Below are positions 1 through 37,268 of a stretch of 37,268 bases of DNA, one piece after another. Made by a program: the position numbers and the translations under genes. How positions within the stretch are numbered: the first letter of the stretch is position 1; every line of letters starts with the position of its first letter. Source of the stretch: Hyphomicrobiales bacterium (GTDB lineage Bacteria; Pseudomonadota; Alphaproteobacteria; Rhizobiales; Rhizobiaceae); contig JAFKJU010000043.1 in the NCBI GenBank assembly GCA_017305935.1, positions 1 through 37,268 on the forward strand. Reading direction: 5' to 3'. The notes beneath the pieces were generated by a model that was not told where the DNA came from, searched no databases, and worked only from the letters and a program-made list of their open reading frames with translations.

Positions 1-304
1 GCAGCTCTTGAATGTCGGCTTCGCCCGGGAGAAAGGCGTTGACGCCTTCGGCCATGAAGCGGGAGACGAGCGCCGGCTTGAAAGACAGGGCGGCGACCAT
101 CAATCCCGCCAGGCCAAGCGCCGGGGCGGTCGATCGGGCGCGGGCGGCGGCGGCGGCGCCATCGATGGCCTGCACAAGCTGGATGCGCGCTTCGTCGATG
201 ACGCCTTCGGCCAGCGCCGCCTGCCGACCGGCCAGGTATCCCTTGCGATAGGCGGCATCCGACCTGCGGCGCGACTGCGATCGCTTCTGCTTTTTCTCTG
301 TCAT
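1..304 (-). CDS. Small hypothetical protein, 3' part cut by window edge
   Basis: An open frame runs leftward from an ATG at 304 to the left edge with no stop, giving about 101 visible residues. The N-terminus is very basic (MTEKKQKRSQSRRR), followed by an Ala-rich helical stretch and a hydrophobic patch (GLAGLMVAALSF) near residue 75. I do not recognise the family. Its ATG overlaps the stop of the gene before it (ATGA), so it is translationally coupled in the leftward operon. The GC-rich codon use matches its neighbours. A small phage accessory or membrane-associated protein is possible, but the function is unknown. Confidence 0.6.
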   Translation of the reverse strand, partial: MTEKKQKRSQSRRRSDAAYRKGYLAGRQAALAEGVIDEARIQLVQAIDGAAAAARARSTAPALGLAGLMVAALSFKPALVSRFMAEGVNAFLPGEADIQEL

Positions 305-471
305 GCTTCGACCTTTCGGAGAAATTTGACGGTGCGGACAAAGCCGGGGTGTTGCCGGCAGGCCTTGGCCTCGGCCACGAGCGAATTGGCGGCCGCAACG
401 GTGATGCTGCGGCCATCGAAAAAGGTGACGCGGTAGAGGCTGGATTGCGGGCGGGCGCTAGCGACGCTCAC
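301..471 (-). CDS. Small hypothetical protein (56 aa, GTG start)
   Basis: A 56-residue frame starts with GTG that overlaps the stop of the upstream 41-aa gene (GTGA) and ends in a stop that overlaps the next ATG (ATGA). This double coupling is the main reason to accept it. The middle reads like a small beta-rich domain (SLYRVTFFDGRSITVAAANS) followed by a basic tail (TVKFLRKVEA). No family is recognised. It belongs to the leftward operon of small genes behind the XRE regulator. Function unknown. Confidence 0.6.
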   Translation of the reverse strand: MSVASARPQSSLYRVTFFDGRSITVAAANSLVAEAKACRQHPGFVRTVKFLRKVEA

Positions 472-593
472 GGCCGCCACCAGTAAACAAGGGCAGCCAG
501 GAGGCCGAAGGCCGGCACGCTGAGCAGGATGCCGAAGGCGACGCCTCGGCAGCGATCGCGCGCCGGCGTCGGGTCAATGGGTTTGCGGGGCAT
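468..593 (-). CDS. Small single-pass membrane protein (41 aa)
   Basis: A 41-residue frame starts at an ATG inside the last 20 bases of the XRE regulator gene and ends at a TGA shared with the GTG start of the next gene. After a basic N-terminus (MPRKPIDPTPARDRCR), residues 18-38 form one hydrophobic segment (GVAFGILLSVPAFGLLAALV) ending in YWWRP, so it is a predicted single-pass inner-membrane peptide with its N-terminus in the cytoplasm. Small membrane proteins of this kind are common in leftward early operons of temperate phages (superinfection exclusion, inhibitors), but no role can be assigned from sequence alone. Confidence 0.55.
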   Translation of the reverse strand: MPRKPIDPTPARDRCRGVAFGILLSVPAFGLLAALVYWWRP

Positions 594-990
594 GGGTTAT
601 GCCTTGGGGCCCAGCCGGGGCGGACACATCGTCAATGTCGTCGATGCCCATTCGCTCGGCGTACCCGCCAACGATCTTGCGGACCGCCTGCACGGCGCGC
701 CGCAGCTTGGCGTTTTCGGCGGCGAGATCGACCAGCGGTGCGGCGGACGTGGGCGCGTCGACGCCTTCGCCAATGATGTCCATCGGGTGGCAGTTCAGTG
801 CCTGGCAGATGATCACCAGCCGGGAAATCGAGATGCGGTTCGTGCCCTTCTCGTATTTCTGGATTTGCTGGAAGGTGACGCCGATGGCATCGCCGAGCGC
901 AGACTGGCTGATGCCGCGATCGGCGCGGACTGCACGCAGGCGCGCGCCGGCATTCCGGTCGATGAGACCGGCCGTTTCTTCCTTGGTCAT
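574..990 (-). CDS. XRE-family (HTH_3) transcriptional regulator
   Basis: The 138-residue protein carries a Cro/CI-type helix-turn-helix at about residues 14-72 (GARLRAVRADRGISQ, LGDAIGVTFQQIQKYEKG, RISISRLVIICQAL), followed by a short linker and a C-terminal helix rich in charged residues (LAAENAKLRRAVQAVRKIV) that may dimerise. There is no S24 peptidase domain, so it is not a cleavable repressor. It lies in the leftward operon behind one copy of the repeated hairpin, with an RBS-like GAAGGAAA upstream of the ATG. The HTH proteins of Rhizobiales stress and phage loci look like this. It probably represses an early promoter or its own operon; the target is unknown. Confidence 0.85.
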   Translation of the reverse strand: MTKEETAGLIDRNAGARLRAVRADRGISQSALGDAIGVTFQQIQKYEKGTNRISISRLVIICQALNCHPMDIIGEGVDAPTSAAPLVDLAAENAKLRRAVQAVRKIVGGYAERMGIDDIDDVSAPAGPQGITHAPQTH

Positions 991-1010
991 GTGGGGTTTC
1001 CTTCATCCGT

Positions 1011-1048
1011 TTCGGATGCCGGCGCGGTTTTGGCGCCGGCGGACCGAA
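1011..1048 (-). repeat. Intercistronic hairpin repeat, copy 1
   Basis: A two-part stem: outer TTCGG (1011-1015) pairs with CCGAA (1044-1048), and inner GCCGGCGC (1018-1025) pairs with GCGCCGGC (1033-1040) around a 7-base loop. It fills the gap between the 114-aa gene (ends 1061) and the XRE regulator (starts 990). Compared with copies 2 and 3, the inner stem has one compensatory pair change (T-A to G-C) and a different loop, which points to selection on RNA structure. The RBS of the next gene follows directly. Confidence 0.75.
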
Positions 1049-1060
1049 GCGGATCGCGGG

Positions 1061-1405
1061 TTATGCCGGCGACAATGCTTCGTCGTTGAAAGTGCTGTAC
1101 ACTGGCGGCCGGTCAGGGGCGGGGTGCCATTTCACGCTGTAGCTGTCGGGACCTTGACGATGCTGCGATCGGGATTCGATAGACCCTTTTAGCCCGCCGA
1201 CGAGGACCGATTGAAAGGTCACGAACTGGCCGAGGCGAAAGCGGAAGGTATGGGGCGGCTCTTCCGAAATGGCGGAGAGCTTGTCCTCGCAAACCGCAGC
1301 TTGTGGCGCGGTGGGTTTGCGGATCGCATCGGCGATGCTTTTCAGCACATCGGCCGGATGCGCCTCAATGTGCTCCGGCATGGTAATGGCAATAGTCATG
1401 CGCAT
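1061..1405 (-). CDS. Hypothetical protein (114 aa)
   Basis: The start at 1405 is preceded by GAAGGAAG at a suitable distance and lies just after hairpin copy 2; the longer frame upstream would run through that hairpin and is rejected. The protein begins MRMTIAITMPEHIEAH and has a mid-section FRFRLGQFVTFQSVLVGGLKG that resembles a small beta-barrel. The C-terminus includes SYSVKWHPAP. No family is recognised with confidence. It sits in the leftward operon between two small genes, flanked on both sides by hairpin repeats. Confidence 0.65.
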   Translation of the reverse strand: MRMTIAITMPEHIEAHPADVLKSIADAIRKPTAPQAAVCEDKLSAISEEPPHTFRFRLGQFVTFQSVLVGGLKGSIESRSQHRQGPDSYSVKWHPAPDRPPVYSTFNDEALSPA

Positions 1406-1424
1406 TGCGGCTTCCTTCATCCGT

Positions 1425-1465
1425 TTCGGATGCCGGCTCCCGTGGGGGTAGAGCCGGTCACCGAA
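1425..1465 (-). repeat. Intercistronic hairpin repeat, copy 2
   Basis: The 41 bases are identical to copy 3. Outer TTCGG (1425-1429) pairs with CCGAA (1461-1465), and inner CCGGCTC (1433-1439) pairs with GAGCCGG (1451-1457) around an 11-base loop. It lies between the stop of the 74-aa gene and the RBS of the 114-aa gene. On the transcribed (minus) strand its end, ATCCGAAACGGAT, can also fold as its own short hairpin, excluding the outer stem. Confidence 0.8.
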
Positions 1466-1473
1466 GCGGATCG

Positions 1474-1698
1474 TCACGCGGCCGTGGTGGCGTCCGTTGC
1501 AGCCTTCTCGGCTGCGACCTCGTCGGGCTGGATTTCGTGGATGCGCAGGTCCATGGCCGAATGGCAGATGAAATCGCGTGTCTCGCCTGCGGCGACGAGG
1601 CCTGAATACATGGGAATGTCTTCGCTCGTATGCGGATCGATGCCCTGCACGCGAACGGGCCAGCCATGGCCTGCCTTGACGGTGATGGTGGTTGTCAT
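1474..1698 (-). CDS. Hypothetical protein (74 aa)
   Basis: The ATG at 1698 follows an RBS (CAGGAG) seven bases upstream. The 74 residues begin with a beta-like segment (MTTTITVKAGHGWPVRVQGID), continue with MYSGLVAAGETRDFICHS and end in an Ala/Thr-rich tail. The composition suggests a small all-beta fold. No family is recognised. It lies in the leftward operon between hairpin copies 3 and 2. Confidence 0.65.
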   Translation of the reverse strand: MTTTITVKAGHGWPVRVQGIDPHTSEDIPMYSGLVAAGETRDFICHSAMDLRIHEIQPDEVAAEKAATDATTAA

Positions 1699-1731
1699 GA
1701 TCGCTCCTGTCTGACTGAAACGACGGTCCGT

Positions 1732-1772
1732 TTCGGATGCCGGCTCCCGTGGGGGTAGAGCCGGTCACCGAA
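1732..1772 (-). repeat. Intercistronic hairpin repeat, copy 3
   Basis: Identical over 41 bases to copy 2: outer TTCGG (1732-1736) with CCGAA (1768-1772), inner CCGGCTC (1740-1746) with GAGCCGG (1758-1764). It fills the gap between the 62-aa gene (ends 1785) and the RBS of the 74-aa gene. Here the 3' flank on the minus strand diverges from copies 1 and 2, so the RBS is farther away. Confidence 0.8.
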
Positions 1773-1784
1773 AGGGGCCGGCTT

Positions 1785-1973
1785 TTAGGCAGCCATCGCG
1801 CTTTCGCTGCGCATCAGCTGCGCGAAAGCGTCTTTGGCGTTCGCGATCTGGTCGCGCAGATAGCCAAGGCGCAGGAAGTCTTCCTCGGTTTGCGCGCCGG
1901 TATCGATGTAATCGCGATACATCTGACGAGCGATGGTGTTCGGCGTTGGGGTCTTTTGATTCTGCTTGCTCAT
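1785..1973 (-). CDS. Hypothetical protein (62 aa), first gene of leftward operon
   Basis: The ATG at 1973 is preceded by AGGAGA seven bases upstream. The 62-residue protein is mostly helical and charged: MSKQNQKTPTPNTIARQM, then YIDTGAQTEEDFLRLGYLRD and AKDAFAQLMRSESAMAA. No family is recognised; small helical proteins of this kind are common as first early genes in alphaproteobacterial phages. It is the first gene after the leftward promoter at 2035-2063, so it should be among the first genes expressed when repression is lifted. Confidence 0.65.
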   Translation of the reverse strand: MSKQNQKTPTPNTIARQMYRDYIDTGAQTEEDFLRLGYLRDQIANAKDAFAQLMRSESAMAA

Positions 1974-2034
1974 TGCTTTCTCCTATGGACTGGCCTGCAC
2001 ACCTCAGCATCTAGCCAAGCGAGGCATAAGAAGA

Positions 2035-2063
2035 ATATAAGCAATAATTATGTTTTAGGGCAA
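2035..2063 (-). promoter_or_regulatory. Leftward early promoter candidate
   Basis: Read on the minus strand: a -35-like TTGCCC (2058-2063), a 17-base spacer and a -10-like TTATAT (2035-2040). It drives the 1973 to 1 operon with a leader of about 50 bases. Two operator-like words overlap it. The assignment rests on spacing and AT-rich composition only. Confidence 0.5.
2037..2050 (-). promoter_or_regulatory. Operator-like site OL-b
   Basis: On the minus strand this reads TAATTATTGCTTAT, a variant of the word TAATTATCRCTTG found at 2061-2073 and 3148-3160. It overlaps the -10 of the leftward promoter, a usual place for repressor binding. Confidence 0.4.
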
Positions 2064-2073
2064 GCGATAATTA
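2061..2073 (-). promoter_or_regulatory. Operator-like site OL-a
   Basis: On the minus strand this reads TAATTATCGCTTG and differs by one base from TAATTATCACTTG in the ci/cro control region (3148-3160). It overlaps the -35 of the leftward promoter. The shared word between the two divergent control regions fits a common repressor operator. Confidence 0.45.
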
Positions 2074-2158
2074 TAAGCGTGTCTTGAAATTTACATCTCG
2101 ACTCAGGCGGGAAAAGAATCAATTATTAGAACACAACGTGAACAAAGGAGGCTTTGGT

Positions 2159-2467
2159 ATGGCGTCGCCTGTCCCTGATGAGCTGCTCGGAGATGCAAAC
2201 ATGATCAATCTTGAGTGCAGCTATTGCGGTCGTACGCGCTGGCGTAAGCCGTCCGAGCTCGCGCGCCGCGGCGTGACGCTGCATACACCCCTCTACGATC
2301 TGGGCCGACGACTAAGCTGCCCGACCTGCCAAGATGAGGGTCGGCCCGGGAAAACGATATCGGTGCAGGCCTATTATGATCGCGATTTTGATCGAGCTCG
2401 GATCGAAGCCGCCGTGCTTAGAAACCAAATAGTTCTTTCAGCGGAATTACCCGAAATATCCGCTTAA
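2159..2467 (+). CDS. Zinc-ribbon hypothetical protein (102 aa)
   Basis: I chose the ATG at 2159 because AAAGGAGG lies seven bases upstream; a start at 2084 would ignore this strong RBS. The protein has two CxxC knuckles (CSYCGR near residue 20 and CPTCQD near residue 60), which would bind one zinc ion, with a basic stretch between them (TRWRKPSELARRG). It is probably a small nucleic-acid-binding or adaptor protein. It lies in the immunity region and its last 50 bases overlap, tail to tail, the end of the repressor gene. No precise family is assigned. Confidence 0.75.
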   Translation: MASPVPDELLGDANMINLECSYCGRTRWRKPSELARRGVTLHTPLYDLGRRLSCPTCQDEGRPGKTISVQAYYDRDFDRARIEAAVLRNQIVLSAELPEISA

Positions 2468-3110
2468 TCGCATAGCGATCAAAGGAGATTTCTTTCGGCG
2501 GGTTGTACTGCTCGACAATAATTTCTTTGGCAGTCCGGCGCTTGAGCTTCTTGATATATGACTTTCCGGCTTGGCTTTCTTCCTCGCCGAATAGCTCAAT
2601 AACTACGTGATCGCCTGGAACTGGCTCAACTCCCCCAGCATAGATCATTTCTCCGGGATCATAGCGTGGGACCATGCTATCGCTGAGAACATTGAGAGCA
2701 AACACGTTTCGCAAATGGGCAATGCCTGGTGGTCGCCTGACAAACCCGGCAACCTCTCCATTAAAACTGAAATCGCCATCGTCACCACCGTATGTCACGC
2801 CAAGTAGCTGAACATCCATCGGGCCGATCGGAAGCGGCGCGGGGCCGGTAACAATTTCCGCGTCACCAAGGCCGTCGTCGTCGAGATAAACGAGCTCGCC
2901 CTTGGCAAGCGCCGTGGAATCCACTCGTAGAACTTCCGCGGCCTTAACGAGGTTCTCCATGCTCGGAAGGTTTTTCCCGCCTTCCCACATACCTACCGCG
3001 GCGATGTCGATGTTAAGCGGTTCAGCAATGTTGCGCTGGACAAGACCTCGACGCTTTCGCGCGGTGCGAATTGCGGTGCCTACAGCGAGTGCCAAGGGTG
3101 ATTTAGCCAT
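2418..3110 (-). CDS. CI-like phage repressor (HTH + S24 peptidase domain)
   Basis: The 230-residue protein has an N-terminal helix-turn-helix (about residues 8-70, with TARKRRGLVQRNIAEPLNI and EVLRVDSTAL) and a C-terminal LexA/CI-type S24 domain (about 98-230). The nucleophile Ser145 (SDSMVPRYDPGE) and general base Lys187 (SYIKKLKR) are present. At the position where CI has Ala-Gly, 38 residues before the serine, this protein has Tyr107-Gly108, so self-cleavage may be altered. I chose the start MAKSPLALAV; it has no Shine-Dalgarno and lies close behind a -10-like TATAAG, so the mRNA may be leaderless. It should maintain lysogeny by repressing the early promoters. Confidence 0.85.
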   Translation of the reverse strand: MAKSPLALAVGTAIRTARKRRGLVQRNIAEPLNIDIAAVGMWEGGKNLPSMENLVKAAEVLRVDSTALAKGELVYLDDDGLGDAEIVTGPAPLPIGPMDVQLLGVTYGGDDGDFSFNGEVAGFVRRPPGIAHLRNVFALNVLSDSMVPRYDPGEMIYAGGVEPVPGDHVVIELFGEEESQAGKSYIKKLKRRTAKEIIVEQYNPPKEISFDRYAIKRIFRVIPLKELFGF

Positions 3111-3112
3111 GC

Positions 3113-3118
3113 TTATAA
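3113..3118 (-). promoter_or_regulatory. -10-like element of the repressor gene
   Basis: On the minus strand TATAAG ends three bases before the repressor ATG, and no RBS is present between them. No convincing -35 is seen 17 bases upstream, which would fit an activated maintenance promoter giving a leaderless mRNA. This is an inference from position. Confidence 0.3.
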
Positions 3119-3147
3119 GTGGCTTAAGCGGCAATTGCGCGTCTACG

Positions 3148-3160
3148 TAATTATCACTTG
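3148..3160 (+). promoter_or_regulatory. Operator-like site in the ci/cro control region
   Basis: The word TAATTATCACTTG matches the minus-strand word at 2061-2073 with one mismatch and overlaps the -35 of the cro promoter. It is flanked by a direct repeat TACGTAA at 3144-3150 and 3167-3173 and by GCTTATAA/GCTTATAT words at 3111 and 3179. Confidence 0.45.
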
Positions 3161-3187
3161 CTGAAATACGTAAGTTTTGCTTATATG
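3159..3187 (+). promoter_or_regulatory. Rightward early promoter for cro
   Basis: A -35-like TTGCTG (3159-3164), a 17-base spacer and a -10-like TATATG (3182-3187). The cro ATG begins at 3193, so transcription would start at or within a base or two of the start codon, giving a leaderless mRNA. No Shine-Dalgarno lies in between. Confidence 0.5.
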
Positions 3188-3192
3188 CGGCC

Positions 3193-3408
3193 ATGGACAA
3201 TAACCCTTCTCCGCTTGATGTTGCGATTGAACGTGTTGGCAGTGCTAGCGAGCTCGCGCGCCGTATTGGCATCACAGCGGCGGCTGTTTTGCAGTGGCCG
3301 CAGGTGCCACCCAAGCGGGTGTTGGCGGTCGAAGAAGTCAGTGGGGTTTCGCGTCATATCCTGCGCCCGGACCTGTACGGCCCGCCTCCGACTGAGACTG
3401 CAGAATGA
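3193..3408 (+). CDS. Cro/YdaS-like DNA-binding protein (71 aa)
   Basis: The 71 residues match the YdaS/Cro type of short helix-turn-helix proteins: SPLDVAIERVGSASELARRIG, then ITAAAVLQWPQVPPKRVLAVE, then SGVSRHILRPDLYG. The family occurs divergently to CI-like repressors in many proteobacterial prophages, where it blocks repressor synthesis and allows lytic growth. Here it is divergent from the S24 repressor across an 82-base control region. The ATG has no RBS and sits five bases after the -10, suggesting leaderless translation. It is followed directly by the two-hairpin RNA. Confidence 0.85.
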   Translation: MDNNPSPLDVAIERVGSASELARRIGITAAAVLQWPQVPPKRVLAVEEVSGVSRHILRPDLYGPPPTETAE

Positions 3409-3433
3409 GCCTCGTCCAACGTTCCTCCCCCAT

Positions 3434-3504
3434 TGCCGTGCAAACCTCCTCCCGTTTGCGGCATAGCCCCGTCGCGTCACTCCTCCTCCCATGCGCGACG
3501 GGGC
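3434..3504 (+). ncRNA. Cuckoo/CcsR-type small RNA (two CCUCCUCCC hairpin loops)
   Basis: Two adjacent hairpins carry the same loop motif CCTCCTCCC (3445-3453 and 3482-3490). Hairpin 1 has the stem GCAAAC/GTTTGC (3440-3445 with 3454-3459), extended by TGCC/GGCA across a two-base bulge. Hairpin 2 has a perfect 11-bp stem (3466-3476 with 3494-3504). This is the defining layout of the alphaproteobacterial cuckoo family, with two to four hairpins each bearing the motif in its loop; it includes the stress-induced CcsR RNAs. The loops are complementary to Shine-Dalgarno sequences. It starts about 25 bases after the cro stop, so it may be processed from the cro 3' UTR. Confidence 0.8.
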
Positions 3505-3644
3505 GCTCTCTTTCGATCCGGTCTGGCGCGAAGACGTATGCGCGACAGGCCGTGCGCCGGGGCCGGTCATGGCGTTATGGCCTGCAGGACCGCCCCGGCG
3601 CTGCCCTTGTTCCCCTCTGCGGAGCGTCAGGCGCCGCAGCGCCT

Positions 3645-3690
3645 CGGCCGGGACAGACTTTGTTTGGCGGACCGTCCCGGCCGATTTTTT
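3645..3690 (+). terminator. Rho-independent terminator after the cro-sRNA unit
   Basis: CGGCCGGGAC (3645-3654) pairs perfectly with GTCCCGGCCG (3674-3683), followed by A and six T (3685-3690). It would end the transcript that carries cro and the CCUCCUCCC RNA, before the early operon begins at 3824. Confidence 0.85.
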
Positions 3691-3753
3691 CGTCTCGATA
3701 TGCATGCGGTCCCCCGTGATCTGACGGACTGACCTTCACACACATCACCATTG

Positions 3754-3795
3754 TCCCGCGACGGGAAACGCAGTGCGTTTGTCCCGCGCCGGGAC
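3754..3795 (+). repeat. Three tandem short hairpins in the early-operon leader
   Basis: TCCCG-CGA-CGGGA (3754-3766), AAACGC-AGT-GCGTTT (3766-3780) and GTCCCG-CGC-CGGGAC (3781-3795) follow each other without gaps. The first and third are near-copies. They lie about 30 bases upstream of the first early gene. Confidence 0.6.
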
Positions 3796-3823
3796 GCGCT
3801 TACCCTTTTGAAGGACAAAGAGA

Positions 3824-4325
3824 ATGCGTCTCACTGAAGCATGGATGTACCGGGTCAAGGCCGCGCAGCGCGACCTGATCGAAGCGTGCGGCACGCTGCG
3901 CCGTATCGAGGAAAAGCATAGCTACGGCAAAACCACAGTGGGGCGTTGGAGCGATCCCAACGATCCGACCTTCATGCCCCCTGCAGGCCGTCGTCGCTCT
4001 GCAGGCCGATTGCGGCATCCCCTATATCACGCAAGTTTTGGCGGAGCTGCAAGGTCGCCGTTTGACCGATCCCGATGTCGAACGGCAAGCGGAGATCGGC
4101 GTCATGGCTAGCCATGCCGAAGTGATGCGTCTGGTCGGCGAGCTGGCCAATAGCGTGGCGCTGGCGATCGCCGACGGCCGGGTGACGCCGGCTGAAGCCC
4201 ATAGCGTCGACCGCATCGCGGCCGGCTTGCAGCAGGTTACCAGCGATCTGCGCGGTTCTCTTGCCTCCATCAAGGCGCTGGGCGGCGTCACCGCCGGCCT
4301 CGCGACCGGACACGGGGAGGATTGA
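3824..4325 (+). pseudogene. CII-position regulator-like gene, frameshifted
   Basis: Two frames make one protein. The first starts MRLTEAWMYRVKAAQRDLIE and contains STVGRW-like HTH features (GKTTVGRWSDPNDPTFMP). The second continues LQAVVALQADCGIPYITQVL and ends at 4325. They join if one C is removed from the five-C run at 3977-3981. The rebuilt product is about 166 residues: an N-terminal HTH-like part, the conserved DPTFMPLQAVVALQ segment and a helical C-terminus. Position just downstream of cro suggests a CII-like activator or phage CP76-type regulator, but I am not sure of the family. A sequencing error, real inactivation or +1 recoding are all possible. Confidence 0.6.
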
Positions 4326-4328
4326 GCG

Positions 4329-5171
4329 ATGGACGCGGCCGGCGCATCTTCTCCCGAACTTCGCCCGATCAACGGCCTCGACCTTCCGGACGTCGCGCCG
4401 GCGGCTCTGCCCGATTGGCTGCCGGAAGTGCGCCAGGTCGATCCGGTCACGCTCTTCGTCGACGAAAAATACCAGCGCGGCCTGTCGGATCGCTCCATGC
4501 GGCTGATCCGCAAGATCGTGTCGCAGTGGTCCTGGCTGGCGTTCAAGCCGCCGATCGTCGTCGATGTCGAGGGCAAGCTGCATGTGATCGATGGACAGCA
4601 CACGGCCATCGGCGCGGTGACGCATGGCGGGATCGGAACCATGCCGGTTCTCGTCGTTCGAGCCAAAGCGGTGGGTGAGCGGGCAAGCGCGTTCGTGCGC
4701 CACAATCGCGATCGCATCCAGGTGACTGCGACGCAGCTGCATGCAGCGCTTGTGGCGGCTGGTGACGAGGACGCGCTCGATGTTGCGGCCATCTGTGAAC
4801 GGGCCGGCATTCGCCTCTTGAAAAACCCGCCGCCCATGGCGCGCTACAAGGCGCGCGACTGCGTGGCGATCAGCGCGATCATGTCCCTGAAAAACCGCCG
4901 CCACGTGAAGGGTGCGCGGGAGGTAATGGAGGTGTGCGCCAAGACGGGCGCTGCGCCCGTCACCGCCAATCTGATCCGGGCCGTCGAGCGGCTTTTGTTC
5001 GACAAGGAATACAAGGGCGAAATCGACGCCGATCGCATCGTCGCCCTCTACATCGCCATGCCCGACTATCTGGAGACCGAGGCGCGCCGCTTTGCGGCCG
5101 AACGAAAGGCGCCCATCTGGCGGGCGCTGGCCTCGGTCATTTTCATGAACCGGAGGAAGGCGCGTGGATAG
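4329..5171 (+). CDS. ParB/Srx-fold domain protein
   Basis: The 280-residue protein has an N-terminal ParB-like nuclease fold: DPVTLFVDEKYQRGLSDRS at about 37-55, W(S)WLAFKPPIVVDVEG, and the hallmark VIDGQHTAIGA at about 86-96. The remainder is helical and may bind DNA or a partner. Proteins of this type (DUF6551-like) occur early in alphaproteobacterial phages and plasmids; their biochemical role is not settled (DNA binding, NTP-dependent clamp or nuclease-like). It starts four bases after the preceding stop and overlaps the next gene by eight bases, placing it in the early operon. Confidence 0.75.
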   Translation: MDAAGASSPELRPINGLDLPDVAPAALPDWLPEVRQVDPVTLFVDEKYQRGLSDRSMRLIRKIVSQWSWLAFKPPIVVDVEGKLHVIDGQHTAIGAVTHGGIGTMPVLVVRAKAVGERASAFVRHNRDRIQVTATQLHAALVAAGDEDALDVAAICERAGIRLLKNPPPMARYKARDCVAISAIMSLKNRRHVKGAREVMEVCAKTGAAPVTANLIRAVERLLFDKEYKGEIDADRIVALYIAMPDYLETEARRFAAERKAPIWRALASVIFMNRRKARG

Positions 5172-5502
5172 TTTGGAGGATGCGCTGCGCAATCGTGTCG
5201 GCGAGCTGGAAGAACGTGTGCGGCAATTGGAGGAGGCGCTATCGCCACTCGAATTTATGTCGCCACCAGAATGGCAGCTCACCGCAAACGAGGCACGCGT
5301 ATTCGCGCACCTGGCTTCCCGAGAAATGGCGACGAAACAGTCTCTTATGGCGGTCCTCTACAGCGGCCGATCGGAGGAGCCGGGTATCAAAATCGTCGAC
5401 GTTTTCATCTGCAAACTACGTCGGAAGATCAAACCGTTCGGCGTTTCGATCAACACGATCTGGGGGCAGGGATGGGCCCTCGAAAGGAAGGCGGCGGCAT
5501 GA
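5164..5502 (+). CDS. Receiver-less CtrA-like winged-helix DNA-binding protein
   Basis: The 112-residue protein starts at a GTG preceded by GGAGGAAGG. Residues 3-28 form a predicted coiled coil (LRNRVGELEERVRQLEEAL). Residues 38-106 form an OmpR/PhoB-type winged helix whose recognition helix KIVDVFICKLRRK (76-88) is nearly identical to KIIDVFICKLRKK of the cell-cycle regulator CtrA, and the wing INTIWGQGWAL matches CtrA IETVWGRGYVL. There is no receiver domain and no phosphoacceptor Asp, so binding should not need phosphorylation; the coiled coil may supply dimerisation. It could occupy host CtrA sites or control phage promoters. It is coupled to neighbours on both sides. Confidence 0.85.
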   Translation: MDSLEDALRNRVGELEERVRQLEEALSPLEFMSPPEWQLTANEARVFAHLASREMATKQSLMAVLYSGRSEEPGIKIVDVFICKLRRKIKPFGVSINTIWGQGWALERKAAA

Positions 5503-5741
5503 TGAGCGAACGGGAGTTTTCCCTTCTTCTTGCCAAGCCCCTGCCAGATGGCGCGCGTGGGTTCCTGTCCCTAGTTCGTGCCCAGGGCGGGCGTGTCCAG
5601 CTCCTGCCGGAAAGCAAGCTGCTCGTGCTGGCCAAGGCTTGCAGTAAGGCCGGCTATGCGCATCTGCGCGAGGATGGCCGCACCGTGCTGCTGACCGGCC
5701 TCGGCCAGGCCTATCTCGACCGCATCGCGAGGGTCGAATGA
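5499..5741 (+). CDS. Hypothetical protein (80 aa)
   Basis: The ATG at 5499 overlaps the stop of the CtrA-like gene, and the stop overlaps the next ATG, so it is translationally coupled. The protein is short and mostly helical with a winged-helix flavour: GARGFLSLVRAQGGRVQLLPESKLLVLAKACSKAG, then YAHLREDGRTVLLTGLGQAYLDRI. The last part resembles the 'L T x x G' ending of small winged-helix proteins such as the one at 6528-6764. A DNA-binding role is possible but unproven. Confidence 0.6.
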   Translation: MMSEREFSLLLAKPLPDGARGFLSLVRAQGGRVQLLPESKLLVLAKACSKAGYAHLREDGRTVLLTGLGQAYLDRIARVE

Positions 5742-6328
5742 CAGGCCTGTCCCGCCGATCCTTCCTGTTGTCCAGCGCCGCAGCGTTTGCCCTGCCGGCG
5801 CTGCCGGCCGTTCCCGCTGCGGCCGTGCCCGCCATCGCCAAGCCCGCGACGATGATGTGGATTTGCGGCACGCCGGGCGAAATGGACTGGCGTGCGTTCA
5901 ATGCGCCGACGGCGGAACAGGCCTGGTTGCAATATTGCGACCGGCTCGGGCTCGAGGTCGATGAATTCCCGATGGGCGAAGACTGCGTCGACCGGGTGGC
6001 CGCATGGGATGGCATGCAGCCTGATCAGATCGGGCCTGCCGACTGGCTGGCGGCTGATTACGGCACGATCTGCGAGCGCTGCGACTGCGAAATCTATAGC
6101 GGGAGCGACGGGCGCGTCGTCAGCTCGGGCGAGGCTGTGTGCCAGGCCTGCATGACGATCGCCGAACGGGTCGAGATGGAGCCGGCCAGCCTGGTCGACG
6201 ACCTGATGAACGATATCGCCAACGAAGGCGAAGCGGAGATCCGGGAAAAGCTGGTCGCCGCCCGCGAATGGGGCGATCTGCCGGCCGATCTCTGGGCCCG
6301 CGCGGTGGCGGGAGCGAGCGACACATGA
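5738..6328 (+). CDS. Zinc-finger-like protein with an N-terminal Tat-type signal
   Basis: The 196-residue protein begins MTGLSRRSFLLSSAAAFALP, a textbook twin-arginine signal (SRRSFLL) with a hydrophobic Ala/Leu core and AxA-like ends near residues 28-34. The body contains a short Cys cluster (ICERCDCEIY near 111-116 and VCQACM near 133-136) that would bind zinc. It also contains acidic helices (LVDDLMNDIANEGEAEIREKL). A Tat signal on a gene inside an early phage operon is odd, because a folded zinc protein would be sent to the periplasm. It is coupled to neighbours by ATGA overlaps. Function unknown. Confidence 0.7.
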   Translation: MTGLSRRSFLLSSAAAFALPALPAVPAAAVPAIAKPATMMWICGTPGEMDWRAFNAPTAEQAWLQYCDRLGLEVDEFPMGEDCVDRVAAWDGMQPDQIGPADWLAADYGTICERCDCEIYSGSDGRVVSSGEAVCQACMTIAERVEMEPASLVDDLMNDIANEGEAEIREKLVAAREWGDLPADLWARAVAGASDT

Positions 6329-6531
6329 TTCCGCCGCGTCCAGATTGCCAGAAACGCATGGCCGCCTTCGATGCCCTGCCGGTGACGGTGCGGCGGGCGA
6401 TGGCGAATGCCGCCTATTCCTTTCCCGTGGCCCTGGTGCCCCGGTTGCGCCGCCGTGGCCTGAAGGCGCGCCAGATCGTCGCGGCGATCGTGGCGGCCGA
6501 TCGGCGGCTTGCGAAAGGCGGGGCGCTATGA
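6325..6531 (+). CDS. Small hypothetical protein (68 aa), DUF6525-like
   Basis: The ATG overlaps the upstream stop (ATGA) and the stop overlaps the next ATG. The 68 residues include MAAFDALPVTVRRAMANAAY, a pattern seen in the small DUF6525-type proteins of alphaproteobacterial phages, followed by basic helices (VPRLRRRGLKARQIVAAI, ADRRLAKGG). The family assignment is tentative and comes from memory of the pattern only. It is probably a small helical, possibly nucleic-acid-binding protein. Confidence 0.6.
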   Translation: MIPPRPDCQKRMAAFDALPVTVRRAMANAAYSFPVALVPRLRRRGLKARQIVAAIVAADRRLAKGGAL

Positions 6532-6764
6532 GCGGCGGCATTACGCCCGGTCAGCTGCGCGCCTTGCAGCGTCTGGCCTCGCTTCACGATCGCTATCCCG
6601 ACTATCGCGGCTTTCGGTCCCGGTTTCTCGGCAACAGCACCTCTGTGCTGCTGCGCGCCATCGGCTCGACCGGACTGGTGGCGCTCGAGCGGCTCGGCGA
6701 TGGCGCTTTTCGCTATTCGCTGACGCCGGCGGGCCGGGCCCGGGCGCAGGGCGGTGCATCATGA
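6528..6764 (+). CDS. Small winged-helix-like hypothetical protein (78 aa)
   Basis: The start overlaps the previous stop and the end overlaps the ATG of the ParB/MT-A70 gene. The 78 residues read as helices (TPGQLRALQRLASLHDRY, TSVLLRAIGSTGLVALERL) followed by a beta wing (GDGAFRYSLTPAGRARA). The ending YSLTPAGRA is typical of small winged-helix proteins. No named family is recognised. It may be a transcription cofactor of the early operon. Confidence 0.6.
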   Translation: MSGGITPGQLRALQRLASLHDRYPDYRGFRSRFLGNSTSVLLRAIGSTGLVALERLGDGAFRYSLTPAGRARAQGGAS

Positions 6765-8101
6765 GCGAGCCTCAAAGCAAGACGGCCGTGGCGCGGCCGA
6801 TCGCCAGCATCATCACCGGCAATCGCCTGCGGCGCGTGGATGAGGCCAAGGTGGCATCGTTCATGGATTCGATCGGGCGCGATGGCCTGCGCATGCCGAT
6901 TACCGTCTTCGGTGACGAGACGGCCCCGACCGCGATGTTGAGCGCCGGCGGTCATCGGCTCGAAGCCTGCCGGCGGCTGGGGCGCGAAACCATCCTGTGC
7001 TTCCATGAGGCGGGCGATGCCTATGACTGCGCGCTTTGGGAAATCGACGAGAACCTGATCCGCTCCGATCTGTCGGCGTCGGAACGGGCGCTGTTTACGG
7101 CGCGGCGCAAGGAAATCTATCTCGTCAAGTTCCCGGAAACGGCTGTCGGGGCAAACCAGCATTCGAGGGTTCGCAAAAACTGCGAAGGCTCGGCGCCTGC
7201 GCGTTTCAGCGCCGCCACGGCCGAGGCGACCGGGCAGAAAGAGCGCACCGTGCAGCTGGATGCCGAGCGCGGCGCGAAGATTTCGCAGGCCGCCCTGCAG
7301 ATGCTGGCTGGCTCGCGCCATGACAAGGGCGTGACGCTGGATCATCTCAAGAAACTGGCGACGCCGGAAGCGCAGGAAGGCTATGCACGCCAGCTGCTCG
7401 CCGGCGATCGCGCCGTGGCGGCGGAAAGCAAGGTGATCCGCACCGCGACCATGCGCCGCTCGCGCGATGTGCGGCTGGGGCTTCTGAACGTGATCGCCGA
7501 TCGCGGAATCCGGGTCGCGGGCGAGCTGCCGCGTGCGGCCTATCCGATCCTCTATGCCGATCCGCCATGGCAACAGGAAGCCTGGAGCGACGAAACCGGC
7601 CAGGACAAGGGCCTGAAATATCCCTCCATGCCGCTCGACGACATCAAGGCGCTGTGCGCCGGCGATCGCAGCCCGGCGACCAGTTCGGCCGAATGTTTTC
7701 TTTGGGTGCCGGCGAACCGGCTGCATCACGGCATCGACGTGCTGACCGCCTGGGGCTTCGAATACATCTCCGGCATGGTCTGGGACAAGATCGACATCGG
7801 CATGGGCCGGCATGTGCGCGACCGGCACGAACATCTGCTGATCGGCAAGCGCGGCAAGGTCTCGATCGCGCCTTTGCCCGGCGACAACCCGCCCTCGCTC
7901 TATGCCGAGCGCAAGACCGCGCATAGCCGCAAGCCGGCATGGTTTGCCGAGCAGATCGACCGGCAATGGCCGGAGCTTCGCAAACTGGAACTGTTCAACC
8001 GCCGCGAAAGCCTGGTCGAAGGCGACGTGCGGCTGAACGGCAAGTGGGATTTCTGGGGGTTCGAAGCTGCCGGCGCAGCGAATGACGAGGTGGCGGCATG
8101 A
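6761..8101 (+). CDS. ParB-domain / MT-A70 adenine DNA methyltransferase fusion
   Basis: The 446-residue protein joins an N-terminal ParB-like domain (about 10-110; SAGGHRLEACRRLG, YDCALWEIDENLIRSDLSASE) to a C-terminal MT-A70-type N6-adenine methyltransferase with the catalytic DPPW motif near residue 266 (YPILYADPPWQQEAW). The MT-A70 SAM-fold blocks WGFEYISGMVWDK and HEHLLIGKRG follow. The ParB part probably guides the enzyme along DNA; the MTase would methylate adenines in phage DNA, protecting it from host restriction. The start is chosen at the ATGA overlap; a longer upstream frame would run over the previous gene. No cognate nuclease is adjacent. Confidence 0.9.
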   Translation: MSEPQSKTAVARPIASIITGNRLRRVDEAKVASFMDSIGRDGLRMPITVFGDETAPTAMLSAGGHRLEACRRLGRETILCFHEAGDAYDCALWEIDENLIRSDLSASERALFTARRKEIYLVKFPETAVGANQHSRVRKNCEGSAPARFSAATAEATGQKERTVQLDAERGAKISQAALQMLAGSRHDKGVTLDHLKKLATPEAQEGYARQLLAGDRAVAAESKVIRTATMRRSRDVRLGLLNVIADRGIRVAGELPRAAYPILYADPPWQQEAWSDETGQDKGLKYPSMPLDDIKALCAGDRSPATSSAECFLWVPANRLHHGIDVLTAWGFEYISGMVWDKIDIGMGRHVRDRHEHLLIGKRGKVSIAPLPGDNPPSLYAERKTAHSRKPAWFAEQIDRQWPELRKLELFNRRESLVEGDVRLNGKWDFWGFEAAGAANDEVAA

Positions 8102-8409
8102 AGTGCGATTTCGTGGTGGGGCAGCGCGTGGTCTGCATCAATGGGGACTGGCCGGACTGGGCGGTCTCAACTGACGAAAGGTTCATTGTGCCGGGGCCGG
8201 TGCGGGTTCCGATGCTGAATGAGGTTCTGACGATTGCGGGGATTCAGGCCGGGACGAGGCTGGTTACGATGTCAGCCGTCTGGCTCGCCTTCGAAGAAAT
8301 TGCGGGCGGCTGGCACTACAGTCACTTCCGACCGCTGATTGAGCGGAAAACCGATATCTCGATGTTCAAGCGCATGCTCACGCCGGCGAAAAAGGAGGTG
8401 GATGCATGA
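8098..8409 (+). CDS. Hypothetical protein (103 aa)
   Basis: The gene overlaps the methyltransferase stop by four bases and the next start by four. The N-terminus (CDFVVGQRVVCINGDWPDW) and centre (VLTIAGIQAG, LVTMSAVWLAFEEI) look like a small SH3-like beta barrel; the C-terminal tail (SHFRPLIERKTDISMFKRML) is a pattern I associate with hypothetical proteins of rhizobial phages. No function can be assigned. Its place between two methyltransferase genes suggests a role in DNA modification or simple operon filler. Confidence 0.65.
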   Translation: MKCDFVVGQRVVCINGDWPDWAVSTDERFIVPGPVRVPMLNEVLTIAGIQAGTRLVTMSAVWLAFEEIAGGWHYSHFRPLIERKTDISMFKRMLTPAKKEVDA

Positions 8410-9164
8410 GCGGCGTTGTCAACGCAAAGCGGGTCGAGGTCATCGGGCAGTGCAAACTGTATCTCGGCGACTGCATCGATATCCTGCCGGGGCTTGGTCA
8501 GGTCGACGCTGTCGTGACCGATCCGCCTTACGGCATGGCGTACAAAAGCGGGCATAATTCGGCTCGCAAGGGCGCGGGGAAAGTTCTCAGCCGGAAGGAC
8601 GGGGATTTCAAGCCGATCGCTGGGGATGACAAGCCGTTCGACCCGTCCTTCATTTTTGCGCTTGGCGCACCTTCGATCATCTGGGGTGCAAACCACTTCA
8701 ATCATGTCTTGCTGCCTCGGCGACGCTGGCTTGTCTGGAACAAGCTCTGCGGCAAAACTGCCTTGCCGTCCGGTAGCGATGTTGAACTGGCTTGGTGCAG
8801 CGAGCCCGGGCCTGACCGCATCTTTGACCACCTCTGGCGCGGCATCATGCGTGCTGGCGAGGAAAACATCGTCCATAGCGTCAAGCACCATCCAAATCAG
8901 AAACCTGTAGCGCTGATGTCATGGTGCCTCGGCTTCGTTCCGGCCGGGATCGTCCTCGATCCGTTCATGGGCTCCGGGTCGACCGGTGTTGCTGCTGTCA
9001 GGGCTGGGCGACCTTTCATCGGCATCGAACTTGACGAGAGCTATTTCGACATCGCCTGCCGGCGCGTCCAGGATGCCTATCGACAGCCGAACATGTTTGC
9101 GCCATCGGAACCAGTGGGGCCGTCCGAGCAAGTCCGCTTCGATCTGGAAGGCGGTGCGGCATGA
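8406..9164 (+). CDS. DNA methyltransferase, N6/N4 (DPPY) type
   Basis: The 252-residue protein has the catalytic motif DPPYGMAY (about 39-46) and the SAM-binding motif FMGSGSTGVAAV (about 185-196), with motif IV before motif I as in the beta-class of amino-methyltransferases (N6_N4_Mtase). HHPNQKPVALMSWCL and GIELDESYFDIACRRV complete the fold. It would methylate adenine N6 or cytosine N4 at a short recognition site. An RBS AAGGAGG lies upstream. It is smaller than CcrM and lacks the CcrM C-terminal domain, so it is not a CcrM. It is a solitary phage methyltransferase. Confidence 0.9.
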   Translation: MSGVVNAKRVEVIGQCKLYLGDCIDILPGLGQVDAVVTDPPYGMAYKSGHNSARKGAGKVLSRKDGDFKPIAGDDKPFDPSFIFALGAPSIIWGANHFNHVLLPRRRWLVWNKLCGKTALPSGSDVELAWCSEPGPDRIFDHLWRGIMRAGEENIVHSVKHHPNQKPVALMSWCLGFVPAGIVLDPFMGSGSTGVAAVRAGRPFIGIELDESYFDIACRRVQDAYRQPNMFAPSEPVGPSEQVRFDLEGGAA

Positions 9165-9694
9165 ACCTGCGCATCCTCAAGAAGCTGTGCAAGCGCGCCG
9201 CACCCTTGCTGCTCCAGCTGGGCGACGATCGCGAGCAATTCCCGTCCGAAAAATGGGAAAACTACCACGGTACCTTTATCGGCGACCGCAAGCATTGGGA
9301 TCGGGGGCGGTGCCATCCCTCCTATGAGGGTCGAAATGGCTGGGGCACGCCGCGCGGGGCTGAAGTCGTGTTCACGACGCGAGCCGGCCGGCGCATCGTC
9401 ATGGGTCCGCCTGTGCATCCCCGCAAGGGCACGATCATGGTCGGGGCCCCGTCTGGCTATTACGAGCCGGAATGGGATGAGCAGTGCGCATGGAGCGCGC
9501 TGGAAAGCCTCGTCCTCGATCATTTCACAGATTGGGATTTGGTGGAGCGCTGGCAAGAGCGGGAATTTGCAAGCGAAGATGCTGAAAAATTCGAATGGCC
9601 CGTCGGCGGCGCGCTTACGCGCGATCTATCGTCGGTGTCGCTCATCTTCGCCGCCGCGCGGGAAATCATTGCCGGGAAAGGCGGTGCGGCATGA
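9161..9694 (+). CDS. Hypothetical protein (177 aa) between two methyltransferases
   Basis: The protein starts with a basic helix (MNLRILKKLCKRAAPLLLQLG) followed by GDRKHWDRGRCHPSYEGRNGWGTPRGAEVVF. This is a Trp/Gly-rich region, and the rest is acidic and aromatic (GYYEPEWDEQCAWSAL, FTDWDLVERW). No known family is recognised. It overlaps both neighbouring genes by four bases. A restriction-evasion or DNA-modification accessory role would fit the context but is only a guess. Confidence 0.65.
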   Translation: MNLRILKKLCKRAAPLLLQLGDDREQFPSEKWENYHGTFIGDRKHWDRGRCHPSYEGRNGWGTPRGAEVVFTTRAGRRIVMGPPVHPRKGTIMVGAPSGYYEPEWDEQCAWSALESLVLDHFTDWDLVERWQEREFASEDAEKFEWPVGGALTRDLSSVSLIFAAAREIIAGKGGAA

Positions 9695-11613
9695 ATATGG
9701 TCGCCGGCTCGCTTTTCGAGGGCATGAGCATTCCCGATATCCATGCGTTCGCCCGCTCTCGCGGTTGGGCGGATGAGCCTTTGATCGTCGATAGCTTCGC
9801 CGGCGGTGGCGGGGCGTCGACCGGGATCGAGATGGCGCTTGGCCGCTCGCCGGATATCGCCATCAATCACAATGCTGCGGCGCTGGCGCTGCATGCCGCC
9901 AATCATCCGGATACGCTCCACCTTTCGGAAAACGTCTTCCGTATCGACCCGCTCGACTACCTGCGCGGCCGGCATGTCGGGCTCGCCTGGTTCTCTCCGG
10001 ATTGCAAGCACTTCTCGAAGGCAAAGGGCGGCGCGCCGGTGGAGCGCAATATCCGCGACCTTTGCTGGATCATTCCGGGCTGGACCGAACGCATCCAGAA
10101 AAGCGGCGGCAAGGTCGACGTGATCATCATGGAGAACGTCGAGGAATTCCGCGACTACGGCCCGCTGATCGTGACGCCGCGCGGCCTGCGGCCCGATCCG
10201 GACAAGAAGGGGGAGACCTTCCAGAAATGGTGCAAGACGTTGCGCCGTCTCGGCGGAAAGCTGGAATGGCGCGAATTGCGCGGCTGCGACTATGGCGCGC
10301 CGACGATCCGCAAGCGTCTGTTCATCATCATCCGCTTCGACGGCCAGAAGATCGTCTGGCCGCAGCCGACGCATGGCAAGCCCGACGACGCCGATGTTCT
10401 CGCCGGCCGCAAGCAGCCCTGGCCGATCATGGCCGATTGCATCGACTGGTCTATTCTCTGCCCTTCGATCTTCGACACGGCGGCCGAGATCAAGGCGGCC
10501 TATGGCTTGCAAGCCGTCCGTCCGCTCGCCGACAACAGTATGGCCCGCATTGCGCGTGGCCTGCATCGCTATGTGTTGCAGGCCAGCCGGCCGTTCATCG
10601 TCAACCTGACGCATGGTGCCCGCCTTGAGGATGTGGGCAGCCCGGCCAACACGATTACGGCGGCGCGGCGCGGCGAAAAATCCTTAATTGCGCCGCACAT
10701 CATGACGATGCGCAATGCCGGGAAACCTTTCAACGGCGCTGACCAACCGGCTCATACCATTACCGCCGGCGGCGCGGGCCTGACGTTGGTCGCGCCGACG
10801 TTGTTTCAGACCGGATATGGAGAGCGGGAAGGGCAGGCGCCGCGTTGCCTCGATATCGAGAAGCCGCTGGGCACTGTCGTCGCAGGTGGCGTGAAGCATG
10901 CCGTAGCTTGCGCCTTCATGGCGCAGCACAACAACGATGCCCGGCGGATCGGCGGCGTCAATCCGGGGCGGCCGATGGGCGCGCCGGGCTCGACCATCAC
11001 GCAAACCGGCTCGCACCAGAACGTTGTCGCTGCCTATATCGCCCGTCAGTTCGGAACGTCGACCGGCCATCGCGCCGACGCGCCTTCGGGCACGGTCATG
11101 GCGCGCGGCATGGGCAAGTCCCAGCTGGTCGCGCCCTACCTGCAATCCTACTACGGGATCGGTGACGGTCAGCGTGGTGACGATCCGATGCGCACTGTAA
11201 CGACCAAGGATCGTTTCGGCCATGTCGCGGCCACACTCGGCGTTCCACCATTCACCGAAGCCCAGGCCGCCCGGGCGCGGCAGGTCGCGGATTTCCTGCG
11301 CTCCTACGGTTTCTGGGACGCGCGCGAATTCGTGACGGTGGAGATCGACGGTGAGACTTTCGTCATCGTCGATATCGGCATGCGCATGCTGACGCCGCGC
11401 GAGCTGTACAATGCGCAGGGCTTCCCGCGCGACTACGTCATCGACGGCGTCTGGTCGAAACCGCAGGTCGGCCACAATGGCGGGCCGGTCTGGTTACCGT
11501 TCACCAAGTCGGTGCAGGTATCTTGCGTCGGCAATTCCGTCTGCCCGCCTGTTGCGGCGGCGCTGGTGGCCGCCAACTGCAATCATCTCGCTCGACAGCA
11601 GGTGGCGGCATGA
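9691..11613 (+). CDS. C5-cytosine DNA methyltransferase with repeated insert
   Basis: The 640-residue enzyme has m5C motif I (VDSFAGGGGAS, about 33-43), motif IV with the nucleophile Cys105 (FSPDCKHFSKAKGG; PDC instead of the usual PCQ), motif VI ENVEEF (about 148), motif VIII-like IRKRLFIII and motifs IX-X near the C-terminus (RMLTPRELYNAQGFP; VSCVGNSVCPPVAAAL). It would make 5-methylcytosine in phage DNA. Between VIII and IX, about residues 316-510, six degenerate repeats of 34-40 residues share a core T(I/V)T..G...LVAPY. The start follows GGCGGTGCGGC with an ATGA overlap. Confidence 0.9.
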   Translation: MNMVAGSLFEGMSIPDIHAFARSRGWADEPLIVDSFAGGGGASTGIEMALGRSPDIAINHNAAALALHAANHPDTLHLSENVFRIDPLDYLRGRHVGLAWFSPDCKHFSKAKGGAPVERNIRDLCWIIPGWTERIQKSGGKVDVIIMENVEEFRDYGPLIVTPRGLRPDPDKKGETFQKWCKTLRRLGGKLEWRELRGCDYGAPTIRKRLFIIIRFDGQKIVWPQPTHGKPDDADVLAGRKQPWPIMADCIDWSILCPSIFDTAAEIKAAYGLQAVRPLADNSMARIARGLHRYVLQASRPFIVNLTHGARLEDVGSPANTITAARRGEKSLIAPHIMTMRNAGKPFNGADQPAHTITAGGAGLTLVAPTLFQTGYGEREGQAPRCLDIEKPLGTVVAGGVKHAVACAFMAQHNNDARRIGGVNPGRPMGAPGSTITQTGSHQNVVAAYIARQFGTSTGHRADAPSGTVMARGMGKSQLVAPYLQSYYGIGDGQRGDDPMRTVTTKDRFGHVAATLGVPPFTEAQAARARQVADFLRSYGFWDAREFVTVEIDGETFVIVDIGMRMLTPRELYNAQGFPRDYVIDGVWSKPQVGHNGGPVWLPFTKSVQVSCVGNSVCPPVAAALVAANCNHLARQQVAA

Positions 11614-12173
11614 CGGGGCCGACGCTCGAGCAAGACAAGCGGCGCATGTTGCGGCTGGCCGATATCGTCGCCGGCATGGGCGGCGATGCCTGGACGCAGG
11701 CTTTTGCCGATGGCGGGTGCGGTCTCATCACGCGTCGCTCGACCGGCGAGGAAGTGACGATCTGCACTTTCACCGCAGATGCCTTGCCGGGCGAAATCGA
11801 GCTTCTGGTGGGTGCGCTCGACGACACCATTCTGTTTCTGCGCGCCCGGGCGCGGGCGGTGGAGGTGCTGCGCGCGCTGCAGGCGTCCGGCGAGGCGGGC
11901 AAGGATGCGCCCGGGGACCAGGGCGAGTTGCCGATGCGCGAGGGCGACTTTGCCGCTAACGCGGCAATGCATCTGAATGAGCGGCCGTTCTGGAGGTTTC
12001 TGGCTGAGACGACGCCGGGCGGGCCTGTCGACAGCAAGGAACTGGCCGACCATCGCCTCAAGCAGGAACTCGGCATCCAATCGAAAAGTGAACTGAACGA
12101 AAAGCCGCGCGCGCAATCCGCGTGGATTCACATGCGCGGCAGCTATCAGCTTTGGAAGCGCAACGGGGGATAG
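11610..12173 (+). CDS. Hypothetical protein (187 aa)
   Basis: The start overlaps the methyltransferase stop (ATGA). The protein is helical and acidic: DKRRMLRLADIVAGMGGDAW, LPGEIELLVGALDDTILFLRARARAVEVLRAL, and a C-terminal block LADHRLKQELGIQSKSELN followed by WIHMRGSYQLWKR. The C-terminal block looks like a small nucleic-acid-contact module. No family is recognised. It belongs to the early operon and probably works in DNA metabolism. Confidence 0.65.
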   Translation: MTGPTLEQDKRRMLRLADIVAGMGGDAWTQAFADGGCGLITRRSTGEEVTICTFTADALPGEIELLVGALDDTILFLRARARAVEVLRALQASGEAGKDAPGDQGELPMREGDFAANAAMHLNERPFWRFLAETTPGGPVDSKELADHRLKQELGIQSKSELNEKPRAQSAWIHMRGSYQLWKRNGG

Positions 12174-12174
12174 G

Positions 12175-12273
12175 ATGGGAATGGCAGCGGAAACGATAAG
12201 GGCGCGCCGTTTCGACGACGCGCCCCTTGGTGCTTCGAGCGGCGCCGGCCGGCTGGGTCGGGCCGTCACATGA
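12175..12273 (+). CDS. Possible 32-aa leader peptide
   Basis: A 32-residue frame starts after CGGGGGA and ends at a TGA that overlaps the next ATG, exactly as the neighbouring genes do. Within it lies a GC hairpin (AGGGCGCG with CGCGCCCC, about 12198-12225). The peptide (MGMAAETIRARRFDDAPLG...) matches nothing I know. It may be a coupling leader, or the frame may be accidental and the hairpin the real element. Confidence 0.3.
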   Translation: MGMAAETIRARRFDDAPLGASSGAGRLGRAVT

Positions 12274-12962
12274 GCGCGCCTGTTTTCGAAGAGGAAGCGA
12301 TCGAAGCCCATGGCGAGCGCGTCCTGGCGGCAAAGGTCACCTGCGACGAATGCGGCGCGCACGGCTATTTCGCGCACAAGCGCGGGGCCTCGCGGCGGCC
12401 GGCAGACGCCATTGCCGCGCACTTCCGAAAGCAAGGATGGGAATTGAAGGGGGCGAAGATTCGCTGCCCACAATGCGCGCGGCGACGTCCGCGTGTCATG
12501 GTTTCGAAGGGGTTTGAGATGAAGACGACAGGGCAAAAGCCAGCCGTGCCGGCGGTGATCGACGTCGCCGCCGTGCGCGTTCCGGGCTTCGACGACAAAC
12601 AGGTGATCAACCTCAAGCTGATCGAAGTCTACCAGAATGCCGAGGTCGGCTATCGCGAGGGATGGACCGACGCGCGGGTGGCGCAGGAACTCGGCTGCCC
12701 GAAAGAATGGGTCTCCGACGTGCGCGGGGCGATGTTCGGGCCGGAGGGCATGGCGCCGCACCTGCGCGCGCTGGACAATGGCATGCGCGTCTTGGAGGAG
12801 CGGCTCCGAGAGCTGGCGGAGCAGCAGGCGGAAGCCTTTCGCGCCATGGGCGGCATCCGCAAAATGGAAGCGGAATTGCGTGATCTCTACGCCAGTGTGG
12901 AGACGGTCTGCGCTTCCATGCGTGACCAGGTCGCTGCGGCCATTCACAAGGGCGGGCGATAA
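12270..12962 (+). CDS. Zinc-ribbon hypothetical protein (230 aa)
   Basis: The N-terminal third has two CxxC pairs (CDECGAHGYF near 25 and CPQCARRRP near 66), a likely zinc ribbon. The middle (YQNAEVGYREGWTDARVAQELGCPKEWVSDVR) reads as a helix-turn-helix, and the C-terminus is a long coiled-coil-like region (LEERLRELAEQQAEAFRAMGGIRKMEAEL). The combination suggests a DNA-binding protein, possibly a regulator or replication accessory factor. It is coupled to the next gene by TAATG. The exact family is not recognised. Confidence 0.7.
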   Translation: MSAPVFEEEAIEAHGERVLAAKVTCDECGAHGYFAHKRGASRRPADAIAAHFRKQGWELKGAKIRCPQCARRRPRVMVSKGFEMKTTGQKPAVPAVIDVAAVRVPGFDDKQVINLKLIEVYQNAEVGYREGWTDARVAQELGCPKEWVSDVRGAMFGPEGMAPHLRALDNGMRVLEERLRELAEQQAEAFRAMGGIRKMEAELRDLYASVETVCASMRDQVAAAIHKGGR

Positions 12963-13276
12963 TGCAGCTCCTTCCCATTGTCGAAATCCTCGCGAACGCC
13001 GAAACGGCTGTCGAGCGCGCTCGCTGGCTGCTGACGGTGCCAGACGTCGTCGTCTATCGCGACTTCGATCCGATCCGCTTGCTGCTGCAAGAACGGCGGT
13101 TTCTGCTCGGCGTCGAGTATTTGCGCATGCGCCATGCCGTTCTGCATGCCACGCGCGGCGCGGACGGGCTCTTGCCTGGTCATCTCGCCGGCGCGCTCGA
13201 CGATCTGCGCGCCGTCATGCTCCGTCTTTCCCGGTCTGCGCCCGATGCGTCCGACCGGGCGCAATCCGACGCGTGA
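12962..13276 (+). CDS. Hypothetical helical protein (104 aa)
   Basis: The start codon shares an A with the previous stop (TAATG). The protein is helical: LLPIVEILANAETAVERARWLL, DFDPIRLLLQERRFLLGVEYLRMRHAVL, HLAGALDDLRAVMLRLSRS. No family is recognised. Context between a zinc-ribbon/HTH protein and the HTH replication-type protein suggests a DNA-replication or regulatory role, without direct evidence. Confidence 0.6.
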   Translation: MQLLPIVEILANAETAVERARWLLTVPDVVVYRDFDPIRLLLQERRFLLGVEYLRMRHAVLHATRGADGLLPGHLAGALDDLRAVMLRLSRSAPDASDRAQSDA

Positions 13277-13292
13277 GGGAAACCGACTAGCA

Positions 13293-14492
13293 ATGCAGCG
13301 ACACGAACACATGCAGCAACCCGGCGAAGCGCGCGCGCAAAAATCGCGCGTCTGGCGCTGGCGCAATGCCGTCTCGGCCTCCGATCTCGGGGCGACGGCC
13401 AAGCACATCCTGCTGCAGCTCTCTCATAACATGGATGGCAACGGCGGGTCGTGTTTCCCGACGATTGCCGAACTCTGCGAAAGCACCGGCCGCAGCAAGA
13501 AGACGGTGCTCAAGCATCTCCGGGTCGCGGAGGATGCCGGCTGGATCGATATCCGGCAGGGGCGCCTCAATGGCCAGAGATGGCGTCGGCTCGACTATGT
13601 GGCGCGGTGGCCAGATAGCGGCGTCGCCGACGCGCCAACTGGCGAAAAGGTGGTGGAAATGGCGTCCGAAGCTGGTGGAAATGAGGGCTCGAAGGTGGTG
13701 GAGGAATTACACCAGGATAAGATCTCCTCAAACAACATCTCAGATAACATCTCAGACGAGCGGGCGGGCGCGGGCGAGCCCAGCCAGCCCGACCGGCGCA
13801 AGGTGGAGCGCGCCTTCCGGCGCTGGTATCCGACGTGGCCACGCTTCGCCGACTACAGCGATGCGACCGCCAAGCGGGTCTGGTTTTCGCTTTCGGACAG
13901 GGAGCGTGCCGACTGCATCGCGCTTACGCCGGCTTACATCGCTGCGCAGACGGACGGCCATGCCTTCACCAGTCCGGCGGTCTACCTGCGCAAGCGGCGC
14001 TGGCAGGACGTGCAGGCTCCAGCCGCCGAGCCGCTGCCCGAGCGGCTGCATGCGCCCTTCGGCGGGCCGCTCTGGATGGCCTGGTGGCTCTGGCAGCTCC
14101 TGCAGCCGCCAACCGGGCGAATCGTGCTGACCGCAACCGAGCAGGCGATGATCCGGGATGGAAAAATCAGCCAGGAAACCCTGCTGCGCGACAAGCGCCG
14201 GCGGCATGGCTGGCCGAAGGCGGTGGCGATGCTGGAAGCCTTCCAGTCCAAGCACAAATTCCACGCGCCATCGGCGATGAAGGCGCTTTCCGACGGTTTC
14301 GTCGCGGTGCTGCCGGACAGCCCGATTTTTGCAGCCTGGGTCGCGGCGCATGAACGCCGGGACTGGCCGTTTCCCGACCCGATCGGGAAGGTGATCTATT
14401 TCCCGCCAGTCCAGGACCTGGCCGGAAATCTCCATGAGGAAGTCGAGGCCGCAATCGCGGGCTTCGAAAAGCAGGCAAGGGGTCTTTTTTGA
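13293..14492 (+). CDS. Helix-turn-helix replication-type protein
   Basis: The 399-residue protein has an HTH_36-like winged helix at about residues 32-100 (ATAKHILLQLSHNMD, SCFPTIAELCESTGRSKKTVLKHLRVAEDAGWI), a low-complexity linker containing NNISDNISDE, and a C-terminal domain of helices (AFRRWYPTWPRF, YIAAQTDGHAFTSPAVYLRKRRW). Phage proteins with this architecture are often replication initiators or helicase-loader-like proteins, so I infer a role in phage replication, as origin binding or transcription control. The start chosen lacks a strong RBS, and Met at 13311 is an alternative. It is followed by the NusG-like gene with a TGATG overlap. Confidence 0.65.
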   Translation: MQRHEHMQQPGEARAQKSRVWRWRNAVSASDLGATAKHILLQLSHNMDGNGGSCFPTIAELCESTGRSKKTVLKHLRVAEDAGWIDIRQGRLNGQRWRRLDYVARWPDSGVADAPTGEKVVEMASEAGGNEGSKVVEELHQDKISSNNISDNISDERAGAGEPSQPDRRKVERAFRRWYPTWPRFADYSDATAKRVWFSLSDRERADCIALTPAYIAAQTDGHAFTSPAVYLRKRRWQDVQAPAAEPLPERLHAPFGGPLWMAWWLWQLLQPPTGRIVLTATEQAMIRDGKISQETLLRDKRRRHGWPKAVAMLEAFQSKHKFHAPSAMKALSDGFVAVLPDSPIFAAWVAAHERRDWPFPDPIGKVIYFPPVQDLAGNLHEEVEAAIAGFEKQARGLF

Positions 14493-15178
14493 TGGTGAAA
14501 ACGAAGGGCAGGCGGGCCGGGGCTCACCAGGCCGGGACCGAATCACTTTCGGATTCCGAGCGTGGGTGGCAGCGGTGGCGGCAGCAGCGCGTCACGCGAC
14601 GGCTGCGGCTCGCAAGGCAACAGCTCGCCAAAGCCTCGGCCAAGCTGGTCGAGGCAGACCGGGAAAGCGCTCGGTGGTTTTGCCTGACGGTTTCGGGTGG
14701 CAAGGAATTTTCTGTTGAAAAGCTGCTGACCGATGCGGGCGTCCAGGTGCTTTTGCCGAGCGAAAAAGTGGTTTGGGTGAAGCGCGGAAAGAAGGTTGAG
14801 GGTGAGCGCCTGATGTTCCCTGGCTATCTTCTGGTGCGTATCGTGCCGTCGGCGGAAGCCTTCGAGGGCCTGCGCAGGCAAGAGCGGCAAGGCGTGACGG
14901 GTTTCGTAAGCGGCCCAACGGGTTACCATGTTATCTCCGACCGGGAATTGAACCGTTGGTGGCAGCTTTCCGACGCAGAAATCGGCGCCATGGAGACGGA
15001 TAAGACGATCGGGCAGGGGTCGCGGGTGCGGGTCAAGCAAGGGTTCTGGGCGGGCCTTACATGCGTTGTCATTGATGTGAAGTGGAGACGTAAACCTACC
15101 GCTCGGCTTCAGATCGAAGGTGCAGCGTCGGCGATGCCGCTCGATAAAATGCCTATTGCATTTCTGGAAAAGCTGTGA
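14492..15178 (+). CDS. NusG/RfaH-like transcription antiterminator
   Basis: The 228-residue protein has a basic helical extension (1-60), a NusG N-terminal (NGN) domain at about 61-157 (WFCLTVSGGKEFSVEKLL; LMFPGYLLVRI; VTGFVSGP) and a C-terminal KOW domain at about 174-228 (IGQGSRVRVKQGFWAGLTCVVIDV). NGN domains bind the RNA polymerase clamp and suppress pausing; KOW contacts Rho, ribosomes or Nus factors. It is the last early gene and is followed by a non-coding region with terminator-like structures and then the late operon. A late-gene antiterminator (Q-like) role is inferred. The ATG at 14492 follows AAGGGG; an upstream TTG is less likely. Confidence 0.88.
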   Translation: MVKTKGRRAGAHQAGTESLSDSERGWQRWRQQRVTRRLRLARQQLAKASAKLVEADRESARWFCLTVSGGKEFSVEKLLTDAGVQVLLPSEKVVWVKRGKKVEGERLMFPGYLLVRIVPSAEAFEGLRRQERQGVTGFVSGPTGYHVISDRELNRWWQLSDAEIGAMETDKTIGQGSRVRVKQGFWAGLTCVVIDVKWRRKPTARLQIEGAASAMPLDKMPIAFLEKL

Positions 15179-15372
15179 GAGTCATCTGGCAACGGCCACT
15201 GCGGTGTCGCCAGCCTCATTATCCCGCTGCGAAACAACGGCGGCAGAGATGACCACGGTTTCGGTAGGTCACAGGGAACAGGCGCTCAGCAACCCAGCCT
15301 TGACGATCCCGAAAACGGGAACATCGATTCAAGGTCAGTGCGCAAGCCATGTTCTCCAGGATGATGATGCAA

Positions 15373-15404
15373 GGTGCTGTTCGGGCTAGCAGCCGACTTT
15401 TTTT
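15373..15404 (+). terminator. Weak terminator-like hairpin with T7 tract
   Basis: GGTGCT and AGCAGCC can pair around GTTCGGGCT with a small bulge, and a run of seven T (15398-15404) follows after GAC. The stem is short, so termination would be partial. Confidence 0.4.
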
Positions 15405-15443
15405 ACCGTGCATCTGACGCAGCCCGGTGGTCATCCGGGGAAA

Positions 15444-15473
15444 CGAAAAGGCGGCCTTCGGGTCGCCTTTTCG
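15444..15473 (+). terminator. Bidirectional-type terminator hairpin with UUCG loop
   Basis: CGAAAAGGCGGCC (15444-15456) pairs with GGTCGCCTTTTCG (15461-15473) with one G-T pair and the loop TTCG. The A and T tracts are inside the stem, typical of bidirectional terminators in alphaproteobacteria. It sits 80 bases before the first late gene. Confidence 0.7.
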
Positions 15474-15554
15474 CGTTCTAGGTTAGACGTTGCATCACCC
15501 GAACGTTGGGGAGGCTGTCATGTAACCGGTAGCGACTTCTCAAGGGGATGATCG

Positions 15555-16124
15555 GTGGCACAAGTTTCCATCACATGGGCAGACGCCAACCTGAAAGTCT
15601 TCGGCAAGCGCATTGCCAAGCTGAACGAGCAGTTTCCGAAAGTCATGCCGCGCATCGTCAACCAGGTTGGCAGCCGCGCGAAGACACAGGTCATCCGAAA
15701 CCTGACGAAGCAAACGGGCCTGCCGCGCAAGACAATCGTCAAGGCTGTCGGCGATCCGACAAGCGCTCGACCCGGGCGACTGTCCTACGACATGGTCACG
15801 CGGGGCGGGAACATCCGCCTTAAATATCTGAATGCGAAAGAGACCGAAGGCGGCGTTGTGGCCAAGCCCTTCGGCAAGACGACGCTCTACCCGGGCGCGT
15901 TCATGAAGGGCGGCGCTTTCCCCGATCGCAAGACGGTCGATAAGTTCAACGGCCATGCCTATTACAGGCTGAACCGTTCGGGAACGCGCATCACCTATGC
16001 CCGCTCCGGCGTCTTCATCCCCAAGGAGATGACGACAGGCGCCACCCGGCAAGCGTTCCTCACCACCGCCGGGCCGCTGCTGCGGTCCCGGGTCGAGGCA
16101 GTCCTCGCCAAGCTCATGCCCTGA
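15555..16124 (+). CDS. Minor tail protein Z-like (GPZ family)
   Basis: The 189-residue protein resembles prophage minor tail protein Z: basic helical start (FGKRIAKLNEQFPKVMPRIVNQVGSRAKTQVIRNLTKQTGLPRKTI), central GAFMKGGAFPDRKT and C-terminal VFIPKEMTTGATRQAFLTTAGPLLRSRVEAVL. It probably acts in tail-to-head joining or tail completion. The GTG start at 15555 follows AAGGGGA; the ATG at 15548 is in another frame. It is the first late gene, upstream of the small terminase, an unusual place for a tail protein. Confidence 0.75.
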   Translation: MAQVSITWADANLKVFGKRIAKLNEQFPKVMPRIVNQVGSRAKTQVIRNLTKQTGLPRKTIVKAVGDPTSARPGRLSYDMVTRGGNIRLKYLNAKETEGGVVAKPFGKTTLYPGAFMKGGAFPDRKTVDKFNGHAYYRLNRSGTRITYARSGVFIPKEMTTGATRQAFLTTAGPLLRSRVEAVLAKLMP

Positions 16125-16183
16125 CCGAGGGGCGGGGGGTACCTCCCCCCTCGGGGGGGGGGCGGGGCGCCCCACCCCCCCCC
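16125..16183. other. G/C-homopolymer palindromic tract, possible cosN
   Basis: Right after the GPZ-like stop, CCGAGGG (16125) pairs with a CCCTCGG half ending near 16153, and then a run of G (16153-16162) is followed by a run of C (16171-16183 with one A). Almost no A or T occurs in 59 bases. It lies directly upstream of the small terminase gene, where lambda-type cos sites lie. Confidence 0.45.
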
Positions 16184-16254
16184 ATTCAGGGACCGTTCCG
16201 CCGGCTTTGCCCAGGTGCGGGGTCGCGCGACTGCCGAATTTCGCCAGTCTGACG

Positions 16255-16311
16255 CTAAATTCAAAGCCTAAACTTCTAAAGTCGGGCTAAACAACTAAAG
16301 AGGCCAGTAAA
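16255..16311 (+). repeat. CTAAA iterons upstream of small terminase
   Basis: CTAAA occurs at 16255, 16268, 16276, 16287 and 16295, with GTAAA at 16307. The core CTAAACnnCTAAAG is present twice (16268-16281 and 16287-16300), 19 bases apart. It ends a few bases before the terminase start at 16316. A cosB-like binding site for the small terminase is the likeliest reading, but autoregulation is also possible. Confidence 0.55.
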
Positions 16312-16315
16312 GTCG

Positions 16316-16960
16316 ATGAATGACGCCGTCTCCAAAGGCGAGTTCGCGGCGATCATCGGCGTCACGCCGGGCCGCATCAGCCAATACCTTGCCCAAGGCA
16401 AGATCACCTCGGCCGCGCTCGTCGGCCACGGCCGCAACGCCAAAATCATCGTCGAGCGTGCACGGGCTGACCTTCGGCTGACGCTCGACATCTCGCAACG
16501 CCTCGGTAATGGCATCGATACGCGGCTCGACACTGACGACGACATGCCGTTGATGGATCGCCGCCGCTTCAGCGACCCCGAGCCGGACGAACTGAGAAAG
16601 CCGAGCATCGATCATGTCATCAAGCAGGAAAAGCTTGAGCAAATCCGCCGCGCCAACCGCAACGCGGCGATCGCCGATGCCCAGACAGCCGGCCAGCTGA
16701 CCACGGTCGCCACGGCCCGCGAAGAAATGATACGGATGGCATCCTCGATGCTCCTCACCTTTGAGGGCTCGCTCACCGACTTCGCCGCCGCAATCGCCTC
16801 GACCTTCAAGCTGCCACAGCGCGACGTCCTGCATTTGTTGCGGGGCGAGTTCCGCAAGGTGCGCGACAAGGCCTCCAAGGCGGCAAAGCTTGACGCCGAC
16901 AACCTGCCCGATGCGGTCGAAGCCGTGATCGAGGCCGAGGAAATCGAAACGATCAACTGA
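16316..16960 (+). CDS. Terminase small subunit (Nu1-like)
   Basis: The 214-residue protein has an N-terminal winged-helix/HTH for DNA recognition (KGEFAAIIGVTPGRISQYLAQGKI, 7-30) followed by a helical middle (IDHVIKQEKLEQIRRANRNAAIADAQTAGQLTT) and a C-terminal helical domain. This matches the layout of lambda Nu1-type small terminases, which recognise cos and bring in the large subunit. It is followed by the GpA-type large subunit with a TGATG overlap and preceded by CTAAA iterons that may be its binding sites. Confidence 0.85.
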   Translation: MNDAVSKGEFAAIIGVTPGRISQYLAQGKITSAALVGHGRNAKIIVERARADLRLTLDISQRLGNGIDTRLDTDDDMPLMDRRRFSDPEPDELRKPSIDHVIKQEKLEQIRRANRNAAIADAQTAGQLTTVATAREEMIRMASSMLLTFEGSLTDFAAAIASTFKLPQRDVLHLLRGEFRKVRDKASKAAKLDADNLPDAVEAVIEAEEIETIN

Positions 16961-18936
16961 TGACATCGATCATCGTCAACGTTGCCAATGCCGTGCGCAT
17001 TGGTCGCGAGGTGCTGGCCGATATCTGGTCGCCCCCGCCTGAAGTCGATTACCTGCGCTGGGCTGAAGACAATATCGTCTTCTCCAAACGCGAAAGCCCC
17101 TTTCCAGGCCGCTATAACCGCGACCTGTTTCCGTACTTCGACGAAATTCTGCGGGCGCTGTCGCCCGCCGATCCCTGCCGCATCGTCACGGTGGCGAAAT
17201 CGGCGCAGCTCGGCGGCACCGTCGTCGCCAATATCTTCACACTGGGCTCGATCGACATGGACCCGGGGGACATCCTCTATGTCCACCCGACCGAAAACAA
17301 CGCGCAGCGCTGGAGCAAGATGAAGCTTGTCCCGATGCTGCGCGGGACGACGGCGCTGGCCAAGGTCTTTCCGCAGAAGAACCGCGATGGCCTCGACAGC
17401 GTCCTCTACAAGGAACGCCTCGACGGGCGCGGCGCGATCCAGATATCCGGCGCCAACTCGGCCGCCTCGCTGTCGCAGGTCTCCATGGCCCGCCAGGTGC
17501 AGGACGACTTGTCGAAATGGGAGACCAATTCGGCCGGCGACCCGGAAAAGCAGGCCGACAGCCGTTCGCGCGGCTACGAGTTTGCCAAGATCCTGAAAAT
17601 CTCGACACCGCTGGTGATGCCGGGATGCCGGATCACCCGCAATTTCGAGGACGGCAGCCAGGAGCATTTCTACGTCCCGTGTCCGCATTGCGAACATATG
17701 CAGACGCTGGAATGGGAAAACATGCTGTCGAACCTCGACGAGGCTCGACCGGAAGACGCCCATTTCACCTGCATCGAATGCGGCTGTACGATCGAGGAGC
17801 ATCACCGCGCCGAGATCGCGCGCAAGGGCGAGTGGCGGGCGCACAACCCGTCTGCCAAGCGCCACCATCGCTCGTTTCATCTGTGGTCGGTTATCTCCGC
17901 GCTGCAAAGCTGGGAGCGCATCGCCCGCGAATGGTTGAGTGCCAAGGGCGATCCGGCGTCGGAACAGACGTTTCTGAACGATACCGTCGGTCGAGCCTAT
18001 GTCGCAGCCGGCGAGGCGCCGCCCTGGGAGGCGCTGCGCGATCGTGGTGCGGAATCGTCCTATCCGGTCGGACGTATACCGGCCGGCGGGATCGTGCTGA
18101 CCATGGGTATCGACTGCCAGGGCGACCGCGTCGAATGGCAGGTTGTCGCCTTCGGCCGGGACTTCCGCCGCTATGTCGTCGAATTCGGCGTCATCCCCGG
18201 CCATATCTCGGACAAGACCTGTCAGGAACGCCTCGACGGGATGCTGAAACAGCAATGGGTCAACAGCTACGGGCGCAAGATCGGCTTGGACAAGGTGGCG
18301 ATCGACGGCAACGCCTATACCGAGGAGGTGTGGGAATGGGCGAAAAAGCACCCGTCCTTCCTTCTCGTCATGGTGCGCGGTTCCAACACTGACAGCGCGC
18401 CGCTGACCCAGCGCGTCAAGAAGGAACGCAACACCAAGACCGGAAAGCTGCTGCGATATTCGAAACGTTTCTACAACTTCAACGCCTCGGTGCTGAAGAT
18501 GGCGCTGTATCGAAACGTCGCCAAGACAGACCCGCTCGATCGCGGCTACGTCGCTTTCCCGCGCGGCCTCGAGGACGAATATTACCGCGAGCTGACCGCC
18601 GAACGTCGTGTTCCGAAGAAACGGAAGGACGGCTTCGTCGAGTACAAGTGGCACAAGGACGACACGGTCGACAACGAAGCCCTGGACACCATGAACCAGG
18701 CCGAGGTCGCCGCCATCCTATACGGCATTCGCAGCCTGCCCGACGCGATCTGGGATCGCCTCGAGGCGGAACGCGAGGTGCCCGTGCCCGATCAGCAGCT
18801 CGACTTCGAGGACGGTCTCTTCGCCAGCACCGCGCCGCCACAGAAGCCGGCACAGCCGCCAGCAGAAGCCGAACCCGAAGCAACGCCGACGGCCAAACCG
18901 CGTCACCAGCGAAAACGATGGAGGTCATATACATGA
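16960..18936 (+). CDS. Terminase large subunit, lambda GpA family
   Basis: The 658-residue protein matches the GpA family. The ATPase segment carries the Walker-A-like VAKSAQLGGTVV near residue 78, then LYVHPTENNAQRWSKMKLVPML and ISGANSAASLSQV. A zinc ribbon (CPHC near 241, CIEC near 271) and the nuclease segment (TMGIDCQGDRVEWQVV near 382; IDGNAYTEEVWEWAKKH) follow. The C-terminus is a Pro/Ala-rich tail. It cuts concatemers at cos and pumps DNA into proheads. The length is normal for lambda GpA (about 640). Confidence 0.95.
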   Translation: MTSIIVNVANAVRIGREVLADIWSPPPEVDYLRWAEDNIVFSKRESPFPGRYNRDLFPYFDEILRALSPADPCRIVTVAKSAQLGGTVVANIFTLGSIDMDPGDILYVHPTENNAQRWSKMKLVPMLRGTTALAKVFPQKNRDGLDSVLYKERLDGRGAIQISGANSAASLSQVSMARQVQDDLSKWETNSAGDPEKQADSRSRGYEFAKILKISTPLVMPGCRITRNFEDGSQEHFYVPCPHCEHMQTLEWENMLSNLDEARPEDAHFTCIECGCTIEEHHRAEIARKGEWRAHNPSAKRHHRSFHLWSVISALQSWERIAREWLSAKGDPASEQTFLNDTVGRAYVAAGEAPPWEALRDRGAESSYPVGRIPAGGIVLTMGIDCQGDRVEWQVVAFGRDFRRYVVEFGVIPGHISDKTCQERLDGMLKQQWVNSYGRKIGLDKVAIDGNAYTEEVWEWAKKHPSFLLVMVRGSNTDSAPLTQRVKKERNTKTGKLLRYSKRFYNFNASVLKMALYRNVAKTDPLDRGYVAFPRGLEDEYYRELTAERRVPKKRKDGFVEYKWHKDDTVDNEALDTMNQAEVAAILYGIRSLPDAIWDRLEAEREVPVPDQQLDFEDGLFASTAPPQKPAQPPAEAEPEATPTAKPRHQRKRWRSYT

Positions 18937-20588
18937 CGGACGCCAAGCCGCGTATCCGGGTCAAGGCGACCAGTGCCAAAGTGCCGGCCGCACCCAAACC
19001 GGGCCGCCGCTTTACCGCGCGTTATCTGCGCGGTGACCGTTCGGGCGTTCTCAGCATGCGCAAGGCGATCACCCGGGACGCCAAGATCGATGTCCGTGAG
19101 GCCGCCGAACGTGCTGCGGCGCTCGCGGTCGATTTCATGCACAACAGCGGCTGGATCGCCGGTGCTGTCACGCAAATCCTGTGCGACACCATCGGCGATG
19201 AGCTTCGCCTAAACTGCCGCGCCAAGCTACAGGCCTTCGGGTATACCCCGAAGCAGGCCGCGAAATGGTGCCGCAACGTCGAGGAAGAATGGCGTCGCTG
19301 GGCCTGGAACCCGAAAGAATGCGACCTTGCCGGCAAGGCGACGATCGCCGACATGGCGGATGCGGAGCTTCGGTCGTTTCTTGGCTCCGGTGAGGCCTTC
19401 GCCATCCTCGACACCATGGATCTTGGCAAATGCCGCCGGCTTGGTTTGCAAACGCAGACCAAGGTTTCGTTGATCGCCTCGCATCGCTGCCCACGTGTCT
19501 CGCGGGAGACCGAAGGGCTCAACCAGGGCATCTTCGAGGACGAAGACGGACGCGCGATCGCCTATCGTTTCCGCGTGCGCGAAGGCGGTATCGATCGCGA
19601 TCGCGACATCGATGCTCCCGATGTGATCCACATCATGGATCGTGGCGAGCACGTGAATTCGCCGCGCGGTATTTCCGTCATCGCGCCGGCGCTGAAGGTT
19701 CTTGCCCAGTCCGACCAGCTGGCCGACGCCACCTTGGCCCGGGCGCTGCTGCAGACGATCTTTGCAGCGACGATAAAGAGCCCGGAACCGAGCGACCAGG
19801 CGTTCCAGGCGCTCGAAACGCTCGGCGAAATCCGGCCGCCGGCAGGCTTCGACGAAACCGATGGCTCCTGGACGGAATTCATCGGCGGCTTGCAGCAGGA
19901 CCTGCTCGAAGTCTGGCAAATGCGCATCGGTGCGCTGAAGGACAAGGGCATTTCGATGTCGGACGCGGCCCGGATCAATCATCTGGGTCCCGGCGAGACA
20001 TTCGAGATGCATACCGCGTCGACGCCGGGCAGCGAGTATGTGGCGTTCTTCCAGAATCTGCTGCGCGAAATCGCCCGCTGCCTCGGCGTCACGTTCGAAT
20101 CCCTCTCCATGGATCATTCGAACGCGACCTATTCGTCAGTGCTGATGTCGGTTGCCACCATCTGGCCCGTCGTCTTGCGCCGCCGCAACCGCATCGTCGT
20201 GCCGTTCCTGCAGGCGATCTATGAACGCTGGCTCGAGGAGATGATCGCCAAGGGGCGCATTCGCATCAAGGGTGGCGTCCAAGCCTTCGAGCGCGATCGC
20301 GAGAGCTTCTTCCAGGCCGAATGGAACGGTCCTGGTGCGCCGTCTGCGGACAATTATAAGACCGCCATGGCGGACAAGCTTGAGTTGGAGCTTGGCATTT
20401 CGACGTTCGAAGACATCTGCGCCCGTCGTGGCCGGAATGGCCAAGAGCAAATCGTGCAGCTCGGCCGCGAAATAGCGGAATTCGAGAAAGCCGGCGTGCC
20501 ACATCCGTTCGGACGAACACAGGGTGGCGCGGGTCCGGAAGGTGCAGCGGCCGATGGGCGGCGAGATCCAGAAAAGGTTGCAGCATAA
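18933..20588 (+). CDS. Portal protein, lambda GpB family
   Basis: The 551-residue protein starts at the ATG with RBS GGAGGT, overlapping the terminase stop by four bases. It has the lambda-type portal signature: RRFTARYLRGDRSGVLSMRKA at the N-terminus, DVIHIMDRGEHVNSPRGISVIAPAL in the centre, and LREIARCLGVTFESLSMDHSNATYSSV followed by RRRNRIVVPFLQAIYERW in the second half. Portals form the dodecameric DNA channel of the head. Frames that start earlier are not supported. The gene is followed at once by a W-like gene. Confidence 0.93.
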   Translation: MTDAKPRIRVKATSAKVPAAPKPGRRFTARYLRGDRSGVLSMRKAITRDAKIDVREAAERAAALAVDFMHNSGWIAGAVTQILCDTIGDELRLNCRAKLQAFGYTPKQAAKWCRNVEEEWRRWAWNPKECDLAGKATIADMADAELRSFLGSGEAFAILDTMDLGKCRRLGLQTQTKVSLIASHRCPRVSRETEGLNQGIFEDEDGRAIAYRFRVREGGIDRDRDIDAPDVIHIMDRGEHVNSPRGISVIAPALKVLAQSDQLADATLARALLQTIFAATIKSPEPSDQAFQALETLGEIRPPAGFDETDGSWTEFIGGLQQDLLEVWQMRIGALKDKGISMSDAARINHLGPGETFEMHTASTPGSEYVAFFQNLLREIARCLGVTFESLSMDHSNATYSSVLMSVATIWPVVLRRRNRIVVPFLQAIYERWLEEMIAKGRIRIKGGVQAFERDRESFFQAEWNGPGAPSADNYKTAMADKLELELGISTFEDICARRGRNGQEQIVQLGREIAEFEKAGVPHPFGRTQGGAGPEGAAADGRRDPEKVAA

Positions 20589-20845
20589 TGGTCGACGAAC
20601 CCGATCCGCTTGCCGTCGACTGGTGTGCCAGGGCGGTCAAGCTGCGCAAGGTCGAAGAAGCCCTGCTCATGGGCGAGATGGTCACCGAAAACCGGTTCGA
20701 CCAGGACATGGTCCGTTACGCGAATGCCGGCCTTAACGAGGTCCGACGCGCGCTCGACGAGGCTATCCGCAAATGCCAGATCGCGCGCGGGATCACGCCG
20801 GCGCGCACCCGCTACGCAGTCTCCGGGCGCATGCGCCCCTACTGA
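20588..20845 (+). CDS. Head-tail joining protein, gpW-like
   Basis: The 85-residue protein shares a TAATG overlap with the portal gene. Its helical pattern (VDWCARAVKLRKVEEALLMGEMVTE, FDQDMVRYANAGLNEVRRALDEAIRKC) and small size resemble lambda gpW, which plugs the head after packaging and provides the tail contact. The order portal-W here is swapped relative to lambda (W lies before B there). Confidence 0.7.
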   Translation: MVDEPDPLAVDWCARAVKLRKVEEALLMGEMVTENRFDQDMVRYANAGLNEVRRALDEAIRKCQIARGITPARTRYAVSGRMRPY

Positions 20846-20855
20846 GGACCCATAC

Positions 20856-21907
20856 ATGGCAGCTATCTTGCAGGACGGTGTGCTTCGGCTCACCGGTTCC
20901 GTCGGTGACTATTACTTTGACGACGGCTTCACGTCGTCTGACGTAGTCCTGGCGCTTGCGCAGGTCGACGATGCAGCAGACTTGCCTGTCCATCTGAACT
21001 CGCCTGGCGGCATCGCATCGGAAGGCGCGGCGATCCACGCCCTGCTGACCGCCCGGACCGGGCGCACCGACATTATCGTCGAAGGCATCGCGGCATCTGC
21101 CGCCTCGCTCATCGCCATGGCCGGGGCCACCGTCACCATGACGGCAGGCTCGGTCATGATGATCCACGATCCGGCCGGCATGACTTGGGGCAACTCGGCC
21201 GACCATAGCAAGACCATCGAAGCATTGGAGGCGCTGGCGACCGCCTATGCGCGCGTCTACGCCGCAAAATCCGGAAAGTCTGCGGAGGAATGCCGCCAGA
21301 TCATGAAGGATGAGCGGTGGTTTTCCCCACAGGAGGCCGTTGACGCCGGCTTTGCCGACGAAACCACCGAGCAGGCCTCCCCCATGGCCGCTGCCTTCGA
21401 CTACCGCCTTTTCGCCAAGGCTCCCAAGCGCCTCACCGCCCTGGCGAAGAAGCATAACTGGTCGATGTCGACCGCCAACCCGGCGCCCGCTGCGCCGCCC
21501 CTCCCAAAGGAAACGTCCATGAGTGACAAGGAACGCGCGGATCAGCTTGCCGCCGAAAATACCAAGCTGAAGGCTGACCTCGCCGCCGCCCAGGCGAGCG
21601 CCGAGACGGCGGTCAGCGAAGACCGCGAACGGCGCACCGCGATCATGTCGCTCGACGAGGCAAAGGGCCGCGAGCAGCTCGCCGAACATTTCTTCTCTAC
21701 CGGCCTCACCGCCGATGCAGCCAAACGGCGCTGGCTCTGGCACCGAAGGGCGCCGAGGAGCCGGAGTTCGTCGAGGATTTCCAGCCGCGCCGCATGCAGG
21801 CAAGCGGCCTCAATCGCGAGCAGAAGGCCGGTTCGGGTGGCAAGCAGCCGCCGCAGATGCGCGTCAACCTCGCAGCGGACATGAAGCGCCGCCACGGCGG
21901 AAAGTAA
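20856..21907 (+). pseudogene. ClpP-like head maturation protease with C-terminal scaffold (frameshifted)
   Basis: The N-terminal domain is an S14 (ClpP-like) protease with catalytic Ser81 (GIAASAASLIAMAG) and His104 (VMMIHDPAG). The C-terminal half (from MSDKERADQLAAENTKLKADL) is a coiled coil typical of lambda C/Nu3 scaffolds. The zero frame ends early at 21884 in a non-coding-like Arg/Ser run. If one A is read twice at 21723-21725 (AAA before CGG), the protein continues AALALAPKGAEEPEFVEDFQPRR and ends at 21907 in a typical scaffold tail. This is either an A-run indel or -1 recoding. It processes and shapes the prohead. Confidence 0.75.
21519..21907 (+). CDS. Nested scaffolding protein (Nu3-like internal start)
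   Basis: Inside the protease gene an in-frame ATG (21519) is preceded by AAAGGAAA at a suitable distance. The product would be MSDKERADQLAAENTKLKADL..., the coiled-coil scaffold part, as with lambda Nu3 inside C. Its C-terminus depends on the frameshift at 21723-21725. The RBS and the lambda parallel support it; expression is not proven. Confidence 0.55.
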
Positions 21908-21919
21908 GGAGCCACAGAC

Positions 21920-22294
21920 ATGGACACCTTTGCATTGAAAACCGAGTCCGACGTCGTCAAGGACGAAGGCAAGAACCGCTTCTCGCGTGACGAGGACGTG
22001 CTGGCCTCGGGCTCGGGCGTCGTCGTCATCGGCACGGTTCTCGGCCGCGTCACCACGACCGGCAAATTCAAGCCGCTCGCCCCGGCCGCATCGGACGGCA
22101 CGCAAACTGCTGCGGCCATCATCCTGCAGAACGCCGACGCAACCTCGGCCGACAAGATCGTCGTCAACCTGAAGCGCCGCGCCCAGGTCGTGCTTCAGGC
22201 GCTGGTCTGGCCGGTCGGCATCAACGCGACACAGCGCGCCGCCGCTCTCGCATCCCTCGAAGCCCAGGGCATCGTTGCCCGTAATGGAGTGTGA
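21920..22294 (+). CDS. Head decoration protein, lambda gpD-like
   Basis: The 124-residue protein has the gpD pattern: a flexible N-terminus (TESDVVKDEGKNRFSRDEDVLASGSG), then a beta-rich middle (VVIGTVLGRVTTTGKFKPLAPAASDGTQTAAAIILQNADAT) and a helical end (QRAAALASLEAQGIVARNGV). Decoration trimers cover the expanded capsid and stabilise it against DNA pressure. RBS AAGGAG lies upstream. It lies between the protease/scaffold and the major capsid protein, as in lambda. Confidence 0.9.
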   Translation: MDTFALKTESDVVKDEGKNRFSRDEDVLASGSGVVVIGTVLGRVTTTGKFKPLAPAASDGTQTAAAIILQNADATSADKIVVNLKRRAQVVLQALVWPVGINATQRAAALASLEAQGIVARNGV

Positions 22295-22297
22295 TCC

Positions 22298-23338
22298 ATG
22301 GCGACTGTCATCGACTACCTCAGCGCGCCGGAATTCGCACCCGACCAGCTGACCGAAAGCATCAACGTCCCCGAATATCGGACGGGTCGGCCAGCCCAGC
22401 TCGGCATTTTCACCGACGAACCGATTGCCACCACCTATGTGCGCATCGGCGTCACCGAAGACGAGATCACCATCATCCCCGCCCGCGAGCGCGGTGGTGA
22501 AAACAACCTCAACATGGGCGCCGATCGCCAGGCCGTCTATATCGGCATCCCGCATTTCCCGCTGGATGACGCGATCAAGCCGTCTGACCTGCAAAACATC
22601 CTCGCATGGGGCGAAGATCGTGTGTTCCAGACGCTCGGCGGCATCTACAATCAGAAGCTCGGCTCGATGCGCAACAAGCACGAGGCGACGTGGAATTTCC
22701 TCGATTGGGGCGCCTTGAACGGCCTGATCCTCGACGCCGAGGGCAAGGTGCTGGTCGATCTCTACAGCAAGTTCGACTTCACCCAGCACTCGATCAATTT
22801 CGCGCTCGACACCACCACGACCGATGTCGCCGCGAAGAACCGGGCCGCCAAGGCGTTGCTGCGCCGTGAGCTGCGCGGTGCTGCTTCGCGCGGCGCCGTG
22901 GTGCTCGCCGGCACGACCTTCTTCGACAAATACGTGTCGCATCAGAAGGTCCTGGACGCGCTCAAGGGTTATCCCGGCGCGACGGCAAACCCGGCGCGTG
23001 ATGAAGTCGAGGACAGCTTCACCTTCGCCGGCATGCGCCTCGAGCGCATCGATGAAGAGTTCAAGGTGCGCCAGCCGGACGGGACCTTCATCACGAAGGA
23101 AGCCGTGGAGAATGATGAGGCAATCCTGGTGCCGCTCGGGACGGATTACTTCAAGCGCTACAACGCGCCGCCCGACACGATTGGCAACGCCAACACCGCG
23201 CCCAACCCTGACGACAAGATTTTCGTCTCCACCGAGGACTTGCCCCACGGCAAGGGGCAGGAAATCCACACCGAATCCAACCTTCTGCCGATCTGCACCC
23301 GTCCCCAGGTGATGATCAAGCTGACGGTCGGCAACTAA
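22298..23338 (+). CDS. Major capsid protein, lambda gpE family
   Basis: The 346-residue protein fits the Phage_cap_E family: IDYLSAPEFAPDQLTESINVPEYRTGR at the N-terminus, TTYVRIGVTEDEITIIPARERGG, IPHFPLDDAIKPSDLQNILAWG and the C-terminal ICTRPQVMIKLTVGN. It forms the HK97-fold shell. It starts four bases after the decoration gene and has the normal length for the family (about 340). Confidence 0.95.
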   Translation: MATVIDYLSAPEFAPDQLTESINVPEYRTGRPAQLGIFTDEPIATTYVRIGVTEDEITIIPARERGGENNLNMGADRQAVYIGIPHFPLDDAIKPSDLQNILAWGEDRVFQTLGGIYNQKLGSMRNKHEATWNFLDWGALNGLILDAEGKVLVDLYSKFDFTQHSINFALDTTTTDVAAKNRAAKALLRRELRGAASRGAVVLAGTTFFDKYVSHQKVLDALKGYPGATANPARDEVEDSFTFAGMRLERIDEEFKVRQPDGTFITKEAVENDEAILVPLGTDYFKRYNAPPDTIGNANTAPNPDDKIFVSTEDLPHGKGQEIHTESNLLPICTRPQVMIKLTVGN

Positions 23339-23350
23339 AAGGAGGTCGAC

Positions 23351-23662
23351 ATGTTTCGACGGTTCAAACGGCGCTTCGAATACAGGAACGATGATGGCCA
23401 GAAGGTCACCATCCCCCGCAATTGGGCTGGCGAGGTGACCGAGGAAGTCGCCGCGCTTGCCGACGCGGCTGACGCCACCTTGCGCGATCGCAAGAAAGCG
23501 GCGAAGGCCGACGATGGCGAGTCCAAGGTAAAACCCTTGGCGAAAATGACCAAGGATGAGTTGATCGCGGAAGCGGGCTTGCGCGGCATCACGATCGATC
23601 CTTCCAAGACGAAGGACGAAATCGTTTCGGCGATCGAAGCGGCCGCCTCGGCAGCAAGCTGA
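23351..23662 (+). CDS. FI-position protein with SAP/HeH-like C-terminus
   Basis: The 103-residue protein follows a strong RBS (AAAAGGAGG). It has a basic N-terminus (MFRRFKRRFEYRND), a charged helical middle (TEEVAALADAADATLRDRKKAAKADDGE) and a C-terminal helix-extension-helix (LAKMTKDELIAEAGLRGITIDPSKTKDEIVSAIEAA) that resembles SAP/HeH DNA-binding motifs. Its place between capsid and FII matches lambda FI, which helps the terminase find proheads. The homology is positional rather than certain. Confidence 0.65.
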   Translation: MFRRFKRRFEYRNDDGQKVTIPRNWAGEVTEEVAALADAADATLRDRKKAAKADDGESKVKPLAKMTKDELIAEAGLRGITIDPSKTKDEIVSAIEAAASAAS

Positions 23663-23663
23663 C

Positions 23664-24047
23664 ATGCCGGTATTCGAAAGCCGCGCCCAGATGCTGGCAT
23701 CGACGGTCGCGGCTGTCGATGCCAGCCACGCCGAACCTGTCCGTCTGTCCTTCCTGAAGGGCGGGCAGGTCGATACGACCCGCGCTGCCGTCGACATCGA
23801 TGCGGTGCTGAAGGTCGCCGATGGCAAGGAAACGAACATCGCGGGCGGTTTCGCCAGTTCCTGGCGCACGCGCCTGGCCGCCGGCAAGTCGCAGCTGTTC
23901 ATAGACCGCGCCGCGTACATGGGACCGATGCCTCGGCAGGGAGACCGCGTGCGGGCGCTGTCTCGCTCTTCCAAGCCATGGTTTGAGGTCCTTCACGTCG
24001 ACGATCGCGGAAATCTCCGCCTCGTCCTCGAACTCGGAGAAATCTGA
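23664..24047 (+). CDS. Head-tail connector, gpFII-like
   Basis: The 127-residue protein has a small beta-barrel pattern (AEPVRLSFLKGGQVDT, IDAVLKVADGK, DRVRALSRSSKPWFEVLHVDDRGNLRLVLELGEI) like FII-type joiners. FII attaches to the head and forms the tail-joining face. Context (after the major capsid and FI-like genes) supports this. The ATG follows the previous stop by one base. Confidence 0.7.
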   Translation: MPVFESRAQMLASTVAAVDASHAEPVRLSFLKGGQVDTTRAAVDIDAVLKVADGKETNIAGGFASSWRTRLAAGKSQLFIDRAAYMGPMPRQGDRVRALSRSSKPWFEVLHVDDRGNLRLVLELGEI

Positions 24048-24048
24048 C

Positions 24049-24861
24049 ATGAGCCTTGCACGCATCGCCCTGCGCACGGCCGCCGTCGAGGCGCTGAAGG
24101 GTCAGACGCTTGTTGGCGGCCATGTTCTCGACAGCCCGAACGGGGCGCTCGACATTGCCGCCGACGGTTCGTTTCGCACGGATGAAGATAGTCCCTTCAT
24201 CAGCGTCTACACCGACATCGGCAAGGTCGAAAAAGTCACCGGCCGGGGTCTGATCGAAAACGGGCTTTGCGATATCGTCTTCGAGATGGCAGTCGCCAGC
24301 GCCATGACCGAGGTCGACGACAATACCGGTGTCAGCACCCTTGTCGGGATTGCGATCCCCGCGTCCGACCGCTCCTTCGAGCTGTTTCTCGACCTGGTGC
24401 AGCGTCAGATTTTCGATGCGCTGAATGATCCTGACAATGCCTGGGCCGAGATTTACCGGGGCCTGCACTACGGCGTGCGCAAGATCGATTATGCCGGCGC
24501 GCGCAACACGGAAGACGGCCAGCGTCTGGCTGGCCATCAAATCCGCCTCACGGTCGACCTGATCGACGATCCGGTCAAGGGTGAGGCGCTCGACCCGGCC
24601 AGCCCCTTCATGCGGTTCCTCGGCGCGCTCGATGCGTCCAGCGACCCGATCTATCAGACGCAGGCCTCGACCATGCGTTCGCTGCTGGCCGGGACCAATG
24701 AGACCTGGCAGGCCCTGCATCGCCGCAATGGCATGACGGCCGCCGAATTGCTGGCCTTGGGTCTCGGGCCCCTTGCGCAAGACGAGAACCGGTCCACGCC
24801 GCCCATGGCGGCCGGAACAATCGAAATCGATCAATCCGAACCGGTGACGGTGGCCTCATGA
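24049..24861 (+). CDS. Conserved structural protein of head-tail boundary (270 aa)
   Basis: The protein begins MSLARIALRTAAVEALKGQTLVGGHVLDSPNGAL and continues with beta-rich text (PFISVYTDIGKVEKVTGRGL, DIVFEMAVASAMTEVDDNTG, FELFLDLVQRQIFDAL). The last third is helical (LLAGTNETWQALHRRNGMTAAELLALGLGPL). No named family is recognised with confidence. The location between the FII-like joiner and the baseplate spike, where neck or tail-completion proteins lie, suggests a neck/tail-terminator function. The start is coupled to the previous stop. Confidence 0.65.
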   Translation: MSLARIALRTAAVEALKGQTLVGGHVLDSPNGALDIAADGSFRTDEDSPFISVYTDIGKVEKVTGRGLIENGLCDIVFEMAVASAMTEVDDNTGVSTLVGIAIPASDRSFELFLDLVQRQIFDALNDPDNAWAEIYRGLHYGVRKIDYAGARNTEDGQRLAGHQIRLTVDLIDDPVKGEALDPASPFMRFLGALDASSDPIYQTQASTMRSLLAGTNETWQALHRRNGMTAAELLALGLGPLAQDENRSTPPMAAGTIEIDQSEPVTVAS

Positions 24862-25376
24862 TCGCGGAGTTTCTGGCGATGCGTCTCGATGTCGAGATGC
24901 TGAAAACCGCCTTCGGCAATTCGCTGAAGGTCGGCCCTGTCGAAGTCGTCGATGCCGAAAAGGGATATCGCCTGCGGCTGGGCGGGACGGACGCGGAACC
25001 CTTCCTGTCGCCGTTCTACCCGCATCCGGAGACCGGCAAGACGTCCATCCCGCTCAAGAAGGGACAGATCGTCGGCGTGATCAACCCGAGCGGCGACCCC
25101 CGGCAAGGCGTGATGTTTCGCGGCGGCTATTCCGACGAAAACGCCAGCCCCAATAGCGATATGGCTGCCAATGTCTTTGCCGACGCTGGTGTGCGCATCA
25201 CCGTGGCGGCCGGCGCCCTGACCATCGAGGCGGATGGCGTGTCCGTCGTCATCAACGGGTCTGGCCTGTCGGTCTCGGGCGGGCGTGTCGAGCACGACGG
25301 CAAGAATATCGGATCCAGCCATGTCCATGGCGGGATCGTCCCTGGTGGTGGCCTTACACAGCCACCCGCCAATTAA
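24858..25376 (+). CDS. Baseplate spike protein V (P2 gpV / Mu gp45 family)
   Basis: The 172-residue protein has the phage_base_V layout: an N-terminal OB-like part (VGPVEVVDAEKGYRLRLGG, SPFYPHPETGKTSIPLKKGQIVGVINPSGDPRQGVMF) and a C-terminal beta-helix (VRITVAAGALTIEADGVSVVINGSGLSVSGGRVEHDGK). It ends in SSHVHGGIVPGG; the HxH pair (155 and 157) is the metal-binding tip motif of P2-type spikes. It pierces the outer membrane when the sheath contracts. It overlaps the previous gene by four bases. Confidence 0.9.
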   Translation: MIAEFLAMRLDVEMLKTAFGNSLKVGPVEVVDAEKGYRLRLGGTDAEPFLSPFYPHPETGKTSIPLKKGQIVGVINPSGDPRQGVMFRGGYSDENASPNSDMAANVFADAGVRITVAAGALTIEADGVSVVINGSGLSVSGGRVEHDGKNIGSSHVHGGIVPGGGLTQPPAN

Positions 25377-25390
25377 CAGGAGAGCGAACC

Positions 25391-25618
25391 ATGACCAAGA
25401 ATGCCTCCGCGGCAGACACCGGCGAGCCGAATACGGCTTCCATCGAATTCCGCATTAAGCCGGGCGTGGCCTGGATCAATGGCGGTGCCGTCGGCAACGC
25501 GAAAACGGTGAGTCTGACCTCGGCTGAAGCCGCTTATGATCTCGCGCTCGGCCGCATCTCGCCGGCAAGCAAGCCGGAGCCAGCCGAATGGAAAAGGTCA
25601 GGTGCGCCCGATGGCTGA
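25391..25618 (+). CDS. Small hypothetical tail-region protein (75 aa)
   Basis: The gene follows an RBS (AGGAGAG) and precedes the W-like gene with an 8-base overlap. The product (ASIEFRIKPGVAWINGGAVGNAKTVSLTSAEAAYDLALGRIS) looks like a small beta/helix protein. No family is recognised. It is probably a baseplate accessory or an uncharacterised structural protein; the P2 order has no gene between V and W. Confidence 0.65.
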   Translation: MTKNASAADTGEPNTASIEFRIKPGVAWINGGAVGNAKTVSLTSAEAAYDLALGRISPASKPEPAEWKRSGAPDG

Positions 25619-26003
25619 TTTCGATCGTCGCACCGGCAAGATAATCGACAATCTCGCGTCGACTTATCAGAGCGTCGAGATCATCCTCTCAACGCGGCTT
25701 TCCAGTCTCGTCATGCTCCGAGAATTTGGCTCGGGCGTATGGGAATTGCTTGGTCGGGCGATGACACCATCGCTGTTCGCGGCATGGCAACAGCTGATCG
25801 CGACGGCCATCGAACTTTGGGAGCCCCGCCTTGCTGTTCGCAGGATCATTTTGACCGGTTCGGTTGAGGAAATTCGCGCAGGTCGAGCAGGTCTTTCCAT
25901 AGAAGCCGATTACCGGCCGCGTGGCCACCTTGGTGATTTTACGGTCGAACGCGTCATCGGGTTCGCACTTACTCCTGGGCAAGGCTTGATGGCCAACGCC
26001 TGA
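25611..26003 (+). CDS. Baseplate wedge protein W (gp25-like)
   Basis: The 130-residue protein has the GPW/gp25 pattern: SVEIILSTRLSSLVMLREFGSGVWELLGRAMTPSL, then WEPRLAVRRIILTGSVEEIRAG and SIEADYRPRGHLGD. The core 'R-x-F-G-S-x-L/V-W' of this family is present (REFGSGVW). It joins the baseplate hub and wedges. The start overlaps the preceding gene; a frame opening at 25536 is longer but lacks an RBS. Confidence 0.88.
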   Translation: MADFDRRTGKIIDNLASTYQSVEIILSTRLSSLVMLREFGSGVWELLGRAMTPSLFAAWQQLIATAIELWEPRLAVRRIILTGSVEEIRAGRAGLSIEADYRPRGHLGDFTVERVIGFALTPGQGLMANA

Positions 26004-26006
26004 TTG

Positions 26007-27014
26007 ATGAGGCATGAGATGGTTGTCGTAACAGCAGCGTGGCGTTTCGAGGCGCCTGAATTATTGGAGCTTGGCTCCCCTCCGACTATCGCCGTCAAGC
26101 CATACCAAACTCTGCTCGATCAAACACTCACCCGGCTTGCGGAAGAATTTGTTGCGGCCGGTATCGATTGGGATGTCGGCCGTCTCAATGCCAACCCCGG
26201 GTCGATCCTAAGTCGCGTTGCGGCCTATCGTGACCGCCTGCGCCTTCAGGCGATCGATGATGCCGTCGCCGAAACATATCTTGGGTCGGCGTCCGAGCTG
26301 CTCGACTGGAGGGCGGCAGATTACGGCGTAACGCGTCGCGTGGTGCAGCTTGCCAATCCACTGACCAATACGCCGGAGATCCTCGAAGACGACGACAGCC
26401 TGCGTTTGCGGGCGCGTCTCGCCTGGGAAGCGCTGTCCGTCGCCGGGCCGCAGGGCGGATATGTGTTTCACGCGCTTGATGCGCATCCTGGTGTCTATGA
26501 CGCGATCGCCATCGGGCCGGAAAGCGGTATCGTTCAACCCGGTGAAGTCCTGGTCGTGTTGCAGGGCAGGGAGGGCTATGGCGTACCATCCGATGGCATC
26601 GTCGATGTCATTGCGGCACGTCTTGATGCATATGAAGTCATTTACTCAAGCGGCGCATCTGTTGTGCGGCCGGTGCGTGACGATCAGTCGGTGCGTCCGC
26701 TTGGTGCCCGCGTGACCATCGCAGCGGCCCGCCCCCTTCTCTACACGACGACTGCGACGCTGTATGTCAGCAGCTACACCGACGCCGAAGCTATCCGACT
26801 TGAGGCGATCGCCAAGCTGAAAGCCTATCAGGAGAAAATGCGCCGCATCTGGCGGCGTGTTTCGAAAGAAGGTCGACAAGCGGCCTTGAGCCTTGTTGGC
26901 ACGGACGGCCTGCCTGTGATCGACGAAGCCGTCGTCGATGAAGACGATGTGCAGCCGTCGCACTTGGAAATCCCTGTCGGCGAGGAGCCGGTCGTTACGG
27001 TCGTGGTGCGCTGA
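26007..27014 (+). CDS. Baseplate protein J (P2 gpJ-like)
   Basis: The 335-residue protein fits the baseplate_J family: RLAEEFVAAGIDWDVGRLNANPGSILSRVAAYRDRLRLQAIDDAV, SASELLDWRAADYGVTRR, and SLRLRARLAWEALSVAGPQGGYVFHALDAHPGVYDAIAIGPESG. The second half is beta-rich (GVPSDGIVDVIAARLDAYEV, VVRPVRDDQSVRPLGARVTI). J connects the wedge rim to the tail-fibre protein I. The alternative start at 26019 is also possible. Confidence 0.9.
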   Translation: MRHEMVVVTAAWRFEAPELLELGSPPTIAVKPYQTLLDQTLTRLAEEFVAAGIDWDVGRLNANPGSILSRVAAYRDRLRLQAIDDAVAETYLGSASELLDWRAADYGVTRRVVQLANPLTNTPEILEDDDSLRLRARLAWEALSVAGPQGGYVFHALDAHPGVYDAIAIGPESGIVQPGEVLVVLQGREGYGVPSDGIVDVIAARLDAYEVIYSSGASVVRPVRDDQSVRPLGARVTIAAARPLLYTTTATLYVSSYTDAEAIRLEAIAKLKAYQEKMRRIWRRVSKEGRQAALSLVGTDGLPVIDEAVVDEDDVQPSHLEIPVGEEPVVTVVVR

Positions 27015-27682
27015 TGGACTGGACCGCAACGTTTGAGCCGCAATGGGTCATATCGCTGGCGCCGCGTGGCTCGTCGACGCCATGGGAAACGGCTCTCGAT
27101 CTTGTTGATGCTGAGCTTGCGGCGCGCGATCCGGTCGGCCTGATCGCCGCGTCGCGGTCGGTCGCGGACGTGCCGCTGGCGTGGCTGCCATATCTCGCCG
27201 AAGAGCGCTCGGTCGACGAGTTCTCGTCGGCGTGGCCGGAAGAGCGACAGCGTGCAGTCACCGCCGCCAGCTTTGCGGTTCACCGCGTTAAGGGCACGCG
27301 CGCGGCCATTGATCGAGCGCTTGCTCCCATGGGCTATTCGGCCAAGGTGGTCGAATGGTTCGAAACGACACCACGTCGGCAGGCCTATACCTTCCGCCTG
27401 TCGGTGACGATCGATGCTGCCCGCGAATGGCTGCTGGGCGACCATGCCGCTTTGGTGCGTGCGGCGAACAAGGCGAAGAACGCTCACACCAAACTGACCG
27501 GTATTGATGTGCGACGTGCCGCCGGCCCGGCTGCGGTCTACTTTGGCGGCAAAACCCGCATGCGCATCTCGATACGCATCGGTCCGCCGACTGAAGTTGC
27601 CGAAGTGCGCACGGCCAGCACGACATTTGTCGGCGCCGCGATCCGCCAAAGGATCGTGATGCGCATTGGCCCCAGACTTTAA
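27014..27682 (+). CDS. Tail protein I (P2 gpI-like)
   Basis: The 222-residue protein has a Tail_P2_I pattern: TPWETALDLVDAELAARDPVGLIAASRSVADVPLAWLPYLAEERSVDEFSSAWPEERQRAVTAASFAVHRVKGTRAAIDRALAPMGY and AYTFRLSVTIDAAREW. I links J and the fibres. It shares TGATG with gene J. The sequence order J-I-fibre is as in P2. Confidence 0.9.
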   Translation: MDWTATFEPQWVISLAPRGSSTPWETALDLVDAELAARDPVGLIAASRSVADVPLAWLPYLAEERSVDEFSSAWPEERQRAVTAASFAVHRVKGTRAAIDRALAPMGYSAKVVEWFETTPRRQAYTFRLSVTIDAAREWLLGDHAALVRAANKAKNAHTKLTGIDVRRAAGPAAVYFGGKTRMRISIRIGPPTEVAEVRTASTTFVGAAIRQRIVMRIGPRL

Positions 27683-27691
27683 GGAACCACG

Positions 27692-28681
27692 ATGGCAAGC
27701 TTTTATGCAATCCCGACCCTTGCGGGTCAGGCAGCGATTACGGCTGCCCTGCTGCCAGGTGCCGACCCAATCGAGCTTTCACAGTTCGTCGTCGGCGATG
27801 GCAACGGCAACTATGTCACGCCGCTCGAAACCCAAACCCAACTTGTCAACCAAAAAGCTGCTGTGCCGATCGCCGCCATCAACCGCGTCGATAACGTTCT
27901 CAAGATCGACGGCATCTTTGACGAAACCGTGGGTGGCTTCACCATCCGCGAGACAGGCATTCTCGACAGTTCCGGTGTCCTGCTGTTTGTTGGCGTGGTC
28001 GCCGCTACGCAGAAAACCTCGACATCTGAGGGTACCGAGCAGTCAATCACGCTCGGCATGGACATTCTCGTTTCCGACACGGCGAATATCACGCTGGTGA
28101 TCGAGGGCACGAGCTACGCGACCCACAACTACGTCAACACCCAGATTGCCGCGCTGCGCACTACGATTGGAATGCCGCTGCGGGTTTACAATCTCGCGGT
28201 CAAGAGTGTGACGCTAAAAGACCCGCCGTCTTCGCCGACGCCTGGCGACGCCTACATCGTGCCGGTCGACGCGACCGGCGCATGGGCCGGCCAGACCGGC
28301 AAGCTGACGCAATATGTCAGCGCCAGCGTCGGCTGGATTTTCGTGGCGCCGCCGGTGGCCCATCAGGTCAGCGATGAGGCAACGGGGCTGACCTATCAGC
28401 GGGCGAGCGATGGAAAGTACAATGTGGTTGTCCCGGCTTATCTGGGCACTGCGCGCGCGTACCTGCATGAAGAGGTCGTCGGCGGGGTCCGCGGACGTGG
28501 CTGGTCTAACCCGCGCGTCCTGACGGACCTCACGGCAATGACGCTGACCGGCGCCATCCAGCTTCCGACCTTCAATCCGGCGACTGGATTACCCGGCAAG
28601 GCGACCGTCAACGATATCGCGGCTGCTGTCGCGATATCTGACTATATCCACTCCGAAATGTTCTTCCTGGGAGATGCCTGA
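27692..28681 (+). CDS. Tail fibre protein with collar-like N-terminus and DUF2793-like part
   Basis: The 329-residue protein begins with a tail-collar fibre domain (FYAIPTLAGQAAITAALLPGADPIELSQFVVGDGNGNYVTP, FDETVGGFTIRETGILDSSGVLLFVGV; DUF3751-like), then a small beta domain (DPPSSPTPGDAYIVPVDATGAWAGQTGKLTQYVSASVGWIFVAP) resembling DUF2793. The C-terminus is helical/beta (LPGKATVNDIAAAVAISDYIHSEMFFLG). It is the P2 gpH analogue and probably contacts the host surface, a fast-evolving part. Confidence 0.82.
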   Translation: MASFYAIPTLAGQAAITAALLPGADPIELSQFVVGDGNGNYVTPLETQTQLVNQKAAVPIAAINRVDNVLKIDGIFDETVGGFTIRETGILDSSGVLLFVGVVAATQKTSTSEGTEQSITLGMDILVSDTANITLVIEGTSYATHNYVNTQIAALRTTIGMPLRVYNLAVKSVTLKDPPSSPTPGDAYIVPVDATGAWAGQTGKLTQYVSASVGWIFVAPPVAHQVSDEATGLTYQRASDGKYNVVVPAYLGTARAYLHEEVVGGVRGRGWSNPRVLTDLTAMTLTGAIQLPTFNPATGLPGKATVNDIAAAVAISDYIHSEMFFLGDA

Positions 28682-28965
28682 TGGCGCGCACACCAAGCCC
28701 TATGTCAATTGCGACTACTTTGGCGGACGGCGACACGATCAGTGTGCCGGGCGACAAGGTTTTCGTCGCAAAGATTAGCGTCAGCCATGTCGGCACATCC
28801 GGATATGAAACCGTCTTGGTCAACGGCGTTGGCGCATACAACACATCAGGCAACGTCCTGAACGCGACAGCCGTTTTTCCACCCGGCACAACGATTAAAG
28901 CGAGAAAGCTGACGGCAGCCCAGAGTTCGTGCTCCGTCACCGGTTTCCTCTACAGTCTCACCTAA
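28681..28965 (+). CDS. Small tail-fibre-associated protein (94 aa)
   Basis: The start shares an A with the previous stop. The 94 residues form a beta-sandwich-like sequence (SIATTLADGDTISVPGDKVFVAKISVSHVG, YETVLVNGVGAYNTSGNVLNATAVFPPGTTIKAR). No named family is recognised; it may be a fibre tip or carbohydrate-binding subunit. It is located between two fibre genes. Confidence 0.65.
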   Translation: MARTPSPMSIATTLADGDTISVPGDKVFVAKISVSHVGTSGYETVLVNGVGAYNTSGNVLNATAVFPPGTTIKARKLTAAQSSCSVTGFLYSLT

Positions 28966-28974
28966 GGAGCGGCC

Positions 28975-30531
28975 ATGGCCAGCACAGAAGCGGCGCGCGC
29001 TGAAGCGTTTGCCAGCCAGGCGGATCGGTCGCGCGCCAATGCCGAGACGTTCGCCCGTCAGGCGATCGAAACGGCGAAGATCATCCGCGACACCAAGGCG
29101 CTGATCGACCGCGCGCTCGATACGCTGGCGATCTCGCATCGTTGGGTCGGCACGCAACTCGAAATTCTTGCCCCGGATGGAGAATGGGTCACCGGCCCTG
29201 ACCTTCGCGGCGAGCGCGGCTACGGCGTCACCGGCGCGGAGGTCGATGGTAGCTATCACCTGATCCTCACCTATGGTGACGGGACCACGCAGGACGTTGG
29301 CGACATCCGCGGCCCTCAAGGTGTTGCCGCAACGGTAGCGGTCGGCACTGTAACGACCCTTGCGGCTGGGTCACCTGCCACGGTCACCAACGTCGGAACC
29401 GCCCAAGACGCGATCTTGAATTTCGGCATTCCGCAAGGGCCTGTCGGGACAGGCAATGTCAACGGCCCGGTGTCGAGCATTGCGGATCGTCTTGCCGTCT
29501 TCAACGGCACGACGGGCAAGATCATCAAGGATGGTGGCTATCTCGTCTCCGATCTTCTCAATCGCGCCAATCACACCGGCACGCAGGCGCAATCGACCGT
29601 CACAAACCTGACGACCGACCTTGCGGCACGGCTGCTGCTGTCGGGCGGCACGATGACCGGCGCGTTGACGCTCTTCGCCGATCCGTCGCTCGCCATGCAT
29701 GCCGCGACGAAGCAGTATGTCGACGGTCTTTTGATCGGCATGGGCAAGCGTGGTCGGGTGCGGGCGGCTACGACCGCGAACATCACGATCTCGACCGGCC
29801 TCGTCGCTGGACAGGTGATCGATGGGGTGACCCTTGTGAATGGCGATCTCGTGTTGGTGAAGAACCAGACGACCGCCAGCCAGAATGGCATCTACGTCGT
29901 TTCCGCCTCTCCGGCGCGTTCAAGCGAATTCGATACCTGGGCAGAGTTCCCCGGCGCCCTGTTCGGGGTTGCCGAAGGCACGACGAACGACAACACGCTG
30001 TGGTTCTGCACGAGCAACGACGGAGGCACTCTCGGCACGACCGCGATTGCGTTCACGAAGTTTATGGTTGCCGGCGAATTGCTGGCAGCGAATAACCTCT
30101 CCGATGTTGCCAATGCTGCAACGGCGAGGGCCAATCTAGGCTTAGCAATCGGCACCAACGTTCAGGCGTTCAATGCGCTTCTGGCGGCCATCGCGGCACT
30201 TACCCCGGCAGCCGGGTATGGAATTGTTGGCGACGGATCGACTTGGACGACGCAATTGCTTCCTACAGGCGTTGCGTGCTTCGCCGCCTTACGTGTCAAC
30301 TCTGACGGAACGGTAGCCCTGACACTTGGGGGTGGCGTAACTGTCACGAAGGGGGGCACCGGCGGTTACACAATAACCCACTCAGGAAAGTCGAACGTCG
30401 TCGCGGTTGCCACTACGCAAACCAACGGCCCTGTAAGAGTGGTGACGTCCGGGACAAGTACGACAGTCAACACCTACTCGTCGTCAGGAACTGGCGCCGA
30501 CATCGCTTTCAGCATCGCCCTCTTCGGATAA
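28975..30531 (+). CDS. Long tail fibre protein (518 aa)
   Basis: The N-terminus is a coiled coil (TEAARAEAFASQADRSRANAETFARQAIETAKIIRDTKALIDRAL). A short collagen-like part follows (IRGPQGVAATV, FGIPQGPVGTGN), then fibre repeats (LSGGTMTGALTLFADPSLAMHAATKQYVDGLL; the 'AATKQYVD' signature is common in phage fibres) and a Thr/Ser-rich receptor-binding end. The RBS AAGGAGCG precedes the ATG. It probably determines host surface recognition. No chaperone-like C-terminus is clearly visible. Confidence 0.82.
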   Translation: MASTEAARAEAFASQADRSRANAETFARQAIETAKIIRDTKALIDRALDTLAISHRWVGTQLEILAPDGEWVTGPDLRGERGYGVTGAEVDGSYHLILTYGDGTTQDVGDIRGPQGVAATVAVGTVTTLAAGSPATVTNVGTAQDAILNFGIPQGPVGTGNVNGPVSSIADRLAVFNGTTGKIIKDGGYLVSDLLNRANHTGTQAQSTVTNLTTDLAARLLLSGGTMTGALTLFADPSLAMHAATKQYVDGLLIGMGKRGRVRAATTANITISTGLVAGQVIDGVTLVNGDLVLVKNQTTASQNGIYVVSASPARSSEFDTWAEFPGALFGVAEGTTNDNTLWFCTSNDGGTLGTTAIAFTKFMVAGELLAANNLSDVANAATARANLGLAIGTNVQAFNALLAAIAALTPAAGYGIVGDGSTWTTQLLPTGVACFAALRVNSDGTVALTLGGGVTVTKGGTGGYTITHSGKSNVVAVATTQTNGPVRVVTSGTSTTVNTYSSSGTGADIAFSIALFG

Positions 30532-30536
30532 CGCCC

Positions 30537-31106
30537 ATGTATATTGCCTTCCCTCAGGTGGGGTTCGACCATCCCGCAATACGCTTCGTGATGCCTTCCG
30601 ACATTGTCGATGACGAAACCGAAAGCCAGGCTGCCGAGCGCATCGCGCAGGAGCTGAATGGCATCGTCGTGGACGAATTGCTTCCAGGTCCGCAAGAGTG
30701 GTGGCGCATTGCCAACGGTGGCCTCGTCGTGGTGCTCCCGGACGTTCCGCCACCATCCCCCACCGACGTCATCGCCGAGCGCGAACGCCGCCTCGCTCTC
30801 GGCTTTGACTTCGATTTCGGCGATGCGCGCGGCGTCCACCACATGGATACGACGCCTGAAGACATGCGCAAGTGGATGGACGAGGTCACGCCGCTGGCGC
30901 AGGCCTATCTCAACCTCGGCCAGCCCGGCGGCGAAATCCTGATCAGCACGGGGTCGGGCGCCGTCACGATCACGGCGCTGGAATGGCAGCAAATCCTGCT
31001 CGCCGCCAGCACCTGGCGGCAGCCGATCTACCAGGCGAGTTTCGCGCTGCAGGCCATGGACCCGATCCCTGCGGATTTCGCCGAAGACAATCATTGGCCC
31101 GTTTAG
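30537..31106 (+). CDS. DUF4376-like tail fibre accessory protein (189 aa)
   Basis: The protein has an N-terminal acidic helical part (DDETESQAAERIAQELNGIVVDELL) and a C-terminal block (RERRLALGFDFDFGDARGVHHMDTTPEDMRKWMDEV) that matches the DUF4376 pattern found in tail-fibre assembly and fibre-end proteins. It is placed right after the fibre gene, so it may be a fibre chaperone or a tip. The family call is from recall of the pattern. Confidence 0.7.
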   Translation: MYIAFPQVGFDHPAIRFVMPSDIVDDETESQAAERIAQELNGIVVDELLPGPQEWWRIANGGLVVVLPDVPPPSPTDVIAERERRLALGFDFDFGDARGVHHMDTTPEDMRKWMDEVTPLAQAYLNLGQPGGEILISTGSGAVTITALEWQQILLAASTWRQPIYQASFALQAMDPIPADFAEDNHWPV

Positions 31107-31227
31107 GTGAGCGGCAATTATTAACACAAGTCCCTTCACAGGGGCATTTTCCGCTTGGCTAGCTCGCCGGGCCGTTGCCCCATAGCCCTTGGGCAAGGCG
31201 CATTCTCAACATCCATAGGAGCCACCC
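31107..31227 (+). other. Short intergenic region before sheath gene with two hairpins
   Basis: CCCT-TCAC-AGGG (31132-31143) is followed by GCATTTT; GCC-G-TTGCCC (31171-31180) pairs with GGGCAA-GGC (31191-31199). RBS ATAGGAG lies near 31216. No gene is seen. A partial terminator/attenuator or a processing site is possible. Confidence 0.4.
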
Positions 31228-32457
31228 GTGAGCGATCCCGTTTTCGGCATGACTTTCTCGCGCCCGGCGGATGAGCCCGTCCCGGCGCTTGGCGCGGACT
31301 TTTCCAAGGCGCTGCTGATCGAAACCTCTGCGGACGCCGATGCTGCCGCCTATCCCATCGGCACGCCGGTGCGCATCTCCACCGGCGACGCCGGCATGGT
31401 CGCCAAGCTTGGCACGGGCATGCTGCGCGATGCCGTCAATGGCATCAATTCGCAACTCTCCGGCTTGAACGCCGGCGGTGATGTCACCATTCTGCGGGTG
31501 ACGGAAGGTGCGAACGCCGCGGCGACTGCTGCCAACATCGCGGCCGCGCTGGCGCCGACGAACATCGCCGCCATCCCCTCGGCCGTGAACGCGACGCCGC
31601 GCCTGATCTGGGCCGGTCGCGGCGCTTATCGCCTCGATCTGGACACGACCGGTCCGGTTGCGGCCGCCCTTCATGCCGCGTGCGAACGGCTGCTGGCGAC
31701 GTCGGTGATCGACGTCGATGACACCTCGTCCGCCAATGCCATCGATGCCCGCGAAACCCTGAGTTCCGAGCGCATCATGCCTGTCGGCGTCGCGGCCCGT
31801 GTCTATGAAGGGCCCAGCCTGGTCACCCGGCCGATGGGCCCGCGCGCGATCGGCCTGTTCATGCGGGTCGACAATGAGAATGGCGGCAAGCCGTTCAACC
31901 CGATCGCCAACCGCACGCTTTACGGTCTGGCCGGCCTGTCGCGCAAAATCCCCTTCTCCTTTCTCGACGGCTCGACCGAAGGCCAGCAGATGCTGGAAAG
32001 CGAAGTGGCGATCGTCGTGGCGGGCGAAAGCGGCGTCGACGGTGCGGTCGCCGATGGCGGGTTCACCTTCATCGGGACAGACAACACCACGACCGGCGAG
32101 TTGTGGAAGCAAATCCACCAGGTGCGCGGGGCCGATTACCTCACCGTCAAGATGATGGAAATCACCCGGCAATTCCTCGGCCGGAAGATCACGGCCGATC
32201 TCGCCGAGGCCTGGCTCAACAGCATCAAGTTCATGCTGCGCGACCACAAGGCCGATGACGACATCCTCGGTTATGACGTCGCCTTCCGCGCCGACAAGAA
32301 CAGCCCGGAGCAAATCCGCCTCGGCCACCTGACCGTCAATCTTGGCATCGAGCCGGCGCCCGCCTTCAAGGTCGCCCATCACGAGGTGCGGCGCTATCGC
32401 CCGGCCGTCGAAGGCCTGGTCGCCGACATCATCGCCCGTCTCAGCACCGTCTCCTAA
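31228..32457 (+). CDS. Tail sheath protein FI (P2-like)
   Basis: The 409-residue protein starts with a GTG behind RBS AGGAG. It shows the sheath pattern: GADFSKALLIETSADADAAAYPIGTPVRISTGD, then VTILRVTEGANAAATAANIAAAL, and in the second half KPFNPIANRTLYGLAGLSRKIPFSFLDGSTEGQQ and GELWKQIHQVRGADYLTVKMMEITRQFLGRKITADLAEAWL. Hexameric rings of this protein contract to drive the tube. It is the P2 FI analogue and has the normal length (about 390-400). Confidence 0.93.
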   Translation: MSDPVFGMTFSRPADEPVPALGADFSKALLIETSADADAAAYPIGTPVRISTGDAGMVAKLGTGMLRDAVNGINSQLSGLNAGGDVTILRVTEGANAAATAANIAAALAPTNIAAIPSAVNATPRLIWAGRGAYRLDLDTTGPVAAALHAACERLLATSVIDVDDTSSANAIDARETLSSERIMPVGVAARVYEGPSLVTRPMGPRAIGLFMRVDNENGGKPFNPIANRTLYGLAGLSRKIPFSFLDGSTEGQQMLESEVAIVVAGESGVDGAVADGGFTFIGTDNTTTGELWKQIHQVRGADYLTVKMMEITRQFLGRKITADLAEAWLNSIKFMLRDHKADDDILGYDVAFRADKNSPEQIRLGHLTVNLGIEPAPAFKVAHHEVRRYRPAVEGLVADIIARLSTVS

Positions 32458-32472
32458 GAAGGACCCGCACAC

Positions 32473-32997
32473 ATGGCGCAAGCTGCTCTTTATCTTCTCA
32501 CGGCCGTCGACGTCCGCCGGGCCATGGAGTCCGACACCTCGCGCGCGATCTCGATCACGTCGCTGACCATGCCGGAGCTGACGCTCGCCACCGGCGAGCA
32601 TAACCCGGGCGGCGGCGTCGGCGCCGTCAATTTCAGCCTGCCGCGCGTCGAGGCGCTGGAGCCGGCTTTCTCGGTCAAAGGTATCGATGCCGATATCTTC
32701 AACGGCTGCGGCAAGCCGGAGCGCTGGGTGTTTGCCGGAGCCTACAGTCGCCGCGCCCCCGGGGGCGGTGGTGTCGTGCCGGCGCGCGCGATCATCGAAG
32801 GCGTGGTCAACAGCTGGCAGCCGGACGAAAGCGATCCGGCCGATTTCGCGGGCTGCACCCATGCCTTTGCCGAGGTGACGCATTACGAGTTGACGCTCGA
32901 CGGCAAGGAGTTTTTCTATTGGGACTGGTATGAGCGGATTTTCCGCCGCAATGGTGTCGACCTGTTCGCCAATCACCGCCGCGCGCTGGGGGCTTAG
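32473..32997 (+). CDS. Tail tube protein FII (P2-like)
   Basis: The 174-residue protein fits Phage_tube: TSRAISITSLTMPELTLATGEHNPGGGVGAVNFSLPRVEALEPAFSVKGIDADIFNGCGKPERWVFAGAYSRRAPGGG, GVVNSWQPDESDPADFAGCTHAFAEVTHYELTLDGKEFFYWDWYERIFRRNGVDLFANHRRALGA. It forms the inner tube around the tape measure. It directly follows the sheath gene, as in P2. Confidence 0.92.
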   Translation: MAQAALYLLTAVDVRRAMESDTSRAISITSLTMPELTLATGEHNPGGGVGAVNFSLPRVEALEPAFSVKGIDADIFNGCGKPERWVFAGAYSRRAPGGGGVVPARAIIEGVVNSWQPDESDPADFAGCTHAFAEVTHYELTLDGKEFFYWDWYERIFRRNGVDLFANHRRALGA

Positions 32998-33021
32998 GCT
33001 TCCAGCAATCGTGCCGTCTAC

Positions 33022-33333
33022 TTACTGACTTGTCCAAAAGAAGTAGGCGAGCACGGCGACCGCTCCAGCGTATGCCCCTAAGATGGTGCTTGCCATCTGG
33101 ATGCCCCGAAGGCGGAAAGCGCCGCAAGCAACTACCATCGCGACGAAAACGCCGATCTTCGCCAGCAGCTGATTATTGGACCCTGCAGATGTAAAAACTG
33201 CAGCTGTAACGGCAAGTGCGATCGCTGTTGCTAAAGCTCCTCGCCAGTAGTCGGCGCGCACAATTCTGCTTCCCATGGCGCCGCCGATTATTGCGAACAG
33301 ATAAAGCGCGATCCCCTGATCAACGTCACCCAT
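33022..33333 (-). CDS. Opposite-strand membrane protein (moron candidate)
   Basis: A 103-residue frame reads against the tail genes. It has four likely transmembrane segments (IALYLFAIIGGAMGSRI, GALATAIALAVTAAVFTSAG, LAKIGVFVAMVVACGAFRL, ASTILGAYAGAVAVLAYFF). I chose the start MGDVDQG behind GGAAGG; an upstream start at 33414 would overlap the E gene. Its opposite strand, place inside a P2-type tail operon and lower GC suggest insertion as a moron expressed from its own promoter, perhaps in the lysogen (superinfection exclusion or host-envelope effects). A holin is another possibility. Confidence 0.65.
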   Translation of the reverse strand: MGDVDQGIALYLFAIIGGAMGSRIVRADYWRGALATAIALAVTAAVFTSAGSNNQLLAKIGVFVAMVVACGAFRLRGIQMASTILGAYAGAVAVLAYFFWTSQ

Positions 33334-33400
33334 CAAAACTAAACCTTCCAAGCAATCGCGCAAGCTGTCGCGATTTCTATGCAACCACAGGGAAAAGTAA

Positions 33401-33673
33401 ATGACGAACGTCACCGTTCAGCTTTCGAAGCCCATTCAGCATGCCGGCCAAACCGTTTCGGAACTGACATTCCGCGAACCGACTGTCGGCGATCTCATTG
33501 CGGCTTCGGATGAAAGCAACGCTCTCAAGCAGACGATGACCATGCTGACGCGTCTGTGCGGCCTGGATCGCGATAGCTTCGGCCAGATTTCGACCAATGA
33601 CCTGAAGGTCATCGTGGCGCAGACGAAGGGCCTCATGGGAAACGCCCGGCCTCCCGCGATTGGATCGGAATAG
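33401..33673 (+). CDS. Tail assembly chaperone E (P2 gpE-like)
   Basis: The 90-residue protein is typical of phage tail assembly chaperones: TNVTVQLSKPIQHAGQTVSELTFREPTVGDLIAASDE, ALKQTMTMLTRLCGLDRDSFGQISTNDLKVIVAQ. It lies between the tube (after the reversed gene) and the tape measure. It coats the tape during tail assembly. Its 3' end contains a -1 slippery heptamer, see the E+E' entry. Confidence 0.88.
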   Translation: MTNVTVQLSKPIQHAGQTVSELTFREPTVGDLIAASDESNALKQTMTMLTRLCGLDRDSFGQISTNDLKVIVAQTKGLMGNARPPAIGSE

Positions 33674-33795
33674 TTCTCTGGCTCTCGCACCATAGCAATA
33701 CACCCATTGGCGACCTCGAAACCTGGTCGCCTGACAAACTGCTGCTCTATTACGGCCGCGCGCAAAAGATGTTCGCGGGCCAGAAAGGAACGTGA
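33401..33795 (+). CDS. E+E' fusion made by -1 frameshift
   Basis: At GGGAAAC (33637-33643) the zero-frame ribosome (ATG GGA AAC) can slip to GGG AAA. After the slip, translation continues CGC CCG GCC TCC and yields RDWIGIVLWLSHHSNTPIGDLETWSPDKLLLYYGRAQKMF, ending at 33795. P2 E/E' and lambda G/GT use the same logic, and the lambda site GGGAAAG differs in one base. The extended product (about 131 aa) is the tape-binding chaperone. The zero frame stop is at 33671-33673, downstream of the slip. Confidence 0.85.
33637..33643 (+). promoter_or_regulatory. Programmed -1 frameshift slippery heptamer GGGAAAC
   Basis: In the E reading frame the heptamer is read as G GGA AAC, matching the X XXY YYZ rule. 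A GC-rich stretch follows. It lies exactly where the E' frame opens. Confidence 0.85.
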
Positions 33796-33797
33796 CC

Positions 33798-35978
33798 ATG
33801 GCCACTCTCGAAAGCCGCCTCAAAATCTCGCTGCTGGACGAGGTCACGTCTCCGATCCGTCATATCAGCGGCGCGATCGCCAGCTTCCAGCGTCAGCAGA
33901 CGCAGTTCATGGCGCCATTCCGGGGCATGGTGGGTCAGGTCCTGGCGCTTGGCGCGGGCTATCTCGGTGTGACGCACGGTGTTGATTCCACCGTGGGCGC
34001 GGCGATGCGCTTCGAAAGCGCCTTCGCCGACGTCAAAAAGGTGGTCGATGGTACGGACCAGCAGCTGGACTTCATTCGCCAGACCATCAAGCAGATGTCC
34101 ACCGAAATGCCGATTGCATCCGAGGACATGGCGGCGCTGTTTGCCTCGGCCGCCGAATCCGGCGTGGCCACAAACGATCTGAAGGAATTTGCCGAGATGG
34201 CGGCCCGGGTCGGGATCGCCTTCGACATGTCGGCCGGCGATGCCGGCGAAAGCCTTGCCAAGCTCAAGACGCAGCTCGGCCTGACGGTCGCGGAAACCGG
34301 CGACATGGCCGATGCCATCAATCATCTGTCGAACAGCATGGCGTCGAAGGCGAAGGACGTCACCGACTTCATGTTGCGCGTCGGTTCTCTCGCGGAGATG
34401 GGCGGCCTGACGAAAGAGCAGGTCGCGGCCATGGGCAGCGCAATGATCGCGGCCGGCGCGCAAGCCGAAACGGCGGGTACGGCGATGCAGAATGTCATCA
34501 AGGCTATGACGAAGGGCGATTCTGCCAAGAAAAGTCAGCGCGAAGTCGCCGCTACACTTGGCCTCGATCTGCCGACGTTGGCCAAGCAGATGCAAAAGGA
34601 TGCGCCCGGAGCTATCAAGAGTGTCCTGAAGGCGATTGCCAAAATGCCAAAGGACCGGCATATCGCGCTGATCTCCGATTTCTTCGGTGACGAGGCCAAG
34701 GCCTTTGCGCCGTTGATCGGCAATCTCGGTCTGCTCGACCAGGCGCTCGACAGTGTTAGCGACAAGGCCAAGTTCGGGGGTAGCGCCTTCCGCGAATATA
34801 CGGCGCGCGCCAACACCACGGCGAACGTTCTGCAGCTCTTGCGCAACCGCTTCAACAACATCTTCGAGACGTTCGGTGAAAGCTTCCTGCCGACGATCCG
34901 AAATGCGGCGCTTGGGGTCAACGATATCCTGGATACGCTTGGCGAGCGGGCAACCATCTTCGACAAGATGAGCAAAGCCTTCCAGGGCTTCATGCAGGGT
35001 TTTGCACCGGATAGCGATATCCGATCCTTTATCAATGATCTTGGCGATCTGCTGCTCGGCGCCGCTGACGGCTCGAAATCGGCTGACGCTCTGGGCCGCA
35101 TCTTTGCCAATTTCGAAAATTGGGGAAGGGAGTTCCGGGGTTTCGCGGACGCGATCGCCAATAACCCTATCGCGCAGTTCCTGGCCTCGATGGCGCCCTA
35201 CGGCTTGGAAATCATGCTTTGGGGCGCGGGTATCGCGTTTCTTGCTGGCACGATCCGCAGTCTGGCAGCGGCGTTGATGCTTCTGTCCGGCGCTTCCACG
35301 ATCATTGGGGCGCTGAAAACGGTGGGATCGATTGCCGACATTGTATCCGGCGGCACTATTCCAAAGCCAGGCGGCAAACCAAGTGTGCCGGTCGGCGGCC
35401 CTTCAGCATCTGAAGTTGGCATGTTCGGAACGATGATGACTTGGCTAAAGGGGTTTTCGGTAGCTGCGGCTCCCGGTGCGATGTCAGAGATGATGCAATT
35501 CACTCCTGGCGACACCCTTGAGGAGCAGGTCGCAAATCAGAAACAGTTTCGCGAGGGTCTCGAGCGCCTCCTCGGGTTCAATAAGGATGACATCCTTTCC
35601 CTTTTCGGCGCGTCTGCCCCGCCCTCGGTTTCTGCCCAGCAAGCCCTCGACAACGCTCGAGGCGCTCGACAGATGGGGATCGGTGGCAGCACCACGGAAA
35701 CGCTGCCCGGCAAGACGGCTGACGATCTCGGCATTACCAGGCCGATGATGCTGGACGGCGCCAGCATCGAAGCGATCCGTCAACCGTCCGGCGTGCAGGA
35801 TGTCATGATCAAGAACCCGGCTCCCAATCCGAACATCAACATCAACCTCGGCGGCATCCATGTCACGGGCGCGACGGACCCGGAGAAGCTCGCCAACCAG
35901 GTGTCGTCTTCGATCTCGCGGCGGCTGCGCGAAGAGATGGCCGGATTGCATGCCGACATGAGTTATGGGGTGGCGTGA
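33798..35978 (+). CDS. Tape measure protein T (P2 gpT-like)
   Basis: The 726-residue protein has a tape measure signature: FESAFADVKKVVDGTDQQLDFIRQTIKQMSTEMPIASEDMAALFASAAESGV, SLAKLKTQLGLTVAETGDMADAINHLSNSM, AMGSAMIAAGAQAETAGTAMQNVIKAM (TP901-type minimal tail region), one hydrophobic segment (EIMLWGAGIAFLAGTIRSLAAALMLLSG, about 475-500), and a C-terminal beta/helix end (NININLGGIHVTGATDPEKLANQVSSSISRRLREEM). Its length sets the tail length. The ATG at 33798 is preferred to a GTG six bases upstream. Confidence 0.93.
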   Translation: MATLESRLKISLLDEVTSPIRHISGAIASFQRQQTQFMAPFRGMVGQVLALGAGYLGVTHGVDSTVGAAMRFESAFADVKKVVDGTDQQLDFIRQTIKQMSTEMPIASEDMAALFASAAESGVATNDLKEFAEMAARVGIAFDMSAGDAGESLAKLKTQLGLTVAETGDMADAINHLSNSMASKAKDVTDFMLRVGSLAEMGGLTKEQVAAMGSAMIAAGAQAETAGTAMQNVIKAMTKGDSAKKSQREVAATLGLDLPTLAKQMQKDAPGAIKSVLKAIAKMPKDRHIALISDFFGDEAKAFAPLIGNLGLLDQALDSVSDKAKFGGSAFREYTARANTTANVLQLLRNRFNNIFETFGESFLPTIRNAALGVNDILDTLGERATIFDKMSKAFQGFMQGFAPDSDIRSFINDLGDLLLGAADGSKSADALGRIFANFENWGREFRGFADAIANNPIAQFLASMAPYGLEIMLWGAGIAFLAGTIRSLAAALMLLSGASTIIGALKTVGSIADIVSGGTIPKPGGKPSVPVGGPSASEVGMFGTMMTWLKGFSVAAAPGAMSEMMQFTPGDTLEEQVANQKQFREGLERLLGFNKDDILSLFGASAPPSVSAQQALDNARGARQMGIGGSTTETLPGKTADDLGITRPMMLDGASIEAIRQPSGVQDVMIKNPAPNPNININLGGIHVTGATDPEKLANQVSSSISRRLREEMAGLHADMSYGVA

Positions 35979-36412
35979 TGCTGTATTCGATCGGATCACT
36001 GATGATCGACACCCGGCCTTTCAGCGTCGACGAGGTGCAGCGCAGCGCCTCGGCCGACTTCGCGCAGAAAGCCTTGATCGGCGCGATGCAGGGGCGGGAG
36101 TTCATGGGCGAAGGCGAAGACAAGATCACGCTTTCCGGCAAAATCCTCCCCTTCAAGCTTGGCGGCATGACCGAGCTTGAGATGGCGCATGGCTTTCGGG
36201 TCTCGGGCCAGAGGCTTCCGGTGTTGCGCGGGGATGGCCGGCGGCTGGGCTGGTTCGTCATCGACAGCATCACCGAACGCCACCGCGATCTGATGCGCGA
36301 TGGCGTCGGCTTCTTCGTCGAGCACTCGATTTCGCTGACCAAGGTGACGGCGGAGGGCGCCTCCCCCGCCATCATCGGCACCATCCTGTCGCTGTTCGGT
36401 ATGCTGGAGTAG
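35978..36412 (+). CDS. Tail protein U (P2 gpU-like)
   Basis: The 144-residue protein fits the P2_GpU family: YSIGSLMIDTRPFSVDEVQRSASADFAQKALIGAMQGREFMGEGEDKITLSGKILPFKLGGMTELEMAHGFRVSG, then VLRGDGRRLGWFVIDSITERHRDLM and GVGFFVEHSISLTKV. It acts in tail completion. It overlaps the tape gene stop with TGATG; a GTG start three bases upstream is less likely. Confidence 0.9.
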   Translation: MLYSIGSLMIDTRPFSVDEVQRSASADFAQKALIGAMQGREFMGEGEDKITLSGKILPFKLGGMTELEMAHGFRVSGQRLPVLRGDGRRLGWFVIDSITERHRDLMRDGVGFFVEHSISLTKVTAEGASPAIIGTILSLFGMLE

Positions 36413-36416
36413 CTCC

Positions 36417-36644
36417 ATGCCTCAGACTTTCACGATCCGACGCGAGGGCATGACGGTGGAGCTGCTGCTGCATCAGGCCTATGGCGTCGACGGGCGATCG
36501 CTCCTCGAGGAGACGCTTGCCAAAAATCCCGGCGTCTCGGCGCTGGGGCCTTTCCTGCCGCTCGGCACTATCCTCACCATACCCGACAAGCCAGCGCGCG
36601 ACGCTTTCGTCTATCGGCCGGTCGTCTCGCTGTTTGGAGACTGA
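36417..36644 (+). CDS. Tail protein X (P2 gpX-like, LysM-type)
   Basis: The 75-residue protein matches phage_tail_X: FTIRREGMTVELLLHQAYGVDGRSLLEETLAKNPGVSALGPFLPLGTILTIPD. The fold is LysM-like. The order U-X-D is as in P2. Start four bases after the U stop. It is a baseplate/tail completion component. Confidence 0.9.
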   Translation: MPQTFTIRREGMTVELLLHQAYGVDGRSLLEETLAKNPGVSALGPFLPLGTILTIPDKPARDAFVYRPVVSLFGD

Positions 36645-36646
36645 CC

Positions 36647-37268
36647 ATGCCATGGAGCGTACAATGGCGCGTTCTGGTCGATGGCCAGGACCTGACCTCG
36701 GCCATGCGGCCCTTCCTGCTGCAGATCACGGTTTCGGACAAGGCGGGCTCCGCCTCGGATACCTGCAGCCTCGAATTCGACGATGCCGGCGGCCAGGTGA
36801 AGCTGCCCGCCGAGGGCGCGCGCGTCCAGGTCTTCCTGCAGGGCGCATCGATCTTCACCGGCAAGGTGGATTCGGTGCGTTCGTCTGGTTCGCGAGGGGG
36901 CGGTCGCACGCTCTCGGTTACCGCCAAGGGGTTCGACGCAAAAGGCAAGGAGAAAGACGTGCAGTCGCATCATATGGACGATGCCTCGCTGCAACAGTTT
37001 CTCGACAAGGCCGCCACGAAAGCCGGCCTTTCTGGCATCACCATCGATCCGGCCTTCGCGACTATCATCCGGCCCTACTGGTCAGCCTCGGAGAGCTTTC
37101 TGCATCTGGGGCAGAAACTTGCCCGCGAGCTGGGCGGCACCTTCAAAATTCGCGGCGACAAGGCGGTGCTGGTAAAGCGCGGTCAGGGCACAAACGCGCT
37201 CGGCGCGGCCATGCCGACCGTGATCGGCCGCGTCGGCGGGAACGTCATCTCCTGGGCGATCTCGCCGC
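36647..37268 (+). CDS. Baseplate hub/late control protein D (P2 gpD-like), cut by window end
   Basis: The visible 207 residues fit the phage late control D family: WSVQWRVLVDGQDLTSAMRPFLLQITVSDKAGSASDTCSLEFDDAGGQVKLPAEGARVQVFLQGASIFTGKVDSVRSSG, then TLSVTAKGFDAKGKEKDVQSHHMDDASLQQFLDKAATKAGL and YWSASESFLHLGQKLARELGGTFKIRGDK. The ATG at 36647 follows the X stop by two bases. The family forms the baseplate hub. The C-terminus lies outside the window. Confidence 0.92.
   Translation, partial: MPWSVQWRVLVDGQDLTSAMRPFLLQITVSDKAGSASDTCSLEFDDAGGQVKLPAEGARVQVFLQGASIFTGKVDSVRSSGSRGGGRTLSVTAKGFDAKGKEKDVQSHHMDDASLQQFLDKAATKAGLSGITIDPAFATIIRPYWSASESFLHLGQKLARELGGTFKIRGDKAVLVKRGQGTNALGAAMPTVIGRVGGNVISWAISP

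Follow-up and report, generated by a model that had tools for sequence, protein, structure and literature searches.

Cuckoo-like tandem hairpins with predicted anti-Shine-Dalgarno loops next to the cro gene of a rhizobial prophage

The early region of the prophage

The window (the whole stretch of DNA analysed, 37,268 nucleotides) belongs to a 99.99%-complete Rhizobiaceae genome of 6.55 Mb. The contig is a tailed prophage with a sheath, encoding a large terminase, a portal, a head protease, a major head protein, a tail sheath and a tape measure. Its early genes comprise a CI-like repressor on the minus strand, a cro-like gene, a cII-like gene, a ParB-like gene and DNA methyltransferases. The features of the early region are as follows.

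1785-1973, minus strand: first small ORF of the left operon; neither it nor its leader carries anti-Shine-Dalgarno (anti-SD) loops
2418-3110, minus strand: CI-like repressor gene, divergent from cro, with an HTH and an S24 match just under the cut-off
3193-3408, plus strand: cro-like gene, 71 aa; Pfam YdaS_toxin (2.8e-15) and P22_Cro (3.6e-7), PHROG transcriptional repressor
3405-3719, plus strand: cro-coupled leader ORF, 104 codons; its ATG overlaps the cro stop (ATGA), and the two hairpins and the terminator lie within it; no Pfam match
3434-3463, plus strand: hairpin 1, loop 3446-3453, with CCUCCUCCC at 3445-3453
3466-3504, plus strand: hairpin 2, loop 3478-3492, with CCUCCUCCC at 3482-3490
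3644-3690, plus strand: intrinsic-terminator-like stem followed by a T run (predicted fold), at the tR1 position
3705-3719, plus strand: CGPP-stop codons, kept in 62 of 107 sister clusters
3824-4325, plus strand: cII-like (CP76) gene, split over two frames (3824-4111 and 4038-4325)
4315-4331, plus strand: GGGAGGA Shine-Dalgarno sequence and ATG of the gene after cII, a possible target and the only exact such site in the window

The cII-like gene, broken here, is intact at about 163 codons in sister loci; the break may be due to an error in sequencing or to genuine decay. By eye, TCCCG..CGGGA-type inverted repeats were noticed between the CGPP-stop and cII in several phages, at about 3750-3800 on the plus strand of the window and in sister loci, and are likely operators or leader structure. 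Three records, from two phages, were the only published ones to match the early region; its named relatives are Sinorhizobium phage phi2LM21 and Rhizobium phage PPF1. The cro-cII sequence is the same in the two sister loci L160 and L394.

Two adjacent hairpins with identical loops follow cro

We found only two exact copies of CCTCCTCCC in the window, at 3445-3453 and 3482-3490, while shuffled windows contained 0.29 copies on average and reached two or more in 4 of 100 shuffles. When the region was folded, both copies fell in hairpin loops, with eight of nine bases unpaired in hairpin 1 and all nine in hairpin 2. Stem 1 is predicted to form by pairing of 3434-3437 and 3440-3445 with 3454-3463, and stem 2 by pairing of 3466-3477 with 3493-3504, the two hairpins being separated by 2 nt. 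The fold of the pair was predicted at -36.9 kcal/mol, with z scores of -5.5 (3409-3515) and -6.7 (3425-3510). In a shuffle test in which the motif was retained and its flanks were shuffled, a loop hairpin at the threshold of -7 kcal/mol or better appeared in 25% and 28% of the shuffles for hairpins 1 and 2, and the real stability was reached in 3.9% and 0.1%, respectively. Hairpin 1 by itself is modest.

The pair starts 25 nt after the cro stop codon (3406-3408), and downstream of it a terminator stem at 3644-3684, followed by ATTTTTT, was predicted at -24.7 kcal/mol. A scan of the window for promoters and terminators, restricted to loops of 3-8, listed nothing, and the terminator at 3644-3690 was missed in part because of this loop limit. 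The promoter scan found no separate promoter just upstream of the hairpins, and no T run was attached to hairpin 2 in the predicted fold. The original prediction had described two adjacent hairpins with identical loops on different stems, 25 bases after cro and ahead of a terminator at 3645-3690; the copies and folds above agree with each of these points, the terminator being real as a predicted fold. What that reading of the region had overlooked is the ORF at 3405-3719, which overlaps the cro stop and runs through the hairpins and the terminator.

Some sister phages carry the hairpins, at either of two early sites

Four cII proteins were aligned to search for relatives, and the loci collected were the best 80 of 90 from viruses and 59 from genomes, or 140 together with the window. 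Eight of them, in which the sequence ahead of cII was shorter than 2300 nt, were left out; the other 132 were grouped into 107 clusters. Hairpins on the sense strand 150-450 nt before cII, that is, after cro, were called right-type, and hairpins on the minus strand 1200-2300 nt before cII, in the left-operon leader, were called left-type. Near-exact loop hairpins (at most one loop mismatch) were right-type in 17 clusters and left-type in 22, and no cluster had both, leaving 68 without a near-exact copy at either place. With exact motifs, the corresponding numbers were 10, 14, 0 and 83. On the wrong strand, the same two places gave 0 (right) and 1 (left) of the 107 clusters. The avoidance of carrying both positions had a one-sided Fisher P of 0.014; a P of 0.001 in two clades chosen after viewing the tree is descriptive only.

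The short core CCTCCC was present on the right in 28 clusters, on the left in 23, at both in one (L362) and at none in 55, with 0 and 5 on the opposite strand. The reversed core CCCTCCT/CTCCTCC, found on the right in 12 and on the left in 21, is no independent control because CTCCTCC lies within CCTCCTCCC; the reversed 6-mer CCCTCC, which is independent, gave 3 right and 5 left. At any position in the whole loci, the real 9-mer was hardly enriched (36 loci on the plus and 53 on the minus strand, versus 26 and 52 for the reversed 9-mer, to which shifted overlapping copies may add). Judged from these counts, only the two early positions are informative, not the whole-locus numbers.

The element is phage-borne, as claimed, and recurs after cro in sister prophages, although sisters that keep cro give a mixed picture, since more clusters carry the hairpins in the left leader instead and most have them at neither place. 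A copy linked to the immunity switch does lie next to cro in the window, but it is neither unique to this phage nor confined to the cro side. In a tree of 106 cII proteins, from which the split gene of the window was left out, the right and left states were clustered yet intermixed, the starred branches forcing at least six changes for each state; the right-type sister L394 of the window was placed in a left-type clade. Phage mosaicism could also have moved the two regions independently, but this would be expected to yield some phages with both positions. One locus of the set, L428, is titled Bacillus subtilis SK6B4, and its cII homologue groups with Bartonella prophages; this record is probably mislabelled or a mixed assembly.

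Seven right-type loci carry two hairpins: the window, L394, L380, L382 and L297, together with L149 and L077, which were taken from the motif scan and lie outside the cII set. Their motifs are spaced 34-39 nt apart, and the joint folds place all 14 of the 14 motifs in hairpin loops, on stems that differ, so the sister comparison did find constant loops with varying stems. Between the window and L394, a compensated base pair in stem 2 can be read from the sequences. A MAFFT alignment of the seven doubles misaligned the stems; individual folds were used for this reason, and no pair counts were taken from the alignment. In phi2LM21, a hairpin after cro holds TTCCTCCC at 7198, but the last three bases of this sequence are paired; PPF1 has one exact copy on the minus strand (record position 42219-42227), a left-type one (copy L306).

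Left-type hairpins are located in the leader ahead of the first ORF, and in many of 19 left-type loci a ribosome-binding site and a small ORF follow shortly after them. A loose promoter pattern, counted without a chance control, matched 46-94 nt before the first near-exact motif in 14 of these loci (TTGAC-type in 13, TTGTC-type in one). By eye, GGGAGG, which is complementary to the loops, occurs downstream of the hairpins in 10 of the 19 leaders, for example in L303, L339, L351, L377 and L387. This hints at pairing in cis for the left-type hairpins and counts against a trans reading.

Two stem-loops near the start of an early transcript might also be an antitermination RNA of the put kind, which would bind RNA polymerase from within the nascent transcript and carry it through terminators. 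According to the available part of PMC9378689, phage HK022 has putL just after P_L and putR about 270 nt after P_R, each of about 70 nt with two stem-loops, and the left- and right-type elements have the same two places and a similar size. However, HK022 has both sites, while none of the 107 clusters here has hairpins with these loops at both, and the left leader of the window has no such loops. A nut or put pair as the first choice was rejected on this ground. In addition, conservation is confined to the loops, the stems being variable, and host trans-acting RNAs have the same loop. A pair of the put kind with different loops is conceivable, since the left leaders of three right-type phages (L380, L382 and L419) contain paired stems that lack these loops. 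On balance, we consider an antitermination RNA quite improbable.

Relationship to cuckoo, ar14 and CcsR RNAs

The cuckoo RNA family ranges from two to four adjacent hairpins. Its members were described as adjacent hairpins with CCUCCUCCC in each loop and highly variable stems (PMC3927594, in the text of its section 2.7; PMC10746234, in its available part), and hairpin number is three or four in two S. meliloti models and two in Rhodobacter RS0680a (PMC3927594, same section). NfeR1 has the same loops and silences mRNAs in trans (available part of PMC10746234), and CcsR1-4 of Rhodobacter sphaeroides are cut from a 3′ UTR, after the small gene ccaF1 (available part of PMC8625941). Measured against the descriptions in section 2.7 of PMC3927594 and in PMC10746234, the phage element has two adjacent hairpins, its CCUCCUCCC is unpaired in both loops of the predicted fold but for one base in hairpin 1, and the structure is kept in the seven right-type doubles while the stem sequence differs.

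No Rfam family matched the window at the curated cut-offs. A covariance search returned CcsR1 (E 1.3e-4) and ar14 (E 9.9e-4) as the best two families for the stretch, both under the cut-off: the pair scored 30.2 bits for ar14 (RF02344; gathering cut-off 58.8) and 27.6 bits for CcsR1 (RF02791; gathering cut-off 65.3). In Rfam, CcsR1 is named for this motif, and the ar14 alignment shows it in both aligned loops. The suggestion of a cuckoo/CcsR-type RNA thus stands as far as the loops, the variable stems and the two-hairpin size are concerned, but the element misses both cut-offs, shows no separate promoter in the scan and lies inside a frame-conserved ORF.

The host chromosome has four loci with three or four such loops in series, all above the ar14 cut-off (91.4-108 bits); the CcsR1 model listed two of these four ar14 copies, at 25.3 and 26.8 bits. 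Two copies (L154 and L155) have a clear T run after the last hairpin, and in the other two (L153 and L156) the T-rich tail is broken. The four-motif copy L155, on contig C97, sits after a DUF1127 gene (Pfam 1.8e-17), like ccaF1-CcsR in Rhodobacter; CcaF1 is a DUF1127 protein.

Viral contigs were scanned for exact motif pairs at a distance of 15-45 nt, and the reversed motif served as the control; each scan gave at least 120 stretches. Neighbouring copies lay in stable hairpin loops in 55 among the 120 stretches listed, versus 2 among the 120 listed for the reversed motif. Host DNA next to prophages probably accounts for part of the 55, which include a group of 13 alike stretches and L141, a match to the host copy L153. 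In other phage contigs the hairpin pairs adjoin unrelated genes. Tandem CCTCCTCCC hairpins were also seen in phage contigs L117, L054, L049, L098, L146, L053 and L065, in differing DNA surroundings (L117 is L054-like), near genes for a GapR-like protein (in L037, of the same group), a helicase and a single-strand annealing protein.

With four ar14 copies in the host and a hairpin 1 that is not very unusual alone, the pair might be an inert piece of host ar14 captured by the phage, or chance C-rich stems. Such an origin sits badly with strand- and position-specific hairpins in 39 of 107 clusters versus one on the wrong strand, with constant loops on unrelated stems and with the excess over the reversed motif in the viral contigs, and we regard it as very improbable. 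Because sister phages carry it at two strand-specific positions with constant loops on differing stems, we read the hairpin pair, from its sequence and predicted fold, as a recurrent phage element of the cuckoo kind.

A cro-coupled leader ORF ends in CGPP-stop

We found a CGPP-stop in the 260 nt ahead of cII in 62 of 107 clusters, whereas none occurred elsewhere in these loci (1.92 Mb, both strands). It occurs in 30 spellings with all three stop codons. Since this pattern admitted synonymous spellings only, the search was redone without that constraint, using a 12-base core with up to 4 mismatches. The best match then fell at this place in 90 of 107 clusters; among these 90, the four third codon positions are variable, the commonest base being present in 61, 39, 46 and 68, while each of the other eight positions is fixed in 80 to 89. 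The leader, at 3405-3719 on the plus strand of the window, with its free third codon positions, is a candidate arrest or leader peptide of the phage.

The frame was tested without drawing on it: among upstream ORFs of 55-160 codons, the one richest in GC at the third position was chosen. Such an ORF was found in 60 of the 62 clusters. It terminates in ATGA in 36 of them, and in 35 of these 36 the ATG shares its frame with the CGPP-stop (one third expected by chance). The automatic choice took another ORF in the window and in some loci; the named cro of the window is in frame. A terminator-like stem lies inside 43 of 57 CGPP-stop ORFs. In 11 right-type clusters with the leader ORF, all 16 of 16 loop motifs fall inside it, in the three frames 10, 5 and 1 times. 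Since the motifs occupy all three frames although the ORF frame is conserved too, the loops appear to be conserved as RNA, and loops as a coding by-product were rejected.

This leader suggests a translated attenuator acting in cis. Ribosomes coupled from cro would translate through the hairpins and the terminator, opening the former and holding off the latter; a stall at the CGPP-stop, about 105 nt before cII, would tune cII and the following genes, and the loops might gate or slow translation. The confinement of the CGPP-stop to the stretch before cII, its codon pattern, the in-frame ATG and the enclosed terminator-like stems all fit, and the C-termini RGPP and RAPP arrest ribosomes (available part of PMC12992588). 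As read from the sequences, the leader ORF makes this a serious rival. Against it, the ORF is independent of the loops: it is present with or without loops after cro, including in left-type phages, and for this reason an attenuator fails to explain the loops and their one-of-two placement. Moreover, left-type hairpins precede the first ORF, and CGPP, the putative stall site here, has 0 occurrences in the available part of PMC12992588. Overall, we judge the attenuator unlikely as the function of the hairpin pair, yet clearly less so than an antitermination RNA.

A possible anti-SD RNA acting in trans

We favour, at about an even chance, a phage-borne anti-SD RNA that would be produced together with the early lytic transcript and would act in trans. 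The element would be carried in the early right transcript, from cro to the tR1-like terminator, within the cro-coupled leader ORF. Upon release of the CI-like repressor, P_R would yield cro and the hairpins together, and two CCUCCUCCC loops would be exposed, either on the short cro transcript itself or on a fragment cleaved from it. By pairing with purine-rich ribosome-binding sites such as GGGAGGA, these loops could reduce the initiation of translation on a set of host mRNAs, perhaps also on phage mRNAs, in the early lytic phase. What we infer here is that the element is transcribed from P_R, is released from a longer RNA and acts in trans on these targets. From the gene order, both placements would share an early transcript under repressor control.

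We prefer the trans-acting RNA because of this common early transcript, because the loop is that of host trans-silencing RNAs (NfeR1), and because the genome has GGGAGGA sites: GGGAGGA-N3-11-ATG occurs 156 times versus 13 for the reversed control, once in the window, ahead of the gene after cII. Early genes of the phages gave no convincing enrichment of extra anti-SD targets (GGAGGAG in the right operon, P 0.048; five other tests above 0.07). The trans reading is weakened because ribosomes translating the frame-conserved ORF would open the hairpins. It is further weakened because the scan found no promoter ahead of the hairpins and hairpin 2 carries no T run, whereas a clear T run closes two or more of the four host copies, and because 68 of 107 clusters lack a near-exact copy at both positions, the Rfam cut-offs are missed and whole-locus counts are near those of the reversed motif.

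A broader picture, which we offer tentatively and hold to be somewhat doubtful, is that many temperate rhizobial phages carry one anti-SD RNA per genome, at the start of the left transcript or after cro, swapped between these places in evolution. After cro it would be overlaid on a translated leader with a new, arrest-like CGPP-stop, and RNA and nascent peptide would jointly control the lysis-lysogeny switch, a host stress-RNA code resetting translation on induction. If this is true, phages themselves employ the alphaproteobacterial anti-SD RNA code, and the immunity region supplies a natural, testable example of a phage RNA in competition with ribosomes for host start sites. For phages whose laboratory hosts are known, direct predictions follow from the CGPP leader and from the placement at one of two positions.

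Comparison with known systems

No phage-borne cuckoo RNA was found in the open-access literature among the top matches of often very long lists; this is not proof of absence, because only top matches were covered and subscription papers lie outside. The available parts of PMC3927594, PMC10746234 and PMC7143759 do not mention one. Judged by sequence, a kind of hairpin previously described as the bacteria's own stress-response RNAs is here phage-borne, beside the lysis-lysogeny switch.

Like the cuckoo family, including ar14/NfeR1 (RF02344), the phage element has adjacent hairpins with the motif in each loop and variable stems. Unlike ar14/NfeR1, it has two hairpins of which neither is a terminator, shows no promoter of its own and lies within a putative phage early transcript and an ORF. 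With CcsR1-4 (RF02791 for CcsR1) it shares two hairpins, the same loops and a place after a small gene (available part of PMC8625941), but the gene upstream is a cro-like phage regulator rather than ccaF1. Its length of about 70 nt, its two stem-loops and its location, either directly behind P_L or one cro length downstream of P_R, recall HK022 putL and putR (available part of PMC9378689); in contrast to these, each phage has one position, and the loops are conserved while the stems vary. The leader, a candidate arrest peptide, resembles the RAPP/RGPP arrest peptides as a small upstream ORF with an xGPP end (available part of PMC12992588); it differs in having Cys for Arg, directly before the stop, in the cro-cII interval of a phage. 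Finally, two E. coli prophage sRNAs are known: svsR, at the 3′ end of cI (PMC12803456), and AgvB, which acts on host regulation (PMC4104026). They belong to other hosts, and the available parts of these two papers describe no anti-SD multi-hairpin design for them; like both, the hairpin pair would be a regulatory RNA carried by a phage.
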